Positions 1 to 64,000 of a DNA stretch of 64,000 bases are shown here, piece by piece. The position numbers were made by a program, and so were the translations under genes. The stretch comes from Paenimyroides ummariense. Its GTDB lineage: Bacteria > Bacteroidota > Bacteroidia > Flavobacteriales > Flavobacteriaceae. The first letter of the stretch is position 1. The number at the start of each line of letters is the position of its first letter. The DNA lies in assembly GCF_900115115.1 (NCBI RefSeq), contig NZ_FOVI01000004.1:1-64000 (forward strand). The letters run 5' to 3'. A model generated the notes under the pieces. The model made no database searches. It saw nothing but the letters and a program-made list of their open reading frames with translations, and was not told where the DNA came from.

Positions 1-90
<90 letters not shown>

Positions 91-97
91 TTTTTAG

Positions 98-131
98 AAA
101 GTCCTTATCAGAATTGATAAGGACTTTTTTT
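98..131 (+). terminator. Rho-independent terminator of the rRNA operon
   Basis: Perfect 13-bp inverted repeat (AAAGTCCTTATCA, loop GAAT, TGATAAGGACTTT) followed by a T run, a few bases after the 5S 3' end. Confidence 0.9.
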
Positions 132-147
132 GATTTAATAGGTTTAA

Positions 148-176
148 CCACAGATTACACAGATTGGCACGGATTT
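148..176 (+). repeat. Interspersed CCACAGATTACACAGATT-type repeat, copy 1
   Basis: The motif CCACAGATTACACAGATT followed by GGCACGGATTT sits in non-coding DNA. A near-identical motif in the opposite orientation occurs at 5638-5655. From general knowledge of flavobacterial genomes this looks like a dispersed intergenic repeat. The remainder of 177-270 holds only low-complexity AT sequence. Confidence 0.45.
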
Positions 177-270
177 TAGGCTTACATAGAAACTTTGAAT
201 GTTAAACTTTAAACAAATATTACTCTAAAATCAAACATTCAACATCCGGCATCAAACACCCCAACACACC

Positions 271-395
271 GCAATAAGGATGGAGCGTTTGTTGGAGCTC
301 TTTTGTTGCCCTTCGCCCTTCGATAGGACTCAGGGTACAAAACAAAAAGCGACTCGCGACAGCCCGACCCGTATCAATCGCGGAAGGGATTGCCT
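271..395 (+). ncRNA. Structured intergenic element, possible Flavo-1-type RNA
   Basis: This GC-richer island in the 327-bp gap between the 5S terminator and glmM has the layout I associate with a flavobacterial intergenic RNA family: a GATGGAGCG-type 5' block, a long A/U helix (GCTCTTTTGTTGCCC at 297-311 against GGGTACAAAACAAAAAGC at 333-350), then GCGACAGCCCGACCC and GGAAGGGATTGCC. The loop of the long helix holds CTTCGATAGGACTCAGGG, a REP-like motif. The family assignment is from memory of the pattern and is tentative; polarity (+) is inferred from block order. Confidence 0.4.
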
Positions 396-410
396 TGATT
401 AAAATTTATA

Positions 411-436
411 AAAACTCCTGCATTTGCAGGAGTTTT
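411..436 (-). terminator. Terminator downstream of glmM, possibly bidirectional
   Basis: Perfect inverted repeat AAAACTCCTGC, loop ATTT, GCAGGAGTTTT, 22 bp beyond the glmM stop. T runs on both sides allow termination in either direction, so it could also end the element at 271-395. Confidence 0.75.
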
Positions 437-458
437 AAAATTATTCAATTTGAAAATA

Positions 459-1844
459 TTATTCTACAATATCCCCAATTTCTTTCAATATTTTTTGTGC
501 CAGGTCATCAGCTGCTTTTTGAGATGGTGCTTCGGTATAGATACGAATAATAGGTTCCGTATTTGATTTTCTTAAATGAATCCAAGAATCTGCTAAGTCG
601 ATTTTAACTCCGTCTACAGTGCTGATTTTTTCATTTGCATATAGCTTTTGCATTTCTTCTAAAATAGCATCCACATTAATTTCAGGAGTCAGTTCTATTT
701 TATTTTTACTCATATAATAAGCCGGATACGACGCTCTTAAAGCAGCCACATCTAAATCTTGTTTTGCCAAGTGCGTTAAAAATAAAGCCACACCAACCAA
801 GGCATCGCGACCGTAATGAATTTCTGGATAAATGATTCCTCCGTTACCTTCGCCGCCAATGATAGCATTGTTTTTCTTCATTAATTCTACCACATTCACT
901 TCGCCAACTGCTGATGCTTCGTACATTCCGTTGTGTTTTTCCGTAACATCTCTTAACGCTCGAGAAGACGACATGTTTGAAACCGTATTACCTGGCGTTT
1001 TACTCAATACATAATCGGCAACCGCAACCAACGTATATTCTTCACCAAACATTTCGCCGTTGTTGCTAATAAAAGCTAGACGATCTACATCGGGATCAAC
1101 CACAATACCAAAATCGGCTTTTTCTTTTACAACCAATTCGCAGATATCGGTTAAATGTTCTTTTAAAGGCTCGGGATTGTGAGGAAAATGTCCGTTTGGT
1201 TCACAATAAAGTTCAACCACTTCAACGCCCATTTTCTTTAATAAATCTGGAATTACAATTCCGCCCGAAGAATTTACACCATCAACAACCACCTTGAATT
1301 TTTTGCTTTTTACGGCTTCTACATCAACCAGTTTCAAGTTTAAAACTTCATCGATATGGCGATCCATATAATCGGTAATTTCGGTAATGGTTCCCAACGA
1401 ATCAACATCGGCAAAATCAAAATCATCAGACTCTGCAATTTCTAAAATCAAAGCACCTTCGGCTCCGCTTAAAAATTCGCCTTTATTGTTCAATAATTTC
1501 AGTGCATTCCATTGTTTCGGGTTGTGCGATGCCGTAAGAATAATTCCACCATCAGCTTTTTCCAAAGGAACAGCAACTTCAACGGTTGGCGTGGTAGATA
1601 ATCCTAAATCTATAATATTAATTCCCAATCCAACCAATGTTTGCATAACCAACTGGTGGATCATTGGACCCGAAATGCGCGCATCACGACCAATTACAAC
1701 GGTTAATTTATCTTTTTTTAATCTATTTTTTAGGAAAGTACCATAAGCCGATGCAAATTTTACAGCATCGATCGGAGTTAAATTTTCGCCCACGTTACCA
1801 CCAATGGTTCCGCGAATCCCCGAAATTGATTTTATTAAGGTCAT
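459..1844 (-). CDS. glmM: Phosphoglucosamine mutase
   Basis: Alpha-D-phosphohexomutase family, 461 aa, the usual length. It interconverts glucosamine-6-phosphate and glucosamine-1-phosphate on the route to UDP-GlcNAc for peptidoglycan and LPS. Visible motifs in order: catalytic serine loop TASHNP (residues 104-109, phosphoserine at 106), metal-binding DPDVDRLAF near 250, sugar-binding GEGNGGII, and the C-terminal phosphate-binding RKSNTEPIIRIY. The start is ATG with no Shine-Dalgarno, as usual here. A phosphomannomutase/phosphoglucomutase role cannot be excluded from motifs alone, but the N-terminal SISGIRGT and flavobacterial precedent favour GlmM. Confidence 0.85.
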   Translation of the reverse strand: MTLIKSISGIRGTIGGNVGENLTPIDAVKFASAYGTFLKNRLKKDKLTVVIGRDARISGPMIHQLVMQTLVGLGINIIDLGLSTTPTVEVAVPLEKADGGIILTASHNPKQWNALKLLNNKGEFLSGAEGALILEIAESDDFDFADVDSLGTITEITDYMDRHIDEVLNLKLVDVEAVKSKKFKVVVDGVNSSGGIVIPDLLKKMGVEVVELYCEPNGHFPHNPEPLKEHLTDICELVVKEKADFGIVVDPDVDRLAFISNNGEMFGEEYTLVAVADYVLSKTPGNTVSNMSSSRALRDVTEKHNGMYEASAVGEVNVVELMKKNNAIIGGEGNGGIIYPEIHYGRDALVGVALFLTHLAKQDLDVAALRASYPAYYMSKNKIELTPEINVDAILEEMQKLYANEKISTVDGVKIDLADSWIHLRKSNTEPIIRIYTEAPSQKAADDLAQKILKEIGDIVE

Positions 1845-1911
1845 TTATTTACATTTTTTAACAAACAAATATAAAGATTACTTTATTAATTATTAGAAAT
1901 AGAAAGTTTAA

Positions 1912-2748
1912 TTATTTGTAAATGATTTCACGTTCGGTAATCATGAAGCCCTCATTGTCAACATACGTTTCTTTTATCCAATTATTATGTTTATCATAGG
2001 AATATTTAGTTTTGTTATCTGTTTTTTTTATTGAAGATATCGAATTTTCAGGTTTTATGGTATTGTTAAATTCGATACTTTCTCTATCATAAACTAGCTG
2101 TTCTGTTACATAATATGTATTATCTTCTTTGTATGCCCAAGTTATTATATAGTCAATATTATGGTTGTAGGTTCTAATTTTTTTAACCAATTGATGAGCT
2201 TCATTATATAAATAGTAAATAATAGATTTGTCGTTATTAAAATAAATACTTTCTTCTCTGATAAGTAGATTCCTAGAATTAAAATACCTATTGGTTATTT
2301 GCGATTTAGTATTAACAGCCTCTAATTTTTTTACAATATTTTCTTTTTTATCGTAATACCAACGTTTAGTATTTTCAGGGCGGAACATATTTTTTTCATT
2401 AGTAGGATTATTATCTTCTATAACATATTTCAAAGTATTTTTGTCTTCATAATACTCATAAATGATCTTAAAAATGGTATCATTTGTTTTATTGTCAATG
2501 CGATAAAAATATTTATATGGATATTCATCTACATAAATCTCTGTATCCCAAAAATAACCTAAAAATTTATTTTTTGAATCTATTTCGTAATATATCGTTT
2601 TAACGTATTTTACTTTTTCAATATCGTTTAATTCAGGAAAAAATCTTTTAGGACTGGGTTCTGTTATATATCTGTCATCAGTTTTTTGTGAATATCCTGA
2701 AATACTTATAAGTAAAAAGTATAAAATATATATGGTTAGTTGTTTCAT
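1912..2748 (-). CDS. Secreted protein of unknown function with YD/RHS-like repeats
   Basis: I do not recognise a named family. The start is placed at the internal Met that begins a clear signal peptide (MKQLTIYILYFLLISISG, cleavage near GYS-Q); the open frame extends 14 codons further upstream, but that stretch would bury the signal peptide. The mature protein (about 255 aa) is rich in Tyr, Asn and Lys and contains strand pairs such as YFNSRNLLIREE, YYLYNEAHQLVKK and YSYDKHNNWIKE, resembling degenerate YD/RHS or YwqK-type beta repeats. It stands alone between glmM and a divergent gene. AT content is higher than in its neighbours. Confidence 0.6.
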   Translation of the reverse strand: MKQLTIYILYFLLISISGYSQKTDDRYITEPSPKRFFPELNDIEKVKYVKTIYYEIDSKNKFLGYFWDTEIYVDEYPYKYFYRIDNKTNDTIFKIIYEYYEDKNTLKYVIEDNNPTNEKNMFRPENTKRWYYDKKENIVKKLEAVNTKSQITNRYFNSRNLLIREESIYFNNDKSIIYYLYNEAHQLVKKIRTYNHNIDYIITWAYKEDNTYYVTEQLVYDRESIEFNNTIKPENSISSIKKTDNKTKYSYDKHNNWIKETYVDNEGFMITEREIIYK

Positions 2749-2853
2749 CTTGGATAAAGTTGTGAAATTTGAAAATGTTTTCAATATCAAAGATATAAAA
2801 ACTAGAATGAAATGATTTTCTTATATTAGAAGTCTAATCAGCATGGTTTTTTA

Positions 2854-3456
2854 ATGAATTTTCTAGCGCATATTTATTTATCGGGAACGAATGAACGCAT
2901 ACAGATCGGCAATTTTATGGGCGATGGTATCCGTGGGAAAGACTACGAACATTACCATTCCGATATTCAGTTAGGTGTTTTACTGCATCGTTCTATTGAT
3001 AGTTTTACAGATTTTCATCCGATATTTCGTCAATCAAAATACCGATTGGTTCCAAAATTTAATCATTTTTCGGGGATTATTATCGATATGTTTTACGATC
3101 ATTTTCTGGCGAAGGAATGGAACATGTATCATCATGAAGATTTAGCCGTTTTTACCCAACGATTTTATCAAAGTTTAGAAAATCATAAAGACGAACTCAA
3201 TATAAAAACCCGTGATTTACTGCCTTATCTTGTAAATCAGAATTGGCTGGAACGCTATGCACATTTAACCGATTTACAGCAGATTTTAAAACAGATGGAT
3301 CAGCGTTTTCCGTTAAAATCAAACATGTACGAAGCGGTTGATGATTTATATGCGAATTACGAAGATTTTCAGCGTGAATTTCATTTGTTTTTTAAAGACT
3401 TAATGGTGCATGCCGAAGCAGAACGATTTAGAATTGCAGAAGAACTTAAAAAATGA
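2854..3456 (+). CDS. Acyl carrier protein phosphodiesterase (AcpH-like, DUF479)
   Basis: A 200-aa protein of the AcpH family, which removes 4'-phosphopantetheine from holo-ACP. The family start MNFLAHIYLSG, the GNFMGDGIRG motif, HRSIDSFTDFHP and the metal-site segment DMFYDHFLA are all present, arranged as in E. coli AcpH. It is monocistronic, with a new promoter for the next gene overlapping its end. In Bacteroidota the exact substrate of AcpH homologues is untested, so the function is by family. Confidence 0.8.
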   Translation: MNFLAHIYLSGTNERIQIGNFMGDGIRGKDYEHYHSDIQLGVLLHRSIDSFTDFHPIFRQSKYRLVPKFNHFSGIIIDMFYDHFLAKEWNMYHHEDLAVFTQRFYQSLENHKDELNIKTRDLLPYLVNQNWLERYAHLTDLQQILKQMDQRFPLKSNMYEAVDDLYANYEDFQREFHLFFKDLMVHAEAERFRIAEELKK

Positions 3457-3487
3457 TTGGGTTTTAATTTTAAGTAAGTTACTTTTG
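3457..3487 (+). promoter_or_regulatory. Promoter of the ClC gene giving a leaderless or near-leaderless mRNA
   Basis: TTGG at 3457-3460, 19-bp spacer, TACTTTTG at 3480-3487. This fits the Bacteroidota TTG-N19-TAnnTTTG consensus. Only 4 bp separate the -7 box from the ATG at 3492, so the transcript should start at or next to the start codon. Confidence 0.65.
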
Positions 3488-3491
3488 CATA

Positions 3492-5300
3492 ATGGACGCA
3501 GCCAAAAACAAAAAAAATAGATTTAAAAAAACTTTTCGATACCTTGAAGGAATATTGTATTTATTAAAAACAATTATTTCCGATCGACAGTTTTTATATA
3601 TTTCGTGTGTTTTGGTCGGCATTTCTTCTGCGTTGGCGGTTATTCTTTTAAAATCGTTTGCACACAGTGTTTTTAAATTGGCAACTTATTTAGATACTAT
3701 TTATAAATTGCCATTTTCAAATAGTATTTTTCCTGTAATTGGAATTTTGCTCACCGTTTTTATCATTAAAAAGTTTTTAGACGGATCTATAGAAAAAGGC
3801 ACCAGCCAAATTATGATTGCGGTTGCAAAGAAATCGGGTTACATGCCCAGAAAGCAAATGTACGCGCAAATTATTACCAGTTCGTTAACGGTTGGTATGG
3901 GTGGATCTGCCGGATTAGAATCTCCTATTACTATTACAGGCGCCGCATTTGGGTCAAACTTTGCACAAAATTTTCGTTTTAATTATAAAGATCGAACATT
4001 GTTATTGGCATGCGGTGTGGCATCGGGAATTGCAGCTGCGTTTAACGCCCCAATTGCCGGTGTTTTGTTCGCTATTGAAGTAATTATTGCCGATATGAGC
4101 GTTACGGCGTTTATCCCTTTAATGATTTCATCGGCAACCGGAGCCATTGTTTCGGCAGTGGTTTTAAAAGAAAGCATCATATTAAATTTTAAAAGTCAGT
4201 TTACTTTTGATTATTCCAACATTGGCTATTATGTGCTGGTAGGCGTTGCTGCCGGTTTTTTCTCTATATATCACGCTCGAATGTTTCGCAAGGTAGAACA
4301 TTTTGCATCGAACCTTCCGTTTGGCACGTATCGTAAAGCCTTGATTGGTGCGAGTATGTTGGCGGTTCTTATCTTTCTTTTCCCAACACTTTTTGGAGAA
4401 GGATATGAAAGTATTAAATCTTTAGCAAATAACAATGCTGCCGATATCCTTGAAAATTCATTATTAGAAAAATTCCGTAAAAACCCGTGGATTGTTTTGG
4501 TTTTTGTGGGTTTGACAGCATTTATAAAAAGTATTGCAACTGGGTTAACACTTGGTTCGGGCGGAAACGGCGGTAATTTTGCTCCATCGCTTTTTGTTGG
4601 ATCTTATCTGGGATACATGGTGGCTAAGTTTATTGAGTTGATCGGACTTAAAAAGTTACCGATCGAAAATTTTACCGTTGTAGGTATGGCAGCCGTTTTA
4701 AGCGGATTATTCCATGCGCCATTAACTGCCATTTTCCTGATTGCCGAAATCACCGGCGGTTACGGTTTAATGGTTCCGTTGTTGATTGTTTCATCGATTA
4801 GTTTTGCAATTTCGAAACGATACGATAATTATTCTATGGATATTTTTACCATTGCAGATAAAGGCTTGGTGTTTACATCAGACAAAGACAAAAATATTTT
4901 GAATAAGATCGAATTACACAACATTTACAGTAACGATGCCGAAGTTTTAACAACAGAAAACTCTATGTACGATGTTAAAAATCTGTTTTTAACAACCAGT
5001 CAAACGTTTATTCCTATAATTAATGAAGAACGAAATGTGTTGGGAATTATTTATTTGAATGATGTTCGATCTATATTATTTAACAATTACAAATTAAGTT
5101 CCACATTTATAGAAACCGAAATGAAACCTGCTTTTTCGGTATCGCTTTCAGAAAACACAGGAAATGCACTTCAAATGATAGACGAAAACCATTTGTCTGA
5201 AATACTCGTTACCCAGCAAAACAAACTCATTGGCTACGTTACTAAAGTGAAAATTTTAGAAGTTTACCGAGAAAATTTAAAGAATTTAAGGATAGAATAG
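3492..5300 (+). CDS. ClC-family chloride channel/transporter with C-terminal CBS pair
   Basis: 602-aa integral membrane protein with the ClC fold (about residues 35-440) and a cytoplasmic CBS-type region (about 460-600). The gating-glutamate loop is GGSAGLESP, the internal proton-glutamate segment is AFNAPIAGVLFAIE, and the third pore motif is GSGGNGGNFAPSL, matching GxFxP. The first pore motif, usually GSGIP, reads KGTSQI here, so the anion-coordinating serine is displaced. Both glutamates typical of H+/Cl- exchangers are kept. Function by family: anion transport across the inner membrane, gated by the CBS domains. Confidence 0.85.
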   Translation: MDAAKNKKNRFKKTFRYLEGILYLLKTIISDRQFLYISCVLVGISSALAVILLKSFAHSVFKLATYLDTIYKLPFSNSIFPVIGILLTVFIIKKFLDGSIEKGTSQIMIAVAKKSGYMPRKQMYAQIITSSLTVGMGGSAGLESPITITGAAFGSNFAQNFRFNYKDRTLLLACGVASGIAAAFNAPIAGVLFAIEVIIADMSVTAFIPLMISSATGAIVSAVVLKESIILNFKSQFTFDYSNIGYYVLVGVAAGFFSIYHARMFRKVEHFASNLPFGTYRKALIGASMLAVLIFLFPTLFGEGYESIKSLANNNAADILENSLLEKFRKNPWIVLVFVGLTAFIKSIATGLTLGSGGNGGNFAPSLFVGSYLGYMVAKFIELIGLKKLPIENFTVVGMAAVLSGLFHAPLTAIFLIAEITGGYGLMVPLLIVSSISFAISKRYDNYSMDIFTIADKGLVFTSDKDKNILNKIELHNIYSNDAEVLTTENSMYDVKNLFLTTSQTFIPIINEERNVLGIIYLNDVRSILFNNYKLSSTFIETEMKPAFSVSLSENTGNALQMIDENHLSEILVTQQNKLIGYVTKVKILEVYRENLKNLRIE

Positions 5301-5315
5301 CTTAAATATAATATT

Positions 5316-5627
5316 ATGCCGAGTAAAGAGGAAATAGAAAAAAGAAAACTTTTAAAAAAGCAATTAAGAGAGAATGCTAGGAAAGAATTTGAAGAAAATC
5401 TACCAATTTCAAGACATTATTTCAAGACGATTTTTGACTATTTGAATGATTATTTAGAGCAAAATGAATGTGATCATACTTTAAATACTACACTTGAAAT
5501 ATTAAGGAATCAAAATATAACTAACGTTCAAGAAACTATTAGTTGGTTAAATAAAAATGGTGGTTATTGTGACTGTGAGGTTTTGTATAATGTAGAGGAG
5601 TTATTTGATGAAGATGCTATCCTTTAG
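5316..5627 (+). CDS. DUF2695 family protein
   Basis: 103-aa soluble protein, 15 bp after the ClC gene and probably co-transcribed. A charged N-terminal helix (about 1-30) precedes the family signature near the C terminus: ITNVQETISWLNKNGGYCDCEVLYNVEE. The Cys-x-Cys in GYCDCE is typical of DUF2695. The family has no established function; the signature resembles small modules found alone or appended to other proteins. Confidence 0.7.
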   Translation: MPSKEEIEKRKLLKKQLRENARKEFEENLPISRHYFKTIFDYLNDYLEQNECDHTLNTTLEILRNQNITNVQETISWLNKNGGYCDCEVLYNVEELFDEDAIL

Positions 5628-5637
5628 AATAAATCAA

Positions 5638-5655
5638 AATCTGTGCATCTGTGGG
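5638..5655 (-). repeat. Interspersed CCACAGAT-type repeat, copy 2
   Basis: Read on the minus strand this is CCCACAGATGCACAGATT, matching the copy at 148-165 apart from a few bases. It lies in the short gap before uvrA. Confidence 0.4.
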
Positions 5656-5708
5656 AGAAATAAAAACTTTTTACCAAACCTTTAATATCTTAAAAACAAA
5701 GCAATTTG

Positions 5709-5716
5709 TATATTTG
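5709..5716 (+). promoter_or_regulatory. -7 box of uvrA
   Basis: TATATTTG, 16 bp before the ATG at 5733. It lies inside the upstream TTG-initiated extension of the frame, which argues that the extension is not translated. No clear -33 TTTG at the right spacing. Confidence 0.6.
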
Positions 5717-5732
5717 CACTTTGAATTTTTCT

Positions 5733-8564
5733 ATGCAAAACCAAGATGATAATATACAGGTTTTGGGCGCTCGCGTTCACAACTTAAAAAATATAGATGT
5801 TACCATTCCGCGCGAAAAACTGGTGGTTATTACAGGTTTATCGGGTTCCGGAAAATCCTCTTTAGCTTTTGATACCATTTATGCCGAAGGGCAGCGCCGT
5901 TATATTGAAACATTTGCTTCGTATGCGCGTCAGTTTTTGGGTGGATTGGAACGACCAGATGTTGATAAGATCGACGGATTGTCACCGGTTATTGCCATTG
6001 AACAAAAAACGGTGAACAAAAATCCGCGATCAACCGTTGGAACCATCACCGAAATTTACGATTTCATCCGTTTGCTTTTTGCCCGTGCTTCTGATGCCTA
6101 TTCTTACGAAACAGGCGAAAAAATGGTCAGCTATTCCGATGAACAAATCCAACAACTTATTACCGAAAATTATTCCGGGCAGCGAATCAATATCTTATCG
6201 CCCGTAATTCGTTCGCGTAAAGGACATTATCGTGAATTGTTCGATCAAATTGCCAAGCAAGGTTTTGTAAAAGTGCGTGTTGATGGCGAAATTCGAGATA
6301 TTGTTTCGGGTATGAAATTGGATCGATATAAAACACACGATATAGAAATTGTTATTGATCGTTTGGCGGTTGATGATACCGAAGATACGCAGAAACGCTT
6401 GGCAGAAAGCATAAAAACGGCAATGTATCACGGGGAAGATATTATGGTAGTTTTGCCGCACGAAGGTGAAACTCCGAGATTTTTCAGCCGACATTTAATG
6501 TGTCCAAGTTCGGGAATTTCCTATCCCATTCCCGAACCAAACAGCTTTTCGTTCAATTCGCCAAAAGGTGCATGTCCGGTTTGTAACGGTTTGGGAACGA
6601 TCAACGAAATCAACCTTAAAAAAATTATTCCAAATAACGAACTTTCTATAAAAGCTGGTGGAATTGAACCTATTGGCGAACAAAAAAGCACTTGGATTTT
6701 TAAGCAATTAGAGATTATTGCACAACGTTACGAATTTAAATTGACCGATCCTATTAAAGACATTCCAGCCGATGCGCTAGATGTTATTTTAAACGGTGGA
6801 AAAGAAAGTTTTTCGGTTGCATCGAAAATTTTGGGAATTACCAAAGACTATAAAATTGATTTTGAAGGAATATCAAACTTTATAAAAAATCAGTTTAACG
6901 ATGCGCCAACAGCGGCAATTAAACGTTGGGCTGGCGATTTTATGGACGAAATTACCTGTCCCGAATGTAATGGTTCTCGCTTGCGAAAAGAATCGCTTTA
7001 TTTTAAAGTGAATAACAACAATATTGCCGATTTGGCATCAATGGATTTGGATCAGTTAAGTGATTGGTTTGGTAGCTTGAATGAAAATTTGAGTTCTAAA
7101 CAACAAGTAATTGCTGGCGAAGTCGTTAAAGAAATTTCTACCCGATTGTCGTTTTTGTTAGATGTTGGTTTGAATTATCTTACCTTAAATCGATCGTCAA
7201 AAACCCTTTCTGGTGGCGAAGCTCAGCGTATTCGTTTGGCAACTCAAATTGGTTCACAGTTGGTTGGCGTTCTGTATATTTTAGATGAGCCGAGTATTGG
7301 CTTGCATCAGCGCGATAATGAAAAATTAATTACTTCGTTAAAACAGTTGCGCGATGTAGGCAATTCGATTTTAGTGGTTGAACACGATAAAGACATGATT
7401 GAAGAAGCCGATTATGTGATTGATATTGGTCCGAAAGCCGGTTTAAACGGCGGACAAATTATCAGCTCAGGTACACCGGCAGAATTGTTGAAAGAGGAAA
7501 CCATTACGGCACAATATTTAAACGGAAATTTAAATATTCCGATTCCAACAGAACGTAGAAAAGGCAACGGTAAAACCTTGAAACTTTTTGGTGCAAAAGG
7601 AAATAACCTAAAAAATGTAACGGTTGAATTTCCGTTAGGAACGTTGATTTGTGTGTCTGGAGTTTCAGGTTCTGGTAAATCAACCTTAATTAATGAAACG
7701 CTGTATCCAATATTAAACGAGCATTTTTTCAATGCAATTAAAGTTCCGCAGGCTTTCGATAAAATTGAAGGATTAGAAAATATTGATAAAGTGATCGGCA
7801 TCGATCAAAGTCCGATTGGTAGAACACCACGTTCAAATCCTGCAACATATACCGAAGTTTTTTCGGAAATCAGAACCTTGTTTACCAAAACACCTGAAGC
7901 AAGTATTCGTGGTTACAAACCAGGACGCTTTAGCTTTAACGTTAAAGGCGGACGTTGCGAAACCTGCGAAGGATCGGGCTTGCGAACCATTGAAATGGGC
8001 TTTTTACCCGATGTTTATGTAGAATGTGAAACTTGTCAGGGTAAGCGTTTTAACCGCGAAACTTTGGAAATTCGCTATAAAGGAAAATCTATTGCGGATA
8101 TTCTGGATATGACGATTGAAGAAAGTGTGCCGTTTTTTGAAAATATCCCTAAAATTTATCGTAAATTAAAAACCATTCAAGATGTTGGTTTGGGGTATAT
8201 TACGTTGGGGCAGCAAAGTACTACGTTGTCTGGTGGTGAAGCACAACGTATTAAATTGGCAACCGAATTATCTAAAAAAGATACCGGAAATACGTTTTAT
8301 ATTTTAGATGAACCTACAACCGGTCTGCATTTTGAAGATATTCGCGTGTTAATGGAAGTATTGCAGCAGTTGGTAGATAAAGGAAATACCGTTTTAATTA
8401 TCGAACATAATTTAGACGTTATTAAAATTGCCGATCATATTATTGATATCGGTCCCGAAGGTGGTAAAAATGGAGGCGAAGTTGTCGCTTTTGGTACACC
8501 TGAAAAAGTAGCTAAAAGCAAAAAAAGCCATACCGCACGTTTTTTAAAGAAAGAATTAAAGTAA
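5733..8564 (+). CDS. uvrA: Excinuclease ABC subunit A
   Basis: 943-aa UvrA, the damage-recognition ATPase of nucleotide excision repair that loads UvrB (uvrB is at 53.1 kb in this window). It has two ABC cassettes: Walker [10 protein letters not shown] and GVSGSGKST, signatures [12 protein letters not shown] and [12 protein letters not shown], and Walker [11 protein letters not shown] and [10 protein letters not shown]. Zinc-finger cysteines are visible in [16 protein letters not shown] and [14 protein letters not shown]. Start chosen at ATG 5733 ([19 protein letters not shown]) because the upstream TTG would lie before the -7 box. Confidence 0.97.
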
Positions 8565-8689
8565 TAGGTTTTATGTTGTATGTTCTAAGTTTATGTATGT
8601 TAGAGTTTTTAACTTGAACTTCGAACTACTAAAACATCCGAGATAAACGATTAAACCTAAAACAAATCAACAATTAAACAAAAAAATAT

Positions 8690-9412
8690 ATGGAAGAAAA
8701 TTTATCAGAAGAAGATATCAGAATAAAAGAAAGTTTAACGCAGAAATCGTGGAACGAAATCAAAACAAACGATTCGTGGGCAATTTTTAAAATAATGTCT
8801 GAATTTGTAAACGGATACGAAAAAATGGGACGCATTGGTCCGTGTGTATCTATTTTTGGTTCGGCACGTACAAAGAACGACAATCAATATTACAAATTGG
8901 CAGAAGAAATTGCCTTTAAAATAAGTAAAGCAGGTTACGGCGTAATTTCGGGTGGTGGTCCGGGTATTATGGAAGCTGCCAATAAAGGAGCACATTTAGG
9001 TGGTGGTGCATCGGTAGGTTTAAATATCGATCTACCTTTTGAACAACATTTTAATCCGTATATCGATCACGATAAAAACCTGCAGTTCGATTATTTCTTT
9101 GTACGTAAAGTAATGTTCGTAAAATATTCGCAAGGTTTTGTTGTAATGCCGGGTGGCTTTGGAACGTTAGACGAGTTGTTTGAAGCAATTACCTTAATTC
9201 AAACCAAGAAAATTGGTAAATTTCCTATTATATTAGTTGGTCGTGAATTTTGGTCGGGTTTGCTTGATTGGATAAAAACGGTAATGATCGAAAAATATTT
9301 TAACGCATCACCCGAAGATTTAAACCTTATTAAAGTGGTTGATACAGCCGATGAAGTAGTTACCATCATTGATAACTTCTATAAAAAATACAATTTAAGT
9401 CCGAATTTTTAA
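8690..9412 (+). CDS. LOG-family nucleoside-5'-monophosphate phosphoribohydrolase (TIGR00730)
   Basis: 240-aa LOG/YgdH-like protein. It carries the nucleotide-binding GGGPGIMEAANKGA and the catalytic PGGFGTLDELFE, the two hallmark motifs of cytokinin-activating LOG enzymes and their bacterial relatives, which cleave the N-glycosidic bond of nucleoside monophosphates. The N terminus (about 1-35) is a charged extension. It is monocistronic, followed by its own terminator. Physiological substrate unknown (AMP or a modified purine nucleotide by family). Confidence 0.85.
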   Translation: MEENLSEEDIRIKESLTQKSWNEIKTNDSWAIFKIMSEFVNGYEKMGRIGPCVSIFGSARTKNDNQYYKLAEEIAFKISKAGYGVISGGGPGIMEAANKGAHLGGGASVGLNIDLPFEQHFNPYIDHDKNLQFDYFFVRKVMFVKYSQGFVVMPGGFGTLDELFEAITLIQTKKIGKFPIILVGREFWSGLLDWIKTVMIEKYFNASPEDLNLIKVVDTADEVVTIIDNFYKKYNLSPNF

Positions 9413-9418
9413 TACACC

Positions 9419-9448
9419 AATCCGTTTTCAAAAGAAACGGATTTTTTT
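9419..9448 (+). terminator. Terminator after the LOG gene
   Basis: Inverted repeat AATCCGTTT / AAACGGATT followed by TTTTTTT. Confidence 0.85.
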
Positions 9449-9470
9449 ATGCCAATTTGCAAGAACTATC

Positions 9471-9478
9471 TATCTTTG
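9471..9478 (+). promoter_or_regulatory. -7 box of hutI
   Basis: TATCTTTG, 20 bp upstream of ATG 9499, inside the TTG-initiated extension of the frame. Confidence 0.55.
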
Positions 9479-9498
9479 AAAAGAATCAAAACAATGAA

Positions 9499-10731
9499 AT
9501 GAAAACCTTATTTTACAATATAAAAGAACTTTTTCAGGTTCGCGAAAACAATCAATCCATATTAAAAGGAAGTGAAATGAAAGAACTTCCTTCAATAAAA
9601 AATGCATTTTTAGTGGTTGAAGATGATCTAATTGCAGATTATGGATCAATGGAAAATGCACCGAAAGATTTTGACGAATCGGTTGACGTTTCGGGTAAAA
9701 TGATTATGCCAAGTTATATTGACAGTCACACGCATATTGTGTATGCAGGCAATCGTGAACAGGAATTTGTTGATAGAATTAATGGTTTAAGTTATGATGA
9801 AATTTATAAACGTGGTGGCGGAATTTTAAATTCGGTAGAAAAGTTGCGCAATGCTTCTGAAGACGAATTGTATAGAGATGCAGCTGCTCGTTTGGAAGAA
9901 TTAATTGCTTTAGGAACCGGAGTTATTGAAATTAAATCGGGATACGGTTTAAGTTTAGAAGCCGAATTAAAAATGTTACGGGTGATAAAGAAATTACAAG
10001 AGAATTATCCTGTAAAAATAAAAGCAACTTTTTTAGGTGCGCATGCCATACCACCTGAATTTAAAGGAAATCAGGCTGGTTTTGTTGATGCTATTTGTAA
10101 CGAAATGATTCCTGAAATCGCCAAATTAGGCTTGGCAGATTATGTTGATGCTTTCTTGGAAACCGGATATTTCACCGTTGATGAAACTCGAAAAATAATT
10201 CAAACAGCTACAAAATTTGGTTTAAAATCAAAAATCCATATCAATCAGTTTACTGCGATTAACGGAATTGAAATGTGTGTGGAAGAAAACGTACTTACGG
10301 TAGATCATTTGGAAGTAGTGGAAGATGTTGATATTGAAGCTCTGAAAAAAGGAAACACCATTCCAGTGGCATTGCCAACTTGTTCTTATTTTATATCGAT
10401 TCCTTACACACCTGCACGTAAATTGTTGGATGCGAATTTGCCATTGGTAATTGCATCAGATTACAACCCGGGAACCACACCAAGCGGAAATATGAATTTT
10501 GTGGTGGCTACATCGTGCATAAAAATGAAATTGACTCCTGAGGAAGCTTTTAACGCTGCGACTTTAAACGCTGCTTATGCGTTGGAAGTTGAAAACGAAT
10601 ACGGAAGTATCACAAAAGGAAAAAAAGCATCGTTTTTTATCACAAAACCCATACATTCTATTTACGCCATTCCGTATAATTTCGGTAGCGATTTAATAGA
10701 AACGGTATATTTAAACGGAAAAAAGCAATAA
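9499..10731 (+). CDS. hutI: Imidazolonepropionase
   Basis: 410 aa from the chosen ATG, exactly the usual size. It is a metal-dependent amidohydrolase that converts 4-imidazolone-5-propanoate to N-formimino-L-glutamate, step 3 of histidine degradation. Metal ligands and active-site motifs: DSHTHIVYAGNRE near the N terminus, KSGYGLS, GAHAIP, IHINQF and ASDYNPGT. Start set at MKTLFYNIKEL (9499) because the -7 box lies in the upstream extension. The next gene on the same strand is the formimidoylglutamase; hutH and hutU are not in this window. Confidence 0.93.
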   Translation: MKTLFYNIKELFQVRENNQSILKGSEMKELPSIKNAFLVVEDDLIADYGSMENAPKDFDESVDVSGKMIMPSYIDSHTHIVYAGNREQEFVDRINGLSYDEIYKRGGGILNSVEKLRNASEDELYRDAAARLEELIALGTGVIEIKSGYGLSLEAELKMLRVIKKLQENYPVKIKATFLGAHAIPPEFKGNQAGFVDAICNEMIPEIAKLGLADYVDAFLETGYFTVDETRKIIQTATKFGLKSKIHINQFTAINGIEMCVEENVLTVDHLEVVEDVDIEALKKGNTIPVALPTCSYFISIPYTPARKLLDANLPLVIASDYNPGTTPSGNMNFVVATSCIKMKLTPEEAFNAATLNAAYALEVENEYGSITKGKKASFFITKPIHSIYAIPYNFGSDLIETVYLNGKKQ

Positions 10732-10736
10732 AAAAA

Positions 10737-10765
10737 CACACCGATAATCTTGGATTATCGGTGTG
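10737..10765 (+). terminator. Hairpin between hutI and hutG
   Basis: Perfect 13-bp inverted repeat CACACCGATAATC, loop TTG, GATTATCGGTGTG, directly after the hutI stop. It is flanked by A runs on both sides, so on the + strand it lacks the usual T tract; it may act as a 3' stabilising hairpin or a weak terminator. The rest of the 214-bp gap to hutG is AT-rich with no gene. Confidence 0.6.
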
Positions 10766-10945
10766 AAAAAAAATAGTTATGAAAAAGATTTTTATATAAT
10801 CGAAATTAATATCGATATATATTTACCTATTACAAAGTTAATAATAAATCATTAATTTTGAACAAGATAACGTATGTTAAATTTTAAAAAAGTATAAATA
10901 ATACTTATAACGGTTGATTTTACTAAGATTTCTTATACCCATTCA

Positions 10946-11986
10946 ATGGAAAATTTTGAATACTTTAACACAAACACTTTATCGCAGCATTTAGTTTTAA
11001 GAAAAGACGAAACCAAGTTCGGCGAAAAAATTAAATATCCTTCTAATCAAGGAGTTAGCTTGAACGATTTTATAAATGATACCAACGCGTCATTTATAAT
11101 TTTTGGTATTAAGGAATTTGCAGGAATAAAGGCAAATTTTGGCAGAATGGGCACCACGCACAGTTGGGACGTTTTTTTATCGTCGTTTTTGAATATTCAA
11201 AACAATAAATACTTAAAAGCATCAAATGTTGCAGTAATTGGATGTTTGAATTATAAAGATTACAATGCCGAAGTAGAACAGTTAGATCCGAATGATCCTT
11301 CTCAATTAAATCGACTATATGAAATCGTATCAGAAATTGATAAAGATGTTACCTACTTAAATACGCTGATTCATCGTGCGGGTAAAAAGGCGATCGTAAT
11401 TGGTGGCGGACATAACAATGCTTACGGAAATATAAAAGGATTGGCGTTGGCAAAAGGAAAAAGCATAAATGTGGTGAATTTTGATGCCCATACCGATTTT
11501 CGAGCGATGGAAGGTCGTCACAGCGGCAACGGATTTTCGTATGCTTTTAACGAGGGATTTTTAGATACGTATTGTGTTTTTGGTGCACATGAAAATTATT
11601 TAAACAAATACATGTTACATCAATTTAAAGATCAGCCCGAAAAACTGAAGTTATTTACTTTTGAAGACTTAAAGGTTCGATTTGAAAAAGATTTCATCAC
11701 CAGCATAAACAATGTAAATAAGCTGATAAAAAACAAACCGTACGGGATTGAAATTGATGTAGATGCAGTTGAAAATATTGCAAGCAGTGCTATGTCATCA
11801 AGCGGTTTTTCAGTTACAGAAGCTCGTCAGTTTGTAAATCTTACAGCAAATAATATAAATGCGAGTTATCTGCATTTGTGCGAAGGTTCTGCAAGTTTAG
11901 GCACATCGCCTGCAAATATGTTAGGTAAATTTTTAACCTATTTGGTAACCGATTTTATTAAAGCACAGCTGCCTTACGTTAAATAA
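10946..11986 (+). CDS. hutG: Formimidoylglutamase (arginase/ureohydrolase family)
   Basis: 346-aa ureohydrolase. The dinuclear Mn site is complete: GGGHNNAYG, NFDAHTD and EIDVDAVE. Position beside hutI points to hydrolysis of N-formimino-L-glutamate to glutamate and formamide, the last step of histidine degradation, more than to arginase or agmatinase. The C-terminal half is family-typical (LHLCEGSASL). A 213-bp gap from hutI suggests a separate or attenuated transcript. Specificity is inferred from context. Confidence 0.82.
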   Translation: MENFEYFNTNTLSQHLVLRKDETKFGEKIKYPSNQGVSLNDFINDTNASFIIFGIKEFAGIKANFGRMGTTHSWDVFLSSFLNIQNNKYLKASNVAVIGCLNYKDYNAEVEQLDPNDPSQLNRLYEIVSEIDKDVTYLNTLIHRAGKKAIVIGGGHNNAYGNIKGLALAKGKSINVVNFDAHTDFRAMEGRHSGNGFSYAFNEGFLDTYCVFGAHENYLNKYMLHQFKDQPEKLKLFTFEDLKVRFEKDFITSINNVNKLIKNKPYGIEIDVDAVENIASSAMSSSGFSVTEARQFVNLTANNINASYLHLCEGSASLGTSPANMLGKFLTYLVTDFIKAQLPYVK

Positions 11987-11992
11987 ATTTTC

Positions 11993-13141
11993 ATGCAATT
12001 ATCTGTCGTTATCTTAAATTACAATGTGAAGCACTTTTTAGAAATCTGTGTAAAAAGTGTTCAAAAAGCTATTGAAAACCTCAATGGTGAAATTATTGTT
12101 GTGGATAATGCTTCTACCGATGGATCAAAGGAAATGATGCAAACCATTTTCCCAGACGTTACTTATTTGTATCAGACAGAAAATGCTGGTTTTCCCAAAG
12201 GAAATAATATTGGAGTTGATCATGCAAAAGGCGAATTCATTTGTATTTTAAATCCGGATACTATTGTTGCGGAAGATACCTTTGAAGTTTTATTGAAAGA
12301 ATATCAATCACTGAAAGATCCCGGAATTTTAGGTTGCAGATTGATCGACGGGTCGGGCAAATTTCTTCCCGAAAGTAAGCGCGGAGTGCCTACACCTTGG
12401 GTTGCATTTACAAAAGTAGCATCGTTATATAAAATCTTTCCAAAATCAAAATGGTTTAATAAATACTACGCACAACATATTTCTGAAAACGAAACAGGAG
12501 AAACAGATATTCTTGTCGGTGCTTTTATGTTTATGAAAAGAGATATTTACTTGGAAGTTGGTGGGTTCGATGAAGGATGTTTTATGTATGCCGATGATAT
12601 AGATTTAAGCTATATGGTTTCGAAAACAGGCTTGCAGAATTATTACGTTCCAAAAACTACTGTGATTCATTTTAAAGGTGAAAGTACCTTGAAAGACGGT
12701 AAATATATGATGCGCTTTAAAGAAGCCATGCAGTTTTTTTATCAAAAGCATTTTAAAACATCGTGGTGGTTCAACAGTATTATGAATATTGGAATTGCAT
12801 TGTTCGCTTTTAAAAAGAAATCAGAAAAAAGCAATACAACCAACTTTACAGATCATTATATTTTGGTAACCAATAACGCAGCTATTTATCAAAGTGTTGT
12901 GAATAAGGTTGATAAACCGTTAGATTGGGTTTATTTTTTAGATGATATCGAAACGATAAATCAGCCTGATAAAAATATCGAAGTTTTAATTGATAGCGAA
13001 TCAATTAGTTATAAAGATTATATACGATTTATCAATCAAAATCAAAAAACTAATAAATCGTTTAAAATTCGAGCTTTAAATTCCGATTTTTTCATTGGAA
13101 GCAATGATAAAAACGATAGGGGAGAAATTTTATCTTTCTAA
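11993..13141 (+). CDS. Family 2 glycosyltransferase
   Basis: 382 aa. It has a GT-A fold with the N-terminal SVVILNYNV, VVDNASTDGS and the aspartate motif LNPDTIV (nucleotide-sugar/metal binding), then a segment DILVGAFMFMKRDIYLEVGGFDEGCFMYADDIDLSYM typical of rhamnosyltransferase-like WbbL/WcaA enzymes. A C-terminal domain of about 100 aa beyond residue 280 is of unclear role. It follows hutG by 6 bp, so it is probably co-transcribed although not functionally linked to histidine use. Likely works on cell-surface polysaccharide or lipid-linked sugars. Confidence 0.82.
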   Translation: MQLSVVILNYNVKHFLEICVKSVQKAIENLNGEIIVVDNASTDGSKEMMQTIFPDVTYLYQTENAGFPKGNNIGVDHAKGEFICILNPDTIVAEDTFEVLLKEYQSLKDPGILGCRLIDGSGKFLPESKRGVPTPWVAFTKVASLYKIFPKSKWFNKYYAQHISENETGETDILVGAFMFMKRDIYLEVGGFDEGCFMYADDIDLSYMVSKTGLQNYYVPKTTVIHFKGESTLKDGKYMMRFKEAMQFFYQKHFKTSWWFNSIMNIGIALFAFKKKSEKSNTTNFTDHYILVTNNAAIYQSVVNKVDKPLDWVYFLDDIETINQPDKNIEVLIDSESISYKDYIRFINQNQKTNKSFKIRALNSDFFIGSNDKNDRGEILSF

Positions 13142-13186
13142 CCATTAAAAATTTTAAATAAACAGGTAAATAGTCTTAAAAATTAC

Positions 13187-13194
13187 TATTTTTG
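13187..13194 (+). promoter_or_regulatory. -7 box of the E2 gene
   Basis: TATTTTTG, 37 bp upstream of the ATG at 13232, in the gap after the glycosyltransferase. Confidence 0.5.
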
Positions 13195-13231
13195 TAATAC
13201 TTTAATCTAAATACAACTCTTTACTAAAAAT

Positions 13232-14542
13232 ATGGCAAAGTTTGAATTAAAATTACCTAAAATGGGTGAAAGCGTTGCAGAGGCAACCATTACAAATTGG
13301 GTAAAAAATGTTGGAGATACTGTTGAACAAGACGAAACAATTGTTGAAGTAGCTACCGATAAAGTTGATAGTGAAGTACCTACCGAAGTTAGTGGGAAAA
13401 TTATTGAAATTTTATTTCAGAAAGATGATGTTGTTCAGGTAGGGCAAACCATTGCTATTATTGAAACAGAAGGCGGTGATGCTGCACAACCAAGTGCTGC
13501 ACCTGCAAAAGAAGAAGTTTCGGTTGAAAAAGTAGAGAAAACAGTAACACAGGCACAAGAAACTGTTGAAGCTGCCGATTTTAATGCATCGGAAAAATTT
13601 TTCTCGCCTTTAGTTAAGAATATTGCAAAAGAAGAAGGTATTTCTATTGCCGAATTAGAAGCAATTAACGGAACAGGAAAAGATGGTAGAATTACCAAAA
13701 CAGATATATTAGATTACGTTAAAAACAGAGGTTCGCAACCAGCGGCAGCTCCGGTTCAACAAACATCTGCTCCAGCTCCGGCTCAAACTTCACAGCCAGT
13801 TGCAAGTAAAGCGGCTCCGGTTTCTGTAAACGGACAAGACGAGATTGTAGAAATGGATCGTATGCGTAAAATGATTGCGCACCACATGGTTCAATCAGTT
13901 CAAACATCGGCTCACGTTCAGTCGTTCATCGAAGTTGATGTTACAAACATCGTAAACTGGAGAAACAAAACTAAAAATGCTTTTGAGAAGAGAGAAGGAG
14001 AGAAGCTTACTTTTACGCCGATCTTTATGGAAGCAGTTGCAAAAGCCTTGAAAGATTTTCCAATGATGAATATTTCGGTTGATGGTGACTACATCATTAA
14101 ACGTAAAAATATTAATTTAGGAATGGCAGCGGCTTTACCAAACGGAAATTTAATTGTTCCTGTAATTAAAAATGCAGACCAATTGAATTTAGTTGGAATG
14201 GCAAAAGCGGTTAACGATTTAGCAGACCGTGCAAGAAAAGGTAAATTAAAACCAGACGATACACAAGGCGGAACGTACACCGTTACAAACGTTGGTACAT
14301 TTGGTTCTGTTTTTGGTACACCAATCATCAGTCAGCCACAAGTAGGTATTTTAGCGTTGGGAGCTATTAGAAAAGTTCCTGCAGTTATTGAAACTCCTGA
14401 AGGCGATTTCATTGGTATCCGTCAAAAAATGTTCTTATCGCATTCTTATGACCACCGCGTTGTTGATGGTTCATTAGGCGGACAGTTTGTTCAAAGAGTA
14501 GCACAATATTTAGAATCTTTTGATCCTAACAGAGATATTTAA
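13232..14542 (+). CDS. Dihydrolipoyllysine acyltransferase (E2) of a 2-oxo acid dehydrogenase
   Basis: 436 aa with domains in order: lipoyl domain (about 1-77, lipoylated Lys in EVATDKVDSEV), Ala/Pro-rich linkers, peripheral subunit-binding domain (about 125-165, FFSPLVKNIAKEEG...GTGKDGRITKTDIL), and catalytic domain (about 205-436) with SYDHRVVDGSLGG holding the HxxxDG active site. It transfers the acyl group from lipoamide to CoA. The likely partner is the fused alpha/beta E1 at 36035-38011, which suggests a branched-chain 2-oxo acid dehydrogenase, though pyruvate or 2-oxoglutarate specificity cannot be excluded by reading. Monocistronic, with its own promoter and terminator. Confidence 0.85.
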   Translation: MAKFELKLPKMGESVAEATITNWVKNVGDTVEQDETIVEVATDKVDSEVPTEVSGKIIEILFQKDDVVQVGQTIAIIETEGGDAAQPSAAPAKEEVSVEKVEKTVTQAQETVEAADFNASEKFFSPLVKNIAKEEGISIAELEAINGTGKDGRITKTDILDYVKNRGSQPAAAPVQQTSAPAPAQTSQPVASKAAPVSVNGQDEIVEMDRMRKMIAHHMVQSVQTSAHVQSFIEVDVTNIVNWRNKTKNAFEKREGEKLTFTPIFMEAVAKALKDFPMMNISVDGDYIIKRKNINLGMAAALPNGNLIVPVIKNADQLNLVGMAKAVNDLADRARKGKLKPDDTQGGTYTVTNVGTFGSVFGTPIISQPQVGILALGAIRKVPAVIETPEGDFIGIRQKMFLSHSYDHRVVDGSLGGQFVQRVAQYLESFDPNRDI

Positions 14543-14548
14543 AAAGTA

Positions 14549-14579
14549 AAAATCCCGAAGTGAAAACCTCGGGATTTTT
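14549..14579 (+). terminator. Terminator after the E2 gene
   Basis: AAAATCCCGA / TCGGGATTTT inverted repeat with a T tract. A runs on the 5' side make it usable from both strands, so it probably also ends the btuB-btuG transcript. Confidence 0.85.
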
Positions 14580-14600
14580 CGTTTAATAAATTAAGTGTTT

Positions 14601-15614
14601 TTAAAATTTATAAAAACCGTTGGTTCCTATACCGCCGGCAAATTCTTTAACAACGCTACCGTCTTCTTTATAAATAACAATTTTAGAATTATCTACAAAG
14701 CCATTTGCATCAGAAGTAAAAATAGTTCCGTTAATTACATTAAATCCGTAGAATACAGAAAAATCTGCTCCTTGGGCAACATCAAACAATTTTGTACCTG
14801 CAGCAGTTAAAGAGTTACTCATTTTATAAACTCCGGTTCCAGCTGTATAATAAAGGTTCGATCCTTCTGCAACAATATTGCGCGCAATAGGCTGATCTAA
14901 AACTTTTGTTGCTGTAATACTTGTGTTATTTACCACAGAAACACTTGTTGTAGTTGCGTTAGCACTCAACGCATATACAAATTGTCCGTTAGTAGAAATT
15001 CCGCTAATAGCCTTATCAAAAGCAATATCAACAGTATTGGTGTCGTTTGCAGGATTAATCACTTCAATCGCCATTCCTCCACTATAAAAACCATTAGCAG
15101 TATAAATATAGTCACCAACAACAACGATATTTTCAGACGTATGGTTTAACTCAATTTCTTTTATAAAAGCAAAAGTTTCGGCATTATAAACATTTACCGA
15201 TGCTTTATTTAAACTGGTAACATACAATTTGTTGTTTTTAACAACGGCATATCTCGGCGAACTTAAACCTTGGGTAATCGTGTAAACCGATTTAAATGTT
15301 TTCTTGTTAACCACTTCAATCGTGTTTGAATTATTCACAACAATGTAAACATACTTATCTGTAACAACCATTGATTGCGAAACATCGCCTAACGCACGAC
15401 CGTTTGTTGTTGTAAAAATATCGTTTGTTATTGTTGTTAAACCGTTATTAATGTATGACGTTGATGCGTTTCCTTTTGTAAAATTTCCTTCGTTTGATAC
15501 AAAAATACCGTCTAAATATTTTTCGTCAGGATTTACAGGAACTGTGTTGTCATCAGAATTACTACAGCTGTATAAAAGTGTTACAGCAAACATTGGAGCT
15601 AAAATTTTTTTCAT
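14601..15614 (-). CDS. BtuG-like surface lipoprotein, seven-bladed YncE-type beta-propeller (DUF5074 type)
   Basis: 337-aa lipoprotein: signal peptide then lipobox LLYSCSNSDD (Cys16) and an acidic stretch after the Cys, the pattern used for surface export in Bacteroidota. The mature part is all beta, with repeated segments such as DKYVYIVVNNSNTIEVVNKKT, NNKLYVTSLNKASVNVYNAET and NGQFVYALSANATT, as in YncE/BtuG propellers. It starts 1 bp after the btuB stop, in the same riboswitch-controlled transcript. In Bacteroides, BtuG caps BtuB and captures cobalamin; that role is inferred here from operon, fold and riboswitch. Confidence 0.75.
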   Translation of the reverse strand: MKKILAPMFAVTLLYSCSNSDDNTVPVNPDEKYLDGIFVSNEGNFTKGNASTSYINNGLTTITNDIFTTTNGRALGDVSQSMVVTDKYVYIVVNNSNTIEVVNKKTFKSVYTITQGLSSPRYAVVKNNKLYVTSLNKASVNVYNAETFAFIKEIELNHTSENIVVVGDYIYTANGFYSGGMAIEVINPANDTNTVDIAFDKAISGISTNGQFVYALSANATTTSVSVVNNTSITATKVLDQPIARNIVAEGSNLYYTAGTGVYKMSNSLTAAGTKLFDVAQGADFSVFYGFNVINGTIFTSDANGFVDNSKIVIYKEDGSVVKEFAGGIGTNGFYKF

Positions 15615-15615
15615 T

Positions 15616-17457
15616 TTAAAACTTTTTAATTAATTGTATATGATAATTTCTGCCAGGCATCACGCGTTCTGGCATGTTTGTATAAACCGTATTGGCAGCA
15701 TTTTTTATTTTTAGGTTGATGATAAACGGATTTTTCTTGAATTTAATTTTTTGCTGAATATCAATATCAACTATTCCATAAGCATCTAAAGCACTTGCTT
15801 TATCATTTGATGCAGTTGTAAAAATTTCGTCCACATATAAGAATGATGGTACAATGCTGAAATTTTTATAACCGTAAAAAAGTTGCACATTAAACTTATG
15901 CAAAGGTGTATAAGTAAGCTGTTTTTCTGTTTTTTTGTCGATGGATCTGGTATAACCGTAATTTGAATTAAACTGAACCAAATGATTATTCCATTGTTTT
16001 TTCAGGTTCAAAAATACGTCGGCACCATAAATAGTAACTTCATCAACATTGTTAGCTTCCCAAAAACCGGCGTTCGTAGGAATCCATCGAATCATGTTTG
16101 TAATTGATGTATAATAAGTTGATATATTAAAAGTTACTGATTTATATTTGAAGTTATGGTTTATATCGAACTGATGACTTGTTTCGGGTTTTAAATTTAA
16201 ATTTCCGCCCTGTTGCCAGTACAAATCGTTGAAAGTTGGTATGCGGTAATTTTTAGATGAATTTACTTTTAACTGATACAATTCGGTGTTGTAATAAAGT
16301 CCTGCCGAAAACAAAAACGGATTTTCGTAATCTTTTGCCATTTCATTTTTTGCACCCACTTCAATTCCTAACCGATTGGTAAAATCATAATTTCCTAAAA
16401 CACTTACAGCAAAAATTTCTTGTGTTGAAAATGGCAAACCCGAACCTTGCCCTTCGCCAGTTGTTTTTTGATACTCTAAAAATCCTGACAATTTAAAATT
16501 CTGTAGAACGTTGTAAAAACTTTCGTTCTTAAAATATAAAGTGTTTGCTTTTCCGCCCGATTTACTATTAGTAGGCAACTGATCAAAATAAGAATATGAT
16601 TCTTTGATGTTTGCTGCGTAAAACGTGTTTAAAAACCGATTGGTTTTATAGTGCCATTTTAACAGATTTCGATTGTAGTTATTCTGATATTTTGTCTTGG
16701 TCTGATATGGTGTTTGCAATGCAAAATGACGGTCATCATTATAGCTTGACGAGTAAAATTCAATCGTATTTTTGGTGTTTACTTTGTAGGCAAGTTCCGC
16801 ACCAAAATCGGTATTGAAAAACTGACCGTTTATGTTTTTACGATTTTTTCCGATCCATTCATAATCATTATCGCTTTTATTATAACCAAAATGTGCATTC
16901 ACCGCAAATTTATCAAACCCTGTCGAAATTTTATAATGAATTCCCTGCGTATTAAAACTGCCATAATTCAATTGAATTTCATTTTCGGTAATCTTGTTAA
17001 ATTGCAATTGGTTGTTCAAATGTATTGTTCCGCCAATAGCACTGCTTCCGTACAAAACGCTTCCGCCACCTGGTTTTACAACAATATTATCGTAACTTTT
17101 AAAAGCTGTAGAATTAAAATCGGTCTGACCTAAAAGTGCCGAATTGATCTTAATTCCATTCCATAAAACACTGGTCTGTTGCGATGTTGTTCCTCGAAAA
17201 GACGGCGAACTTACCATTCCGTAACCGTTTTCCTTAAAATATAGTGTAGTGTTTTTCTGAAGAAAATCAGTAAATGTGCCAACGCTGTTTTCAACCAAAG
17301 AATCGTTTAAAACAATGGAATTCTGTGATTTAGACTGATTAGAAATTTTACTTTTTTCAATAATAAGTTCGTCTAATTCAATAGAAGAATTACTCTGCGA
17401 ATACGCAATGTAGCTAAAAGTTGAAAAAAATAAAGAATAAACGATCGCTTTGTTCAT
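15616..17457 (-). CDS. btuB: TonB-dependent cobalamin receptor
   Basis: 613-aa outer-membrane receptor of BtuB size. Signal peptide (about 1-20, ending SYIAYSQ), a TonB-box-like N-terminal segment (ELDELIIEK), plug domain (about 45-150; SFRGTTSQQTSVLWNGI, GGGSVLYGSSAIGG) and a 22-strand barrel ending in the aromatic residue Phe. There is no CarboxypepD_reg (SusC-type) N-terminal domain. A cobalamin riboswitch lies directly upstream, which makes B12 or a related corrinoid the likely substrate. First gene of the btuB-btuG transcript. Confidence 0.88.
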   Translation of the reverse strand: MNKAIVYSLFFSTFSYIAYSQSNSSIELDELIIEKSKISNQSKSQNSIVLNDSLVENSVGTFTDFLQKNTTLYFKENGYGMVSSPSFRGTTSQQTSVLWNGIKINSALLGQTDFNSTAFKSYDNIVVKPGGGSVLYGSSAIGGTIHLNNQLQFNKITENEIQLNYGSFNTQGIHYKISTGFDKFAVNAHFGYNKSDNDYEWIGKNRKNINGQFFNTDFGAELAYKVNTKNTIEFYSSSYNDDRHFALQTPYQTKTKYQNNYNRNLLKWHYKTNRFLNTFYAANIKESYSYFDQLPTNSKSGGKANTLYFKNESFYNVLQNFKLSGFLEYQKTTGEGQGSGLPFSTQEIFAVSVLGNYDFTNRLGIEVGAKNEMAKDYENPFLFSAGLYYNTELYQLKVNSSKNYRIPTFNDLYWQQGGNLNLKPETSHQFDINHNFKYKSVTFNISTYYTSITNMIRWIPTNAGFWEANNVDEVTIYGADVFLNLKKQWNNHLVQFNSNYGYTRSIDKKTEKQLTYTPLHKFNVQLFYGYKNFSIVPSFLYVDEIFTTASNDKASALDAYGIVDIDIQQKIKFKKNPFIINLKIKNAANTVYTNMPERVMPGRNYHIQLIKKF

Positions 17458-17499
17458 TTGTTTAACCTTTTCTCCGAAGGCGAAATCAATTAGTAATCA

Positions 17500-17668
17500 T
17501 TAGGCAGGTCTCCTGGCTTGCTTCTTGTTTTTGCCTTCCCAAAAAAATTCAGTGGCGTAGTTAAAAACAAAAGTTCGTTACAAACAAAGCTTACAGTTGC
17601 GGGAACAGCATAGGAATTAAAAAAATCGCACCTATTTCCCTATTAATGCAAAAAATTGCAACCTAATA
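17500..17668 (-). promoter_or_regulatory. Cobalamin (AdoCbl-type) riboswitch
   Basis: Read on the minus strand, the order of conserved blocks is that of the cobalamin riboswitch: GGGAAATAGGTG, then GCTGTTCCCGCAACTGTAAG, GCCACT, GGGAAGG and GCAAGCCAGGAGACCTGCC. All are near-consensus (B12 box, J6/3 core and 3' P-element). It lies between the promoter at 17674-17704 and the btuB start at 17457, so B12 should repress btuB-btuG. The 40-nt stretch between the aptamer and the ATG is short, suggesting control of translation initiation by sequestration. Confidence 0.95.
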
Positions 17669-17673
17669 TCTGG

Positions 17674-17704
17674 CAAAAGTACTCTATTTTATCAATATTG
17701 CAAA
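17674..17704 (-). promoter_or_regulatory. Promoter of the riboswitch-btuB-btuG transcript
   Basis: On the minus strand: TTTG (17701-17704), 19-bp spacer, TACTTTTG (17674-17681). Exact fit to the Bacteroidota consensus, placing transcription start close to 17667, right at the aptamer 5' end. Confidence 0.75.
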
Positions 17705-17779
17705 TTAAAGTTTGTAATACAAGTTCTACAAAAAAATAGTATTATTTAAATTATCTTTAAAATTATGAATAGAACCACA

Positions 17780-18541
17780 ATGAAAACACTTTTAAATGTG
17801 ATTTTTGTTTTATTGACGATAAATTCTTTTTCGCAGAAAATTGATTTTGAAACAGAGAAAAAAATCATCAGAGAAACTTTAAGTCAGTATTTAGATACAA
17901 GTCCAAATTCGGTTGCAAGTTATATCAAAGGAAAAAAAGGATATGAAATGTTGCAGTTTGCCTATAAAATGGGAATTGTAAAGGAAGAAGATTCTATTAA
18001 AAAGCAAGAACTTGTTCATATTTTAGTAGATAGTTTGGATTATATTTCCAACAGTATTTCGGCAGAATTAAAAAATAGAAAAATTCGAGTGAAAATAAGC
18101 GATACACTTTATGCTTATCAGTACAAACCATTAAACAACGATCTTCGAAAAAATGCAGATTGGGATGACAATTATAATAATTTGCTTGATGATTTTAAGT
18201 ATAATAATATGGCACGGTTGGATACGATTATTGGCGAAGAATACATCGATTTAATTAAAAGGCAGATACATTATAAAGGCACTGACAAATTATTTTCGGT
18301 TAAAGAATTAGATAATTCGTACTATAAGTTTACAGCAGAAAATGATTCGTGTAATGACGAATATTGTTTTAAGGCAGAAAAAGTTTATCGCACCGTATTC
18401 AACGATTCTTTTACAAAAGGTTGCTATTTGTTTTCGTTTAAATGTAGAGACAATCAAATTTGCCGGAATTTTATTTTTATACGAAAAGAACAAAATCAGT
18501 GGATTTATGTAGATGATTATCCGTCTTGGATTGTTGATTAA
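17780..18541 (+). CDS. Secreted protein of unknown function
   Basis: I do not recognise it. 253 aa from the Met that opens a signal peptide (MKTLLNVIFVLLTINSFSQ, cleavage near SFSQ-K); an in-frame ATG lies 15 bp upstream. The mature part is hydrophilic with an alpha-helical N half (residues 30-110) and a C half with possible disulfide cysteines (NDSCNDEYCFKAEK, KGCYLFSFKCRDNQICRNF) ending in a strand motif NQWIYVDDYPSW. Divergent from btuB but without the riboswitch. A TATCTTTA box lies at 17752. Probably periplasmic or exported. Confidence 0.65.
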   Translation: MKTLLNVIFVLLTINSFSQKIDFETEKKIIRETLSQYLDTSPNSVASYIKGKKGYEMLQFAYKMGIVKEEDSIKKQELVHILVDSLDYISNSISAELKNRKIRVKISDTLYAYQYKPLNNDLRKNADWDDNYNNLLDDFKYNNMARLDTIIGEEYIDLIKRQIHYKGTDKLFSVKELDNSYYKFTAENDSCNDEYCFKAEKVYRTVFNDSFTKGCYLFSFKCRDNQICRNFIFIRKEQNQWIYVDDYPSWIVD

Positions 18542-18792
18542 TGGTAAATTGATAGTGCTCAAAATCGGGTGCCTTTGTGCAGCAAGGCTTGCCTAACAGA
18601 AAAGGCAGAAGAGTTTTATCAAAATCTTTGCAGAATTCATATACAAGACAAAAATATCGCTAATTTTAGAGTAGTTAATCATGAATTTTATAATTAAAAA
18701 TTTGATTTTTAGCAACTTAAATTTAACTATATTATTTGTGATTGACTAATTTTTTGAAAATTATTAATCAAACTAAGGTTTATAGATAAAAT

Positions 18793-19065
18793 ATGAAATT
18801 AATTGTAATCAAAATAGAAAATGGAGTAAAACGTATTAACAATCAAAATGTTGATGAAGTTATTAAGGGATTAAACCCAAATTTTATAGATGTAAAAGAA
18901 ATTAAGAGGATTTTTGAAGAAATTAATTCAGAAGAGGATTTAATTGATGAGTTAAAGAAAATATCTAATAAAAGGACGCTCTCAACAATTTTAAGATATA
19001 TCGTACACATAGGAAATTTATCGATTTATCACGCAAATTTAATATTAGATAAAGTATTAATTTGA
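18793..19065 (+). CDS. Small protein of unknown function
   Basis: 90-aa soluble, charged, helix-rich protein (MKLIVIKIENGVKRINN...). No recognisable domain. It has strong coding character (continuous frame, Lys/Glu/Ile composition like its neighbours) but no neighbour that explains it. The 251-bp gap before it contains no gene; a weak inverted repeat TGCCTTT / AAAGGCA lies at 18570-18607. Confidence 0.5.
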   Translation: MKLIVIKIENGVKRINNQNVDEVIKGLNPNFIDVKEIKRIFEEINSEEDLIDELKKISNKRTLSTILRYIVHIGNLSIYHANLILDKVLI

Positions 19066-19099
19066 AATATTGTTATAAATCATTAAAACTTAAAAAACG

Positions 19100-19130
19100 C
19101 TTCCCCGCTACGCAAAGTCTCCCGACTTTG
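19100..19130. repeat. Intergenic hairpin, REP-like
   Basis: CCCCGCTACG followed by the palindrome CAAAGTC-TCCC-GACTTTG (19113-19130). It is GC-richer than its surroundings and has no T tract, so it is unlikely to be a terminator. The rest of the 232-bp gap before btuF shows no other gene and no riboswitch. Confidence 0.45.
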
Positions 19131-19270
19131 AGTAATAACTTTATAAACTAAGAATAGAAAAATAATTCAAATCGGGTCAGTAGCAAAGCAAATCTAATTC
19201 AGAGTATCAAGAAACCTTACTAAAATCGGCAATAATTAAACAGAAACTTCGAAAATACTTTTTGTTAAAC

Positions 19271-19278
19271 TATCTTTG
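19271..19278 (+). promoter_or_regulatory. -7 box of the ABC importer genes
   Basis: TATCTTTG, 19 bp upstream of the ATG at 19298, inside a false N-terminal extension of the frame. Confidence 0.6.
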
Positions 19279-19297
19279 CGCAACTAAAAGTGCAAAA

Positions 19298-20425
19298 ATG
19301 AATCTATCAAAATACGTATTGCTAACGGTTTTTATAGCTTTTGTAAGCTGTAAAAAAACAACTGAAACTACAACTGCAAAAGTTGAAAACAGCATTGAAT
19401 TCGCCAACGGATTAGAAATACACAATTACAACGATTTTGTTGTAATGAAGGTTACCAAACCTTGGCCAAATGCCACTAAAACGTTTACGTACGTTTGTGC
19501 AAAATCTAACAAAAACCTGCCAGACAGTTTGGCAAAATATACTTTTATACAAACGCCGGTTAAAAACTTGGTAGCAACATCAACCACACATATTTCTTCG
19601 ATTGTAGCTTTAAATGAAACCGACAAATTGGTTGGTTTTCCCAATTTAGATTACATTTCATCTGCCGATGTTCGACAAAAAATCGATGCCGAAAAAGTAA
19701 AAGAATTGTCTGATAAACACAGTTTGAATTTCGAAAAAACGGTCGATCTGCAACCACAATTAATCGTCGGATTGAGTATGGACAGTGAAACGGCGAAATT
19801 CAATCAGTTCGAAAAAGCTGGAATTCCCGTTTTATATAATGCCGATTGGGTGGAAACATCGCCTTTGGGAAAAGCAGAATGGGTAAAGTTTTTCGGCGTT
19901 TTGTTTGATCAGCAGCAAAAAGCCAACGAATATTTTAATAATATAGTTACAGAATACAACAACGCCAAAAAATTAGTTGGCAATGTAACGAATCGACCAA
20001 CCGTTTTGAGCGGAGCCATTTTTCAGGATGTTTGGTACGTTCCGCAAGGCGAAAGCTGGATGGCTGCCTTTATAAAAGATGCCGGAGGAAATTATTTGTG
20101 GAGTGATTCAAAAGGTACAGGAAGTTTGTCGTTATCGTTTGAAGCTGTTTTTGAAAAAGCAATGAACGGCGATGTTTGGATTGGTCCGGGCGAATTTACA
20201 ACGTTCGATCAAATGGTGGCAGCCAACAAGCATTATGGCAAATTTGCAGCGTTTCAAAACAAAAAAATCTATTCGTATTCTATCAAAAAAGGACCAACAG
20301 GCGGCTTGATTTTTTATGAAGATGCTCCTAATCGTCCGGATCTGGTTTTGAAAGATTTAATTTCGATCCTTCATCCAAATGTTTTACCAAACTACAAACC
20401 AGCATTTATTGAAGCCTTAAAATAA
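19298..20425 (+). CDS. ABC-importer substrate-binding lipoprotein, BtuF/FecB-like
   Basis: 375-aa lipoprotein (signal peptide and lipobox FIAFVSC-K) with the class III periplasmic binding fold typical of cobalamin and siderophore importers: TTHISSIVALNETDKLVGF, DLQPQLIVG, a long backbone helix, EWVKFFGVLFDQQQKANEYF, and the C-terminal lobe with GGNYLWSD and GPTGGL. It overlaps the permease gene (TAATG). Position 1.8 kb from the riboswitch-controlled btuB suggests corrinoid use, but the unit has its own promoter and no riboswitch, so an Fe-siderophore substrate remains possible. Start chosen at the lipoprotein Met. Confidence 0.8.
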   Translation: MNLSKYVLLTVFIAFVSCKKTTETTTAKVENSIEFANGLEIHNYNDFVVMKVTKPWPNATKTFTYVCAKSNKNLPDSLAKYTFIQTPVKNLVATSTTHISSIVALNETDKLVGFPNLDYISSADVRQKIDAEKVKELSDKHSLNFEKTVDLQPQLIVGLSMDSETAKFNQFEKAGIPVLYNADWVETSPLGKAEWVKFFGVLFDQQQKANEYFNNIVTEYNNAKKLVGNVTNRPTVLSGAIFQDVWYVPQGESWMAAFIKDAGGNYLWSDSKGTGSLSLSFEAVFEKAMNGDVWIGPGEFTTFDQMVAANKHYGKFAAFQNKKIYSYSIKKGPTGGLIFYEDAPNRPDLVLKDLISILHPNVLPNYKPAFIEALK

Positions 20426-21438
20426 TGTTTGCAAAATATTCCAAATATCATTTACTTTTTCTTGTATTGCTTGTAATTGCAGGGGTTTTAAACCTTGTAA
20501 TTGGATCGGTACGAATTCCTGTGACCGATGTTTTGGAAATTGTAAGCGGTAATTTTTCAGGAAAAGCAAGTTGGGAATATATTGTTTTAGAATACAGATT
20601 GCCTAAACTGGTAATTGCCTGTATTGTTGGTGCAGCACTTTCAATTGCCGGAATGATGATGCAAACGCTTTTTCAAAATCCAATGGCAGAACCTTATATT
20701 TTAGGTGTAAGTTCTGGTGCAAGTTTAGGGGTGGCAATCTGTATTTTAGGAAAAAGTCTGTTTTCACTAACACTGCAAAATTATCTTACTGGTAACCTTA
20801 CCATTATTCTTTTTGCTTTAGGCGGAAGTATTTTGGTAATGTTTATTATTTTAGGAATATCGCAACGCATAAAACAAATAGCTACGCTGTTAATTGTGGG
20901 GTTGATGTTCAGTAGTTTTACGAGTGCTTTTGTGAATGTTCTGGCTTATTTTTCAACCGCTGAAGAATTAAAGAAATTTACTTTTTGGAATTTAGGCAGT
21001 TTAGGAAACATTTCGTGGCAGCAGATTTCTTTTATTGTCCCTATTTTATGTGCAGCCTTGGCAGGATCTTTCTTACTGAACAAATCTTTAAACACGCTTT
21101 TAATGGGCGAAGGCTATGCCAGAAGCATGGGATTAAACATTAAAAAGACCAAGTTTTTAATCATCTTGGTAACCTGTATGTTGGTTGCGGTTTGTACCGC
21201 TTTTGTAGGACCAATTGCATTTATAGGATTGGCAGTTCCGCATATTACACGAATTATTTATAAAACCACCAATCATTTTCATTTGTTCACAGGCAACATC
21301 ATTATCGGAGCGTTAATTTTAATTACGTGCGATATTATATGTCAGTTACCCGGTGAACAGTTTGTGTTGCCGATAAATGCTGTAACTTCGATATTAGGTG
21401 CACCTTTGGTAATTTATTTAATTTTGAGAAACAGATAA
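20425..21438 (+). CDS. FecCD/BtuC-family ABC permease
   Basis: 337-aa integral membrane protein, about 10 TM segments. Family motifs: RLPKLVIACIVGAALSIAG, GMMMQTLFQNPMAEPYILGVSSGA, GLNIKKTKFLIILV (coupling region), FVGPIAFIGLAVPHITR, and the C-terminal GEQFVLPINAVTSILGAP. It is translationally coupled to the binding protein by a TAATG overlap. The ATPase (BtuD/FecE) is not in the window and must be supplied from elsewhere. Inner-membrane channel for B12 or siderophore, by family. Confidence 0.88.
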   Translation: MFAKYSKYHLLFLVLLVIAGVLNLVIGSVRIPVTDVLEIVSGNFSGKASWEYIVLEYRLPKLVIACIVGAALSIAGMMMQTLFQNPMAEPYILGVSSGASLGVAICILGKSLFSLTLQNYLTGNLTIILFALGGSILVMFIILGISQRIKQIATLLIVGLMFSSFTSAFVNVLAYFSTAEELKKFTFWNLGSLGNISWQQISFIVPILCAALAGSFLLNKSLNTLLMGEGYARSMGLNIKKTKFLIILVTCMLVAVCTAFVGPIAFIGLAVPHITRIIYKTTNHFHLFTGNIIIGALILITCDIICQLPGEQFVLPINAVTSILGAPLVIYLILRNR

Positions 21439-21443
21439 ACATA

Positions 21444-21471
21444 AAAAAAGCAAGTATTTACTTGCTTTTTT
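21444..21471. terminator. Bidirectional terminator shared by btuC-like gene and usp gene
   Basis: AAAAAAGCAAGTA / TACTTGCTTTTTT. It lies 6 bp after the permease stop and contains the stop codon and last codons of the convergent usp gene (21458). Confidence 0.85.
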
Positions 21472-22306
21472 GTTCTTTTAAAACCAATACGGGAACATCG
21501 GCATGATACGATAATTGTTTACTTAAACTGGTTGTAAAAATCTTTTCGAAAAAGTTTAAATGGCGTTTCACAATGCACATAACATCAATTAACTGATCAT
21601 CTATAAAAAAGAAAACACTTTCGTCTAATTTTTCATTCAAAACGGTATGAAATGTAACATTTTCATCGTTAAATTCTTCTTTCCAACTGTTTAAAACTTG
21701 CATAGCATCTGGGTTTTCTTTACGTAAAACATGCAACACTTTTACATCGGCATTTAAAGATTGTGCAATCTTAATTATCTGATGCAATCCAGGTTTATCA
21801 CTATCGCGAAGCATTGTTGCAAATCCAAAATTGTTCAAGCGTTTAAATTCAGCTTTTCGTGGAACGCTTAAAATCGGAATATCAACATTTTCCATTACAT
21901 GAACGGTGTTCGATCCGAGTAATTTCTTCTCAAATCCGGAATTTCCATTTGTTCCCATCACAATAAAATCGATATTTTCATCGCGAATAATTTTGTGAAG
22001 AATCGAAAGCATAATTCCTTCCTCAAAAATAAAAGTCAGTTTAATATCGCCACAATTGTGATCCTCAGCAATACTCCTCAATTTAGGAACTTGTTTCTTA
22101 TAATTTTCGAAATTATTCAGTTCAATAGAATTATATACGTTCTGAATCAGTTCTGGCTGTCCGGCAGAAGTCGTAGAAATAACAGGCATTTCGTAGGTAT
22201 TCAAAACATAAATTTCAGCATCAATACTTTTGGCAAGTTTTAATGCGTAAACCAGTGCATTATTTGCGGTTTCTGAAAAATCGGTTGGGAAAAGAATCTT
22301 TTTCAT
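21458..22306 (-). CDS. Universal stress protein with tandem Usp domains
   Basis: 282 aa from the Met that starts the family sequence MKKILFPTDFSETANNAL; the frame extends 26 codons further but that part is not conserved in character. Domain 1 (about 1-145) carries the ATP-loop-like GTNGNSGFEKKLLGSNTVHVM; domain 2 (about 150-280) is more diverged, ending KQLSYHADVPVLVL. Soluble. Likely a stress-response protein; ligand unknown. Convergent with the importer genes. Confidence 0.85.
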   Translation of the reverse strand: MKKILFPTDFSETANNALVYALKLAKSIDAEIYVLNTYEMPVISTTSAGQPELIQNVYNSIELNNFENYKKQVPKLRSIAEDHNCGDIKLTFIFEEGIMLSILHKIIRDENIDFIVMGTNGNSGFEKKLLGSNTVHVMENVDIPILSVPRKAEFKRLNNFGFATMLRDSDKPGLHQIIKIAQSLNADVKVLHVLRKENPDAMQVLNSWKEEFNDENVTFHTVLNEKLDESVFFFIDDQLIDVMCIVKRHLNFFEKIFTTSLSKQLSYHADVPVLVLKEQKSK

Positions 22307-22426
22307 AATATTAGGCTGTTGGTTTGTTGCTATTAAATTACGAAAAATTAAATGATTGTAAAAAAATATGGACTTTTTTTTCAAACACAGCTACTTTTAA
22401 AATTAGCAGGATTTATAAAGTTGGCG

Positions 22427-22434
22427 TAAATTTG
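22427..22434 (+). promoter_or_regulatory. -7 box of mnmE
   Basis: TAAATTTG, 18 bp upstream of the ATG at 22453. Confidence 0.5.
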
Positions 22435-22452
22435 TGTTTCAATTTTTAGTTT

Positions 22453-23853
22453 ATGATTTTAAGCGAAACAATAGTAGCACTAGCTTCGGCATCGGGCGCA
22501 GGTGCTGTAGCATTAATCCGCGTTTCAGGACCACAAGCAATTGATTTGGTTGCTGATGTTTTTCAGCCTGTAAAAAATAAAGATTTGCGCAAACAGAAAA
22601 CGCATACGCTGCATTTGGGTTTTATTAAAGACGATGAAAAAATCATTGACCAGGTACTGGTATCGCTTTTTAAAGGGAATAATTCTTATACAGGTGAACC
22701 TACTGTTGAAATTTCGTGCCACGGATCTACTTTTATCCAACAACAAATCATACAACTTTTATTGAGAAAAGGTTGCAGAATGGCAACTGCCGGCGAATTT
22801 ACCATGCGATCGTTTTTAAATGGAAAAATGGATCTTTCGCAAGCCGAAGCCGTTGCCGATTTAATTGCATCAGACAACGAAGCATCGCACCAAATAGCTA
22901 TGCAGCAAATGCGCGGTGGTTTCAGTAACGAAATTGCTAAACTGCGTGAAGAACTTTTGAATTTTGCTTCTCTGATTGAATTGGAATTGGATTTTTCTGA
23001 AGAAGATGTGGAGTTTGCCGATCGTACTGCATTTCGAGATCTTGTAAACAGAATTCAGTTTGTTTTAAAACGATTGATAGATTCGTTTGCGGTAGGAAAC
23101 GTGATTAAAAATGGTATTCCGGTAGCGATTGTGGGCGAACCAAATGTCGGAAAATCGACCCTTTTAAACGCTTTGTTGAACGAAGAACGTGCCATAGTTT
23201 CAGACATTGCCGGAACTACTCGTGATACAATTGAAGATGAATTGGTTATTGATGGTATTGGATTTCGATTTATTGATACTGCCGGCATTCGCGAAACAAA
23301 AGATGTGGTAGAAAGTATCGGAATCCAAAAAACGTTTGAAAAGATTGAACAATCTCAAGTCATTTTATACTTGTTTGAAAGTTTAAAGTTTAAAGTTCAA
23401 AGTTCGGAATACATCATAGAAATTGAAAAGATCAAAAATCAATTTCCACTGAAACCTTTAGTTGTAGTTATAAACAAAATAGATTTACTTTCTGAAACGG
23501 AGATATTAAATATCAAAAAACAACTTGAAACGTTAAATGTAAAACTTGAAACCATATCTGCAAAAAATAAAGAAGGAATTGATACCTTGAAAAAACAGCT
23601 GATTAGTTTTGTAAATACTGGTGCACTTCGCAATAACGAAACCATTGTAACCAATACGCGTCATTATGATTCGCTAATAAAGGCTTTAGAGGAAATTCAG
23701 AAAGTACAATACGGTTTAGATACAAATATTTCAGCCGATTTAATGGCAATTGATATTCGCCAGGCATTATATTATTTTGGTGAAATTACTGGTCAAGTAA
23801 CAAACGATGAATTGTTAGGAAATATTTTTGCTAATTTTTGTATCGGAAAGTAA
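22453..23853 (+). CDS. mnmE: tRNA uridine-5-carboxymethylaminomethyl modification GTPase
   Basis: 466 aa. Partner of MnmG in making (c)mnm5U at the wobble position of tRNAs. Domains: N-terminal tetrahydrofolate-binding domain (about 1-118), helical domain, Ras-like G domain with G1 GEPNVGKST (228-236), DIAGTTRDT and NKIDLL, and the C-terminal Cys motif FCIGK. Residues 310-320 (SLKFKVQSSEY), between the G3 and G4 motifs, are encoded by a microrepeat of GTTTAAAG/GTTCAAAG units that looks like intergenic repeat DNA; the frame stays open. Monocistronic. Confidence 0.95.
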   Translation: MILSETIVALASASGAGAVALIRVSGPQAIDLVADVFQPVKNKDLRKQKTHTLHLGFIKDDEKIIDQVLVSLFKGNNSYTGEPTVEISCHGSTFIQQQIIQLLLRKGCRMATAGEFTMRSFLNGKMDLSQAEAVADLIASDNEASHQIAMQQMRGGFSNEIAKLREELLNFASLIELELDFSEEDVEFADRTAFRDLVNRIQFVLKRLIDSFAVGNVIKNGIPVAIVGEPNVGKSTLLNALLNEERAIVSDIAGTTRDTIEDELVIDGIGFRFIDTAGIRETKDVVESIGIQKTFEKIEQSQVILYLFESLKFKVQSSEYIIEIEKIKNQFPLKPLVVVINKIDLLSETEILNIKKQLETLNVKLETISAKNKEGIDTLKKQLISFVNTGALRNNETIVTNTRHYDSLIKALEEIQKVQYGLDTNISADLMAIDIRQALYYFGEITGQVTNDELLGNIFANFCIGK

Positions 23854-23948
23854 TCTTTAAATTTTATGATTTAAATTTAAATAAAACCTTGCTACTTAAA
23901 TTTAGTTTACTATTTTCATACAATTATGAAAGTAACTTTAAAACATAA

Positions 23949-25436
23949 ATGATCAACCACTACGTTGTTTTAGAAATTCCGAATTTTTCAGATCAGACGG
24001 TTATAAAAAAGGCATACCGAAAGTTGTCTAAAAAATACCATCCCGATGTGAACAAAGATCCGTTTGCGAATTCGTATTTTTTAAAAATAAACGAAGCGTA
24101 CGATTTTTTAATAGACGAAAACAAGCGTTTGTTATTGCATCAGTTTTTATATTTTCATGAAGTTTCTAAAGCAACAAACAATAATCATCAAACTCAATAT
24201 CAAGATAAGTACACACAAAATCCACAACAAAATTCGGTTCAAGTAGAACCTGTTATCCATTTTTTTTCTGCCGATAAAAAACAATTTGTTTTAAACGATC
24301 ATATTTTACTGCAATGGAATGTGAGCCATTGCAAATCAGTCAATATAAATGTTTTTGGAGCTGTTTCTTTTTCTGGCACGCATTATTTAAAAATTGATCA
24401 TTTTGCAGAAGAAATCTTTGTTTTAATGACCGTTGTTGGTTTAAACGATAAAGAATACAAGTATCAAATCAAGTTACAATACAGCAATAAAAATCCTGCT
24501 AAAAAAGCTTTTCAAAAGATAAAATCTCAATATCCTGATGCTGATGAAATCCATTTTAAAAAGGAAACTTTTTTTGGTTTACATGCTCGAATAAATAAAA
24601 ACGAGTTTAAAAACCGAATGATTCTTTTAGGGTCGTTATTTTTTATTTTAACCACTTTATTTTTCACAATTGCTGCAAATACACTGGTTTTCTTAATACT
24701 ACTTTTGCTTTTTTGGATTATTTTTAGTCAGTGTTACAAACGCATGCACGATACCACAAAGTATAAAAACAAAGTCGGGTTATTGCTAATTCCTTTTTAT
24801 AATTTATTGATAGTTAGTGAATTATTTGTTTTAGATAGTGAATCGGATGTTAATGAATTTGGAATGGTTCCTCAAAAATCGACCAATAGTTTTAAAAACT
24901 GGATTGTAAACGGATTGAAACTTTTAAACCAACAGTTAACGCTTTTACATAAAATTTCTATGGGTAGTTTTTTACTTTTAGTTGTTTTAGTACTCTTCAA
25001 AAGCATCAACACCTATCAAGAAACTCCGGTAAATCTTACATCATATTACATTGAAACAGCCAGACCAACCACAAACGGAAGTGTAAACAGAGATTATTTC
25101 TTGGTTTTTAACGATAAGATTTCTGTAAATGTATCCGAAAATTATTTTAACGAAATTGTTTACCGACAAAAATTCGATACCTACAAAATCGCTTTAAATA
25201 ACAATAATGTAGAATACATCCGATTGATCGATTCTAAAAACAACAATACCGAACGGTTGAATTTTGGTGTGCTGCAAAGCAATAATCCGTTGCTATTAAT
25301 TACTTTTTTGCTGTTTTTAAGTCAGTTGTATGTTTGGCGGAATCTTAAAGCAGCTGCCGAATTAAAGTTTGCCAACGGATACATGGTTTTTGTTACAATT
25401 GTTTATCTGTACGGCATTTTTGTGGCACTATTTTAA
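23949..25436 (+). CDS. J-domain membrane protein with DUF805-like segment
   Basis: 495 aa, an unusual fusion. Residues 1-68 form a J domain with the HPD motif at 31-33, implying DnaK stimulation. Residues 100-180 look beta-sandwich-like (IHFFSADKKQFVLNDHILLQWNV). Residues 205-310 resemble DUF805: FFGLHARINKNEFKNRM, two TM helices (223-241, 243-260), RMHD (265-268), IPFYNLL (282-288) and DVNEFGMVPQ. A further TM at about 337-352, a soluble segment, and two C-terminal TMs (447-463, 476-495) follow. Not Hsp40 type I-III; no zinc finger. Role unknown, presumably membrane-tethered chaperone recruitment. Confidence 0.7.
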   Translation: MINHYVVLEIPNFSDQTVIKKAYRKLSKKYHPDVNKDPFANSYFLKINEAYDFLIDENKRLLLHQFLYFHEVSKATNNNHQTQYQDKYTQNPQQNSVQVEPVIHFFSADKKQFVLNDHILLQWNVSHCKSVNINVFGAVSFSGTHYLKIDHFAEEIFVLMTVVGLNDKEYKYQIKLQYSNKNPAKKAFQKIKSQYPDADEIHFKKETFFGLHARINKNEFKNRMILLGSLFFILTTLFFTIAANTLVFLILLLLFWIIFSQCYKRMHDTTKYKNKVGLLLIPFYNLLIVSELFVLDSESDVNEFGMVPQKSTNSFKNWIVNGLKLLNQQLTLLHKISMGSFLLLVVLVLFKSINTYQETPVNLTSYYIETARPTTNGSVNRDYFLVFNDKISVNVSENYFNEIVYRQKFDTYKIALNNNNVEYIRLIDSKNNNTERLNFGVLQSNNPLLLITFLLFLSQLYVWRNLKAAAELKFANGYMVFVTIVYLYGIFVALF

Positions 25437-25506
25437 ATTTTTCGCTATATTTATGGTACTTACAAAATTCTAATTAAATTTTAATTACCGTTGATTCGGT
25501 AAATTT

Positions 25507-25514
25507 TATTTTTG
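25507..25514 (+). promoter_or_regulatory. -7 box of the two-component operon
   Basis: TATTTTTG, 18 bp before the ATG at 25533. Confidence 0.55.
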
Positions 25515-25532
25515 CAAATTATAGCTAAAACA

Positions 25533-26231
25533 ATGAGTACCATATTAATAATTGAAGATGAACAGCACGTTGCCGACTTGATTAAGCAGAGTTTGGAAGA
25601 AGAAGGTTATAATGTGCTGCATGCTGCCGATGGGTTGAAGGGAATTGAATTAATAAAATCCGAAAATATTCAGTTGGTAATATTAGATATTTTATTGCCA
25701 AAAATGAACGGCTTGGAAGTTTGCAGACAAATTCGTAATGATGGTTATACCGATCTTCCTGTATTGATTTTAACGGCTTTGGGCAGTGCAGAGAATATTG
25801 TTTTAGGATTTGATACTGGTGCCGATGATTATTTGGCAAAACCTTTTAAGTTGATTGAATTGAAAGCCCGAATTAAAAATCTTTTAAGACGAAGCGAGTT
25901 TTTTGATGCAAACGGAACGGTGATTAATGATATTTATAAATTTGCCGATTTAGAACTGAACGATTACACTAAAAAAGTTACTCGTAATAACAATGAAATC
26001 TCGTTAACATCTACGGAATACCGATTGTTGTTAGAGTTTATGAAAAATCCTACAAAGGTTTTAAATCGGGGTGATTTATTAGATAACGTTTGGGGAATTA
26101 ATTTTGACAATGGTACCAACGTGGTTGATGTTTATGTTAATTATCTGCGTAAAAAACTAGATAAATTCGGCGATAAAAAATTAATTCATACTGTTACCGG
26201 TATGGGATATGTTTTAAAAAACGACGCATGA
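25533..26231 (+). CDS. OmpR-family response regulator
   Basis: 232 aa. Receiver domain (about 1-120) with the phospho-acceptor Asp in VILDILLPKMNG, conserved Thr/Ala in LILTALGS and Lys in YLAKPF; winged-helix DNA-binding domain (about 135-232) with SLTSTEYRLLLEFMKNP and VVDVYVNYLRKKL. It overlaps the kinase gene by 4 bp (ATGA). Start at MSTILIIEDEQ because the upstream TTG lies at the -7 box. Targets probably include the three genes that follow the kinase. Confidence 0.92.
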   Translation: MSTILIIEDEQHVADLIKQSLEEEGYNVLHAADGLKGIELIKSENIQLVILDILLPKMNGLEVCRQIRNDGYTDLPVLILTALGSAENIVLGFDTGADDYLAKPFKLIELKARIKNLLRRSEFFDANGTVINDIYKFADLELNDYTKKVTRNNNEISLTSTEYRLLLEFMKNPTKVLNRGDLLDNVWGINFDNGTNVVDVYVNYLRKKLDKFGDKKLIHTVTGMGYVLKNDA

Positions 26232-27604
26232 AAACATATAGCAAAACCGTACTAACCATTGTATCAATTTTTGTTGTTTACACCTTAATTTTTACAGGAT
26301 ACATTTATTATTCGTTTTCTAATTTTGCTTTCGAAGATTTCTACAAACGATTAGATTTAAGAGCGGGAACCATTGCAACAATGAAATTGGGCGAACCTGA
26401 AGAATCATTAAAAGTTAAGGAAACGTATGAGAATTTTTTAGAAAATCTGCCTAAACAGAAATATTATATTTTTCCTGTTGAAAATAATCAGATTGTAGGC
26501 GAAATTCCGCAAGAAGTTCCTTCAAAAGTGGTTCGGAATACTTTAAAAAGCAAAGCGTTTAATTATAATGATGCCGATTTATTCTACAGCGGATTAATTT
26601 ATGAAGATGCCGAAAAGGAAAAATATGTTGTGGTGGTTTCGGCAGAAAATTACTTTTACAGCCATCACATTATTTACCTTCGAAATTTATTGATTACATC
26701 GTTACTTTTTTCGCTACTGCTAATTTTTGTGATTTCTCATTTCGTGTTGCGAACCTTGATACGACCTGTAAAATCGATCATAAAAGATGTAAATAAAATT
26801 GGGTCAGAAAATTTACACCTTCGGTTGGAAGTTTCCGATGCAAAACATAAAGATCCAATCAGCGAACTAAAATATACCTTTAATGATATGTTGAATCGCA
26901 TTGAAACTTCGTTTGAAACCCAGAAGAATTTCATTAGCAACGCATCACACGAATTAAACACGCCATTAACATCAATAATAGGTGAGGCTGACCTTATTCT
27001 TTCTAAAGAGCGATCTATTCCCGAATACGAAAAAGCACTGACAAATATTTTGTTGGAAGCCGAAAAATTAGAGGAAAAAACCAAAGCACTGCTTTTCTTA
27101 GCTCGAACCGGTTATACCGAAAATACCAAACGTTTTGATAAAGTACGTGTTGATGAATTGTTGATGGAAGTTCAGCAAAATCTTTCAAGAGTAAATAAAA
27201 ACCTTAAAATTAAAATGGATTTTAGCTTGCTACCCGAAAGTCCAGAAAAATTAAAGATTAAAGGAAACTCACAATTGCTACACCTGGCAATTTCAAACAT
27301 TATATCAAATGCCAGCAAATATTCAGACAATAACGAGGTTTATCTGGCATTGGGCGCTACCGAGCAATCTGTTGTAATCATTATTAAAGACAAAGGTATC
27401 GGTATTCCGGAATCGGAAATGCCTTATATTTTCGATCCTTATTTCAGAGCATCAAATACCTTTAATTATGAAGGTTACGGTATTGGCTTGCCTCTAAGTC
27501 GAAACATTATTAAAATGCACAATGGCGAGTTGCTGATAAAATCTGTCGAAAAAAGCGGTACAACCGTACAAATTATTTTGCCAACCGGAAACTACAAATT
27601 GTAA
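26228..27604 (+). CDS. Sensor histidine kinase (HAMP, HisKA, HATPase)
   Basis: 458 aa. TM1 about 9-29, periplasmic sensor loop of about 125 residues without a named domain, TM2 about 155-177, HAMP, dimerisation/phosphoacceptor box SNASHELNTPLTSIIGE, N box NIISNASKYS, and G boxes DKGIGIPESEMPYIFDPYFR and YGIGLPLS. Classical CusS/RprX-like kinase paired with the overlapping OmpR regulator. Signal unknown. Confidence 0.93.
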   Translation: MKTYSKTVLTIVSIFVVYTLIFTGYIYYSFSNFAFEDFYKRLDLRAGTIATMKLGEPEESLKVKETYENFLENLPKQKYYIFPVENNQIVGEIPQEVPSKVVRNTLKSKAFNYNDADLFYSGLIYEDAEKEKYVVVVSAENYFYSHHIIYLRNLLITSLLFSLLLIFVISHFVLRTLIRPVKSIIKDVNKIGSENLHLRLEVSDAKHKDPISELKYTFNDMLNRIETSFETQKNFISNASHELNTPLTSIIGEADLILSKERSIPEYEKALTNILLEAEKLEEKTKALLFLARTGYTENTKRFDKVRVDELLMEVQQNLSRVNKNLKIKMDFSLLPESPEKLKIKGNSQLLHLAISNIISNASKYSDNNEVYLALGATEQSVVIIIKDKGIGIPESEMPYIFDPYFRASNTFNYEGYGIGLPLSRNIIKMHNGELLIKSVEKSGTTVQIILPTGNYKL

Positions 27605-27713
27605 TTTTAATCAAATTCTAATAACTGGCTTATTTTCTAATAACTTTATAATTTCATTCTAAAATCCTTCTAATACTGTTGGTCGTAATTTTGTTTTAAA
27701 CATTATGTGAATT

Positions 27714-28220
27714 ATGAGCGCAGTAAAAAAAGTATTGATTCCTACCGATTTCAATGTTAAATCGTTAAATGTATTGTTAGAATTTTTAAGAAGAAACCCT
27801 AACGACCAATTCGAAGTTATTTTGGCGCATGGTTATGATATGTCTTATTCTTTCAGAGATCTATTGTTTTATTCTGAATACAAAATTCTTAAAAAAATAC
27901 AATCCGAAGAGTTTCGTGAATCGTGTAAATTAATCGAAAACACGTATCAGTCTAAAATTACAAAATTAAAATTCAGCATTTTAACCGGCAGCACCAAGCG
28001 CTATGTTAAAAATTATGTTGAAGCTAATAATATTGATTGTATTGTTTGCTGTAACGATTACAAAATGAAGTTTAAATCAAGAGACAGTTTCAACTTACTG
28101 CCTTATTTAAAAGCCACAAAAGTTGAAATAATTAATATTGAAAACACACAGAATGTCGTATCAGAGTTGGAACATTCAGAACAACTTGCCGATATCTTTT
28201 TATCAAGCGTAGAACAATGA
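27714..28220 (+). CDS. Usp-like protein, single diverged domain
   Basis: 168 aa. The N terminus VKKVLIPTDFNVKSLNVLLEFL matches the start of universal stress proteins, and ILAHGYDMSYSFRDLL fits the second strand, but the ATP-binding G-2x-G-9x-G loop of UspA is not visible. It follows the kinase after 109 bp and overlaps the next gene by 4 bp. Probably a ligand-binding or signalling member of the two-component cassette; function unknown. Confidence 0.65.
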   Translation: MSAVKKVLIPTDFNVKSLNVLLEFLRRNPNDQFEVILAHGYDMSYSFRDLLFYSEYKILKKIQSEEFRESCKLIENTYQSKITKLKFSILTGSTKRYVKNYVEANNIDCIVCCNDYKMKFKSRDSFNLLPYLKATKVEIINIENTQNVVSELEHSEQLADIFLSSVEQ

Positions 28221-28705
28221 AAAAAATAGGACCATTTGCATATAGTTTAATTTTAGTAGTACTGATTTGTTGTGGAACAGTACTAATTAAGGGCGACAGC
28301 CCCGAAGAATTAATTGTGGGGAAATGGGAAGAAGTTGACTGGAATTTTGAACGAATTAATGTAGATTCTACTGAGGTAAACGGCAATTTATTGGCTTACC
28401 AGAAAAATGAACTTTACAACAATATGATCATTCATCAGGGAGAAGAGTGGGAGTTTTGTCCGAAGAAAGAGCTGACTTTAACACCGAAAGATCATTCTGA
28501 AGAAAAAAAGATCAAATGGTATTTAAAAGGTCGTGGTAATATTTTAGAATTAAGATATGGCGATAATGTAGTAGAAAGCTATCAGGTTCACAAATTAACC
28601 AAAGATACCATGGTTATTTATTACAATTTTGATTTGCAGATGAGGGGAAGCGTTAAAATTACCTTTAAAAAAGTAGAAGAACAAGATTATGCTCAGAAAA
28701 TATAG
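28217..28705 (+). CDS. Membrane-anchored lipocalin-like protein
   Basis: 162 aa. N-terminal hydrophobic segment (about 6-24, SLILVVLICCGTVL) that could be a signal anchor or a weak lipobox (Cys18/19), then an extracytoplasmic beta-rich domain of lipocalin-like DUF type: ELIVGKWEEVDWNF, EEWEFCPKKELTL, IKWYLKGRGNILEL, DTMVIYYNF. It overlaps both neighbours, so it is co-transcribed with them. Function unknown. Confidence 0.6.
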   Translation: MKKIGPFAYSLILVVLICCGTVLIKGDSPEELIVGKWEEVDWNFERINVDSTEVNGNLLAYQKNELYNNMIIHQGEEWEFCPKKELTLTPKDHSEEKKIKWYLKGRGNILELRYGDNVVESYQVHKLTKDTMVIYYNFDLQMRGSVKITFKKVEEQDYAQKI

Positions 28706-29507
28706 TACACACAGAACACATGACGATAATTTAAAATTAGGCGCACTTACTGCTTTTTCGGCAGGAATGGTCAATGTTATATCTGTAATTGTGTTTTTTG
28801 CTTTTACATCAAACGTTACTGGGCATTATGCCGTTTTTGCACAAGAACTTGCTAAAGGAAACTGGTTTCAGGCAGCAATTGTTATTCTGTGGATTATGTT
28901 GTTCTTTTTCGGAAGTTTTACATCAAACTTTGTCATTATTCACGGTAACAATTATATAGGTAGATATTTATCGCATGCCATTCCTATAATTTTAGAAATT
29001 ATCTGTTTGCTTGTTGTTGGAATTTATTTGCAAGGATTTTATACCGAAAGTTTACAGGAAACCGAATTTTTAGTGGGATTATTATTGTTTGCAATGGGAC
29101 TTCAAAACGGATTAACCGCAAGCATTTCTAATTCGGCAGTAAAAACAACCCATTTAACAGGTTTAACGACTGATTTGGCTATTGCACTTTCAATGATGAC
29201 AAAAAAGCATTACAGAAAAGACGAAAAGGTAGTAGAAAAAATACAGCTTTTAAGTTCAATTATGTTTTTTTATGTGTTGGGCGGCGTAATTACAGGCGTG
29301 CTTTACAACACTATTCAAAACTATACGTTTTATATTGTTTGCTTTTTCTTAACCATTATTATTTTTTATGATTATTACAAACTGACTATTTTGAAATACA
29401 ACCATAAAAAGTTTTTCAGTTTAAGGCAAGAAGAAGTAAAAGAAAGTAAAAGCAATGTTCACCAAGAACAAAATAACCGCATAACAGAAAAAAATACCTG
29501 TTATTAA
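28689..29507 (+). CDS. DUF1275 (YoaK-type) membrane protein
   Basis: 272 aa, six or so TM segments. Family signatures: GALTAFSAGMVNVISVIVFFAFTSNVTGH near the N terminus and GLQNGLTASISNSAVKTTHLTGLTTDLA in the middle. It overlaps the previous gene by 17 bp and ends the two-component cassette; a terminator follows. DUF1275 proteins are uncharacterised inner-membrane proteins, some annotated as permeases. The charged C-terminal tail (about 240-272) is cytoplasmic. Confidence 0.8.
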   Translation: MLRKYSTHRTHDDNLKLGALTAFSAGMVNVISVIVFFAFTSNVTGHYAVFAQELAKGNWFQAAIVILWIMLFFFGSFTSNFVIIHGNNYIGRYLSHAIPIILEIICLLVVGIYLQGFYTESLQETEFLVGLLLFAMGLQNGLTASISNSAVKTTHLTGLTTDLAIALSMMTKKHYRKDEKVVEKIQLLSSIMFFYVLGGVITGVLYNTIQNYTFYIVCFFLTIIIFYDYYKLTILKYNHKKFFSLRQEEVKESKSNVHQEQNNRITEKNTCY

Positions 29508-29552
29508 AATTGAATCTTTAATTTTTCATATAATTAATTTACTTGTAAGAAG

Positions 29553-29584
29553 AAACGCCAAGGCTTGAGAAACCTTGGCGTTTT
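29553..29584 (+). terminator. Terminator after the DUF1275 gene
   Basis: AAACGCCAAGG, 9-nt loop, CCTTGGCGTTT then T residues. It ends the 25.5-29.5 kb transcript. Confidence 0.85.
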
Positions 29585-29760
29585 GTGTTTTTACTAGATT
29601 GAATATTTGGTATAATCTTCTGATATTATTACAATGTATAGCTGCAAGTTTAATTTGTTTTTTTTGTTTCTATAAAGTAAGCAACGGTTTCTATACCTGC
29701 GTTTTTGATGTAGTGATTTGAGGTTTTACTTTGGCGGATGTTATAATTGCATTTGCTGAT

Positions 29761-29880
29761 GCAATAAATATAACTGCGGGTGAAATAAATGTAACTACTA
29801 TTGCTATAAATACAACTGCGGGTACTATAAATACAACTGCGGGTGCAATAAGTAGAATTACGGATACTATAAATATGATA
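29761..29880 (+). repeat. 21-bp tandem repeat, about 5.7 units
   Basis: Units start at 29761, 29782, 29803, 29824, 29845 and 29866 (partial). Two units at 29803 and 29824 differ only in their first two bases; they share the core ATAAATACAACTGCGGGT. The segment at 29740-29760 may be a decayed seventh unit. Because 21 is a multiple of 3, one frame stays open (7-residue unit of the type AINTTAG), but there is no promoter box or conserved flank, so I do not call a gene. It lies in a 476-bp gap (29508-29983) without a supported gene. Confidence 0.85.
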
Positions 29881-29937
29881 CTTCGATACTTCGACAGGAT
29901 CAGTAACCGAAGATCAGTAACTGATTCAGCATGACAT
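29881..29937. repeat. REP-like element, CTTCGACAGG type, partly duplicated
   Basis: CTTCGACAGGATCAG at 29889-29903 and TTCAGCATGACATT near 29925-29938 look like the two ends of the common Bacteroidota intergenic motif CTTCGACAGGCTCAGCATGACA (split here), separated by a direct repeat GATCAGTAAC (29898-29907 and 29912-29921). A related CTTCGATAGGACTCAGGG lies at 318-335. Confidence 0.5.
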
Positions 29938-29983
29938 TGACGAGTGAAAATTAAAACTCGCTAAAATTTCTAATGTAAGGATC

Positions 29984-30703
29984 TTACTTTCTTATTAAAG
30001 TTCGATCTGTATTTACCGTATTAAATTTCTTTTTAAAAGGAATCATGTAACTAACCGTATAACCAAAACCAACACCGATATTCCCACTGAATTTTTGTCC
30101 GAAACCTGGGTAATAAAGATTTTCAAATCCTTCTGGTTGCGTTTGGTAAATCAATCCTTTTAGCCGGGCATTCATACCAACATACAAATTATTGGCAACT
30201 TCTACCTTAATTCCTACAACCAATTCCAACCAATGAGCCATTAAACCTGTCGATTTTAATTCGGGATACTGCATTTCTTCATCAAAATAAGCATTTCCGG
30301 TGTTAACGCGGTAACTGTGCAAGGTTTGGTTGTGGTAACTTAATCCGTAACGTCCACCAACATAGATTAAATTATCCATATCTAACCAGTTTTGATGAAA
30401 GTTTCTTTCGGCACCCAACTTTAAAAACATTCCAGTGGTTGTAAAAGAAAGCTGGTCGTCTTCTTTAAACTTGTCTTCAAAACCGGCTTCGGCAGCCAGG
30501 TACCATTTTTTATTGTAACGGTAATCGGCATTAAATTCCAAACCCTTATAATCTTTATCCCAAAAATTGCGCGAAGCCTTAACCACATCAATACCAATAC
30601 GTAAACCGTAAACATCGGGATATATCTTTGGTAAGGAATCTTGTGCAAACAAGTTGGTAGTACAAGCTAAAAATGCACTAATAATAAAACTGAAGGTGCG
30701 CAT
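29984..30703 (-). CDS. DUF6048 family outer-membrane beta-barrel protein
   Basis: 239 aa with signal peptide (ending TTNLFAQ-D) and alternating beta strands through the rest (GLRIGIDVVKASRNF, NADYRYNKKWYLAAEAGFE, GNIGVGFGYTVSYMIPF), typical of a small outer-membrane barrel. It overlaps the upstream DUF6452 gene by 26 bp, so the two are translationally coupled. I recall this pair as conserved in Flavobacteriia next to rlmD; the family name is from that recollection. Function unknown. Confidence 0.65.
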   Translation of the reverse strand: MRTFSFIISAFLACTTNLFAQDSLPKIYPDVYGLRIGIDVVKASRNFWDKDYKGLEFNADYRYNKKWYLAAEAGFEDKFKEDDQLSFTTTGMFLKLGAERNFHQNWLDMDNLIYVGGRYGLSYHNQTLHSYRVNTGNAYFDEEMQYPELKSTGLMAHWLELVVGIKVEVANNLYVGMNARLKGLIYQTQPEGFENLYYPGFGQKFSGNIGVGFGYTVSYMIPFKKKFNTVNTDRTLIRK

Positions 30704-31175
30704 TGTCGGTATTTGTAAGTTCGTTTGTAAGTCTGTTCATGCTTCGTATCCAGGTAGCGTCAGAAACACTTGTTGTTTTAACGGCATTAAATTCGTGAAA
30801 AATTGTCTTGTAACCACACGCTTTAGAAACATACAAAGCTTCGGGTGTATAAGTAAATCGTAACTGATCTGTTTTGTGAATGGTATCATTATTACTTCCG
30901 GTAGGTTGGTAAAGTACCAAATTCCAAGTTGTCTCAGTGGTATTTATCTGCAAAGGAAGTTCGATTGTTGATGTACTTCTAAAAATCAGTGTATCGTTAA
31001 AACCTTCGGCAATTGCGGCAATTTTTACGGCAGATTTTCGAATTTCAGGATCTAAACGATCAAATAAACCAATTATAACGTTTGGCGTTTCCGATTCGCT
31101 ACCCGAACAAATATCGTCTTTTTCACATGCCGATAAACCTAATGCAAGCAAGCCTACAAACCAAATTTTTCTCAT
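30678..31175 (-). CDS. DUF6452 family lipoprotein
   Basis: 165-aa lipoprotein (lipobox GLSACEK, Cys17). The mature domain begins with DICSGSESETPNVIIGLFD and ends with KACGYKTIFHEFNAVKTT...HLQFYY; a few cysteines could form disulfides. It is co-transcribed with the barrel protein at 29984-30703 and follows the rlmD terminator, so it has its own promoter. Probably a periplasm-facing partner of the barrel; function unknown. Confidence 0.65.
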   Translation of the reverse strand: MRKIWFVGLLALGLSACEKDDICSGSESETPNVIIGLFDRLDPEIRKSAVKIAAIAEGFNDTLIFRSTSTIELPLQINTTETTWNLVLYQPTGSNNDTIHKTDQLRFTYTPEALYVSKACGYKTIFHEFNAVKTTSVSDATWIRSMNRLTNELTNTDNAHLQFYY

Positions 31176-31215
31176 ACATTTTTTAATAGACCGTAAAAAT
31201 ACAAAATCATTTTGT

Positions 31216-31244
31216 AAAAAAAGAGCAGCCGTTAAGCCACTCTT
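31216..31244 (-). terminator. Terminator after rlmD
   Basis: On the minus strand AGAGTGGC-TTAA-CGGCTGCTCT with a T run (complement of the A run at 31216-31222), 8 bp past the rlmD stop. The stem has small mismatches. Confidence 0.5.
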
Positions 31245-31251
31245 GTATATT

Positions 31252-32664
31252 TTATCTTTTTTCTAACAAAACCACATTTTCAACGTGATGCGTTTGCGGA
31301 AACATATCAACCGGTCGTACGCGAACCACTTTATACATTTCGTCCATTAAAGCTAAATCTCTAGCTTGGGTTGCCGAATTACAACTCACATAAACCACAC
31401 GTTTCGGAGCAATTTTTAAAATTTGTGCCACAACATCTTTGTGCATTCCATCGCGAGGCGGATCGGTAATAATCACATCAGGCTGACCATGTTGTTCGAT
31501 AAATTCATCGTTAAAAACATTTTTCATATCGCCCACAAAAAACTCGCAATTAGTAATATTGTTGCGTTCGGCATTCACTTTTGCATCAGCAATTGCTTCT
31601 GGAACAGCTTCAACACCAATTACTCTTTTTGCATTTTTCGATACAAACTGTGCAATGGTTCCGGTACCCGTATATAAATCGTAAACCAGTTCATTGCCTG
31701 TTAAACCTGCAAAATCTCTGGTAATACTGTATAATTCGTATGCTTGATCTGAATTGGTTTGATAGAACGATTTTGCATTAATACTGAATTTCAATCCTTC
31801 CATTTCTTCCAAAATATAATCGCGACCATGGTAGCAAATTACGTTTTGATCGTAAATAGTATCGTTCAATTTACTGTTGATCACATATTGAAGCGATGTA
31901 ATTTCTGGAAAACGATTCTTTAAGAACTCTAATAATAATTCACGTTTCTTTTTATCTTCTTTAAAAAACTGAATCAATACCATTATTTCTCCGGTTGATG
32001 CTGTTCTGATCATTAACGTTCGCAACAAACCGGTATTTTCGCGCGGATTGAAAAATTCCAGACCGTTTTCATTTGCGAAATCACGAATTTCATTACGAAG
32101 AGCGTTTGAAGGATCTTGCTGCAAATAACATTTTTTAATGTCTAAAATTTTATCCCACATTTTCGGGATATGAAAACCAAGTGCATTTTCTTTACCTAAT
32201 TCTTCGCCCGATTTAATTTCATCATCTGTTAACCAACGCGCGTTAGAAAAAGAAAATTCCATTTTATTGCGGTAGAAAAATTGTTCTTTCGATCCTAAAA
32301 TAGGTTCAAATTGCGGTAATTCAATCTTACCGATTCGCTTTAAATTATTTTCAACTTCCTGATGTTTGTATCCCAGCTGAAATTCGTAACCCATGTTCTG
32401 CCACTTACAACCGCCGCAAGCACCAAAATGCTGACAAACAGGTTCAACGCGTTGTGTAGATAATTTGTGGAAAGCAACTGCTTTACCTTCAAAATAAGCC
32501 TTACGTTTTTTAAAGGTTTGAACATCTACCACATCACCCGGAACAACATTCGGAATAAAAATTATTTTACCATCGGGAGCTTTTGCTACCGAAACGCCTT
32601 TTGCGCCTGCATCAAGGACTTCTACGTTTTCGAATACGATTTTATCGGTTTTTTTTCTTGCCAT
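31252..32664 (-). CDS. rlmD: 23S rRNA (uracil-1939-C5)-methyltransferase, RlmD/RumA type
   Basis: 470 aa from MARKKTDKIVFENVEVLD. TRAM domain (about 5-65), Fe-S cluster cysteines C77, C83 and C86 (CQHFGACGGC) plus a later Cys, Rossmann SAM-binding domain with VYDLYTGTGTIAQF, catalytic nucleophile Cys in VYVSCNSAT, and the DPPRDGMH motif. 5-methyluridine formation at U1939 by family; the related RlmCD/TrmA-like specificity cannot be resolved by eye. The -7 box lies 4 bp upstream of this ATG, ruling out the 14-codon longer frame. rocD is divergent. Confidence 0.88.
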   Translation of the reverse strand: MARKKTDKIVFENVEVLDAGAKGVSVAKAPDGKIIFIPNVVPGDVVDVQTFKKRKAYFEGKAVAFHKLSTQRVEPVCQHFGACGGCKWQNMGYEFQLGYKHQEVENNLKRIGKIELPQFEPILGSKEQFFYRNKMEFSFSNARWLTDDEIKSGEELGKENALGFHIPKMWDKILDIKKCYLQQDPSNALRNEIRDFANENGLEFFNPRENTGLLRTLMIRTASTGEIMVLIQFFKEDKKKRELLLEFLKNRFPEITSLQYVINSKLNDTIYDQNVICYHGRDYILEEMEGLKFSINAKSFYQTNSDQAYELYSITRDFAGLTGNELVYDLYTGTGTIAQFVSKNAKRVIGVEAVPEAIADAKVNAERNNITNCEFFVGDMKNVFNDEFIEQHGQPDVIITDPPRDGMHKDVVAQILKIAPKRVVYVSCNSATQARDLALMDEMYKVVRVRPVDMFPQTHHVENVVLLEKR

Positions 32665-32668
32665 GGTG

Positions 32669-32676
32669 CAAAAATA
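32669..32676 (-). promoter_or_regulatory. -7 box of rlmD, leaderless mRNA likely
   Basis: TATTTTTG on the minus strand, 4 bp before the ATG at 32664. Same arrangement as the ClC promoter. Confidence 0.6.
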
Positions 32677-32840
32677 ATATAATGTTCGCAGAAATTTCTG
32701 CACCAACCGTTATTTAGATTGTTTATAAAATTAACCCTTTATATTTTTAGAAAGATTCTATTTTTAGTACCTTGCACCTTTGGATGATTTCTCTCCGTTA
32801 AGAAGGAATGGCTTATTTTAAAATTTATAAACTAATAATA

Positions 32841-34076
32841 ATGAGTAGTTTATTAACAAGTAACGATGCAATTGCATTAGAAGAAAAATACGGAGCGCAT
32901 AATTACCACCCGCTTCCGGTAGTACTTACAAAAGGTGAAGGCGTTTATGTTTGGGATGTTGAAGGTAAAAAATACTACGATTTTTTGTCGGCATATTCAG
33001 CAGTAAACCAAGGACATTGTCATCCTAAATTGGTTGAAGCGTTAACAAATCAGGCACAACAGCTTACACTTACTTCACGTGCATTTTATAACGATAAATT
33101 AGGCGTTTACGAAGAAAAAATCACCAAATTGTTTGGTTTTGATAAAGTTTTGCCGATGAATTCTGGCGCAGAAGCTGTGGAAACAGCTATTAAACTGACA
33201 AGAAAATGGGCTTACGAAGTAAAAAAGATTAAAGAAGAAGAAGCTGTAATTGTTGTTTGCGAAAATAATTTCCACGGACGTACAACTACCATTATTTCAT
33301 TCTCGAATGATCAGGAAGCCCGTAAAAACTACGGTCCTTATACCGAAGGTTTTGTGCGTATTCCTTATAATAATATCGATGCTTTAAAAGATGTTATCAC
33401 CAACAAAAATGTTGCAGGATTTTTAGTAGAACCTATTCAGGGTGAAGCTGGAGTTTACGTTCCTGACAACGGATATTTATCGGCAGCATTTGAATTGTGT
33501 AAGCAAAATAATGTGTTGTTTATTGCAGATGAAGTTCAAACAGGAATTGCACGTACAGGTAAAATGTTAGCGGTTGATCATGAAAATATCAAACCCGATG
33601 TTTTAATTTTAGGAAAAGCATTATCTGGAGGAATGTATCCGGTTTCGGCTGTTTTGGCAGATGATAAAATAATGAATGTAATTAAACCTGGACAACACGG
33701 ATCTACTTTTGGAGGAAATCCTTTGGCAGCAGCGGTTGCAATGGCAGCTTTAGATATAGTTCTTGACGAAAAATTGGCTGAAAATGCTGAAAGATTAGGA
33801 GCAATGTTCAGAGAAAAACTAACTGATTATATTACAACATCGAACATTTGTTCTTTGGTACGCGGAAAAGGATTGTTAAACGCTATTTTAATTAATGATA
33901 CTGAAGATAGCGATACCGCTTGGAATATTTGTTTACGTTTACGCGACAACGGATTACTTGCAAAACCAACACACGGAAACATTATTCGTTTTGCACCACC
34001 ATTGGTTATGAACGAAGAGCAATTGTTAGATTGTGTTAGAATTATTACAGAAACTTTAAAAGAGTTTGAAAAATAA
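32841..34076 (+). CDS. rocD: Ornithine aminotransferase
   Basis: 411 aa, class III PLP aminotransferase. [16 protein letters not shown] is the OAT-specific N terminus; [10 protein letters not shown], the PLP-Lys in [15 protein letters not shown], and [11 protein letters not shown] are present. It converts ornithine plus 2-oxoglutarate to glutamate-5-semialdehyde, linking arginine/ornithine to proline and glutamate. Start at [18 protein letters not shown] (32841). Divergent from rlmD; terminator directly after the stop. Confidence 0.92.
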
Positions 34077-34100
34077 AAAAAGAGGCGAAAGCCTCTTTTA
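34076..34100. terminator. Terminator between rocD and the oxygenase gene
   Basis: AAAAGAGGC, GNRA-type loop GAAA, GCCTCTTTT. It fills the 24 bp between the two convergent stops and has A/T runs on both sides, so it should act in both directions. Confidence 0.9.
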
Positions 34101-35051
34101 CTATTTCTTAATCAATCCCAATTCAATTAAACGTTCGGTTAAAAATTCACCTGCGGTTATATCGTCATAAAGTTTAGGGTTTTCTTCTGAAACACAATTA
34201 TCTAAACAATTTAAAGGCATTTCGCTTATCGGATGCATAAAAAACGGAATAGAAAAACGCGATGTTCCCCATAATTCTCTCGGTGGATTAACTACTTGGT
34301 GTATCGTAGATTTCAATTTATTGTTGGTGTGTCTTGATAACATATCGCCTACATTAATAACCAATTCGTCATCGGCAGCAATAGCATCAATCCATTCCCC
34401 TTTGTTATTTTGTACTTGCAAACCTTTACCTTGAGCGCCCATTAAAAGCGTAATCAGGTTAATATCGCCATGAGCAGCTGCACGCACCGCATCTTTTGGT
34501 TCATTAAGAATAGGAGGGTAGTGAATTGGTCGTAGAATGGAATTTCCATTTTTTACATAATCGTCAAAATAAAATTCATTTAAACCCAAGTACAAAGCCA
34601 ATGCTCTTAAAACGTAAACGCCGGTTTTTTCGAGCATTTTATAGGTTTCTTTTCCTGTTGAATTAAATTCAGGAAGTTCATCAACTGTTACGTTCTTAGG
34701 ATATTCGTTTGCCAGTTTGTCGTTGTTTTCAACATACTGGCCAAAATGCCAAAACTCTTTTAAATCGCCGGTTGTTCGTCCTTTTGCAGATTCTTTTCCA
34801 AACGAAACATATCCGCGTTGCCCACCAATTCCGGGAATTTCATATTTTTCTTTAACCTCTAAAGGTAAATTAAAGAAGTTGCGAACCTGCTGATACAGTT
34901 TTTCAACTAATTCATCACTTAAAAAGTGTCCTTTTAATGCTACGAAACCAATTTCTTCGTAAGCTTTACCGATTTCATTTACAAATTTTTGTTTGCGTAC
35001 CGGATCATCCGATAGGAAATCACGCAAGTCAACACTAGGTATATTTTGCAT
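34101..35051 (-). CDS. Isopenicillin-N-synthase-like 2-oxoglutarate/Fe(II) oxygenase
   Basis: 316 aa. N-terminal DIOX_N region (IPSVDLRDFLSDD, EIGFVALKGHFL) and C-terminal double-stranded beta helix with the iron facial triad HGD (AAHGDINLITLL) and distal His (STIHQVVNP), then the RFSIPFF co-substrate Arg motif. YVSFGKESAKGRTTGDLKEFWHFG resembles bacterial and plant-type members. Substrate unknown. Neighbours (rocD, TetR, E1) do not indicate a pathway. Cytoplasmic, monocistronic. Confidence 0.85.
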   Translation of the reverse strand: MQNIPSVDLRDFLSDDPVRKQKFVNEIGKAYEEIGFVALKGHFLSDELVEKLYQQVRNFFNLPLEVKEKYEIPGIGGQRGYVSFGKESAKGRTTGDLKEFWHFGQYVENNDKLANEYPKNVTVDELPEFNSTGKETYKMLEKTGVYVLRALALYLGLNEFYFDDYVKNGNSILRPIHYPPILNEPKDAVRAAAHGDINLITLLMGAQGKGLQVQNNKGEWIDAIAADDELVINVGDMLSRHTNNKLKSTIHQVVNPPRELWGTSRFSIPFFMHPISEMPLNCLDNCVSEENPKLYDDITAGEFLTERLIELGLIKK

Positions 35052-35108
35052 TATTAAAACTTTAAATTCAAATTTACGTATTTATGAATAAAGTTTTTTA
35101 AAAAGAAG

Positions 35109-35774
35109 TTAAGCGATTGTTTTTTTGTAAGCCATTGAAACAATTTGAGCAATACTTTCTTTTATGCGAATTTTACCGTCTACAGTATTTAGATCGATCC
35201 CGCAAAAAAGGCTTCCGTTAGTTTTTCCGTGAAGAACCAGATAGTAAATTCCGGCGACCAAAATGGCTAAAATACCACGAATATCAATATCTGAATTTTG
35301 AAACTGCGGATCAATAATTTTAAATATTTCTTCACCAATCAATTCTCGTTCGTCTGATAAATGTCGTAAGAAGTCCTTTTTTTCACTGATTCCCCAAAGC
35401 ATAATACGTTGCAGAATTTCATCATCTAACAAAGATTGAAATTGAAATTGAAACAGACCACTCATGTATTCTTCTTTAATTCCATCTTTAAAGGTAAGTA
35501 TGTTGTTAATGGAATCTGCAGCTTTGTATTTCCAGAAATCGCGTTGTGCAATATACTCTTCCACCAAATTATCCAAACTACCAAAATACGTCCAAACTAA
35601 ACTTTTATCAATACCCGCTTCTTTAGCAATTGCAGATGCATTTAAACCGGTATAACCCTTTTTTAAAAGAACTTTACCTACGGCTTGTACCATTTTAACT
35701 TTCGTACGCTCTTTGTCTCGCAACTTTCCAGAGGTTCGTTTACGACTTTTAGATTCATCTTCCATAACATTCAT
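35109..35774 (-). CDS. TetR-family transcriptional regulator
   Basis: 221 aa from the chosen Met (an alternative Met is 3 codons on, and the frame extends 5 codons upstream). HTH region KMVQAVGKVLLKKGYTGLNASAIAKEAGIDKSLVWTYFGSLDNLVEEYI. The C-terminal ligand/dimerisation domain has no recognised signature. It is divergent from the branched-chain-type E1 gene; the palindromes at 35802-35828 and 35949-35964 lie between them, so autoregulation and control of E1 are plausible. Confidence 0.85.
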   Translation of the reverse strand: MNVMEDESKSRKRTSGKLRDKERTKVKMVQAVGKVLLKKGYTGLNASAIAKEAGIDKSLVWTYFGSLDNLVEEYIAQRDFWKYKAADSINNILTFKDGIKEEYMSGLFQFQFQSLLDDEILQRIMLWGISEKKDFLRHLSDERELIGEEIFKIIDPQFQNSDIDIRGILAILVAGIYYLVLHGKTNGSLFCGIDLNTVDGKIRIKESIAQIVSMAYKKTIA

Positions 35775-35801
35775 TATAATGTAAAACAAAATTAAAAAAA
35801 A

Positions 35802-35828
35802 ACTGACTCATATTTTCTATAAGTCAGT
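35802..35828. promoter_or_regulatory. Candidate operator 1 (inverted repeat near the tetR start)
   Basis: ACTGACT / AGTCAGT arms, 13-bp centre that extends the symmetry (ATA/TAT), 10 of 11 positions pairing. Situated about 30 bp upstream of the tetR start. It is not followed by a T tract useful to either neighbour, hence not an obvious terminator. Confidence 0.45.
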
Positions 35829-35948
35829 CTTTCTCTATAACAACATCCTAAATGAAAGTCAATTAAAATAAAGTTAGAGTTTTAATGAGTGTTTTATTGT
35901 TGATTAGGAGCAAAATTAAGTATAAAACTTGAGTCTGCCAAAAAAAAA

Positions 35949-35964
35949 TTCACTACGTAGTGAA
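35949..35964. promoter_or_regulatory. Candidate operator 2 (perfect 16-bp palindrome upstream of E1)
   Basis: TTCACTACGTAGTGAA, perfect dyad symmetry, flanked by A runs. It lies about 70 bp upstream of the E1 ATG (36035) and about 37 bp before the likely -7 region (TACTTTT at 36001), where a TetR-type repressor could block transcription. Confidence 0.5.
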
Positions 35965-36034
35965 AAAAAATATTTTAGAGGCTTACACAAATAAAATTAG
36001 TACTTTTAGCCCAAAAATATTTACAACCGTTTTT

Positions 36035-38011
36035 ATGGAAGTTCAAGAACAAATTTTATCGCAAGATATACTGTTAGATTTATATAAAAAATTACTAAAA
36101 CCAAGGTTAATAGAAGAAAAAATGTTGATATTGATTCGTCAGGGAAAAGTATCAAAATGGTTTTCCGGAATGGGGCAGGAAGCTATTGCAGTTGGTGTAA
36201 CATCAATCCTTCATAACGATGAATACATTTTGCCAATGCACAGAAACCTTGGAGTTTTTACAAGTAGAAACATTCCTTTAAGCAGATTGTTTTCGCAATG
36301 GCAAGGCAAACCCAACGGATTTACAAAAGGTCGCGATCGTTCTTTTCATTTTGGAACACAAGAGTTTAATATCGTGGGAATGATCTCGCATTTGGGTCCG
36401 CAATTAGGTATTGCCGATGGTATTGCACTGGCACACAAACTACGAAAAGAAAATAAAATTACAGCTGTTTTTACGGGTGAAGGAGCAACGTCTGAAGGTG
36501 ATTTTCACGAGGCATTAAACGTTGCTGCCGTTTGGGATTTACCGGTTATGTTTATTATTGAAAACAATGGTTACGGGCTTTCGACACCTACGCGAGAACA
36601 ATATAAATGTGAAAATTTAGCCGATAAAGGCATTGGTTACGGTATTGAAAGCCATATCATAGACGGTAACAATATTGTGGAAGTTTACACGAAACTTCAT
36701 GAAATTGCCGAAAATATGCGTCAAAACCCGCATCCGGTTTTAATTGAAATGAAAACATTCAGAATGCGTGGTCACGAAGAGGCGAGTGGTACCAAGTACA
36801 TTCCGCAGGAATTGTTCGAAGAATGGAAAATTAAAGATCCAATTACTCGTTTCAACAATTATTTAACCGAAATGGGTATTTTGTCTGAAGAGCAAGATGC
36901 ACAGTTAAGAAAAGAAATCAAAGAAGAAATTGATACCCATTGGAAAATTACGCAAGACGAAGCTGGTTTAGAAGCTAATCTGGAAACGGAATTGAATGAT
37001 GTGTACAAACCTTACGAATATCAACATTTTGAAGCTGGTTCAGAATCAAAAAACATTCGTTTTATTGATGCAATTTCCGAAGGATTGAAACAATCGTTTG
37101 AGCGTCATGAGAATTTAATAATCATGGGTCAGGATATTGCAGAATACGGAGGCGCTTTTAAAGTAACCGAAGGTTTTGTTTATGCTTTTGGGAAAGATCG
37201 CGTGCGAAACACACCAATTTGCGAGAGTATTATTGTGTCATCGGCTGCCGGATTATCAATCAATAAATACAAATCGGTTGTAGAAATGCAGTTTGCCGAT
37301 TTCGTTTCAACAGGTTTCAACCCAATCGTAAATTTATTGGCAAAACAGCATTACCGTTGGGGTGAACATGCCGATGTGGTTGTGCGTATGCCTTGTGGTG
37401 CAGGTTCTGGTGCAGGTCCGTTCCATTCGCAAACAAACGAAGCTTGGTTTACTAAAACGCCTGGTTTAAAAGTGGTTTATCCTGCTTTTCCTGTCGATGC
37501 CAAAGGTTTGTTGAACACGGCAATTAACGATCCTAACCCGGTAATTTTCTTCGAACATAAAAATCTGTACCGCAGTAAATCGCAAGATGTTCCAACAAAT
37601 TACTATACCATTCCGTTTGGTCAGGCTTCATTAATTAAAGAAGGAATCGATGTTACGATTATTTCGTACGGATCGGGGGTTCATTGGGCATTGGAAACCT
37701 TAGCAAATAACCCGAGTATTTCTGCTGATTTGATCGATTTAAGAACGCTTCAACCTTTAGATTATGAAACAATTAGAAAATCGGTACAAAAAACAAACCG
37801 AGTTATAATTCTACAGGAAGATTCAATGTTTGGTGGAATTGCCAGCGATTTATCGGCTTGGATTATGGAAAATTGTTTTGAATACTTAGATGCGCCTGTA
37901 AAACGTGTGGCAAGTATCGAAACGCCTATACCTTTTATGGATAATCTAGAAGCGCAATATTTGCCTAAAGAACGTTTTGAAAAAGAATTATTAGTACTTT
38001 TACAGTTTTAA
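36035..38011 (+). CDS. Fused alpha/beta E1 of a branched-chain-type 2-oxo acid dehydrogenase
   Basis: 658 aa. Alpha half (about 1-320): GMGQEAIAVGV, GRDRSFHFG, and the thiamine diphosphate motif GEGATSEGDFHEALN...NNGYG. Beta half (about 340-658): GQDIAEYGGAFKVTEGF, GAGSGAGPFHSQ, HKNLYRS and ALETLANN...DLRTLQPLD. Alpha and beta are separate chains in most bacteria and fused in Bacteroidota. Probably supplies the lipoyl-acyl substrate for the E2 at 13.2 kb. Start at ATG 36035, since the longer GTG frame would begin inside the palindrome at 35949-35964. Controlled, I infer, by the adjacent TetR. Confidence 0.85.
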   Translation: MEVQEQILSQDILLDLYKKLLKPRLIEEKMLILIRQGKVSKWFSGMGQEAIAVGVTSILHNDEYILPMHRNLGVFTSRNIPLSRLFSQWQGKPNGFTKGRDRSFHFGTQEFNIVGMISHLGPQLGIADGIALAHKLRKENKITAVFTGEGATSEGDFHEALNVAAVWDLPVMFIIENNGYGLSTPTREQYKCENLADKGIGYGIESHIIDGNNIVEVYTKLHEIAENMRQNPHPVLIEMKTFRMRGHEEASGTKYIPQELFEEWKIKDPITRFNNYLTEMGILSEEQDAQLRKEIKEEIDTHWKITQDEAGLEANLETELNDVYKPYEYQHFEAGSESKNIRFIDAISEGLKQSFERHENLIIMGQDIAEYGGAFKVTEGFVYAFGKDRVRNTPICESIIVSSAAGLSINKYKSVVEMQFADFVSTGFNPIVNLLAKQHYRWGEHADVVVRMPCGAGSGAGPFHSQTNEAWFTKTPGLKVVYPAFPVDAKGLLNTAINDPNPVIFFEHKNLYRSKSQDVPTNYYTIPFGQASLIKEGIDVTIISYGSGVHWALETLANNPSISADLIDLRTLQPLDYETIRKSVQKTNRVIILQEDSMFGGIASDLSAWIMENCFEYLDAPVKRVASIETPIPFMDNLEAQYLPKERFEKELLVLLQF

Positions 38012-38029
38012 ATAAACACACAACAACAA

Positions 38030-38986
38030 ATGAAAACCATAACTTCTTCTAACTTTAATTTTCCGGGTCAAAAATCTGTTTACAAAGGAAAAGTACGCGA
38101 AGTTTATAATATTAACGATGATTTATTGGTAATGATTGCAACCGACCGTTTATCGGCTTTTGATGTAATTATGCCAAAAGGAATTCCATATAAAGGACAA
38201 ATTTTGAATCAAATTGCATCGAAATTCATGCAACTTACACAAGATATTGTTCCAAATTGGTTGGTTGCAAACCCAGATCCAAACGTAGCTGTGGGTTATT
38301 TGTGCGAACCTTTTAAGGTTGAAATGGTTATCCGTGGCTATTTATCGGGTCATGCAGCTCGTGAATATGCGGAAGGGAAACGTGTTTTGTGCGGAGTTGA
38401 AATGCCAGCGGGTATGAAAGAAAATGATAAATTCCCAACACCAATTATCACTCCAACTACCAAAGCAGCTTTAGGTACGCATGACGAAGATATTTCTAAA
38501 GAAGAAATTTTAGCACAAGGAATTGTTTCTAAAGAAGATTACGAAGTATTGGAAAAATACACACATGCTTTATATCAACGTGGAACAGAAATTGCAGCAT
38601 CGCGCGGATTGATTTTGGTTGATACAAAATACGAATTCGGTAAAACCAAAGACGGAAAAATTGTATTGATTGATGAAATTCATACGCCAGATTCTTCTCG
38701 TTATTTTTATGCAGATGGATACCAAGAGCGTCAGGATAACAACGAAGCTCAAAAACAATTATCAAAAGAATTTGTACGTCAGTGGTTAATTTCAAACGGT
38801 TTTCAAGGGAAAGATGGTCAGCAGATTCCTGAAATGACCGATGAATACATTGAAACAGTTTCAGACAGATACATTGAATTATACGAAAATATCATTGGTG
38901 AAAAATTTGAAAAAGCCGATGTATCAAATATTCAGGAACGTATCGAACAAAATGTAAATACCTTTTTGGCATCGTATAAAAAATAA
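38030..38986 (+). CDS. purC: SAICAR synthase (phosphoribosylaminoimidazole-succinocarboxamide synthase)
   Basis: 318 aa. It joins CAIR and aspartate with ATP in purine synthesis. Family motifs: [61 protein letters not shown] and [12 protein letters not shown]. Yeast-type longer form, as usual in Bacteroidota. It is 18 bp after the E1 gene with no recognisable promoter between them, so partly co-transcribed. Other pur genes are not in the window. Confidence 0.95.
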
Positions 38987-39026
38987 TTCAATTACACGAT
39001 AAAATTCAAAAATTATATTTTCAAAT

Positions 39027-39057
39027 GACCTCACAGGTTTCAAAAGCATGTGAGGTC
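39027..39057. repeat. Intergenic inverted repeat, GACCTCACA type
   Basis: GACCTCACA / TGTGAGGTC, 13-nt centre, in the 160-bp gap after purC. It resembles palindromic elements found between flavobacterial genes; it lacks a T tract, so terminator activity is doubtful. Confidence 0.5.
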
Positions 39058-39146
39058 TGAAAGTAATAAATAAAGTGTATCGACAAGTTTTGTCCTCAAT
39101 AAATTGAATTGAGTTATAAAGTTGTCACAATTATAAAAATAAAATT

Positions 39147-39779
39147 ATGAGCATTATTCCCGCATTGCAGTGGCGTTACGCTACCAAAAAAATGAACGGC
39201 GAAAAAGTTTCTCAAGATAAAGTTAACAGCATTTTAGAAGCAGCGCGATTGGCACCAACTTCTTCCGGTTTGCAGCCCTTTGAAATGATTGTAATTACCA
39301 ATCAATCGTTAAAAGAAAAAATTAAAGCAGTGGCTTTTAATCAGTCGCAATTAACAGATTGTTCGCATTTGATTATTTTTGCTGCTTGGAATTATTACGA
39401 TATTAACAGAATGAATCATTATTTTGATTATTACGAAAAAGAACGTGATTTACCAAAAGGATTCTCTGATAATTACAAAAACGGCGTTATTAAACAGTTG
39501 ACTTCTATGTCGTTAGAAGATCAGTTTGAACATGCTTCCCGACAGGTTTATATTGCCTTGGGAATGGCATTGACAGAAGCCGGAGCTTTAGAAGTAGATA
39601 GCATACCAATGGAGGGTTTTATAAACCATGAAGTTGACAAACTGTTGAATTTAGAAGAAAAAGGACTAAAAAGTGTTGTTATTTTACCGATTGGTTACCG
39701 CGATGCCGAAAACGATTGGCAGGCAGAATTGAAAAAGGTAAGAAAAACAACCAGCGATATGATTACTTATATTGATTAA
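39147..39779 (+). CDS. Nitroreductase family protein (NAD(P)H:flavin oxidoreductase)
   Basis: 210 aa. FMN-binding signature near the N terminus (ALQWRYATKKMNGEKVS, LEAARLAPTSSGLQPFE) and the C-terminal ILPIGYRDAENDW, as in NfsB-like enzymes. Dimeric, cytoplasmic, reduces nitro or quinone compounds by family; native substrate unknown. The next gene starts 15 bp after its stop. Confidence 0.85.
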   Translation: MSIIPALQWRYATKKMNGEKVSQDKVNSILEAARLAPTSSGLQPFEMIVITNQSLKEKIKAVAFNQSQLTDCSHLIIFAAWNYYDINRMNHYFDYYEKERDLPKGFSDNYKNGVIKQLTSMSLEDQFEHASRQVYIALGMALTEAGALEVDSIPMEGFINHEVDKLLNLEEKGLKSVVILPIGYRDAENDWQAELKKVRKTTSDMITYID

Positions 39780-39794
39780 TTTAAAACTTGAATT

Positions 39795-40145
39795 ATGAAA
39801 AATTTAAAAGCTTTATTAGTTGTATTGTTTATTGCGTTTACAACCGTTGTGAGTGCACAAAACAAAAAATCAGAAAAAGCGGTAATTAAAACAAACATTG
39901 TTTGCGATCATTGCAAAGCTTGCGAAACCTGCGGAAAAATGTTTCAGACAGAAATGCTGAAAGTAAAAGGTGTAAAAATGTACGAGTTAGACGAAGAAAA
40001 AGAAACCATTACGGTTTATTTCAATCCTAAAAAAACAAATTTACAAGACATTAAAACAGCAATTTCAAAATTAGGTTTCGATGCCGACGAAATAAAAGCA
40101 GACCCAATAGCTTACGAAAATTTAGACGGTTGTTGCAAAGCATAA
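39795..40145 (+). CDS. Secreted heavy-metal-associated (HMA) domain protein with CxxCxxCxxC
   Basis: 116 aa with signal peptide (ending TTVVSA-Q). The mature domain has a betaalphabetabetaalphabeta HMA layout (VKGVKMYELDEEKETITVYF, LQDIKTAISKLGF). In place of a single CxxC it has four cysteines at 37, 40, 43 and 46 (CDHCKACETCG), plus a C-terminal CC (113-114). Likely binds Cu, Zn or another soft metal in the periplasm. It has only a 15-bp gap from the nitroreductase, so one transcript is likely. No efflux ATPase nearby. Confidence 0.8.
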   Translation: MKNLKALLVVLFIAFTTVVSAQNKKSEKAVIKTNIVCDHCKACETCGKMFQTEMLKVKGVKMYELDEEKETITVYFNPKKTNLQDIKTAISKLGFDADEIKADPIAYENLDGCCKA

Positions 40146-40176
40146 AAAAAATCTTCCAATTGGAAGATTTTTTTTA
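40146..40176 (+). terminator. Terminator after the HMA gene
   Basis: AAAAAATCTTCC, loop AATT, GGAAGATTTTTT, with a long T tract; usable by the convergent lipoprotein gene as well. Confidence 0.88.
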
Positions 40177-40188
40177 TTTATGAATTTT

Positions 40189-40734
40189 TTAAAAAATTAT
40201 TGTTCCTTCTACTAAAATTTCTTCTTCACTGTTTCCGCTCCCTGTCATATCTTCTTTAACAAATTTACCTTTAAAGGTTGCTTTACCATTCATTAATTGA
40301 GCACCAACACCTTGGTGAGTTTGAGTAAGATTTATATTGGTGATTTTAACATTGTTAGAAGCATCATCAATTGAAGTATAAACATCTGTAGTTCCAGTGT
40401 TGAAATAAATTGCTAAATCACCAAAATTTTCTTCACCATTTTCATTTGTAACTTGACAACCAAATCCAACGTTTTGGAATGTTCCAACAATTTGATAAAC
40501 CATAAAATTACCATCTGATGTTCTTTTAGTTCCAACAGCGGCTCCTACACCAGAACTTTTAATAACCTTATCTTTTTCAGAACCTGATAATATTTTAATT
40601 TCAATACTACCTTGACCCTGTCCTTGAGATGTCACACTAGGATCTCCGTCTACATAATCAGCACAAGAGTTAAAAACAAAGAACGATAAAATAGTAGAAA
40701 ACAACAGAATTGATTTAGATAGATGTTTTTTCAT
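40189..40734 (-). CDS. Lipoprotein of unknown function
   Basis: 181-aa lipoprotein (lipobox FNSCADY, Cys24) with a Gly/Gln-rich linker (SQGQGQGSIEIK) and a beta-rich domain (NFMVYQIVGTFQNVGFGCQV, YTSIDDASNNVKITNINLTQ, ATFKGKFV). No family recognised. Monocistronic and convergent with the HMA gene; the next gene (40837) is divergent, separated by 102 bp. Confidence 0.65.
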   Translation of the reverse strand: MKKHLSKSILLFSTILSFFVFNSCADYVDGDPSVTSQGQGQGSIEIKILSGSEKDKVIKSSGVGAAVGTKRTSDGNFMVYQIVGTFQNVGFGCQVTNENGEENFGDLAIYFNTGTTDVYTSIDDASNNVKITNINLTQTHQGVGAQLMNGKATFKGKFVKEDMTGSGNSEEEILVEGTIIF

Positions 40735-40836
40735 AAATTAAGTGTTAAAGATTTATTAATGGCAAATAAATGAATTTTTTTCGATAAAAAAAAAGTTTTA
40801 ATTCATAATATTAATGTATTTCTTTATTTTTAGTTT

Positions 40837-41492
40837 GTGAAAAAAATATACTATATACCAGGAATATTCTCTATTATTCTTTTACCAATTTTAAGCATTT
40901 GGTATATGAATAAGTATGATTATTTTACAAAGCTATCTGCACATCCATTTTATAATATGGATTTTCAAGAAACAGACCGATTTAATAAAGAGAATGGGAT
41001 AATATTTTTATCACTGAAGAATTTATAAAGCAGCGTATTTATAAAGAAGTTAGTTTAAACAATGATAAAAATTCAAAAAACACTTTCAAATATATTGACC
41101 AATTTGTAAATGATGTCGTTCAAACAAAAGACACCATTTATGGATTAAAAATTCATTTTGAAGAAAACGCAACTTATAACGAATTTATCGAAGTACTGAA
41201 TATTTTTAATGAAAGAAATGCCGAAATATATACCTTAGATAACAACACAATGTATTTTGTAGAAAGAGATTGGAAACCACCTTCTCCTGATGACGAAAAG
41301 TTAGAACCACTTGAGATGTTTTATTGTACTTCAGGAATAAGTTATTCAGAACCAGAATACAATTTTTCACAGATTTGGGATAATTTAAAAACTCAATTCA
41401 GTCAAAACAAGATTATTTACAATGCTTATATTATATTCTTTGTAATTACTATAGTATCAATATTTCTAAAAAACAAAAAGCTTCCAAAGTAG
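40837..41492 (+). pseudogene. Frameshifted two-TM membrane protein gene
   Basis: Two overlapping frames make one protein. The first (GTG 40837, TM YIPGIFSIILLPILSIWYM) runs to a stop at about 41028; the second, in the -1 frame, continues without a start codon from about 41000 (ITEEFIKQRIYKEVS) to a stop at 41492 and ends with a TM segment (IIFFVITIVSIFL). Joining at the T run near 40999 (ATTTTTA) restores an 218-aa protein with N- and C-terminal membrane helices. Either a single-base deletion in a homopolymer (mutation or sequencing error) or a -1 frameshift site. Family unknown. Confidence 0.6.
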
Positions 41493-41503
41493 GAAGCTTT
41501 TTT
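41475..41503. terminator. Bidirectional terminator including the stop codon of the frameshifted gene
   Basis: AAAAAGCTTCC / GGAAGCTTTTTT. It carries the TAG at 41490-41492 and ends 1 bp before the convergent ndpA stop. Confidence 0.85.
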
Positions 41504-41504
41504 A

Positions 41505-42563
41505 TTAAGATTTTTGTTCTTTATTAAAGTAAACAAGGTAGTAATACATTTGTTTTTCTTCGTCCCAACCTTTTTCAATGAATTTTTCGGCAGATTCCGG
41601 GTTAATGAAATCCAATTTAATTTGTACGTTGGTATCTAAATTAATAACGTTTTTTATTTTTTTACGAACATCAGAAACTGCGTTGTTTGCAATTGGGAAG
41701 TTAGATACATCTTCAATGCTGTATTTTTCAGCGCGATCTGTTTTGTAGTTTTTAAACTCAGACTGTAAATCAGGATTGTCAATTACTTCATTAATAAAAC
41801 CTTGCTCTTCAAACTCATCATTCTTTGCAAAATAATTTACAGATCGGTTCATGAACATTACCTCTTCTTTTTTATCTTCGGCAGGTAAAACCACATCTTT
41901 AGCAAAGTCCTGAACAAACTTCAAGTATTTTTTGGTCATAAAGTTTTCATCCTGAAAAGCATCAACCGATAAAAAATGTTCTAACCAATAACGCGCATCG
42001 TAACGGTTACTGTCAATAGTTAAAATTTTGTAGCCTTCTTCTTTCTTGTAATTGAAAATGATGCAACCTTTATCTAACTTATTCAGATTAATTCCTTGCT
42101 GAAGCACCATTTCAAGGTTGCTGTTGTTTTCTTCGAACTGTAAAAAATCAGACTTTAATTCACTTTTAAAAATACCAATCGCATCAACCGGATTGTTATC
42201 AATAGTGATATGCGTTAAATAAGTTACATAAACTTCTCCGTTTTTGATATGTGGATGGTTTGACTGCTCATATAAATGTTTGGTTATTTTCTTTGAAACT
42301 TCGTGAACATTGCTTGGGTTTGCAAAAATTTCGTTGGCAAAATTAAACATGTCGTTATAATCTAAATCAACATCGTGTGCAAACTGGTAGTAGTTTTCTT
42401 CTTTTTCGCGAAAAGGCTTAAAAAAATATTCTTTTAAAAGCGGGGTAATTTCGTCGTTTACGTTAAAAGTATTTTCAGACAGAAAAATAGCTTCGGCACG
42501 GCTTTTATTTCCAACTCGGTGAATAGACAAAGATTCTATCTGGGTATTAAATAAATTAATCAT
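41505..42563 (-). CDS. Nucleoid-associated protein, NdpA/YejK-like
   Basis: 352 aa, soluble. Single NdpA (37-kDa nucleoid protein) domain over the whole length: FNTQIESLSIHRVGNKSRAE at the N terminus, YVTYLTHITIDNNPVDAIGIFKSE in the centre, NRYDARYWLEHFLSVDAFQDENF, and FPIANNAVSDVRKK near the C terminus. The family binds DNA non-specifically in E. coli; here it occurs next to a small PRiA4-ORF3-like gene on the same strand, with 93 bp between them. Confidence 0.8.
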   Translation of the reverse strand: MINLFNTQIESLSIHRVGNKSRAEAIFLSENTFNVNDEITPLLKEYFFKPFREKEENYYQFAHDVDLDYNDMFNFANEIFANPSNVHEVSKKITKHLYEQSNHPHIKNGEVYVTYLTHITIDNNPVDAIGIFKSELKSDFLQFEENNSNLEMVLQQGINLNKLDKGCIIFNYKKEEGYKILTIDSNRYDARYWLEHFLSVDAFQDENFMTKKYLKFVQDFAKDVVLPAEDKKEEVMFMNRSVNYFAKNDEFEEQGFINEVIDNPDLQSEFKNYKTDRAEKYSIEDVSNFPIANNAVSDVRKKIKNVINLDTNVQIKLDFINPESAEKFIEKGWDEEKQMYYYLVYFNKEQKS

Positions 42564-42656
42564 AGCGTTTGTACTGTTTATAGGTAAAAAAAGAAAACCG
42601 TTTGGCTTTCTTTAAATATTTTTGAAATTTGAAATTTCTAAATTTGAAATTCGTAA

Positions 42657-43205
42657 TTAATAATTGTTATCGTCGTAATCAAATTCGTTAAAACCTTCAT
42701 CACCGTCAAACATATCAAAATCTTCATCATCGTAATCATCATCAAAATCTCCGTAAATATCGTCTTTAGAAATCGGATCATCGAAGTTTTTCACAGGTGC
42801 ATCTTCAGGTAAAACGCCGTGCGCAAAAAGTAGAGCAGGTAATTCTTTTTCTTCCGAATCATCTTCACTTTCAATTGCAGCCAATTCTACAAAGAACGTC
42901 CAATTTACAAACGGATCGTATATGTAAAGAATTTTTGTTTGATCTTCATACAACAGATCGTTCAGTTTAAAATCGCTCATTGTTTTGTGTTCACCCGGAA
43001 CATCGCCCATATCAAACAACATAATTTCGTCTTGTTGTTCCCAGTTGTCATCGCACAAAAAAAACGATCCGCCTTCCATACCATCAAAACCGAAAGCGTT
43101 GATAATCGTGTTGTGCAAATCTTCTAAAGTATCTGTATCTTTAATGGCAATGTCTCTTAAAACATCATCTTCAGCATCTAAAATAACGCGAAATTTGTAA
43201 ACCAT
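42657..43205 (-). CDS. Plasmid pRiA4b ORF-3-like protein
   Basis: 182 aa from the Met at 43205 (MVYKFRVILDAEDDVLRDI). PRiA4_ORF3 domain with DLHNTIINAFGFDGMEGGSFFL, LNDLLYEDQTKILYIYDP and a very acidic C-terminal tail (about 145-182: DDDYDDEDFDMFDGDEG). No transposition genes nearby, so its old IS-passenger name says little about its role. Function unknown; the acidic tail may mediate protein or nucleic-acid-mimic contacts. Confidence 0.75.
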   Translation of the reverse strand: MVYKFRVILDAEDDVLRDIAIKDTDTLEDLHNTIINAFGFDGMEGGSFFLCDDNWEQQDEIMLFDMGDVPGEHKTMSDFKLNDLLYEDQTKILYIYDPFVNWTFFVELAAIESEDDSEEKELPALLFAHGVLPEDAPVKNFDDPISKDDIYGDFDDDYDDEDFDMFDGDEGFNEFDYDDNNY

Positions 43206-43337
43206 GATTCTTATATTTGATAGCAAATTTACTATTTAATATTGATTTTTTTTGGCTTTTAATTTTTCTTTTTTTTGTTTATGAAGGTAAATTTTACGGT
43301 TGGGAAGGTAAAATCGACAGTTCGGCGACTTTTAGTT

Positions 43338-43366
43338 TTTGCGTTAATAATCTTGCCTTACTTTTG
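43338..43366 (+). promoter_or_regulatory. Promoter of the LytS/2TM/LytTR operon
   Basis: TTTG (43338-43341), 17-bp spacer, TACTTTTG (43359-43366), 26 bp before the ATG at 43393. Confidence 0.55.
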
Positions 43367-43392
43367 ACTTAATAATTAAACTAATTGATTTT

Positions 43393-44709
43393 ATGAAAGA
43401 TTTTTTAAGACATATAAAGCAGTTTTTAATAATATTAGTGATATGCTACGTTATTGTAATTGGTATAAATTATGGCTATGGCACAAGATACAACGGCTTT
43501 GGTTTTGTAAAGCAGTTTATAAATGTGTTTACCTACACTTTTGGAATTTACATGGCAAATATGTTGGTTTTATCTGACTATTATTTAAATCGAAAAAAGA
43601 ATTTTGAAAACATTTTGGTCGGCGGAATTTTAGTAAACATCCTTACAGCTTTGGTTGTTTTACTGTTAGAATTTTTAGGATATTTAGTTTTCATAAATGG
43701 TTCTGCATTTGAAGCATTTACGTTTGTAAAAAATAATTCAACTTTTATGTTGTGGTTTTCAATGACCATTTCAACAATCGTATATATTGTTTTATTGATT
43801 CGTAGAAAAGATAAAATTGAAGTTACGCAGCAAAAAGATATCGCTATAAAAGCAACTGCTTCGTTTGAAACTTTGAAAAATCAGTTAGATCCGCATTTTT
43901 TGTTTAATTCTTTGAATGTTTTGAGTTCGTTGATTGAAGAAAATCCTAAGAAAGCACAAGAATTTACTGTAGCACTTTCAAAGATTTACCGCTATGTTTT
44001 AGATCAAAAAGATAAGAATTTGATTTCGGTTGAAGAAGAACTGAATTTTGCAAAATTGTATGTCTCGCTTTTAAAAATGCGTTTTGAAGATGCCATCATC
44101 ATCAATTTTCAAACAGATGCAGATATAAGCGAATTTAGAATTGTTCCTTTAAGTTTACAGCTTTTGCTAGAAAATGCCATAAAGCACAACATTATATCAG
44201 ACCAAAAACCTTTACAAATTGATATTTTCAAAGAAGAAAATTATCTGGTTGTTCAAAATACTTATCAAAAAAAGCAAACTTTTGAAAAATCTACCAGAAT
44301 TGGATTGCAAAATATTATGCAGCGCTACAATTTAGTATCTAATTTAAATATCGATATTCAACAAACCGAAAAATTATATATTGTAAAACTCCCATTAATT
44401 TCAGGCGAATCGTTAGTTAACTTTCAAGATGATTTAATTACAGAAGAGCTTTTTAATAATGCTTACGATAGAATGTATCAATTAAAAGAATTTTATGTAA
44501 CCGTTTTTGTAGCTGTAATTGTAATTCCTGCAGCAATAATACTAAACTTTTTCTATTTACCTCACTATAAATGGTCGTTAGCAATAGTTTTATTTACACT
44601 TTTTGCACTTGTTATAAACGGATTTAAAACAGTAAACTTCTTGAAGAATTGGGAAAACAAAATGATAAAAAAACAAATTAATAAAAATAGAACTCATGGA
44701 AAATTATAG
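43393..44709 (+). CDS. LytS/AlgZ-type sensor histidine kinase with a C-terminal 2TM domain
   Basis: 438 aa. N-terminal TM region (about 10-30, 42-62, 75-100, 118-136), His_kinase domain with phosphoacceptor His168 in LDPHFLFNSLNVLSSL, N box LLLENAIKHN (257-266) and a degenerate G box (RIGLQNIMQRY). Residues 350-438 form a second membrane module (YQLKEFYVTVFVAVIVIP...NFLKNWENKMIKK) matching the 2TM domain encoded by the next gene. It overlaps that gene by 14 bp. Likely phosphorylates the LytTR regulator at 44995-45732. Confidence 0.85.
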   Translation: MKDFLRHIKQFLIILVICYVIVIGINYGYGTRYNGFGFVKQFINVFTYTFGIYMANMLVLSDYYLNRKKNFENILVGGILVNILTALVVLLLEFLGYLVFINGSAFEAFTFVKNNSTFMLWFSMTISTIVYIVLLIRRKDKIEVTQQKDIAIKATASFETLKNQLDPHFLFNSLNVLSSLIEENPKKAQEFTVALSKIYRYVLDQKDKNLISVEEELNFAKLYVSLLKMRFEDAIIINFQTDADISEFRIVPLSLQLLLENAIKHNIISDQKPLQIDIFKEENYLVVQNTYQKKQTFEKSTRIGLQNIMQRYNLVSNLNIDIQQTEKLYIVKLPLISGESLVNFQDDLITEELFNNAYDRMYQLKEFYVTVFVAVIVIPAAIILNFFYLPHYKWSLAIVLFTLFALVINGFKTVNFLKNWENKMIKKQINKNRTHGKL

Positions 44710-44995
44710 TCAATTAGAACTTTTAAAAGCAAGAAAACGTGTAAAAAAAGTAAAAGATTTTTATATTCACGCTTTAATTTATGCTTTGGTAAACAGCGCG
44801 CTTATTATTTTAAATTTGTTAAGTAATGATACTAATTATTGGTTTGTATTTCCGGTAATTGGTTGGGGAATAGGTTTGTTTTCGCACGCTGCAAATACTT
44901 TTAATTTTATTCCTTTTTTAAATAAAGACTGGGAAAACCGAAAAATTAAGCAGTATATGGACGAAGAACGAAATGCTTTTAAAAATAAACATTAA
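44696..44995 (+). CDS. 2TM-domain protein
   Basis: 99 aa: basic N-terminal helix (LELLKARKRVKKVKDFY), two TM helices (about 25-42 and 50-70, the second with VFPVIGWGIGLFSHA), then NKDWENRKIKQYMDE. Overlaps both neighbours (14 bp and 1 bp), so it is translationally coupled to the kinase and regulator. It shares the FY...WEN..IK frame with the kinase C terminus. Role unknown; such proteins accompany LytTR systems in Bacteroidota, perhaps modulating the kinase. Confidence 0.8.
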   Translation: MENYSQLELLKARKRVKKVKDFYIHALIYALVNSALIILNLLSNDTNYWFVFPVIGWGIGLFSHAANTFNFIPFLNKDWENRKIKQYMDEERNAFKNKH

Positions 44996-45732
44996 TGAAA
45001 ATTGTAATTATTGAAGACGAAAAGCCAGCTGCACGTTTACTAAAACGTAAGGTTGAAAACCTGAATTGTGAAGTTATCGCCGTGCTATCGTCGGTCACAG
45101 AAAGTATCGAATGGTTTTTACAAAACGAACATCCAGATTTGGTTTTGGTTGATATTCAATTATCCGACGGTTTATCGTTTGAAATTTTTGAACAGGTAGA
45201 AATTAAGAGTTCTGTCATTTTCACTACTGCTTATGATGAATATGCATTAAAAGCATTTAAACTGAATAGTATTGATTATTTACTAAAACCAATTGATGAA
45301 AACGAACTGAAAGCAGCCATTGAAAAGTTTTTATCGTTGCAAAATAAAACAATTTTTAATCAGCAAAGTTTAAACAATGTTTACAGCAGCAATTTCAAAA
45401 AACGATTTGTTGTTAAAACCGGAAACATCATAAAAATTATCGATGTTAATGATATTGAATGTTTTTATAGTGCCTTTAAAAGTAGTTTTTTAACAACAAT
45501 TGAGAATAGATCTTTTAGTTTAGATGATAGCATGGAAACTATTGAAAAAGAAGTTGATAAAGAATGTTTTTTTAGAGTAAATCGTCAATTCATCATCAAC
45601 CTAAAAGCAATTAAAGAAATAAGTGTTTACAGTAATTCACGTTTAAAAATCAGTTTGAATAATTATAAAGAAGAAGAAATTATTGTAAGTAGAGAAAAGG
45701 TTCAGGCGTTTAAAGAATGGATTAGTAGATAA
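44995..45732 (+). CDS. LytTR-family response regulator
   Basis: 245 aa. Receiver domain (about 1-115) with phospho-acceptor Asp in LVLVDIQLSDGLSFEIF, TTAYDEYALKAFKLNSIDYLLKP, and a C-terminal LytTR DNA-binding domain (about 140-245; KRFVVKTGNIIKIIDVNDIECFYS, ECFFRVNRQFIINLKAIKEI). It starts 1 bp into the stop of the 2TM gene. Regulon unknown; the thioredoxin gene 45 bp further on may be included. Confidence 0.9.
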   Translation: MKIVIIEDEKPAARLLKRKVENLNCEVIAVLSSVTESIEWFLQNEHPDLVLVDIQLSDGLSFEIFEQVEIKSSVIFTTAYDEYALKAFKLNSIDYLLKPIDENELKAAIEKFLSLQNKTIFNQQSLNNVYSSNFKKRFVVKTGNIIKIIDVNDIECFYSAFKSSFLTTIENRSFSLDDSMETIEKEVDKECFFRVNRQFIINLKAIKEISVYSNSRLKISLNNYKEEEIIVSREKVQAFKEWISR

Positions 45733-45776
45733 TTTCATTTAAAAATTATTAGTAATTTAGATCAAATTTTTAAACA

Positions 45777-46274
45777 ATGAAAAACTATATATTTTCTTTA
45801 CTTTTTATCGGATTTCTTTTTAATTCAATCGATGTAACAGCTCAAAAAAACAGTGCAGTTTCCGAAAAAAAATCATTAGAAAAACCATACAATCCAAACG
45901 ATAATGCTCAACAAAAAATTGATGCTTTATTAAAACAAGCTAAAAAAGAAAAGAAAAACGTAATTCTACAAGCTGGTGGAAATTGGTGCGGGTGGTGCTT
46001 ACTTTTTAATGATTTCATTAAAACTAATGTAAAAGTTAAAAAGGAATTACAAAGCAATTTTTTATACTATCACTTAAATTTTTCAAAAGAAAATAAAAAC
46101 GAAGCTGTTTTTAAAAAATATGCTCCAAATGGCGATAAATTGGGTTATCCATTTTTTATTGTTCTTAATAGCAGCGGTAAAGTTTTAAAAGTTCAAGAAA
46201 GCGGAAATTTAGAAGAAGGTAAAGGTTACAATGAAACAAAAGTAATAAACTTCTTAAAATCGGTAAAACCATAA
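45777..46274 (+). CDS. Secreted thioredoxin-like protein
   Basis: 165 aa, signal peptide (about 1-22, SIDVTAQ). Thioredoxin_7/DUF255-type fold with NVILQAGGNWCGWCLLFNDF; redox pair Cys71-Cys74 (WCGWC), and cis-Pro in KLGYPFFIVL. Periplasmic disulfide reductase or isomerase by family. Close to the LytTR regulator and possibly co-transcribed. Confidence 0.82.
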   Translation: MKNYIFSLLFIGFLFNSIDVTAQKNSAVSEKKSLEKPYNPNDNAQQKIDALLKQAKKEKKNVILQAGGNWCGWCLLFNDFIKTNVKVKKELQSNFLYYHLNFSKENKNEAVFKKYAPNGDKLGYPFFIVLNSSGKVLKVQESGNLEEGKGYNETKVINFLKSVKP

Positions 46275-46360
46275 ATAGTTGCAGATTTTTCAATTAAAAT
46301 AAATCTCCCATAAATTTTTAAATAATTTTTCTAAAAAACGCCGTTTTTCGTTAATAATTA

Positions 46361-46368
46361 TAAATTTG
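46361..46368 (+). promoter_or_regulatory. -7 box of lysA
   Basis: TAAATTTG, 24 bp before the ATG at 46393. Confidence 0.5.
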
Positions 46369-46392
46369 CATCTTCAACAACAATTTTAAAAA

Positions 46393-47601
46393 ATGGATAC
46401 AAATTTATTATTAAACATTGCACAGCAATATGGCTGTCCGGTGTATGTTTACGACGGTAACACAATTGAAAATCAATTTCAACGTTTACAGGATGCGTTT
46501 AAACAAGTAAAAAAATTAAAAATCAATTATGCGGCTAAAGCATTAACCAACATTTCCGTTTTAAAGTTGTTGAAGAAGAAGGGCAGTGGGTTAGACACCG
46601 TATCTATACAGGAAGTTTTATTAGGATTAGAAGCAGGTTTTTCTCCAGATGACATCATGTTTACGCCTAACGGAGTTTCTTTAGAAGAGATCGAAGAAGC
46701 TGTACAATTAGGTGTTCACATTAATATTGATAATCTTTCGATTTTAGAACAGTTTGGTGCTAAACATCCTGATATTCCGGTATGTGTGCGTATCAATCCT
46801 CATGTAATGGCTGGTGGAAACAGCAATATTTCTGTTGGTCATATCGACAGTAAATTCGGAATTTCTGTTCATCAAACGCCACATATTTTAAGAATTATCG
46901 AAAATACCAAAATGAAGGTTAACGGAATCCATATGCACACGGGTTCTGATATTTTAGATATCGAAGTATTTTTATATGCTTCTGAAATTTTGTTTGAAAC
47001 CGCTAAACAATTCAAAAATCTTGATTTTATTGATTTCGGAAGCGGCTTCAAAGTTCCATACAAAGAAGGAGATTTAGAAACGGATATTGAAGAATTAGGC
47101 GAAAAATTAACGGTTCGTTTCAATGAATTCTGTAAAGATTATGGTAAAAATTTAACTTTGGTTTTTGAACCTGGTAAGTTTTTAGTTTCACAAGCGGGTT
47201 ATTTTTTAGCTAAAGTAAACGTTGTTAAGCAAACAACATCAACTGTTTTTGCAGGTGTTGATTCTGGTTTTAACCATTTAATTCGCCCAATGTTTTACAA
47301 TTCGTATCATCATATCACAAATATTTCAAATGTCAACGGTAAGCAGCGCTTTTATTCGGTGGTTGGATACATTTGTGAAACAGATACTTTTGCAAGCAAC
47401 CGTAAAATTGCTGAAATTAGTGAAGGCGATATTTTGTGTTTTCACAATGCAGGAGCTTACTGTTTTTCAATGACATCGAACTACAATTCCCGTTTTAAAC
47501 CGGCAGAAGTTTTGTTTTATAATGATGCTGTTCATTTAATTAGAAAACGCGAAACCATGGCAGATCTGCTTCAAAACCAAATTGCGGTTAATTTTGACTA
47601 A
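46393..47601 (+). CDS. lysA: Diaminopimelate decarboxylase
   Basis: 402 aa, fold-type III PLP decarboxylase. PLP Lys49 (NYAAKALTN), FDNLS-type NIDNLSILEQF, HMHTGSDI, phosphate-binding FGSGFKVPY, FEPGKFLV and CETDTFA (specificity helix and active-site Cys). It makes L-lysine from meso-DAP, the last step of lysine synthesis. A saccharopine-type lysine-catabolic enzyme occurs at 62652. Monocistronic with its own terminator. Confidence 0.92.
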   Translation: MDTNLLLNIAQQYGCPVYVYDGNTIENQFQRLQDAFKQVKKLKINYAAKALTNISVLKLLKKKGSGLDTVSIQEVLLGLEAGFSPDDIMFTPNGVSLEEIEEAVQLGVHINIDNLSILEQFGAKHPDIPVCVRINPHVMAGGNSNISVGHIDSKFGISVHQTPHILRIIENTKMKVNGIHMHTGSDILDIEVFLYASEILFETAKQFKNLDFIDFGSGFKVPYKEGDLETDIEELGEKLTVRFNEFCKDYGKNLTLVFEPGKFLVSQAGYFLAKVNVVKQTTSTVFAGVDSGFNHLIRPMFYNSYHHITNISNVNGKQRFYSVVGYICETDTFASNRKIAEISEGDILCFHNAGAYCFSMTSNYNSRFKPAEVLFYNDAVHLIRKRETMADLLQNQIAVNFD

Positions 47602-47634
47602 AGATTAAGTAACATTTATTTAATATGTATAGAG

Positions 47635-47662
47635 TAGGCAAACGTATAGTTTGCCTATTTTT
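47635..47662 (+). terminator. lysA terminator
   Basis: TAGGCAAAC, loop GTATA, GTTTGCCTA then TTTTT. The T tract is also the -7 box of the next gene. Confidence 0.85.
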
Positions 47663-47663
47663 G
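47656..47663 (+). promoter_or_regulatory. -7 box of the alkaline phosphatase gene, overlapping the lysA terminator
   Basis: TATTTTTG with its first bases inside the hairpin arm and the T run as its centre; ATG at 47681 is 17 bp downstream. Confidence 0.55.
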
Positions 47664-47680
47664 TATAAAATATTTCAAAA

Positions 47681-49099
47681 ATGAAAAGAAGAAGTTTTTT
47701 TAAGTTAGGAAGCTTGGCTGCGTTGGGATCAACATTAGTAAATCCAATTGATACTTTTGCAGGAAATAACGATATATCAATAAATTCAACCAATAAAAAA
47801 GCCAAAAACATTATTTTTATGGTTAGTGACGGTATGAGTTCTGGAACGCTGAACCTTGCAAATATGTTTTCTAACCGCATACTTGGAAAAAATAGTAATT
47901 GGCTGCAACTTTATATTGATAATAAGGTTTCTCGCGGAATAATGGATATGGCATCGGCTTCATCAATCGTTACCGATTCTGCTGCTGCAAGTTCATCTTG
48001 GGGCGGTGGCGCTCGTGTAAATAACGGTTCATTGAACATTAGTCCGTCTGGTGAAGAAAATCTTCCTATCTGGCAAAAATTCAAGGCAAAAGGTAAAAAA
48101 GCGGGTTGCGTTACAACGGTTCCTATTACGCACGCAACTCCTGCCGGTTTTACGGTAGCTATGAAAAGTAGAAATGATCAGTCTGCAATTGCAGAAGAAT
48201 ATTTACGTATTGGTTACGATGTTTTGTTAGGTGGCGGACAAAAATATTTTGCTGCTGAACATCGTAAGGATAAAAAAGACATGTTCACTGCTTTTAGTCA
48301 ACAAAATTATGTGGTGGCAAAAAATAAATCAGATTTAAAAAATACTGATAAATCAAAAAAATTATTAGGTGTTTTTGATTTTGATGCACTTCCCTATCAA
48401 ATCGACAGAAAACAATCAGCAGAACTAACAAATACGATTCCTACTTTGGCTGAAATGACAGAGGTTGCGATCAATCAAATGAAAGATCATAATGAAGGAT
48501 TTGTGTTGCAGGTTGAATCAGGAAAAGTTGATTGGGCGGCACATGCAAACGATGTTTCGGCTTTAATTCACGAACAATTGCAGTTTGATGAAGCCATTGC
48601 GGTTGCTATGAAATTTGCCGAACAAGACAAAAATACGTTGGTTGTAATTACTACTGATCATGGGAATGCAAACCCGGGTATGATTTACGGTAAATATGCA
48701 AACGATCATTTCGATAGTTTGGCGAAATACAATTTTACAAATGAATATATTTTAAACAATATTAAGAATAATCAATCTGAAAGTCAGATAAAAGAGTTTA
48801 TCAAAAGTTCGATAAATGTTGAGTTGAATGATGAAGAAACTAAAACCATAGCATCATACTACAATGGGTTGAAAAAAGGCGATGACGGCTTGTACAATTA
48901 TAAACATTTGCCTTTTAGTGCTTTTGCAGAAATTCAGAAAAAATATAATTCCGTTGGATGGATTTCAATGGATCACTCGGCTGATTATGTAGAGGTAGCC
49001 ATGTTTGGTCCGGGAAATCATCTGCATAAACCGTTTATGAAAAATACCGATATGCACTATTTATTGTTGGAAGCTGCCGAAGTGGAAAACAAATTTTAG
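47681..49099 (+). CDS. Alkaline phosphatase, Tat-exported
   Basis: 472 aa. Twin-arginine signal KRRSFFKLG near the N terminus followed by a hydrophobic stretch (AALGSTLVNPIDTFA). Alkaline-phosphatase fold: VSDGMSSGTL (metal-binding Asp), nucleophile Ser in VTDSAAASSSWGGG, ESGKVDWAAHAND, TTDHGN and MDHSADYVEVAMFGPG (metal ligands). Export folded via Tat is consistent with metal loading in the cytoplasm. Phosphate-starvation regulation cannot be seen; the -7 box overlaps the lysA terminator. Confidence 0.9.
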   Translation: MKRRSFFKLGSLAALGSTLVNPIDTFAGNNDISINSTNKKAKNIIFMVSDGMSSGTLNLANMFSNRILGKNSNWLQLYIDNKVSRGIMDMASASSIVTDSAAASSSWGGGARVNNGSLNISPSGEENLPIWQKFKAKGKKAGCVTTVPITHATPAGFTVAMKSRNDQSAIAEEYLRIGYDVLLGGGQKYFAAEHRKDKKDMFTAFSQQNYVVAKNKSDLKNTDKSKKLLGVFDFDALPYQIDRKQSAELTNTIPTLAEMTEVAINQMKDHNEGFVLQVESGKVDWAAHANDVSALIHEQLQFDEAIAVAMKFAEQDKNTLVVITTDHGNANPGMIYGKYANDHFDSLAKYNFTNEYILNNIKNNQSESQIKEFIKSSINVELNDEETKTIASYYNGLKKGDDGLYNYKHLPFSAFAEIQKKYNSVGWISMDHSADYVEVAMFGPGNHLHKPFMKNTDMHYLLLEAAEVENKF

Positions 49100-49113
49100 T
49101 GTATTTTTGTTGA

Positions 49114-49683
49114 ATGAAAATTGCAGTAATAAACAATTACGACTCATTTGTACACAACATTATTCATTATCTGGAAAGTTTTGATGGTGTGGAAGTATCC
49201 GTTTTTTTAAACGATGAATTTTATTTGGAGCAATTACAAAGTTTCGATAAAATTGTTTTGTCGCCAGGTCCGGGAATTCCAAATGAAGCCGGACTTTTGT
49301 TGGATGTAATTGACTTTTATAAAGATAAAAAAAGTATTTTAGGCGTTTGTTTGGGACATCAGGCAATTGCCGAATATTTTGGATGTTCGCTTGTAAATTT
49401 AGATCAACCTTTACATGGAATTTCAACCAAACTACATATTATAGAAGATGATTTTTTATGGAATGATTTACAAGATGATATTTTTGTTGGGCATTATCAT
49501 TCTTGGTGTGTAAGTAAACAAAACCTATCAACAAGTATAATTGTTACTGCAATTGATGAATTAGGAAACACTATGGCATTGAGACACAAGGAATACGATA
49601 TTCGCGGAGTTCAGTTTCATCCCGAATCGGTTTTAACTCCACAAGGCAAACAGATCATTGAGAATTGGCTGAAAAATAACTAA
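49114..49683 (+). CDS. Glutamine amidotransferase subunit, PabA/TrpG type
   Basis: 189 aa class I amidotransferase. Catalytic Cys79 (LGVCLGHQAIAEYFG), His/Glu in GVQFHPESVLTPQG, and the substrate-side SPGPGIPNEAG. It supplies ammonia to a chorismate-binding subunit (aminodeoxychorismate or anthranilate synthase), which is not in the window, so PabA and TrpG cannot be told apart here. It follows the alkaline phosphatase by 14 bp, a mere transcription neighbour. Confidence 0.9.
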   Translation: MKIAVINNYDSFVHNIIHYLESFDGVEVSVFLNDEFYLEQLQSFDKIVLSPGPGIPNEAGLLLDVIDFYKDKKSILGVCLGHQAIAEYFGCSLVNLDQPLHGISTKLHIIEDDFLWNDLQDDIFVGHYHSWCVSKQNLSTSIIVTAIDELGNTMALRHKEYDIRGVQFHPESVLTPQGKQIIENWLKNN

Positions 49684-49686
49684 AAA

Positions 49687-49715
49687 AGAAAAACGATCTT
49701 ACTGATCGTTTTTCT
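49687..49715. terminator. Bidirectional terminator after pabA/trpG
   Basis: AAAAACGATC / GATCGTTTTT with A and T runs on both sides. It begins right after the amidotransferase stop and holds the stop codon and last codons of the convergent gene (stop at 49699). Confidence 0.85.
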
Positions 49716-51231
49716 TTTTCTTATGTTTAGCTTTTGCGTTTAGTTTAAAATAACTTAGAAAATCGCCTATATAAACATCACCTTTTGAAAAATATTTTTT
49801 TTCAGATGAACGTGAAGTGGCAAAAGGTGCTTTTTGCTTTTCATTATTATCAGTAGTTCCTATAATATAAAATCCTTCTTTTGTTGGCAGTGTTACACCC
49901 GCATCTCTACCTTCAAAACCATAAAAAGATGCATAATTTAGTGTAGTTCCGTCTAAAGATATAATCGAAGTATAAACGTCTGAATTTCCTCCTCCATATT
50001 TAGATTGGTACGCATTAATTGCTGGTAAATTATCTATGTTTTCTTCTTTAGCCATTAATGATGTAACAAATAGTTCATCTCCGTTTGTAAATAAATGCTC
50101 ACCTCCATGTGTAAAACTAGTCCATAATTTTTCTCCAGTTGAAGAAAATTTAGATATAGTATTATTATTTGCATTAGAAAAACGTTGTTTCAAATAGGCA
50201 TTTTCTGTTGCTAAATCTACATTTTTACTATAAATTCTATGTGTTGCCAATATATAAGCTTCATCACCAACAACAGCTAAACTATTATTGTTTAAAAGTG
50301 TATTACCTAACGTAACATTTGTATTATCTTCTCCAAAATAAGTGCTCCATAATCTTTCTCCATCAAAACTAAATTTTGAAAGAAAAACACTAAAAATATT
50401 TTCAAGGGATTTATTAGGGCGATAAATTTTTTCATGATGGCTGTTAGGTGTACCAAAATAGTTGCTAGACATAGTTGCTCCCATGTGATCACCATAAATA
50501 TATAAACCATTAGTACCTGCAGCAATACTTTTTATTGTAGAACTATCTTTAGAATAAAATGTACTCCAGATATGCTTACCATTTTTATCTAATTTACTTA
50601 TGACATCTTGATAGTCATTGTTAGAAGTTAGATCACCGTTTTTTTGAAAAAATGTGGGTGATGCAACTGTGTTTTTATTTCGTTTATTTAATACGTAAAT
50701 ATTATTTTGTGAATCGACTGCTAATGATGAGTTACTCGATAAAATATCATGAAAATAAGTAAACCAAATAACAGAGCCTTGCAAATTAATTTTAGCTAAA
50801 TAACTAGGCGCTAATTTAAAACCAAATATCAAGCTTTCACTATAGGCACCAGATGTTGCAAGGTTTTGTGCAACGGTTCTTCCTGAAATAATTAAATTAT
50901 TTTCAAAATCAAACTTTAAATTTTCAATAGTAGATAAGCCCTCTTCGCTATCAGAAATTTTATAAATAAGTTTTGGTTTAAGCTGATCCGGACGGTATTC
51001 ATAAATTTCATTTCCTTCTGCATTTACCAAATATAAATTCCCTGTTTCAGGATGTACTACGGTAACAAAAGAAACTGTTCTCACAATTGCTTTGTTAGGT
51101 GTGAAAGCCTTTGTAGTTTTGGTTGATATAGGTAATAAAGTTCCCCATTCACGTTTATACAAAGATTGTCCGTAATTTTCTGAAGTAGTAAATAGAACGA
51201 ATGCTGATATAAAAAATACTAATTTTCGCAT
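49699..51231 (-). CDS. Secreted SBBP-like beta-propeller protein
   Basis: 510 aa, signal peptide (about 1-21, TTSENYGQ). Repeats of about 50-60 residues of the SBBP type: YLAKINLQGSVIWFTYFHD, ISKLDKNGKHIWSTFYSKD, LSKFSFDGERLWSTYFGED and ISKFSSTGEKLWTSFTHGG, each a strand-turn of one propeller blade. Ends in a Lys-rich tail (KAKHKKKKNDQ), with no recognisable T9SS C-terminal domain. Probably outer surface or periplasm; ligand unknown. Confidence 0.8.
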   Translation of the reverse strand: MRKLVFFISAFVLFTTSENYGQSLYKREWGTLLPISTKTTKAFTPNKAIVRTVSFVTVVHPETGNLYLVNAEGNEIYEYRPDQLKPKLIYKISDSEEGLSTIENLKFDFENNLIISGRTVAQNLATSGAYSESLIFGFKLAPSYLAKINLQGSVIWFTYFHDILSSNSSLAVDSQNNIYVLNKRNKNTVASPTFFQKNGDLTSNNDYQDVISKLDKNGKHIWSTFYSKDSSTIKSIAAGTNGLYIYGDHMGATMSSNYFGTPNSHHEKIYRPNKSLENIFSVFLSKFSFDGERLWSTYFGEDNTNVTLGNTLLNNNSLAVVGDEAYILATHRIYSKNVDLATENAYLKQRFSNANNNTISKFSSTGEKLWTSFTHGGEHLFTNGDELFVTSLMAKEENIDNLPAINAYQSKYGGGNSDVYTSIISLDGTTLNYASFYGFEGRDAGVTLPTKEGFYIIGTTDNNEKQKAPFATSRSSEKKYFSKGDVYIGDFLSYFKLNAKAKHKKKKNDQ

Positions 51232-51292
51232 AATGATTTGTAAATCTAACCTTATAAACTAATAGGTAATTTATTAATAATGAATGTTTAAA

Positions 51293-51754
51293 TTAATCTT
51301 TCTTTTTCGGTTTGCCGTTATTAAATTTAACGTTTCCTAAAATATCTTTTTTTGTAGGACTTATAGTATTACTTTTTATTGTAGCATTGTTTTTACCTTC
51401 AAAAGCAGGTTTTGCAGTTGTTGGTTTTTTAGTAGCTGAAATTGCTTTAGGTTTATTTTCAACTTTAGGTTTGTCTGTTAATGCTACTTTAGATGCTGAA
51501 ATTTCTGCTAAAACATCTTTCGGATTTTTAGGATTTTCCTTAGTTCCTCGTAGATAAATAACCAAACCATTTAAAAAGTTACGTAAAATCTGATCTTGAC
51601 ATTCTACATATTTTGGGTGATCTTCTGTTCTAAAAAAATTGCCTATTTCTCCTTTAGAAATTCTAAAATCAACCAATTCTAAAATATCAAGAATTTGATC
51701 GTCTCTTAACTGTAAAGCAACTCGTAATTTTTTTAATATATCGTTGTTAGTCAT
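51293..51754 (-). CDS. DUF1456 (YehS-like) family protein
   Basis: 153 aa, soluble. DUF1456 repeat in the N half: NDILKKLRVALQLRDDQILDILELVDF, EIGNFFRTEDHPKYVECQDQILRNFLNGLVIYLRG; the C-terminal third (about 90-153) is a Lys/Ala/Thr-rich disordered tail (ATKKPTTAKPAFEGKNN). The family has no clear function. It has its own start close to the terminator of the LVIVD pair; probably a separate transcript. Confidence 0.75.
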   Translation of the reverse strand: MTNNDILKKLRVALQLRDDQILDILELVDFRISKGEIGNFFRTEDHPKYVECQDQILRNFLNGLVIYLRGTKENPKNPKDVLAEISASKVALTDKPKVENKPKAISATKKPTTAKPAFEGKNNATIKSNTISPTKKDILGNVKFNNGKPKKKD

Positions 51755-51777
51755 TTTTTTTATTTTTGTAAATATAC

Positions 51778-51805
51778 AAGAAAAAAGCTTTCTTAAAGAA
51801 AGCTT
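51778..51805 (-). terminator. Terminator of the LVIVD gene pair
   Basis: On the minus strand AAGCTTTCT / AGAAAGCTT followed by a T run (A run at 51778-51784); contains the LVIVD stop codon at 51804. Confidence 0.8.
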
Positions 51806-52562
51806 AGTAAGTAATATCGCTAATTGGTGTCAGTGTATTTGCAAAATCGCTGGCATTCCATTTAAATTGCGTGACTTTTTGTTCGCCAAAAGCATACATA
51901 ACATCGTTATAAATCACAACATCTTTAAATTTATGGTTTACCGATTTTACCAATACCGGTTCTGCTGGATTTGTAGTATCAAAAATCTTTAATTCATCAT
52001 CACAAATAATCAGAAAATTTTCATGAATTGCCAATCCTCGTGGATAGGTTAAATTTCTTTGATGGATAAGCTGTGGATTTTTAACATCGGCAATATCATA
52101 AACCATTAAGGTATTCAAATTATTTCCACAACCTGTATTAGAGTGCAGAGTTACATACGCATAACCTTCATTGGCAACCACTGGGTCACATGCCGTAAAA
52201 TGCTGTGCTTGTGATAAATATTTAGGATTTTCAGGATTGGAAACATCAAAAATAAACATTCCGTTTCGTGATCCCATAAACATTAAATCTCCCAAAGAAT
52301 AAATAGTTTCAATATCACGTCCAATGGTTACATCGTTCACTTTTACAGGATCGTTTGTGTTTGATATCTGAAAAACATGTAAATCTTGATGATCTACTGT
52401 GTATAAATAATTTCCTTTAATAGCAAAAACTGCCATTGATCCTCCTTTTCCTGTACCTTCTGAATTTGGTCCGCCAGAATCCGAACCATCGCTTGAACAA
52501 AATGTTAATGAAAAACACGTTGCCAATAAAAAACTAAATTTTAAAAACTTTTTCATAAACAT
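51804..52562 (-). CDS. LVIVD-repeat lipoprotein
   Basis: 252 aa, lipoprotein (lipobox LTFCSSDGSDSGG). LVIVD-like beta repeats: GNYLYTVDHQDLHVFQISNTNDPVKV, LGDLMFMGSRNGMFIFDVSNPENPKYL, EGYAYVTLHSNTGC, NFLIICDDELKIFDTTNPAEPVLV. Start set at the ATG overlapping the upstream stop (TAATG at 52562), so it is translationally coupled to the other LVIVD gene; the frame continues 4 codons upstream. Surface or periplasmic; function unknown. Confidence 0.75.
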   Translation of the reverse strand: MFMKKFLKFSFLLATCFSLTFCSSDGSDSGGPNSEGTGKGGSMAVFAIKGNYLYTVDHQDLHVFQISNTNDPVKVNDVTIGRDIETIYSLGDLMFMGSRNGMFIFDVSNPENPKYLSQAQHFTACDPVVANEGYAYVTLHSNTGCGNNLNTLMVYDIADVKNPQLIHQRNLTYPRGLAIHENFLIICDDELKIFDTTNPAEPVLVKSVNHKFKDVVIYNDVMYAFGEQKVTQFKWNASDFANTLTPISDITY

Positions 52563-53056
52563 TACGATTTCCAATCAACAATAATTTCATTTTGTCCTGC
52601 ACTATGTCCCCAACCATCCGGACTGATTTTTTGCGGGAACGTATTGGCAATGCGTTTATGTACCGTAACCGTACCATTGTTTATGGTAACTGCAACTAAA
52701 TCAACAGCCTGATTAATGTAAATGGTATTGTTTTTAATAGCCATATCGGTAGCACCGGGAACTTCTAAAAAGCCCGTTAACTGTGGCGTATTTGGATTTG
52801 AATTATCATAAATATGAAATCCTTTGTTTTCATCGGTAATAAAAATGTAAGAATCTTTTACGTATATTTTACCTGCTTTTGTCATGCTTTTTGGAGCCGA
52901 CATTTTTATCGAACTTTCCAGTTGCTGACGTGACATGTAAACAGGTTCGTAAGGTGAATAGCGTGATGGCGAATCATCTACCCGATAAATACAACTTTGC
53001 AACATTAAAGTTGCTACAAGTGGTACGGAATACAACAATAATTTTAAGTTTTTCAT
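52562..53056 (-). CDS. Small LVIVD-repeat lipoprotein
   Basis: 164 aa, lipoprotein (lipobox MLQSCIYRV). Two visible repeats: GKIYVKDSYIFITDENKGFHIYDNSNPNTPQLTG and NNTIYINQAVDLVAVTINN. It lies 38 bp after uvrB, so it could be the second gene of that transcript, but the functions are unrelated. Partner of the overlapping gene 51804-52562; each alone is too short for a full propeller, so they may form one together. Confidence 0.7.
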   Translation of the reverse strand: MKNLKLLLYSVPLVATLMLQSCIYRVDDSPSRYSPYEPVYMSRQQLESSIKMSAPKSMTKAGKIYVKDSYIFITDENKGFHIYDNSNPNTPQLTGFLEVPGATDMAIKNNTIYINQAVDLVAVTINNGTVTVHKRIANTFPQKISPDGWGHSAGQNEIIVDWKS

Positions 53057-53093
53057 GTTTTAAGTATATTTTGGTTAAAAATATAAAAAATAC

Positions 53094-55091
53094 CTATAGG
53101 TTTGCTTTTTTATTTGTTAATTCTTGGATCTCATCCCGAAGCTTGGCTGCCTGTATAAAATCTAAATTTTTAGCAGCATTTTCCATTTCTTTACGTTTGT
53201 CTTTTATTGCTTTATCGATATCTTTTGATGATTTATAAACAACATTTTCTTCAGCAACGGTTTTTAAATTTGTTTCGGTTTGATCGTACGATTTAAATTT
53301 ATCAGCCAACGATTTTTCAATCTTTTTATTTAAAGCCTTTGGCTTTAATCCATGCTCTTTGTTAAAAGCCATTTGTTTGTTGCGTCTGTAAAGCGTTTCA
53401 TCAATAGTACGTTGCATACTATCGGTTATTTTATCCGCATACATGATGGCTTTGCCGTTGATATTACGTGCCGCTCTACCAACAGTTTGTGTTAAAGAAC
53501 GAGTACTTCGTAAAAAGCCTTCTTTATCTGCATCTAAAATAGCGACCAAGGAAACTTCAGGCAAATCAAGACCTTCACGTAAAAGGTTTACTCCAATAAG
53601 CACATCGAACAAACCTTTACGAAGATCCTGCATAATTTCAATACGTTCTAAAGTTTCCACATCAGAATGAATGTATCTACAACGAATGCCGATTTTTGTA
53701 AAGTGTTTAGCCAATTCTTCTGCCATTCTCTTCGTTAAAGTAGTAACCAAAACGCGTTCGTCAATTTCCACACGTTTGTGTATTTCTTCCACTAAATCAT
53801 CAATTTGATTCTGGCTTGGACGCACTTCAATAATAGGATCTAAAAGTCCGGTTGGACGAATAACTTGTTCCACATAAATTCCTTCTGATCTTTGTAATTC
53901 ATAATCAGCCGGAGTTGCAGATACATAAAGAACCTGATTTTGCAATAATTCAAATTCCTCGAATTTTAAAGGACGATTGTCCATGGCAGCAGGCAATCTA
54001 AAACCATATTCAACCAAATTTTCCTTACGCGAGCGGTCGCCACCATACATGGCATGCACTTGCGAAACCGTTACGTGGCTTTCATCAATAACCATTAAAT
54101 AATCTTTCGGAAAATAATCAATTAAGCAAAAGGGACGTGTTCCGGGCTCACGACCATCTAAATATCGCGAATAATTTTCGATACCCGAACAATAGCCCAA
54201 TTCGCGTATCATTTCTAAATCAAAATTGGTGCGTTCTTCTAAACGTTTTGCTTCTAAATGTTTTCCGATTGATTTAAAATAATCAACCTGTTTAACCATA
54301 TCCTGCTGAATTGCCCAAATGGCATTTTGCAAAACATCTGGCGATGTAACAAACATATTGGCAGGGTAGATGCTTAACAATTGATATTTCTCAATTACTT
54401 TAGATGTTGCCAAATCAAAAGATTCAATGGTTTCAATTTCATCACCAAAGAAATGAATGCGGAAAGGATCATCGGCATAACTCGGAAAAACTTCTACTGT
54501 ATCGCCTTTAATTCTAAAAGTTCCATGCGAAAATTCTGCTTCGGTTCTTGAATATAATGATTGAACTAATTGCTGCAGAAATTTTGTCCGAGAAATAACT
54601 TGATCTTGCTCAACAGTAACCACGTTTTTTTGAAATTCTGTAGGATTTCCGATACCATACAAACAAGATACCGATGCCACAACCAATACATCTCTTCGAC
54701 CAGAAAGTAGGGAAGATGTAGTACTTAACCGCATCTTTTCTAAATCTTCGTTAATAGAAAGATCTTTTTCAATGTATGTTCCTGTGACCGGTAGATAAGC
54801 TTCGGGTTGATAATAATCGTAATACGAAACAAAATATTCCACGGCATTGTTTGGAAAAAACTGCTTAAATTCTGAATATAATTGTGCTGCCAAGGTTTTA
54901 TTATGAGCCAGAACCAATGTAGGTTTCTGTACTTCTTGAATAACATTGGCAACTGTAAAAGTTTTACCGGAACCGGTTACACCCAACAGAGTTTGAAAAC
55001 GTTCATTGTTTTTGATACCGTTTGAAAGACTTTTTATTGCTGCAGGCTGATCGCCCATAGGTTTATATTCTGATTCTACTTTAAATTTCAT
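53094..55091 (-). CDS. uvrB: Excinuclease ABC subunit B
   Basis: 665 aa from MKFKVESEYKP. The UvrA-loaded damage-verification helicase of nucleotide excision repair; uvrA is at 5.7 kb. Walker A GVTGSGKTFT, beta-hairpin YYDYYQPEAYLP, DESHVTVSQ, GVNLLREGLDLPEV, QTVGRAARN and the C-terminal UVR motif AAKLRDEIQELTNKK. The 15-codon upstream extension is excluded because the -7 box lies inside it. uvrC is not in the window. Confidence 0.97.
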   Translation of the reverse strand: MKFKVESEYKPMGDQPAAIKSLSNGIKNNERFQTLLGVTGSGKTFTVANVIQEVQKPTLVLAHNKTLAAQLYSEFKQFFPNNAVEYFVSYYDYYQPEAYLPVTGTYIEKDLSINEDLEKMRLSTTSSLLSGRRDVLVVASVSCLYGIGNPTEFQKNVVTVEQDQVISRTKFLQQLVQSLYSRTEAEFSHGTFRIKGDTVEVFPSYADDPFRIHFFGDEIETIESFDLATSKVIEKYQLLSIYPANMFVTSPDVLQNAIWAIQQDMVKQVDYFKSIGKHLEAKRLEERTNFDLEMIRELGYCSGIENYSRYLDGREPGTRPFCLIDYFPKDYLMVIDESHVTVSQVHAMYGGDRSRKENLVEYGFRLPAAMDNRPLKFEEFELLQNQVLYVSATPADYELQRSEGIYVEQVIRPTGLLDPIIEVRPSQNQIDDLVEEIHKRVEIDERVLVTTLTKRMAEELAKHFTKIGIRCRYIHSDVETLERIEIMQDLRKGLFDVLIGVNLLREGLDLPEVSLVAILDADKEGFLRSTRSLTQTVGRAARNINGKAIMYADKITDSMQRTIDETLYRRNKQMAFNKEHGLKPKALNKKIEKSLADKFKSYDQTETNLKTVAEENVVYKSSKDIDKAIKDKRKEMENAAKNLDFIQAAKLRDEIQELTNKKANL

Positions 55092-55107
55092 TATCGTACA
55101 ATTTTTA

Positions 55108-55115
55108 CAAATATA
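55108..55115 (-). promoter_or_regulatory. -7 box of uvrB
   Basis: TATATTTG on the minus strand, 16 bp before the ATG at 55091, and the same sequence as the uvrA -7 box. Confidence 0.6.
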
Positions 55116-55118
55116 AGA

Positions 55119-55148
55119 ATAAAAAAAGAGAGGCATAAACCTCTCTTT
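55119..55148 (-). terminator. Terminator of the ompA gene
   Basis: On the minus strand AAAGAGAGG / CCTCTCTTT with a T run. It lies between ompA (stop 55171) and uvrB. Confidence 0.85.
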
Positions 55149-55170
55149 CTCTTGATATATTAAACTATTA

Positions 55171-56433
55171 TTAGTTTACTTTGAAAGTTACTCTTCTAGC
55201 AAATTTAGAAGTAGTTTTGTTTTTACCGTCGAATGAAGTATCTTCACCGTTAGCAGTTGTTTTAATTCTTGAACTAGAAATTCCAGATTGTTCTAAAATT
55301 TTAGCTACATTCTTAGCGCGTTTTTCAGACAAACGTTGGTTGTAAGATGGGTTACCAACTGAGTCAGCAAAACCATTAACTTCAACAGTAGCGTTTGGAT
55401 TAGAACGTAAGTAAGTAATTAAGAAATTAGTTGCTTCTGCGTTTTTAGGAGTTGATTTATCGAAATCAAAATAAACTGCAACATAACCTTGGTTGATTAA
55501 GTCTTGAGCTGTGTTTGAATCAGCAGAAGAGAATGTATCACCTTTTTTAGCATATCTTGAATCGAAGTAATCTTCGTAAGAATCTGGAATACCGTTTTTG
55601 TTTAAGTCAATAGAACGACCTTTAGTATCAACCATGTTTCCTGCTGGAGTATTTGGCTCTAAATCTAAATAATCAGCAACACCATCGTTATCAGAATCGA
55701 TCATTTTGTTTTCGATATCTGTTACACGGTTTTCTAAAGCTTCAACTCTGTTAGTTAAACCATCGTTAGCATACCAATCAGCATGTTGTTCGTTTTTCCC
55801 TAAGTAGAAAGATAAACCTAAAGTAGCATTGTAGAATGTACCGTTAAATCCTCTATCGTTAGCATCTATCACAGAATTACCATCGAATGTGTAGTTTTGC
55901 TTAACAGTATTAACCATTGTAAAGTCAGCATTTAAAGCAACACGGTTACCTAATTTTACTTGACCAGTTAATCCTAAAAGAACGTGACCCATTTGGTCTT
56001 TGTCATAAAGATTTGTAGCCAAGTCTTTTCCTGGTTCCATCCAAGAATAACCAGCACCCATGTGAGCTTGTAAACCAAAAGTTCTAGTCCACTCTTCAAA
56101 ATTCATGATACGACCTAAATTTGCAACCCCTTGTAAGCTTGCTCTGTAGTGCGTAGTTCTAAAGTAGTTAGAATCTTCACCACTTTTCATATAGTCATAA
56201 CCAAAATCAGCTTTAATACCGAATTTATTATTGAACATGTAACGAACACCAGCATCAGCGTGAACTAATCCGAAGAAAGTGTCACCATTATAACCTGGAG
56301 TCATAGGAGAAGAAGGTTTTGTTAAACCACCATTAATGTCAATAGACCATTTGTTGTAAGGTAATCCTTCTTGAGCGTTCATATTTGAGAAACCTAATAC
56401 TGCAGCAATTAAAGGCAAAGTTATTTTTTTCAT
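55171..56433 (-). CDS. OmpA-family porin with TSP3 linker
   Basis: 420 aa. Signal peptide (about 1-20), N-terminal eight-strand barrel (about 22-215), coiled coil (NRVEALENRVTDIENKMI), thrombospondin-type-3 Ca-binding linker (DSDNDGVADYLDLEP, DLNKNGIPDSYEDYF) and the C-terminal OmpA peptidoglycan-binding domain (about 310-420; VYFDFDKSTP, VEVNGFADSVG, LSEKRAKNVAKIL). Major outer-membrane protein by type, tethering membrane to peptidoglycan. Strong promoter with a long leader (56434-56490). Confidence 0.92.
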   Translation of the reverse strand: MKKITLPLIAAVLGFSNMNAQEGLPYNKWSIDINGGLTKPSSPMTPGYNGDTFFGLVHADAGVRYMFNNKFGIKADFGYDYMKSGEDSNYFRTTHYRASLQGVANLGRIMNFEEWTRTFGLQAHMGAGYSWMEPGKDLATNLYDKDQMGHVLLGLTGQVKLGNRVALNADFTMVNTVKQNYTFDGNSVIDANDRGFNGTFYNATLGLSFYLGKNEQHADWYANDGLTNRVEALENRVTDIENKMIDSDNDGVADYLDLEPNTPAGNMVDTKGRSIDLNKNGIPDSYEDYFDSRYAKKGDTFSSADSNTAQDLINQGYVAVYFDFDKSTPKNAEATNFLITYLRSNPNATVEVNGFADSVGNPSYNQRLSEKRAKNVAKILEQSGISSSRIKTTANGEDTSFDGKNKTTSKFARRVTFKVN

Positions 56434-56490
56434 AAAACTTTTTTTTTAAATTATTAGTAATTATAGAATATTTGAATTTATAATTTTCGG

Positions 56491-56520
56491 TAAAAATAAT
56501 ATTTTTTAACTAAAAACAAA
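56491..56520 (-). promoter_or_regulatory. Promoter of the OmpA gene
   Basis: On the minus strand: TTTG (56517-56520), 18-bp spacer, TATTTTTA (56491-56498), giving an AT-rich leader of about 50 nt. Confidence 0.5.
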
Positions 56521-56527
56521 AATTTTT

Positions 56528-56809
56528 TTAATTTTTTAACCACTTATAGTCTGAATAGAACGTTCCGAAAGGCAGGAGGGAAGCAATTAAAATTAATCCT
56601 AACTTTTTCATAGACCAATTGTATTCATATTTTAAATAAATAGCCAGTATAAAGTACAAAACAAAAAGTATGCCATGAATCATTCCAATTGGATATAATA
56701 ATTGTTGGTATAATTCGGGATTATTCGGTTTGTTATATAACATGTTGTAAAACAATGCGATGTATGATATACCTTCTAAAGCAGCTATGAATCTAAAAAA
56801 GTTTAACAT
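56528..56809 (-). CDS. DUF3817 membrane protein
   Basis: 93 aa, three TM segments. Family features: FFRFIAALEGISYIALFYNML, YPIGMIHGILFVLYFILAIYLK and a final LPFGTFYSDYKWLK. It begins 2 bp after the upstream small acidic gene, so they form an operon. Function of DUF3817 unknown. Confidence 0.8.
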   Translation of the reverse strand: MLNFFRFIAALEGISYIALFYNMLYNKPNNPELYQQLLYPIGMIHGILFVLYFILAIYLKYEYNWSMKKLGLILIASLLPFGTFYSDYKWLKN

Positions 56810-56811
56810 GA

Positions 56812-57168
56812 TTAAAATTGTTGAAATTGTTGGTTGTATTCTTTTAAGTCTGCCAGATTGTGTTTATTTTCCAAATCCAACATCAACGACATAAAATAAG
56901 TAAAACTTTCTGTAGAAGAGTTTTCGTTATTGATTTCAGAATCTTCTTCAATTGGCTCATCTGTAGGGATGTTAACCAAGAAATCATCATTCTCATCAAT
57001 ATGTTCATAAGCTAAACGTAATGCTTTAACCAGAACAGGTTTTTCCTCAAGTAAAGCAAATTCTCTAAGCTTTTTTAATTCAGGAACTATAGTTTTGGCA
57101 ACTATACCATTTGAAATTACTTCGGCTTGTAATGCCTTGATAATTTTTTGTGCGTTTGAATTTTCCAC
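56812..57168 (-). CDS. Small acidic protein of unknown function
   Basis: 118 aa. N-terminal helical part (ALQAEVISNGIVAKTIVPELKKLREFALLEEKPVLVKALRL) and an acidic middle (PTDEPIEEDSEINNENS) before a C-terminal helix. Not recognised as a domain; first of a two-gene operon with the DUF3817 protein (2-bp gap). The 157-bp gap to the divergent gene upstream has no gene. Confidence 0.6.
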   Translation of the reverse strand: MENSNAQKIIKALQAEVISNGIVAKTIVPELKKLREFALLEEKPVLVKALRLAYEHIDENDDFLVNIPTDEPIEEDSEINNENSSTESFTYFMSLMLDLENKHNLADLKEYNQQFQQF

Positions 57169-57325
57169 TTATTTATTTTTTATAAACAGCGCAAAATTAA
57201 TGATATTTGTTGAATATTAAAAATTTATCAATCTATTTTATACTGTAATTATATTGAACTATAATGTATATTATGTAAAATAGAATTAATATTATATTAA
57301 AACAGACTTATAATTCAATTTAAAT

Positions 57326-58183
57326 ATGTATGCTTTACTGTTAAGTTTAATATCCTCTCTATTTGTTGGTTTTTTTATTAAGTTTTTGAAAATCAAAGAA
57401 ATAAAAAAACTGTTTATTGTAGTTTTTATAAATTATGTTGTTGCACTAATTGTTTGTTTAATGTTGTTTAATGATGTTATAAATCAATCAACATTAAACA
57501 AATCATTATCTCCAATAGCTATATCCTTAGGAATTTTAATGCCGAGTATATTTTATTTTTTAAATAAATCATTAAATAAATCAGGACTAGCTAAAACAGA
57601 TATTTTTCAAAGATTATCGCTAATAATCCCGGTAATATTGAGTTTTTGGTTGTTTCATGAAATCTTTACGTGGTCAAAATTTGCAGCTATTGCATTAGCT
57701 TTTATAAGTATTGTACTTTTATTGTATAAAAAATCCACAAAAGATGGAAATTTCAACACCTTTTATCTTATTGCAGTCTTTATTGGATATGGTACCGTTG
57801 ATACGTTGTTTAAAATATTAGCTACAAACAAAAACATACCTTATATAGCCGCTTTATTTTTAGTATTTATTTTTTGTGCTATTGTAAGTGGATTATATCT
57901 GTTTTTAAGCAGAGGAAAAATTCATAAAAAATTTATTTTCTACGGATTGGTCTTGGGAATACTAAATTTTTCAAACATCTATTTCTACATGAAAGCCCAT
58001 AAAATATTCTCAGACAGCCCTACCCTTGTGTTCATTACAATGAATTTAGGTGTAATAATCGGAGGAAGTTTAATTGGCAAATTTTATTTTAAAGAAAAAC
58101 TGACAAAAAATGCAGTTGCAGGTATTGTTTTAGCTGTGATTAGTGTAATTTTATTGGCGTTAATTCAAATAGATATTTTATAA
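57326..58183 (+). CDS. EamA/DMT-family transporter
   Basis: 285 aa, ten TM segments in two EamA-like halves. Second half TVDTLFKILATNKN...YFYMKAHKIFSDSPTLVFITMN, GGSLIGKFYFKEKLTKNAVAGIVLAVISVILL. Inner membrane; substrate unknown (small metabolite export by family). Directly abuts the NUDIX gene (58184), so one transcript. Confidence 0.8.
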   Translation: MYALLLSLISSLFVGFFIKFLKIKEIKKLFIVVFINYVVALIVCLMLFNDVINQSTLNKSLSPIAISLGILMPSIFYFLNKSLNKSGLAKTDIFQRLSLIIPVILSFWLFHEIFTWSKFAAIALAFISIVLLLYKKSTKDGNFNTFYLIAVFIGYGTVDTLFKILATNKNIPYIAALFLVFIFCAIVSGLYLFLSRGKIHKKFIFYGLVLGILNFSNIYFYMKAHKIFSDSPTLVFITMNLGVIIGGSLIGKFYFKEKLTKNAVAGIVLAVISVILLALIQIDIL

Positions 58184-58618
58184 ATGAACTATACTCCAAA
58201 AATATTTGTAACTGTTGATGTTGTTTTGTTTAGAAAGATGAACAGCAGCTACGAAATTTTATTAATTCAGCGATTGAATGATCCCTTTAAAGAGTATTGG
58301 GCTTTACCTGGTGGTTTTGTCGATGAAAATGAAGAGTTGGAAACAGCTGCTAAACGAGAACTTTTTGAAGAAACCGATATTCAGTTATTTCAAGTGAAGC
58401 AGATAAAAGCTTATGGAAATCCAAAGAGAGATCCGCGCCATCATACAATATCTGTTGCTTTTATAGGAGAAATTGACAGTTTAGCTGAAGCAAAGGCAAA
58501 AGACGATGCCAAAGCGGTTAAGTGGTTTTCGATCGAAGAATTGCCAGCTCTAGCTTTTGATCATGCCGAAATTATTCGCGATTCAATTGAAAAACACATA
58601 ATAAAACCAGCTTATTAG
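58184..58618 (+). CDS. NUDIX hydrolase
   Basis: 144 aa. Complete Nudix box GGFVDENEELETAAKRELFEETDI (pattern GX5EX7REUXEEXGU, with the final Gly replaced by Asp). Hydrolyses a nucleoside diphosphate linked to X; family resembles ADP-ribose/NrtR-type without the DNA-binding domain. Starts 1 bp after the transporter stop. Confidence 0.88.
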   Translation: MNYTPKIFVTVDVVLFRKMNSSYEILLIQRLNDPFKEYWALPGGFVDENEELETAAKRELFEETDIQLFQVKQIKAYGNPKRDPRHHTISVAFIGEIDSLAEAKAKDDAKAVKWFSIEELPALAFDHAEIIRDSIEKHIIKPAY

Positions 58619-58628
58619 GCTGGTTTTT
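58603..58628. terminator. Terminator with the NUDIX stop codon inside
   Basis: AAAACCAGC, loop TTATTAG, GCTGGTTTT then T run; the gene's TAG (58616-58618) is in the loop. Convergent tsaC-like gene stops at 58632. Confidence 0.8.
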
Positions 58629-58631
58629 GTT

Positions 58632-59252
58632 TTAAAATATATCAATACTTCCTTTTCCTTCACGAATCACTTCAGGTTCGCTTCCGGTTAAATCAATAAT
58701 AGTTGATGCGGTGTTATCGCCATACCCACCATCAATTACCACATCGACTTTATTTTGCCATTTTTCAAAAATTAATTCCGGATCGGTTGTATATTCAATA
58801 ACTTGATCATCATCATAAATTGATGTTGAAACAATAGGATTTCCCAATTGTTTTACCAATTCTAAAGCAATGCTATTATCTGGAACACGAATTCCGACTG
58901 TTTTTTTCTTTTTAAACTCTTTAGGTAAGTTGTTGTTTCCTTCTAAAATAAAAGTGTACGGACCAGGCAATGCACGTTTTAAGATTTTAAACGACGATGT
59001 ATCTAAATTTTTTACGTATTCAGAAATATTGCTTAAATCGTTACAAACAAAAGAAAAATTTGCTTTCTCCAGCTTGATTCCTTTAATTTTTGCGATACGT
59101 TCTAAAGCTTTGGTATTCGTAATATCGCAGCCTAAACCATAAACCGTATCGGTTGGATAAATAACCAAACCACCCTCTTTTAATATTTTTACTACTTTCT
59201 GAATTTCCTTTTCATTAGGATTATCAGGATATATCTTTATAAATTTTGCCAT
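58632..59252 (-). CDS. Sua5/YciO/YrdC-family L-threonylcarbamoyladenylate synthase
   Basis: 206 aa. Makes threonylcarbamoyl-AMP for t6A tRNA modification (TsaC/Sua5) by family. ATP/substrate motifs: [32 protein letters not shown] (consensus KxR region modified to KGIKLEK), [11 protein letters not shown] and [10 protein letters not shown]. YciO members have an unclear function, so TsaC versus YciO is open; the atypical K-x-R-K block (KGIKLEK in place of KxRxxxxP) leans slightly to YciO. Confidence 0.75.
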
Positions 59253-59350
59253 TTTTTTACAGTTAGATTATTTGAAAATATGCTAATTAGCGAATGATTA
59301 GTAAAAACCTAAAGGAACTTCAAACATTGAACCTTAAACTTTAAACTAAC

Positions 59351-61687
59351 CTACCCGATTGGTTTTAGTTTTGCAAAACGCAACAGCAATTTTTTAATTC
59401 CGCCAACATCAAAATGAATTTCGGCTTTTTTGTCTGCCCCTGCTCCTTCTAAGTTAAGAATTTTTCCTTTACCAAAACGTTCGTGCATAATAATTTGTCC
59501 TTCTTTTAGCGAAGAATTTTCATTTGAGGATGAATTTGAAGATGAAATCTTACTAATATCCTTCAATCTTCTGATATCATGATTGGGTTTTGGATCTTCA
59601 TTTTCACGAATCCATTTAGGCGGAATTCCGGCAACAGGTTTTGTTTGACGTAATTTAGATTTATCAACATCGCCAAAAATATCTTCGCTTATGCTTGATT
59701 TATATCTGTAATTGGTTTCGGGAGCCGATAAAAACTCTAAATATTGAGGATCAATTTCTTGGATAAATCGAGAAGGATCGCAATCACTTAATTTTCCCCA
59801 ACGGTATCGACTTTGAGCATACGTTAGATAAGCTTTGTGTTCGGCACGCGTTAGGGCAACATAAAACAATCGACGTTCTTCTTCCAAATCGGCACGCGAA
59901 TTCACACTCATAGCACTCGGAAACAAATCTTCTTCCATACCAACCACAAAAACTGTAGGAAATTCCAATCCTTTTGCCAAGTGAATCGTCATTAAAGCCA
60001 CACGATCGTCATCGCCTTTGTCATTATCTAAATCGCTTGCCAAGGCAACATCTTCAAGGAATTCGGCTAAACTTCCACGAGCGCCATCAACTTCAATTTG
60101 TCCTTCGGTGAAATCTTTAATACCATTTAAAAGTTCTTCAATATTATCTAAACGCGTAATTCCTTCGGGTGTTCCATCTTTCTTTAATTCTTGAACCAAA
60201 CCGGTTTTTTTAATTACATAGTCGGTTAAATAATAGGCATCGTTATTTTCGTTTATTACCTGAAAATTTTTAATCATGGTAACAAAATCGCTGATTTTAC
60301 TTTTGGTGCCCGATGTTAATTTTAAATCGATTTTATCAATATGTTCCATCACCTCAAAAATACTTCTCTTGTAATGGTTGGCAGCAATATTCAACTTTTC
60401 AACAGTTGTATTACCAATTCCACGCGCCGGATAATTAATTACACGCACCAAAGCTTCTTCGTCTTTTGGGTTTACAAGCAAACGCAGGTATCCCAAAACA
60501 TCTTTAATTTCTTTGCGCTGATAAAATGATAAACCACCATAAATACGGTAAGGAATATCTTTTTTACGCAAGGCATCTTCCATAGCACGCGATTGCGCAT
60601 TGGTGCGGTACAAAATAGCAAAATCGCCATTGTTCATTTGGTGGGTCATTTTTTCTTCAAAAATGGTCGAAGCCACAAACCTACCTTCTTCTGCATCGGT
60701 TATTGATCGGTGGATTTTAATTTTCGGTCCGTCATCATTCGCAGTCCAAACAACTTTATCAAGCTTGGTTTTATTTTTATCAATAATAGTATTGGCTGCT
60801 TCTACAATATTTTTTGATGATCGATAATTTTGTTCCAAACGATATACCTTAACATCATCAAAATCTTTCTGAAAATTGAAAATATTGTTGATATTCGCTC
60901 CACGAAACGCATAAATTGACTGTGCATCGTCGCCAACCACACAAATATTCTGAAAACGATCTGCCAACGCCTTAACAATTAAATATTGCGAATTGTTGGT
61001 ATCCTGATACTCATCAACCATAATATATCTAAAACGGTCTTGATATTTCAATAAAACTTCAGGGAATCGAACAAGCAATTCGTTGGTTTTCAATAATAAA
61101 TCATCAAAATCCATAGCACCGGCTTTAAAACATCTTTCAACATACGCCTGATACAAATCGCCAACACGCGGTTTTTTTGCCATTGCATCGGCTTCCATTA
61201 ATTCCGGATTATTAAAATAGGCTTTTACGGTAATCATGTTGTTTTTGTAGTTAGATATTCTGCCCAAAACATCTTTAGGCTTGTAAATATCCTTATCTAA
61301 CTGCATTTCTTTGATAATTTGCCCGATCAAACGTTGTGAATCTTGCGAATCGTAAATGGTAAAATTTGAAGGATAACCTAATTTATCGGCTTCGGCACGA
61401 AGAATTCTTGCAAAAACGGAGTGAAAAGTTCCCATCCATAAGTTTTTAGCTTCGGCAGATCCAACAATTTTAGAGATACGTTCTTTCATTTCGCGCGCCG
61501 CCTTATTGGTAAAAGTCAACGACAAAATATTGAAAGCGTCAACGCCCAAGTGCATCAAATAAGCAATACGCAAGGTTAAAACACGTGTTTTACCAGAACC
61601 TGCACCAGCAATAATAATCATTGGTCCGTCTTTTTGTAAAACAGGTTCGCGTTGTGCATCGTTTAATTGATCGATATAATTTTGCAT
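59351..61687 (-). CDS. ATP-dependent DNA helicase, PcrA/UvrD type
   Basis: 778 aa from MQNYIDQLNDAQREPV. SF1A helicase motifs: IIAGAGSGKTRVL (I), LSLTFTNKAAREMKER (Ia), MVDEYQDTNNSQY (II), VGDDAQSIYAFRGA (III), RLEQNYRSS (IV), TIHLAKGLEFPTVFV (V) and YVALTRAEHKAYL (VI), and a C-terminal Tudor-like segment (GQIIMHERFGKGKILNLEG). It acts in excision repair, next to uvrA/B-type functions. The upstream Met is excluded by the -7 box. Confidence 0.94.
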   Translation of the reverse strand: MQNYIDQLNDAQREPVLQKDGPMIIIAGAGSGKTRVLTLRIAYLMHLGVDAFNILSLTFTNKAAREMKERISKIVGSAEAKNLWMGTFHSVFARILRAEADKLGYPSNFTIYDSQDSQRLIGQIIKEMQLDKDIYKPKDVLGRISNYKNNMITVKAYFNNPELMEADAMAKKPRVGDLYQAYVERCFKAGAMDFDDLLLKTNELLVRFPEVLLKYQDRFRYIMVDEYQDTNNSQYLIVKALADRFQNICVVGDDAQSIYAFRGANINNIFNFQKDFDDVKVYRLEQNYRSSKNIVEAANTIIDKNKTKLDKVVWTANDDGPKIKIHRSITDAEEGRFVASTIFEEKMTHQMNNGDFAILYRTNAQSRAMEDALRKKDIPYRIYGGLSFYQRKEIKDVLGYLRLLVNPKDEEALVRVINYPARGIGNTTVEKLNIAANHYKRSIFEVMEHIDKIDLKLTSGTKSKISDFVTMIKNFQVINENNDAYYLTDYVIKKTGLVQELKKDGTPEGITRLDNIEELLNGIKDFTEGQIEVDGARGSLAEFLEDVALASDLDNDKGDDDRVALMTIHLAKGLEFPTVFVVGMEEDLFPSAMSVNSRADLEEERRLFYVALTRAEHKAYLTYAQSRYRWGKLSDCDPSRFIQEIDPQYLEFLSAPETNYRYKSSISEDIFGDVDKSKLRQTKPVAGIPPKWIRENEDPKPNHDIRRLKDISKISSSNSSSNENSSLKEGQIIMHERFGKGKILNLEGAGADKKAEIHFDVGGIKKLLLRFAKLKPIG

Positions 61688-61708
61688 AGATTTATTTTCA
61701 GAAAAAAA

Positions 61709-61716
61709 CAAAGTTA
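61709..61716 (-). promoter_or_regulatory. -7 box of the helicase gene
   Basis: TAACTTTG on the minus strand, 21 bp before ATG 61687. It overlaps the alternative Met at 61711. Confidence 0.55.
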
Positions 61717-61757
61717 CTACTACTAAAAATAAGTAGCAAATAATATTATTTTAGGTT

Positions 61758-61765
61758 TATATTTG
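61758..61765 (+). promoter_or_regulatory. -7 box of the DUF7935-like gene
   Basis: TATATTTG, 19 bp before ATG 61785. Confidence 0.5.
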
Positions 61766-61784
61766 TTTTTTAAAAGTGATAAAA

Positions 61785-62345
61785 ATGTTTTCAAATTTTA
61801 CGGTTGACTGGAAAGAGTCGTTACTTATATTATTAGGTTTAGCAGTAATTGTGCTGTTGTTTTATGTTTTTAATCGAAAATCGATCGCGAAAGAAAATGA
61901 AACCCGCAAGTTGTTAAAAGAACGTATGCAGCAACCTTATAGTGAACCACAAATTCAGGAAGTTGCACGAAAATCTACTCCACAAATTGTACAAGCTTAC
62001 GAACGGTTGATTATTTTAATGGAACGTATCGATTTGCAAAAATTAGTGGTTCGTGTAGCACCAATATCGACTCTAAAACAAGATTACGCATCGTTTTTAA
62101 TTCAGAATATTGATCAGGAATACGATTTTAATATTTCGCAACAATTATATGTTTCAGAAGAAGCTTGGGCGTTAATCGCAACGGCTAAACAAACAATTAT
62201 TCAGCAAATTTTAAAAACAAGTTTAAAAGAAGAAGTTATTAATGCAGATGATTTACAAAGAAATCTTTTGCAAAATAAAGAAGTTAATTCGGTTACGGAT
62301 TTGGCAAAAAACAGATTAAAACAAGAATTTAAAAGTTTGGTTTAA
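61785..62345 (+). CDS. Membrane-anchored protein of unknown function (DUF7935-like)
   Basis: 186 aa from the ATG at 61785 (a GTG 9 bp upstream is in frame). N-terminal TM helix (about 14-31, LLILLGLAVIVLLFYVF), then a cytoplasmic helical domain (IVQAYERLIILMERIDLQKLVVRVAP, EEAWALIATAKQTIIQQIL). Known in flavobacteria as a conserved protein; the family number is from memory and tentative. Divergent from the helicase gene. Confidence 0.6.
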   Translation: MFSNFTVDWKESLLILLGLAVIVLLFYVFNRKSIAKENETRKLLKERMQQPYSEPQIQEVARKSTPQIVQAYERLIILMERIDLQKLVVRVAPISTLKQDYASFLIQNIDQEYDFNISQQLYVSEEAWALIATAKQTIIQQILKTSLKEEVINADDLQRNLLQNKEVNSVTDLAKNRLKQEFKSLV

Positions 62346-62380
62346 TTTTTGATTTATTTAAATAATTAAAAGCTAAAATT

Positions 62381-62578
62381 ATGAAGAAGCTACTAACAAT
62401 TTTGGGAATTGCCTTTTTAGCAAGTTGCGAATCATCAGATTCTTGTCACTGCGAAGTTTTTGAAAATATTGGAACGGAAGAAAAACCTCAATTAAGATAT
62501 ATCGGCAGTTTAGATGGTAATTGCGATGGCGTAACTAAAGAAGAAGAAAAAGTTTACCAAAGCGTAAGCTGTGATTAA
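62381..62578 (+). CDS. Small lipoprotein
   Basis: 65-aa lipoprotein (lipobox FLASCESS, Cys16). The mature peptide has four further cysteines (SCHCEVFE, GNCDG, SVSCD), suggesting disulfides or metal binding. It follows the membrane protein gene by 35 bp and has its own terminator. Function unknown. Confidence 0.65.
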   Translation: MKKLLTILGIAFLASCESSDSCHCEVFENIGTEEKPQLRYIGSLDGNCDGVTKEEEKVYQSVSCD

Positions 62579-62603
62579 AGATGTTCGGTTGAACATCTTT
62601 TTT
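62577..62603 (+). terminator. Terminator after the small lipoprotein gene
   Basis: AAAGATGTTC, loop GGTT, GAACATCTTT followed by T residues; starts at the stop codon. Confidence 0.85.
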
Positions 62604-62651
62604 AATTTCCCTTATTTTTCATATATTCGCTAAACCTAAAAGTAAAGATAT

Positions 62652-63848
62652 ATGAAATTTGGAATTATCCGCGAAGGTAAAACTCCACCAGACAAACGCG
62701 TTGTTTTTTCTCCACAAGAATTATTATCAGTAAAAAACACGTATCCAACCGCCACATTTAAAGTAGAAAGTTCACCGATAAGAGTATTTAAAGATGAAGA
62801 ATACCAAGCATTAGGTTTCGATGTTAGCGATGATATGACCGATTGTGATGTGCTTTTTGGAGTTAAAGAAGTTCCTGTAGATCAGTTAATTACTAACAAA
62901 ACGTATTTCTTTTTTTCTCATACCATTAAAAAACAAGCATACAATAAAAAGTTGTTACAAGCATGTTTACAGAAAAATATTCGACTAATTGACCATGAAA
63001 CGTTGGTTGATATAAATGGTACACGTTTGATTGGTTTTGGTCGTTATGCCGGAATTGTTGGTGCTTACAACGCTTTTAGAGCCTTTGGAATTAAGTTTGA
63101 ATTGTTCAACCTGAAAAAAGCCGAAGAATTAAAATCTCAAAACGATTTAATTGAACGTTTAAACAGAGCCTACCTACCGCCTATCAAAGTTGTTTTAACC
63201 GGTAAAGGTAAAGTTGGTTTTGGTGCGAAGGAAATTTTAGATGGCATGAAAATGAAAGAGGTTTCAATTGAAAAATTCTTGACTAAAGAGTTTGATGAGC
63301 CTGTTTACGTTCATATTGATGTGGAAGATTATTACAGAAAAATTGATGGTACCGAAGGATCTTTTGAAGATTTTAAAAAGAATCCGTCAGCTTACGAAAG
63401 TGATTTTGAAAAATTCTCGAAAGTTGCAGATATTTTTATTGCAGGACATTTTTATAAAGACGGATCGCCTAAAATATTAACCAAAGAAATGCTTAACAGT
63501 GCCCATAACAATATTAAAGTTGTAGCAGATATTTCTTGTGATATTGATGGGCCGATTGATAGTACCATTCGTGTTTCTACAATTGCCGATCCTATTTACG
63601 GTTATTATCCGCGCGAAAATAAAGAAGTTTCGGTAGATCATCCCGCAGCAGTTGTTGTTATGGCGGTTGATAATTTACCGTGTGAACTACCTAAAGATGC
63701 CAGCGAAGGTTTCGGTGAAATGTTTATACAGCATATTATTCCTGCATTTTTTAATAACGATAAAGATCAGATTTTAGAAAGAGGAACAATTTGTGAAAAT
63801 GGTAAGTTAACCGAACGTTTTTCTTATCTTGAAGATTTTGTAAAGTAA
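62652..63848 (+). CDS. Saccharopine-dehydrogenase/AlaDH-PNT-family NAD(P) oxidoreductase
   Basis: 398 aa. N-terminal AlaDh_PNT_N domain (FGIIREGKTPPDKRVVFSPQEL), an atypical Rossmann segment (KVVLTGKGKVGFGAKEILDGM, glycines spaced GxGxxGxGA) and the C-terminal VVADISCDIDGPIDST...HPAAVVVMAVDNLPCELPKDAS typical of lysine-forming saccharopine dehydrogenases and LKR-type proteins. Likely acts on lysine/saccharopine or a related amino acid; alanine dehydrogenase is less likely. Precise reaction by family only. Confidence 0.65.
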   Translation: MKFGIIREGKTPPDKRVVFSPQELLSVKNTYPTATFKVESSPIRVFKDEEYQALGFDVSDDMTDCDVLFGVKEVPVDQLITNKTYFFFSHTIKKQAYNKKLLQACLQKNIRLIDHETLVDINGTRLIGFGRYAGIVGAYNAFRAFGIKFELFNLKKAEELKSQNDLIERLNRAYLPPIKVVLTGKGKVGFGAKEILDGMKMKEVSIEKFLTKEFDEPVYVHIDVEDYYRKIDGTEGSFEDFKKNPSAYESDFEKFSKVADIFIAGHFYKDGSPKILTKEMLNSAHNNIKVVADISCDIDGPIDSTIRVSTIADPIYGYYPRENKEVSVDHPAAVVVMAVDNLPCELPKDASEGFGEMFIQHIIPAFFNNDKDQILERGTICENGKLTERFSYLEDFVK

Positions 63849-63880
63849 TATTTATCAACTAACAATTAAAATATACAACT

Positions 63881-64000
63881 ATGAAAAAAATCGTTTTAAT
63901 GCTAACTGTTCTTTTAAGTATTTCAGTTAATGCACAAGAAAGTCAAGCAGATGGAAGAAGAATAGATGCAAAGGCGTTGATAGAAAAAACACATAAAACG
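63881..64000 (+). CDS. Secreted protein, N-terminal part, cut by the window end
   Basis: Forty codons are visible. Signal peptide (MKKIVLMLTVLLSISVNAQ) then ESQADGRRIDAKALIEKTHK. Too short to identify. It starts 32 bp after the previous gene with no obvious promoter, so it may be co-transcribed. Confidence 0.7.
   Translation, partial: MKKIVLMLTVLLSISVNAQESQADGRRIDAKALIEKTHKT

Follow-up and report, generated by a model that had tools for sequence, protein, structure and literature searches.

A putative LytS/LytTR-type operon of Flavobacteriales whose histidine kinase carries a C-terminal 2TM domain homologous to separate small membrane proteins

The three overlapping genes described here lie in a window of 64,000 nucleotides of Paenimyroides ummariense DNA, which is the whole stretch that was analysed. 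They are best explained as a LytS/LytTR-type two-component system with a self-activated operon, in which the membrane sensor would be partly built from 2TM domains, and a probability of roughly 55% is assigned to this reading. Sensor kinases usually carry their sensing parts ahead of the kinase core. In this type of operon, the ATPase domain is followed by a membrane part, of which the same operon encodes as many as seven stand-alone homologues.

The features of the locus are collected in Table 1. The three open reading frames, their lengths and their overlaps (14 bp between the kinase and free 2TM genes, 1 bp between the free 2TM and regulator genes) are all present as the original prediction had given them. 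In Pfam, the His_kinase family (PF06580) matches residues 157–234 of the kinase (E 6.8e-25), and the regulator consists of a Response_reg and a LytTR domain. PF13239 is matched by both the 99-aa protein (residues 11–89, 100.7 bits) and the kinase tail (40.8 bits), each above the curated cut-off of 24.8 bits; these are the only two matches above the cut-off in the whole genome. A weak match to the same family at window positions 61731–61928 contains stops and lies below the cut-off, and was rejected. That the two membrane modules are related had been claimed beforehand, and they are indeed homologous: besides sharing the family, they align by BLASTP with 25/79 identical residues (E 2e-8), and their Smith-Waterman score of 100 is well above 72, the highest score reached by 2000 shuffles with the hydrophobic pattern preserved.

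Table 1. Features of the kinase–2TM–LytTR locus; positions are those of the window
Feature	Position	Strand	Basis or remark
Sensor histidine kinase, 438 aa	43393..44709	+	N-terminal 4-helix membrane domain, His_kinase core (His168), C-terminal 2TM tail
Kinase C-terminal 2TM domain, residues 357-429	44461..44679	+	PF13239 E 2.4e-10
Free 2TM protein, 99 aa, alpha type, GWGIGLFSH kept	44696..44995	+	PF13239 E 4.6e-29
LytTR-family response regulator, 245 aa	44995..45732	+	PF00072 E 2.4e-15, PF04397 E 2e-19
Predicted LytTR binding site: direct repeats ACGGTTGGG (43296-43304) and ACAGTTCGG (43317-43325), 12 bp spacer	43296..43325	+	matrix score
Predicted promoter: TTG (43339-43341), 17 bp, TACTTTTG (43359-43366)	43339..43366	+	sequence

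Residues H168, N261 and G304 of the kinase are invariant across 104 aligned orthologues. The AlphaFold2 model of the kinase (mean pLDDT 83.8, pTM 0.49, with low confidence at residues 343–347) contains four long N-terminal helices, the kinase core, and then helices 346–388, 394–413 and 418–434. The first helix of the C-terminal hairpin, 346–388, runs unbroken in the model from the kinase side into the membrane. By hydropathy, transmembrane segments are placed at about 11–27, 45–61 (weak), 74–90, 120–136, 368–384 and 395–411. The catalytic domain therefore lies between membrane anchors, as had been proposed. The best solved-fold match was the kinase domain of GanS (6swk, E 8.5e-9). For the free 2TM protein, AlphaFold2 gives helices 2–42, 51–68 and 77–98 (pLDDT 87), and a Foldseek search with this model returned no match at E <= 0.001. 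The net charges of +5 ahead of the hairpin, −1 within its loop and +2 behind it would fit an N-in/C-in orientation.

Two further observations concern the surroundings. First, relatives of the divergent upstream neighbour gene (window 42657–43226, minus strand) are similarly placed in seven other loci (L037, L064, L132–L135 and L161); as L132–L135 either have no free 2TM gene or have a poorly recognised one, this gene order may mark one lineage. Second, the window genome contains another LytS-like kinase match with an adjoining regulator (G000:C57:20951-22276), and no 2TM match is found there.

In the sampled genomes, the predicted operon of tailed kinase, 2TM array and LytTR regulator is limited to Flavobacteriales. 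A full-length relative of the kinase was found in 43 of 60 genomes of the family, its own included (at least 234 bits, the next best being 158), and the window kinase was matched at E 1e-50 in 44 of 61 genomes of the genus. In a phylum survey of 296 genomes, with five candidates scored per genome, all 34 full-length matches fell within two families of Flavobacteriales. In the 15 other genomes of the phylum with a match, the alignments end at residues 336–342, with one exception that runs through stops to 384. The loci fetched from these 15 genomes, which lie outside the order, all have kinase and regulator together, with no tail and no 2TM gene seen. PF13239 itself is rare in two other orders (1/81 and 15/79 genomes at E 1e-8); at 17 loci from these orders, no LytTR regulator adjoins within about 1.5 kb around the 2TM gene, and a single weak match to the kinase comes from the 2TM protein itself.

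A survey of other loci, which had been suggested together with the original prediction, found that the first 84 Flavobacteriales loci all combine the tail with one or more free 2TM genes; a LytTR regulator lies inside the 1.5-kb flank in 67 of them. Fifty further loci have the tail in every case and a visible regulator in 47; 80 later loci have the tail in 80, a free 2TM gene in 79 and a regulator in 75, and several of the remaining loci reach the contig end. All loci were picked by kinase similarity, and those 80 by an alignment that includes the tail, so that their universal possession of tails is a matter of selection; on tail presence, the genome surveys of family, genus and phylum are less biased than the locus sets. 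Altogether, 215 tail-bearing loci were reduced to 187 distinct ones by merging those in which the last 300 kinase residues are identical. The relatives include Flavobacterium, Polaribacter, Tenacibaculum, Maribacter, Winogradskyella and Chryseobacterium, and the closest titled ones, Paenimyroides viscosum and a Myroides MAG, have kinases 85–86% identical. The operon can be split, since three genomes (G033, G075 and G054) have their best regulator match at a great distance from the kinase and 2TM genes. In addition, a second kinase and LytTR pair, with no 2TM genes, directly follows the operon at L148:5156-7279 and L195:8638-10776 (oriented coordinates).

The regulator is visible in 179 of the 187 distinct loci, and at least one recognised free 2TM domain precedes it in 176 of these 179. 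The number of such domains is 0 in 3 loci, 1 in 31, 2 in 62, 3 in 43, 4 in 26, 5 in 10, 6 in 3 and 7 in 1. Two of the three loci counted as zero (L132 and L135) have at this place a small ORF that contains hydrophobic stretches but goes unrecognised by the profile. In L133, the tail is intact, there is no 2TM gene, and a gap of only 38 bp separates the kinase frame from that of the regulator. In a tree built from 380 domains of 114 loci, with split and short 2TM pieces excluded, the predicted 2TM domains form old subfamilies, namely alpha, beta, gamma and a divergent group. The alpha clade (support 0.74) holds 219 domains, including 112 of 115 tails; the beta clade (support 0.97) holds 112 domains and not a single tail. 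The gamma group has 31 domains and the divergent group 16, including the three tails of the window clade, and two more domains are unplaced. By profile, the commonest arrays among the 187 loci are alpha-beta (37), beta (25), beta-beta (12), gamma-alpha-beta (11) and alpha-gamma-alpha-beta (10). A common minimal unit is therefore a kinase-alpha with one free beta. Natural fusions also occur: kinase-2TM-2TM in L090 (a 518-aa frame), gamma-alpha in L073 (235 aa) and beta-beta in L189 (226 aa).

This phylogeny bears on the claim that the kinase carries a copy of its neighbour, which did not hold: the two are old members of one family, alpha-type tails occur throughout the order, and the window tail is a strongly diverged one. 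A recent duplication of the neighbouring gene into the kinase was likewise rejected, because tails and free proteins fall into clades that span many genera; the window tail and the window free protein are not nearest relatives.

Several variations of the array were also seen. In L139 (from the genome of L042) and in L117, one member is split over two frames and therefore looks broken. A PMT-type glycosyltransferase gene is inserted in the interval between the 2TM genes and the regulator in L146:4245-5733 and L155:3584-5072 (oriented coordinates; Pfam on L155), and an ICMT/PEMT-like methyltransferase gene occupies this interval in five genomes of the second family (L136, L137 and L150–L152; Pfam on L152). 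Apart from the arrays, there is a second 2TM class of about 300–326 aa, in which the 2TM domain is fused before dihydrofolate reductase (PF13239 plus PF00186; L106, L108 and L109, from G013, G028 and G040). Frames of that size recur in many genomes of the family among the matches listed, Pfam having been run on three.

As for the control of the operon, the predicted site at 43296–43325 is the strongest in the window, with 26.8 bits, the next being 15.6; once the window clade is removed from the matrix, it still scores 26.4 bits versus 15.5. The sequence behind it at 43339–43366 presumably corresponds to the Bacteroidota-type promoter consensus. Repeats of the 9-12-9 form that score more than 18 bits are found in the 1.4 kb ahead of the kinase gene in 169 of the 187 loci, and no repeat above 18 bits is found within that distance in the other 18; among loci with at least 1300 bp of upstream sequence, the proportion is 164/180. 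TTTG stands exactly 37 bp past the second repeat in the window and in 156 of the 169 sites overall. Shuffled sequence would yield 0.33 loci, and the seven other spacings tried gave 0–5. The count of sites is partly self-reinforcing, because the upstream regions of these very loci served to train the matrix; the shuffles and the other spacings act as controls.

Upstream of the kinase, a secreted-looking TPR-like protein (median 207 aa) comes first in the operon in 137 of the 182 loci that have an ORF there, or in 134 of 187 by a second method; Pfam TPR matches for two examples are at or below the cut-off. A DUF2141 protein, supported by Pfam, is encoded upstream in 63 of the 187 loci. Where such genes are unlinked to the operon, a LytTR site was present about 100–170 bp upstream of the matched part in all three found (TPR-like in G010, DUF2141 in G010 and DUF2141 in G028, scoring 26.8, 25.4 and 22.2 bits, respectively). 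These genes formed no part of the training set of the matrix, and their sites, three in number, support a real regulon. In the window genome and its two nearest relatives, no TPR-like or DUF2141 gene was found at E 1e-4. What is new here, then, is the predicted 9-12-9 LytTR repeats before the operon and before unlinked candidate target genes.

The mechanism proposed for the LytS/LytTR-type system would run as follows. One 2TM domain is fused to the C terminus of the kinase, and the others would be made as separate small proteins from the same operon. The free 2TM proteins would pack against the kinase tails as an inner-membrane bundle, tuning kinase activity, and helix 346–388 could relay the packing state of the bundle from the membrane to the catalytic domain. 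Judging from the protein families, the kinase would phosphorylate the LytTR regulator, which in its phosphorylated form would bind the repeats and raise its own operon, including the 2TM proteins; in relatives, it would also raise the secreted TPR-like and DUF2141 target proteins.

The pairing of the free 2TM protein with the kinase tail had already been suggested for the window. We infer that the two may pair from their constant linkage, from the fused variants and from a divergence of the tail that is tied to the loss of beta, a tie that rests on few lineages. Against the pairing, or neutral to it, are the intact tail of L133 beside no free 2TM gene and the fact that the tail also tracks an unlinked 2TM domain. 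Distance correlations given the kinase core (Mirrortree; the seven loci with low-scoring tails, six of them present, were left out) amount to 0.32 for tail and beta (n=169) versus 0.06 for tail and regulator (n=137). The former value is not specific, because an unlinked 2TM domain of the same genomes gives a similar correlation with the tail: 0.30 in the whole set (34 fetched, 33 used, with many frames of DHFR-fusion size), and 0.26 in the 29 genomes where tail and beta give 0.38. The kinase's own N-terminal domain reaches 0.52 with the tail in the 33-genome set.

The free 2TM proteins might instead act on the LytTR regulator and hold it at the membrane, the kinase tail being an extra anchor only. 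This is the arrangement that a comparison with LytTR Regulatory Systems (LRS) would suggest. In the available text of PMC6193735, LRS (HdrRM and BrsRM) are pairs of a LytTR regulator and a transmembrane inhibitor, with 9-bp repeats, mostly with 12-bp spacers, just upstream of the promoter of their own operon, and with positive feedback. The window operon resembles them, as far as that text describes them, in a membrane protein encoded with a LytTR regulator, in 9-12-9 repeats and in likely self-activation. In addition, beta genes mostly adjoin the regulator gene, 84 of the 112 beta-clade domains being last in their array. However, just 7 of 107 free alpha-clade domains are last, the correlation of beta and regulator distances given the kinase core is weak (0.18), and the kinase itself bears the same domain family. 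The same source, in the part available, describes LRS without a kinase, and nowhere in that paper is the term 'histidine kinase' used (PMC6193735). The minimal pair of LRS stands outside phosphosignalling, whereas the window operon includes a histidine kinase and a regulator with a receiver domain, and its membrane protein belongs to PF13239. Action on the regulator is unlikely.

It is likewise improbable that the 2TM array is mainly an output, for example envelope stabilisers made in bulk, whose amount the kinase tail would gauge by binding (feedback titration). The array does belong to an operon predicted to regulate itself, which in many relatives also encodes the secreted-looking TPR-like and DUF2141 proteins, and its size ranges from 0 to 7 recognised domains. 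But where the regulator is visible, 31 of the 179 loci have just one free 2TM domain, and in the window, the free 2TM gene overlaps the kinase gene, so that its product resembles a subunit more than a bulk product.

The lineage of the window departs from the common unit. Its free 2TM protein is of the alpha type (122.8 bits versus 95.2 for beta), and no beta is present at the locus. The alpha profile scores its kinase tail just above the other groups, and the tree places the tail in the divergent group. Among 188 tail domains, compared with a consensus computed without six loci with low-scoring tails (these being compared alongside), 183 have the Trp of the TM2 GWG motif, which is missing in four window-clade loci and in L035; these five Trp-less tails represent two lineages, and all belong to beta-less, alpha-only loci. 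The seven lowest tail scores of the 187 (53–80 bits, all others being at least 100) belong to L006, L160, L161 and L037 of the window clade and to L035, L131 and L090, all of them beta-less loci with alpha as the only free 2TM; L090 is among them because its first tail domain is trimmed by the tandem second one, and in L131 the best regulator match is elsewhere in the genome. Two more alpha-only loci have intact tails: L114, without beta (106 bits), with its best regulator match also elsewhere in the genome, and L181, where the contig ends. That L114 retains such a tail in spite of its missing beta speaks against the proposed mechanism, as do the 18 loci with no repeat above 18 bits.

That the window-lineage tail is a functionless, decaying leftover, as its lack of the Trp, of the His in TM2 and of most other signature residues and an identity with L037 of 50–51% (versus 77–81% for the core and 73–77% for the free protein) might suggest, is highly improbable, for its frame is open in all five clade members (L006, L036, L037, L160 and L161) and dN/dS is 0.06–0.33 in the four loci compared, where dS is mostly high. 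With such ratios, the tail looks remodelled rather than discarded, apparently under purifying selection. In Myroides and Paenimyroides, the free set may have shrunk to one alpha protein, and the module with the conserved Trp and His would in effect have changed place, being found now in the free protein instead of the kinase tail. A wider reading, which is tentative and put at less than even odds, extends this to Flavobacteriales as a whole: the self-activating system would represent a class not described before, its sensor would be a modular hetero-assembly with interchangeable alpha, beta and gamma subunits, and the window lineage would have swapped the conserved subunit to the free protein.

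Compared with known systems of the LytS/YehU(BtsS) type, the window operon has the PF06580 kinase with its phospho-acceptor His and ATP-binding motifs, a receiver plus LytTR regulator encoded one small gene downstream of the kinase, and direct-repeat sites, which are predicted and conserved here. It differs from them in the C-terminal 2TM domain of the kinase and in the stand-alone 2TM proteins. It also differs from generic PF13239 in being linked to signalling, while other genomes fuse PF13239 to DHFR. In the literature texts available to the search, neither a PF13239 protein with a tested function nor a description of a kinase-2TM-LytTR system was found, and work in subscription journals would escape this search. 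A LytTR/kinase pair of F. johnsoniae, FJOH_RS09515/RS09520, is reported in the available text of PMC10197871 as mutated in coevolution lines. With neighbouring tag numbers, it is probably not such a system.

PF13239 is thus placed in a concrete context, with a DNA site suited to genome scans and a first short list of likely target genes, which makes the function of the family directly testable in a tractable laboratory species. Many members of Flavobacteriales are environmental bacteria, and some cause disease in fish or humans. If the modular hetero-assembly holds true in this order, signalling would be set by which lineage-specific 2TM subunits are made.
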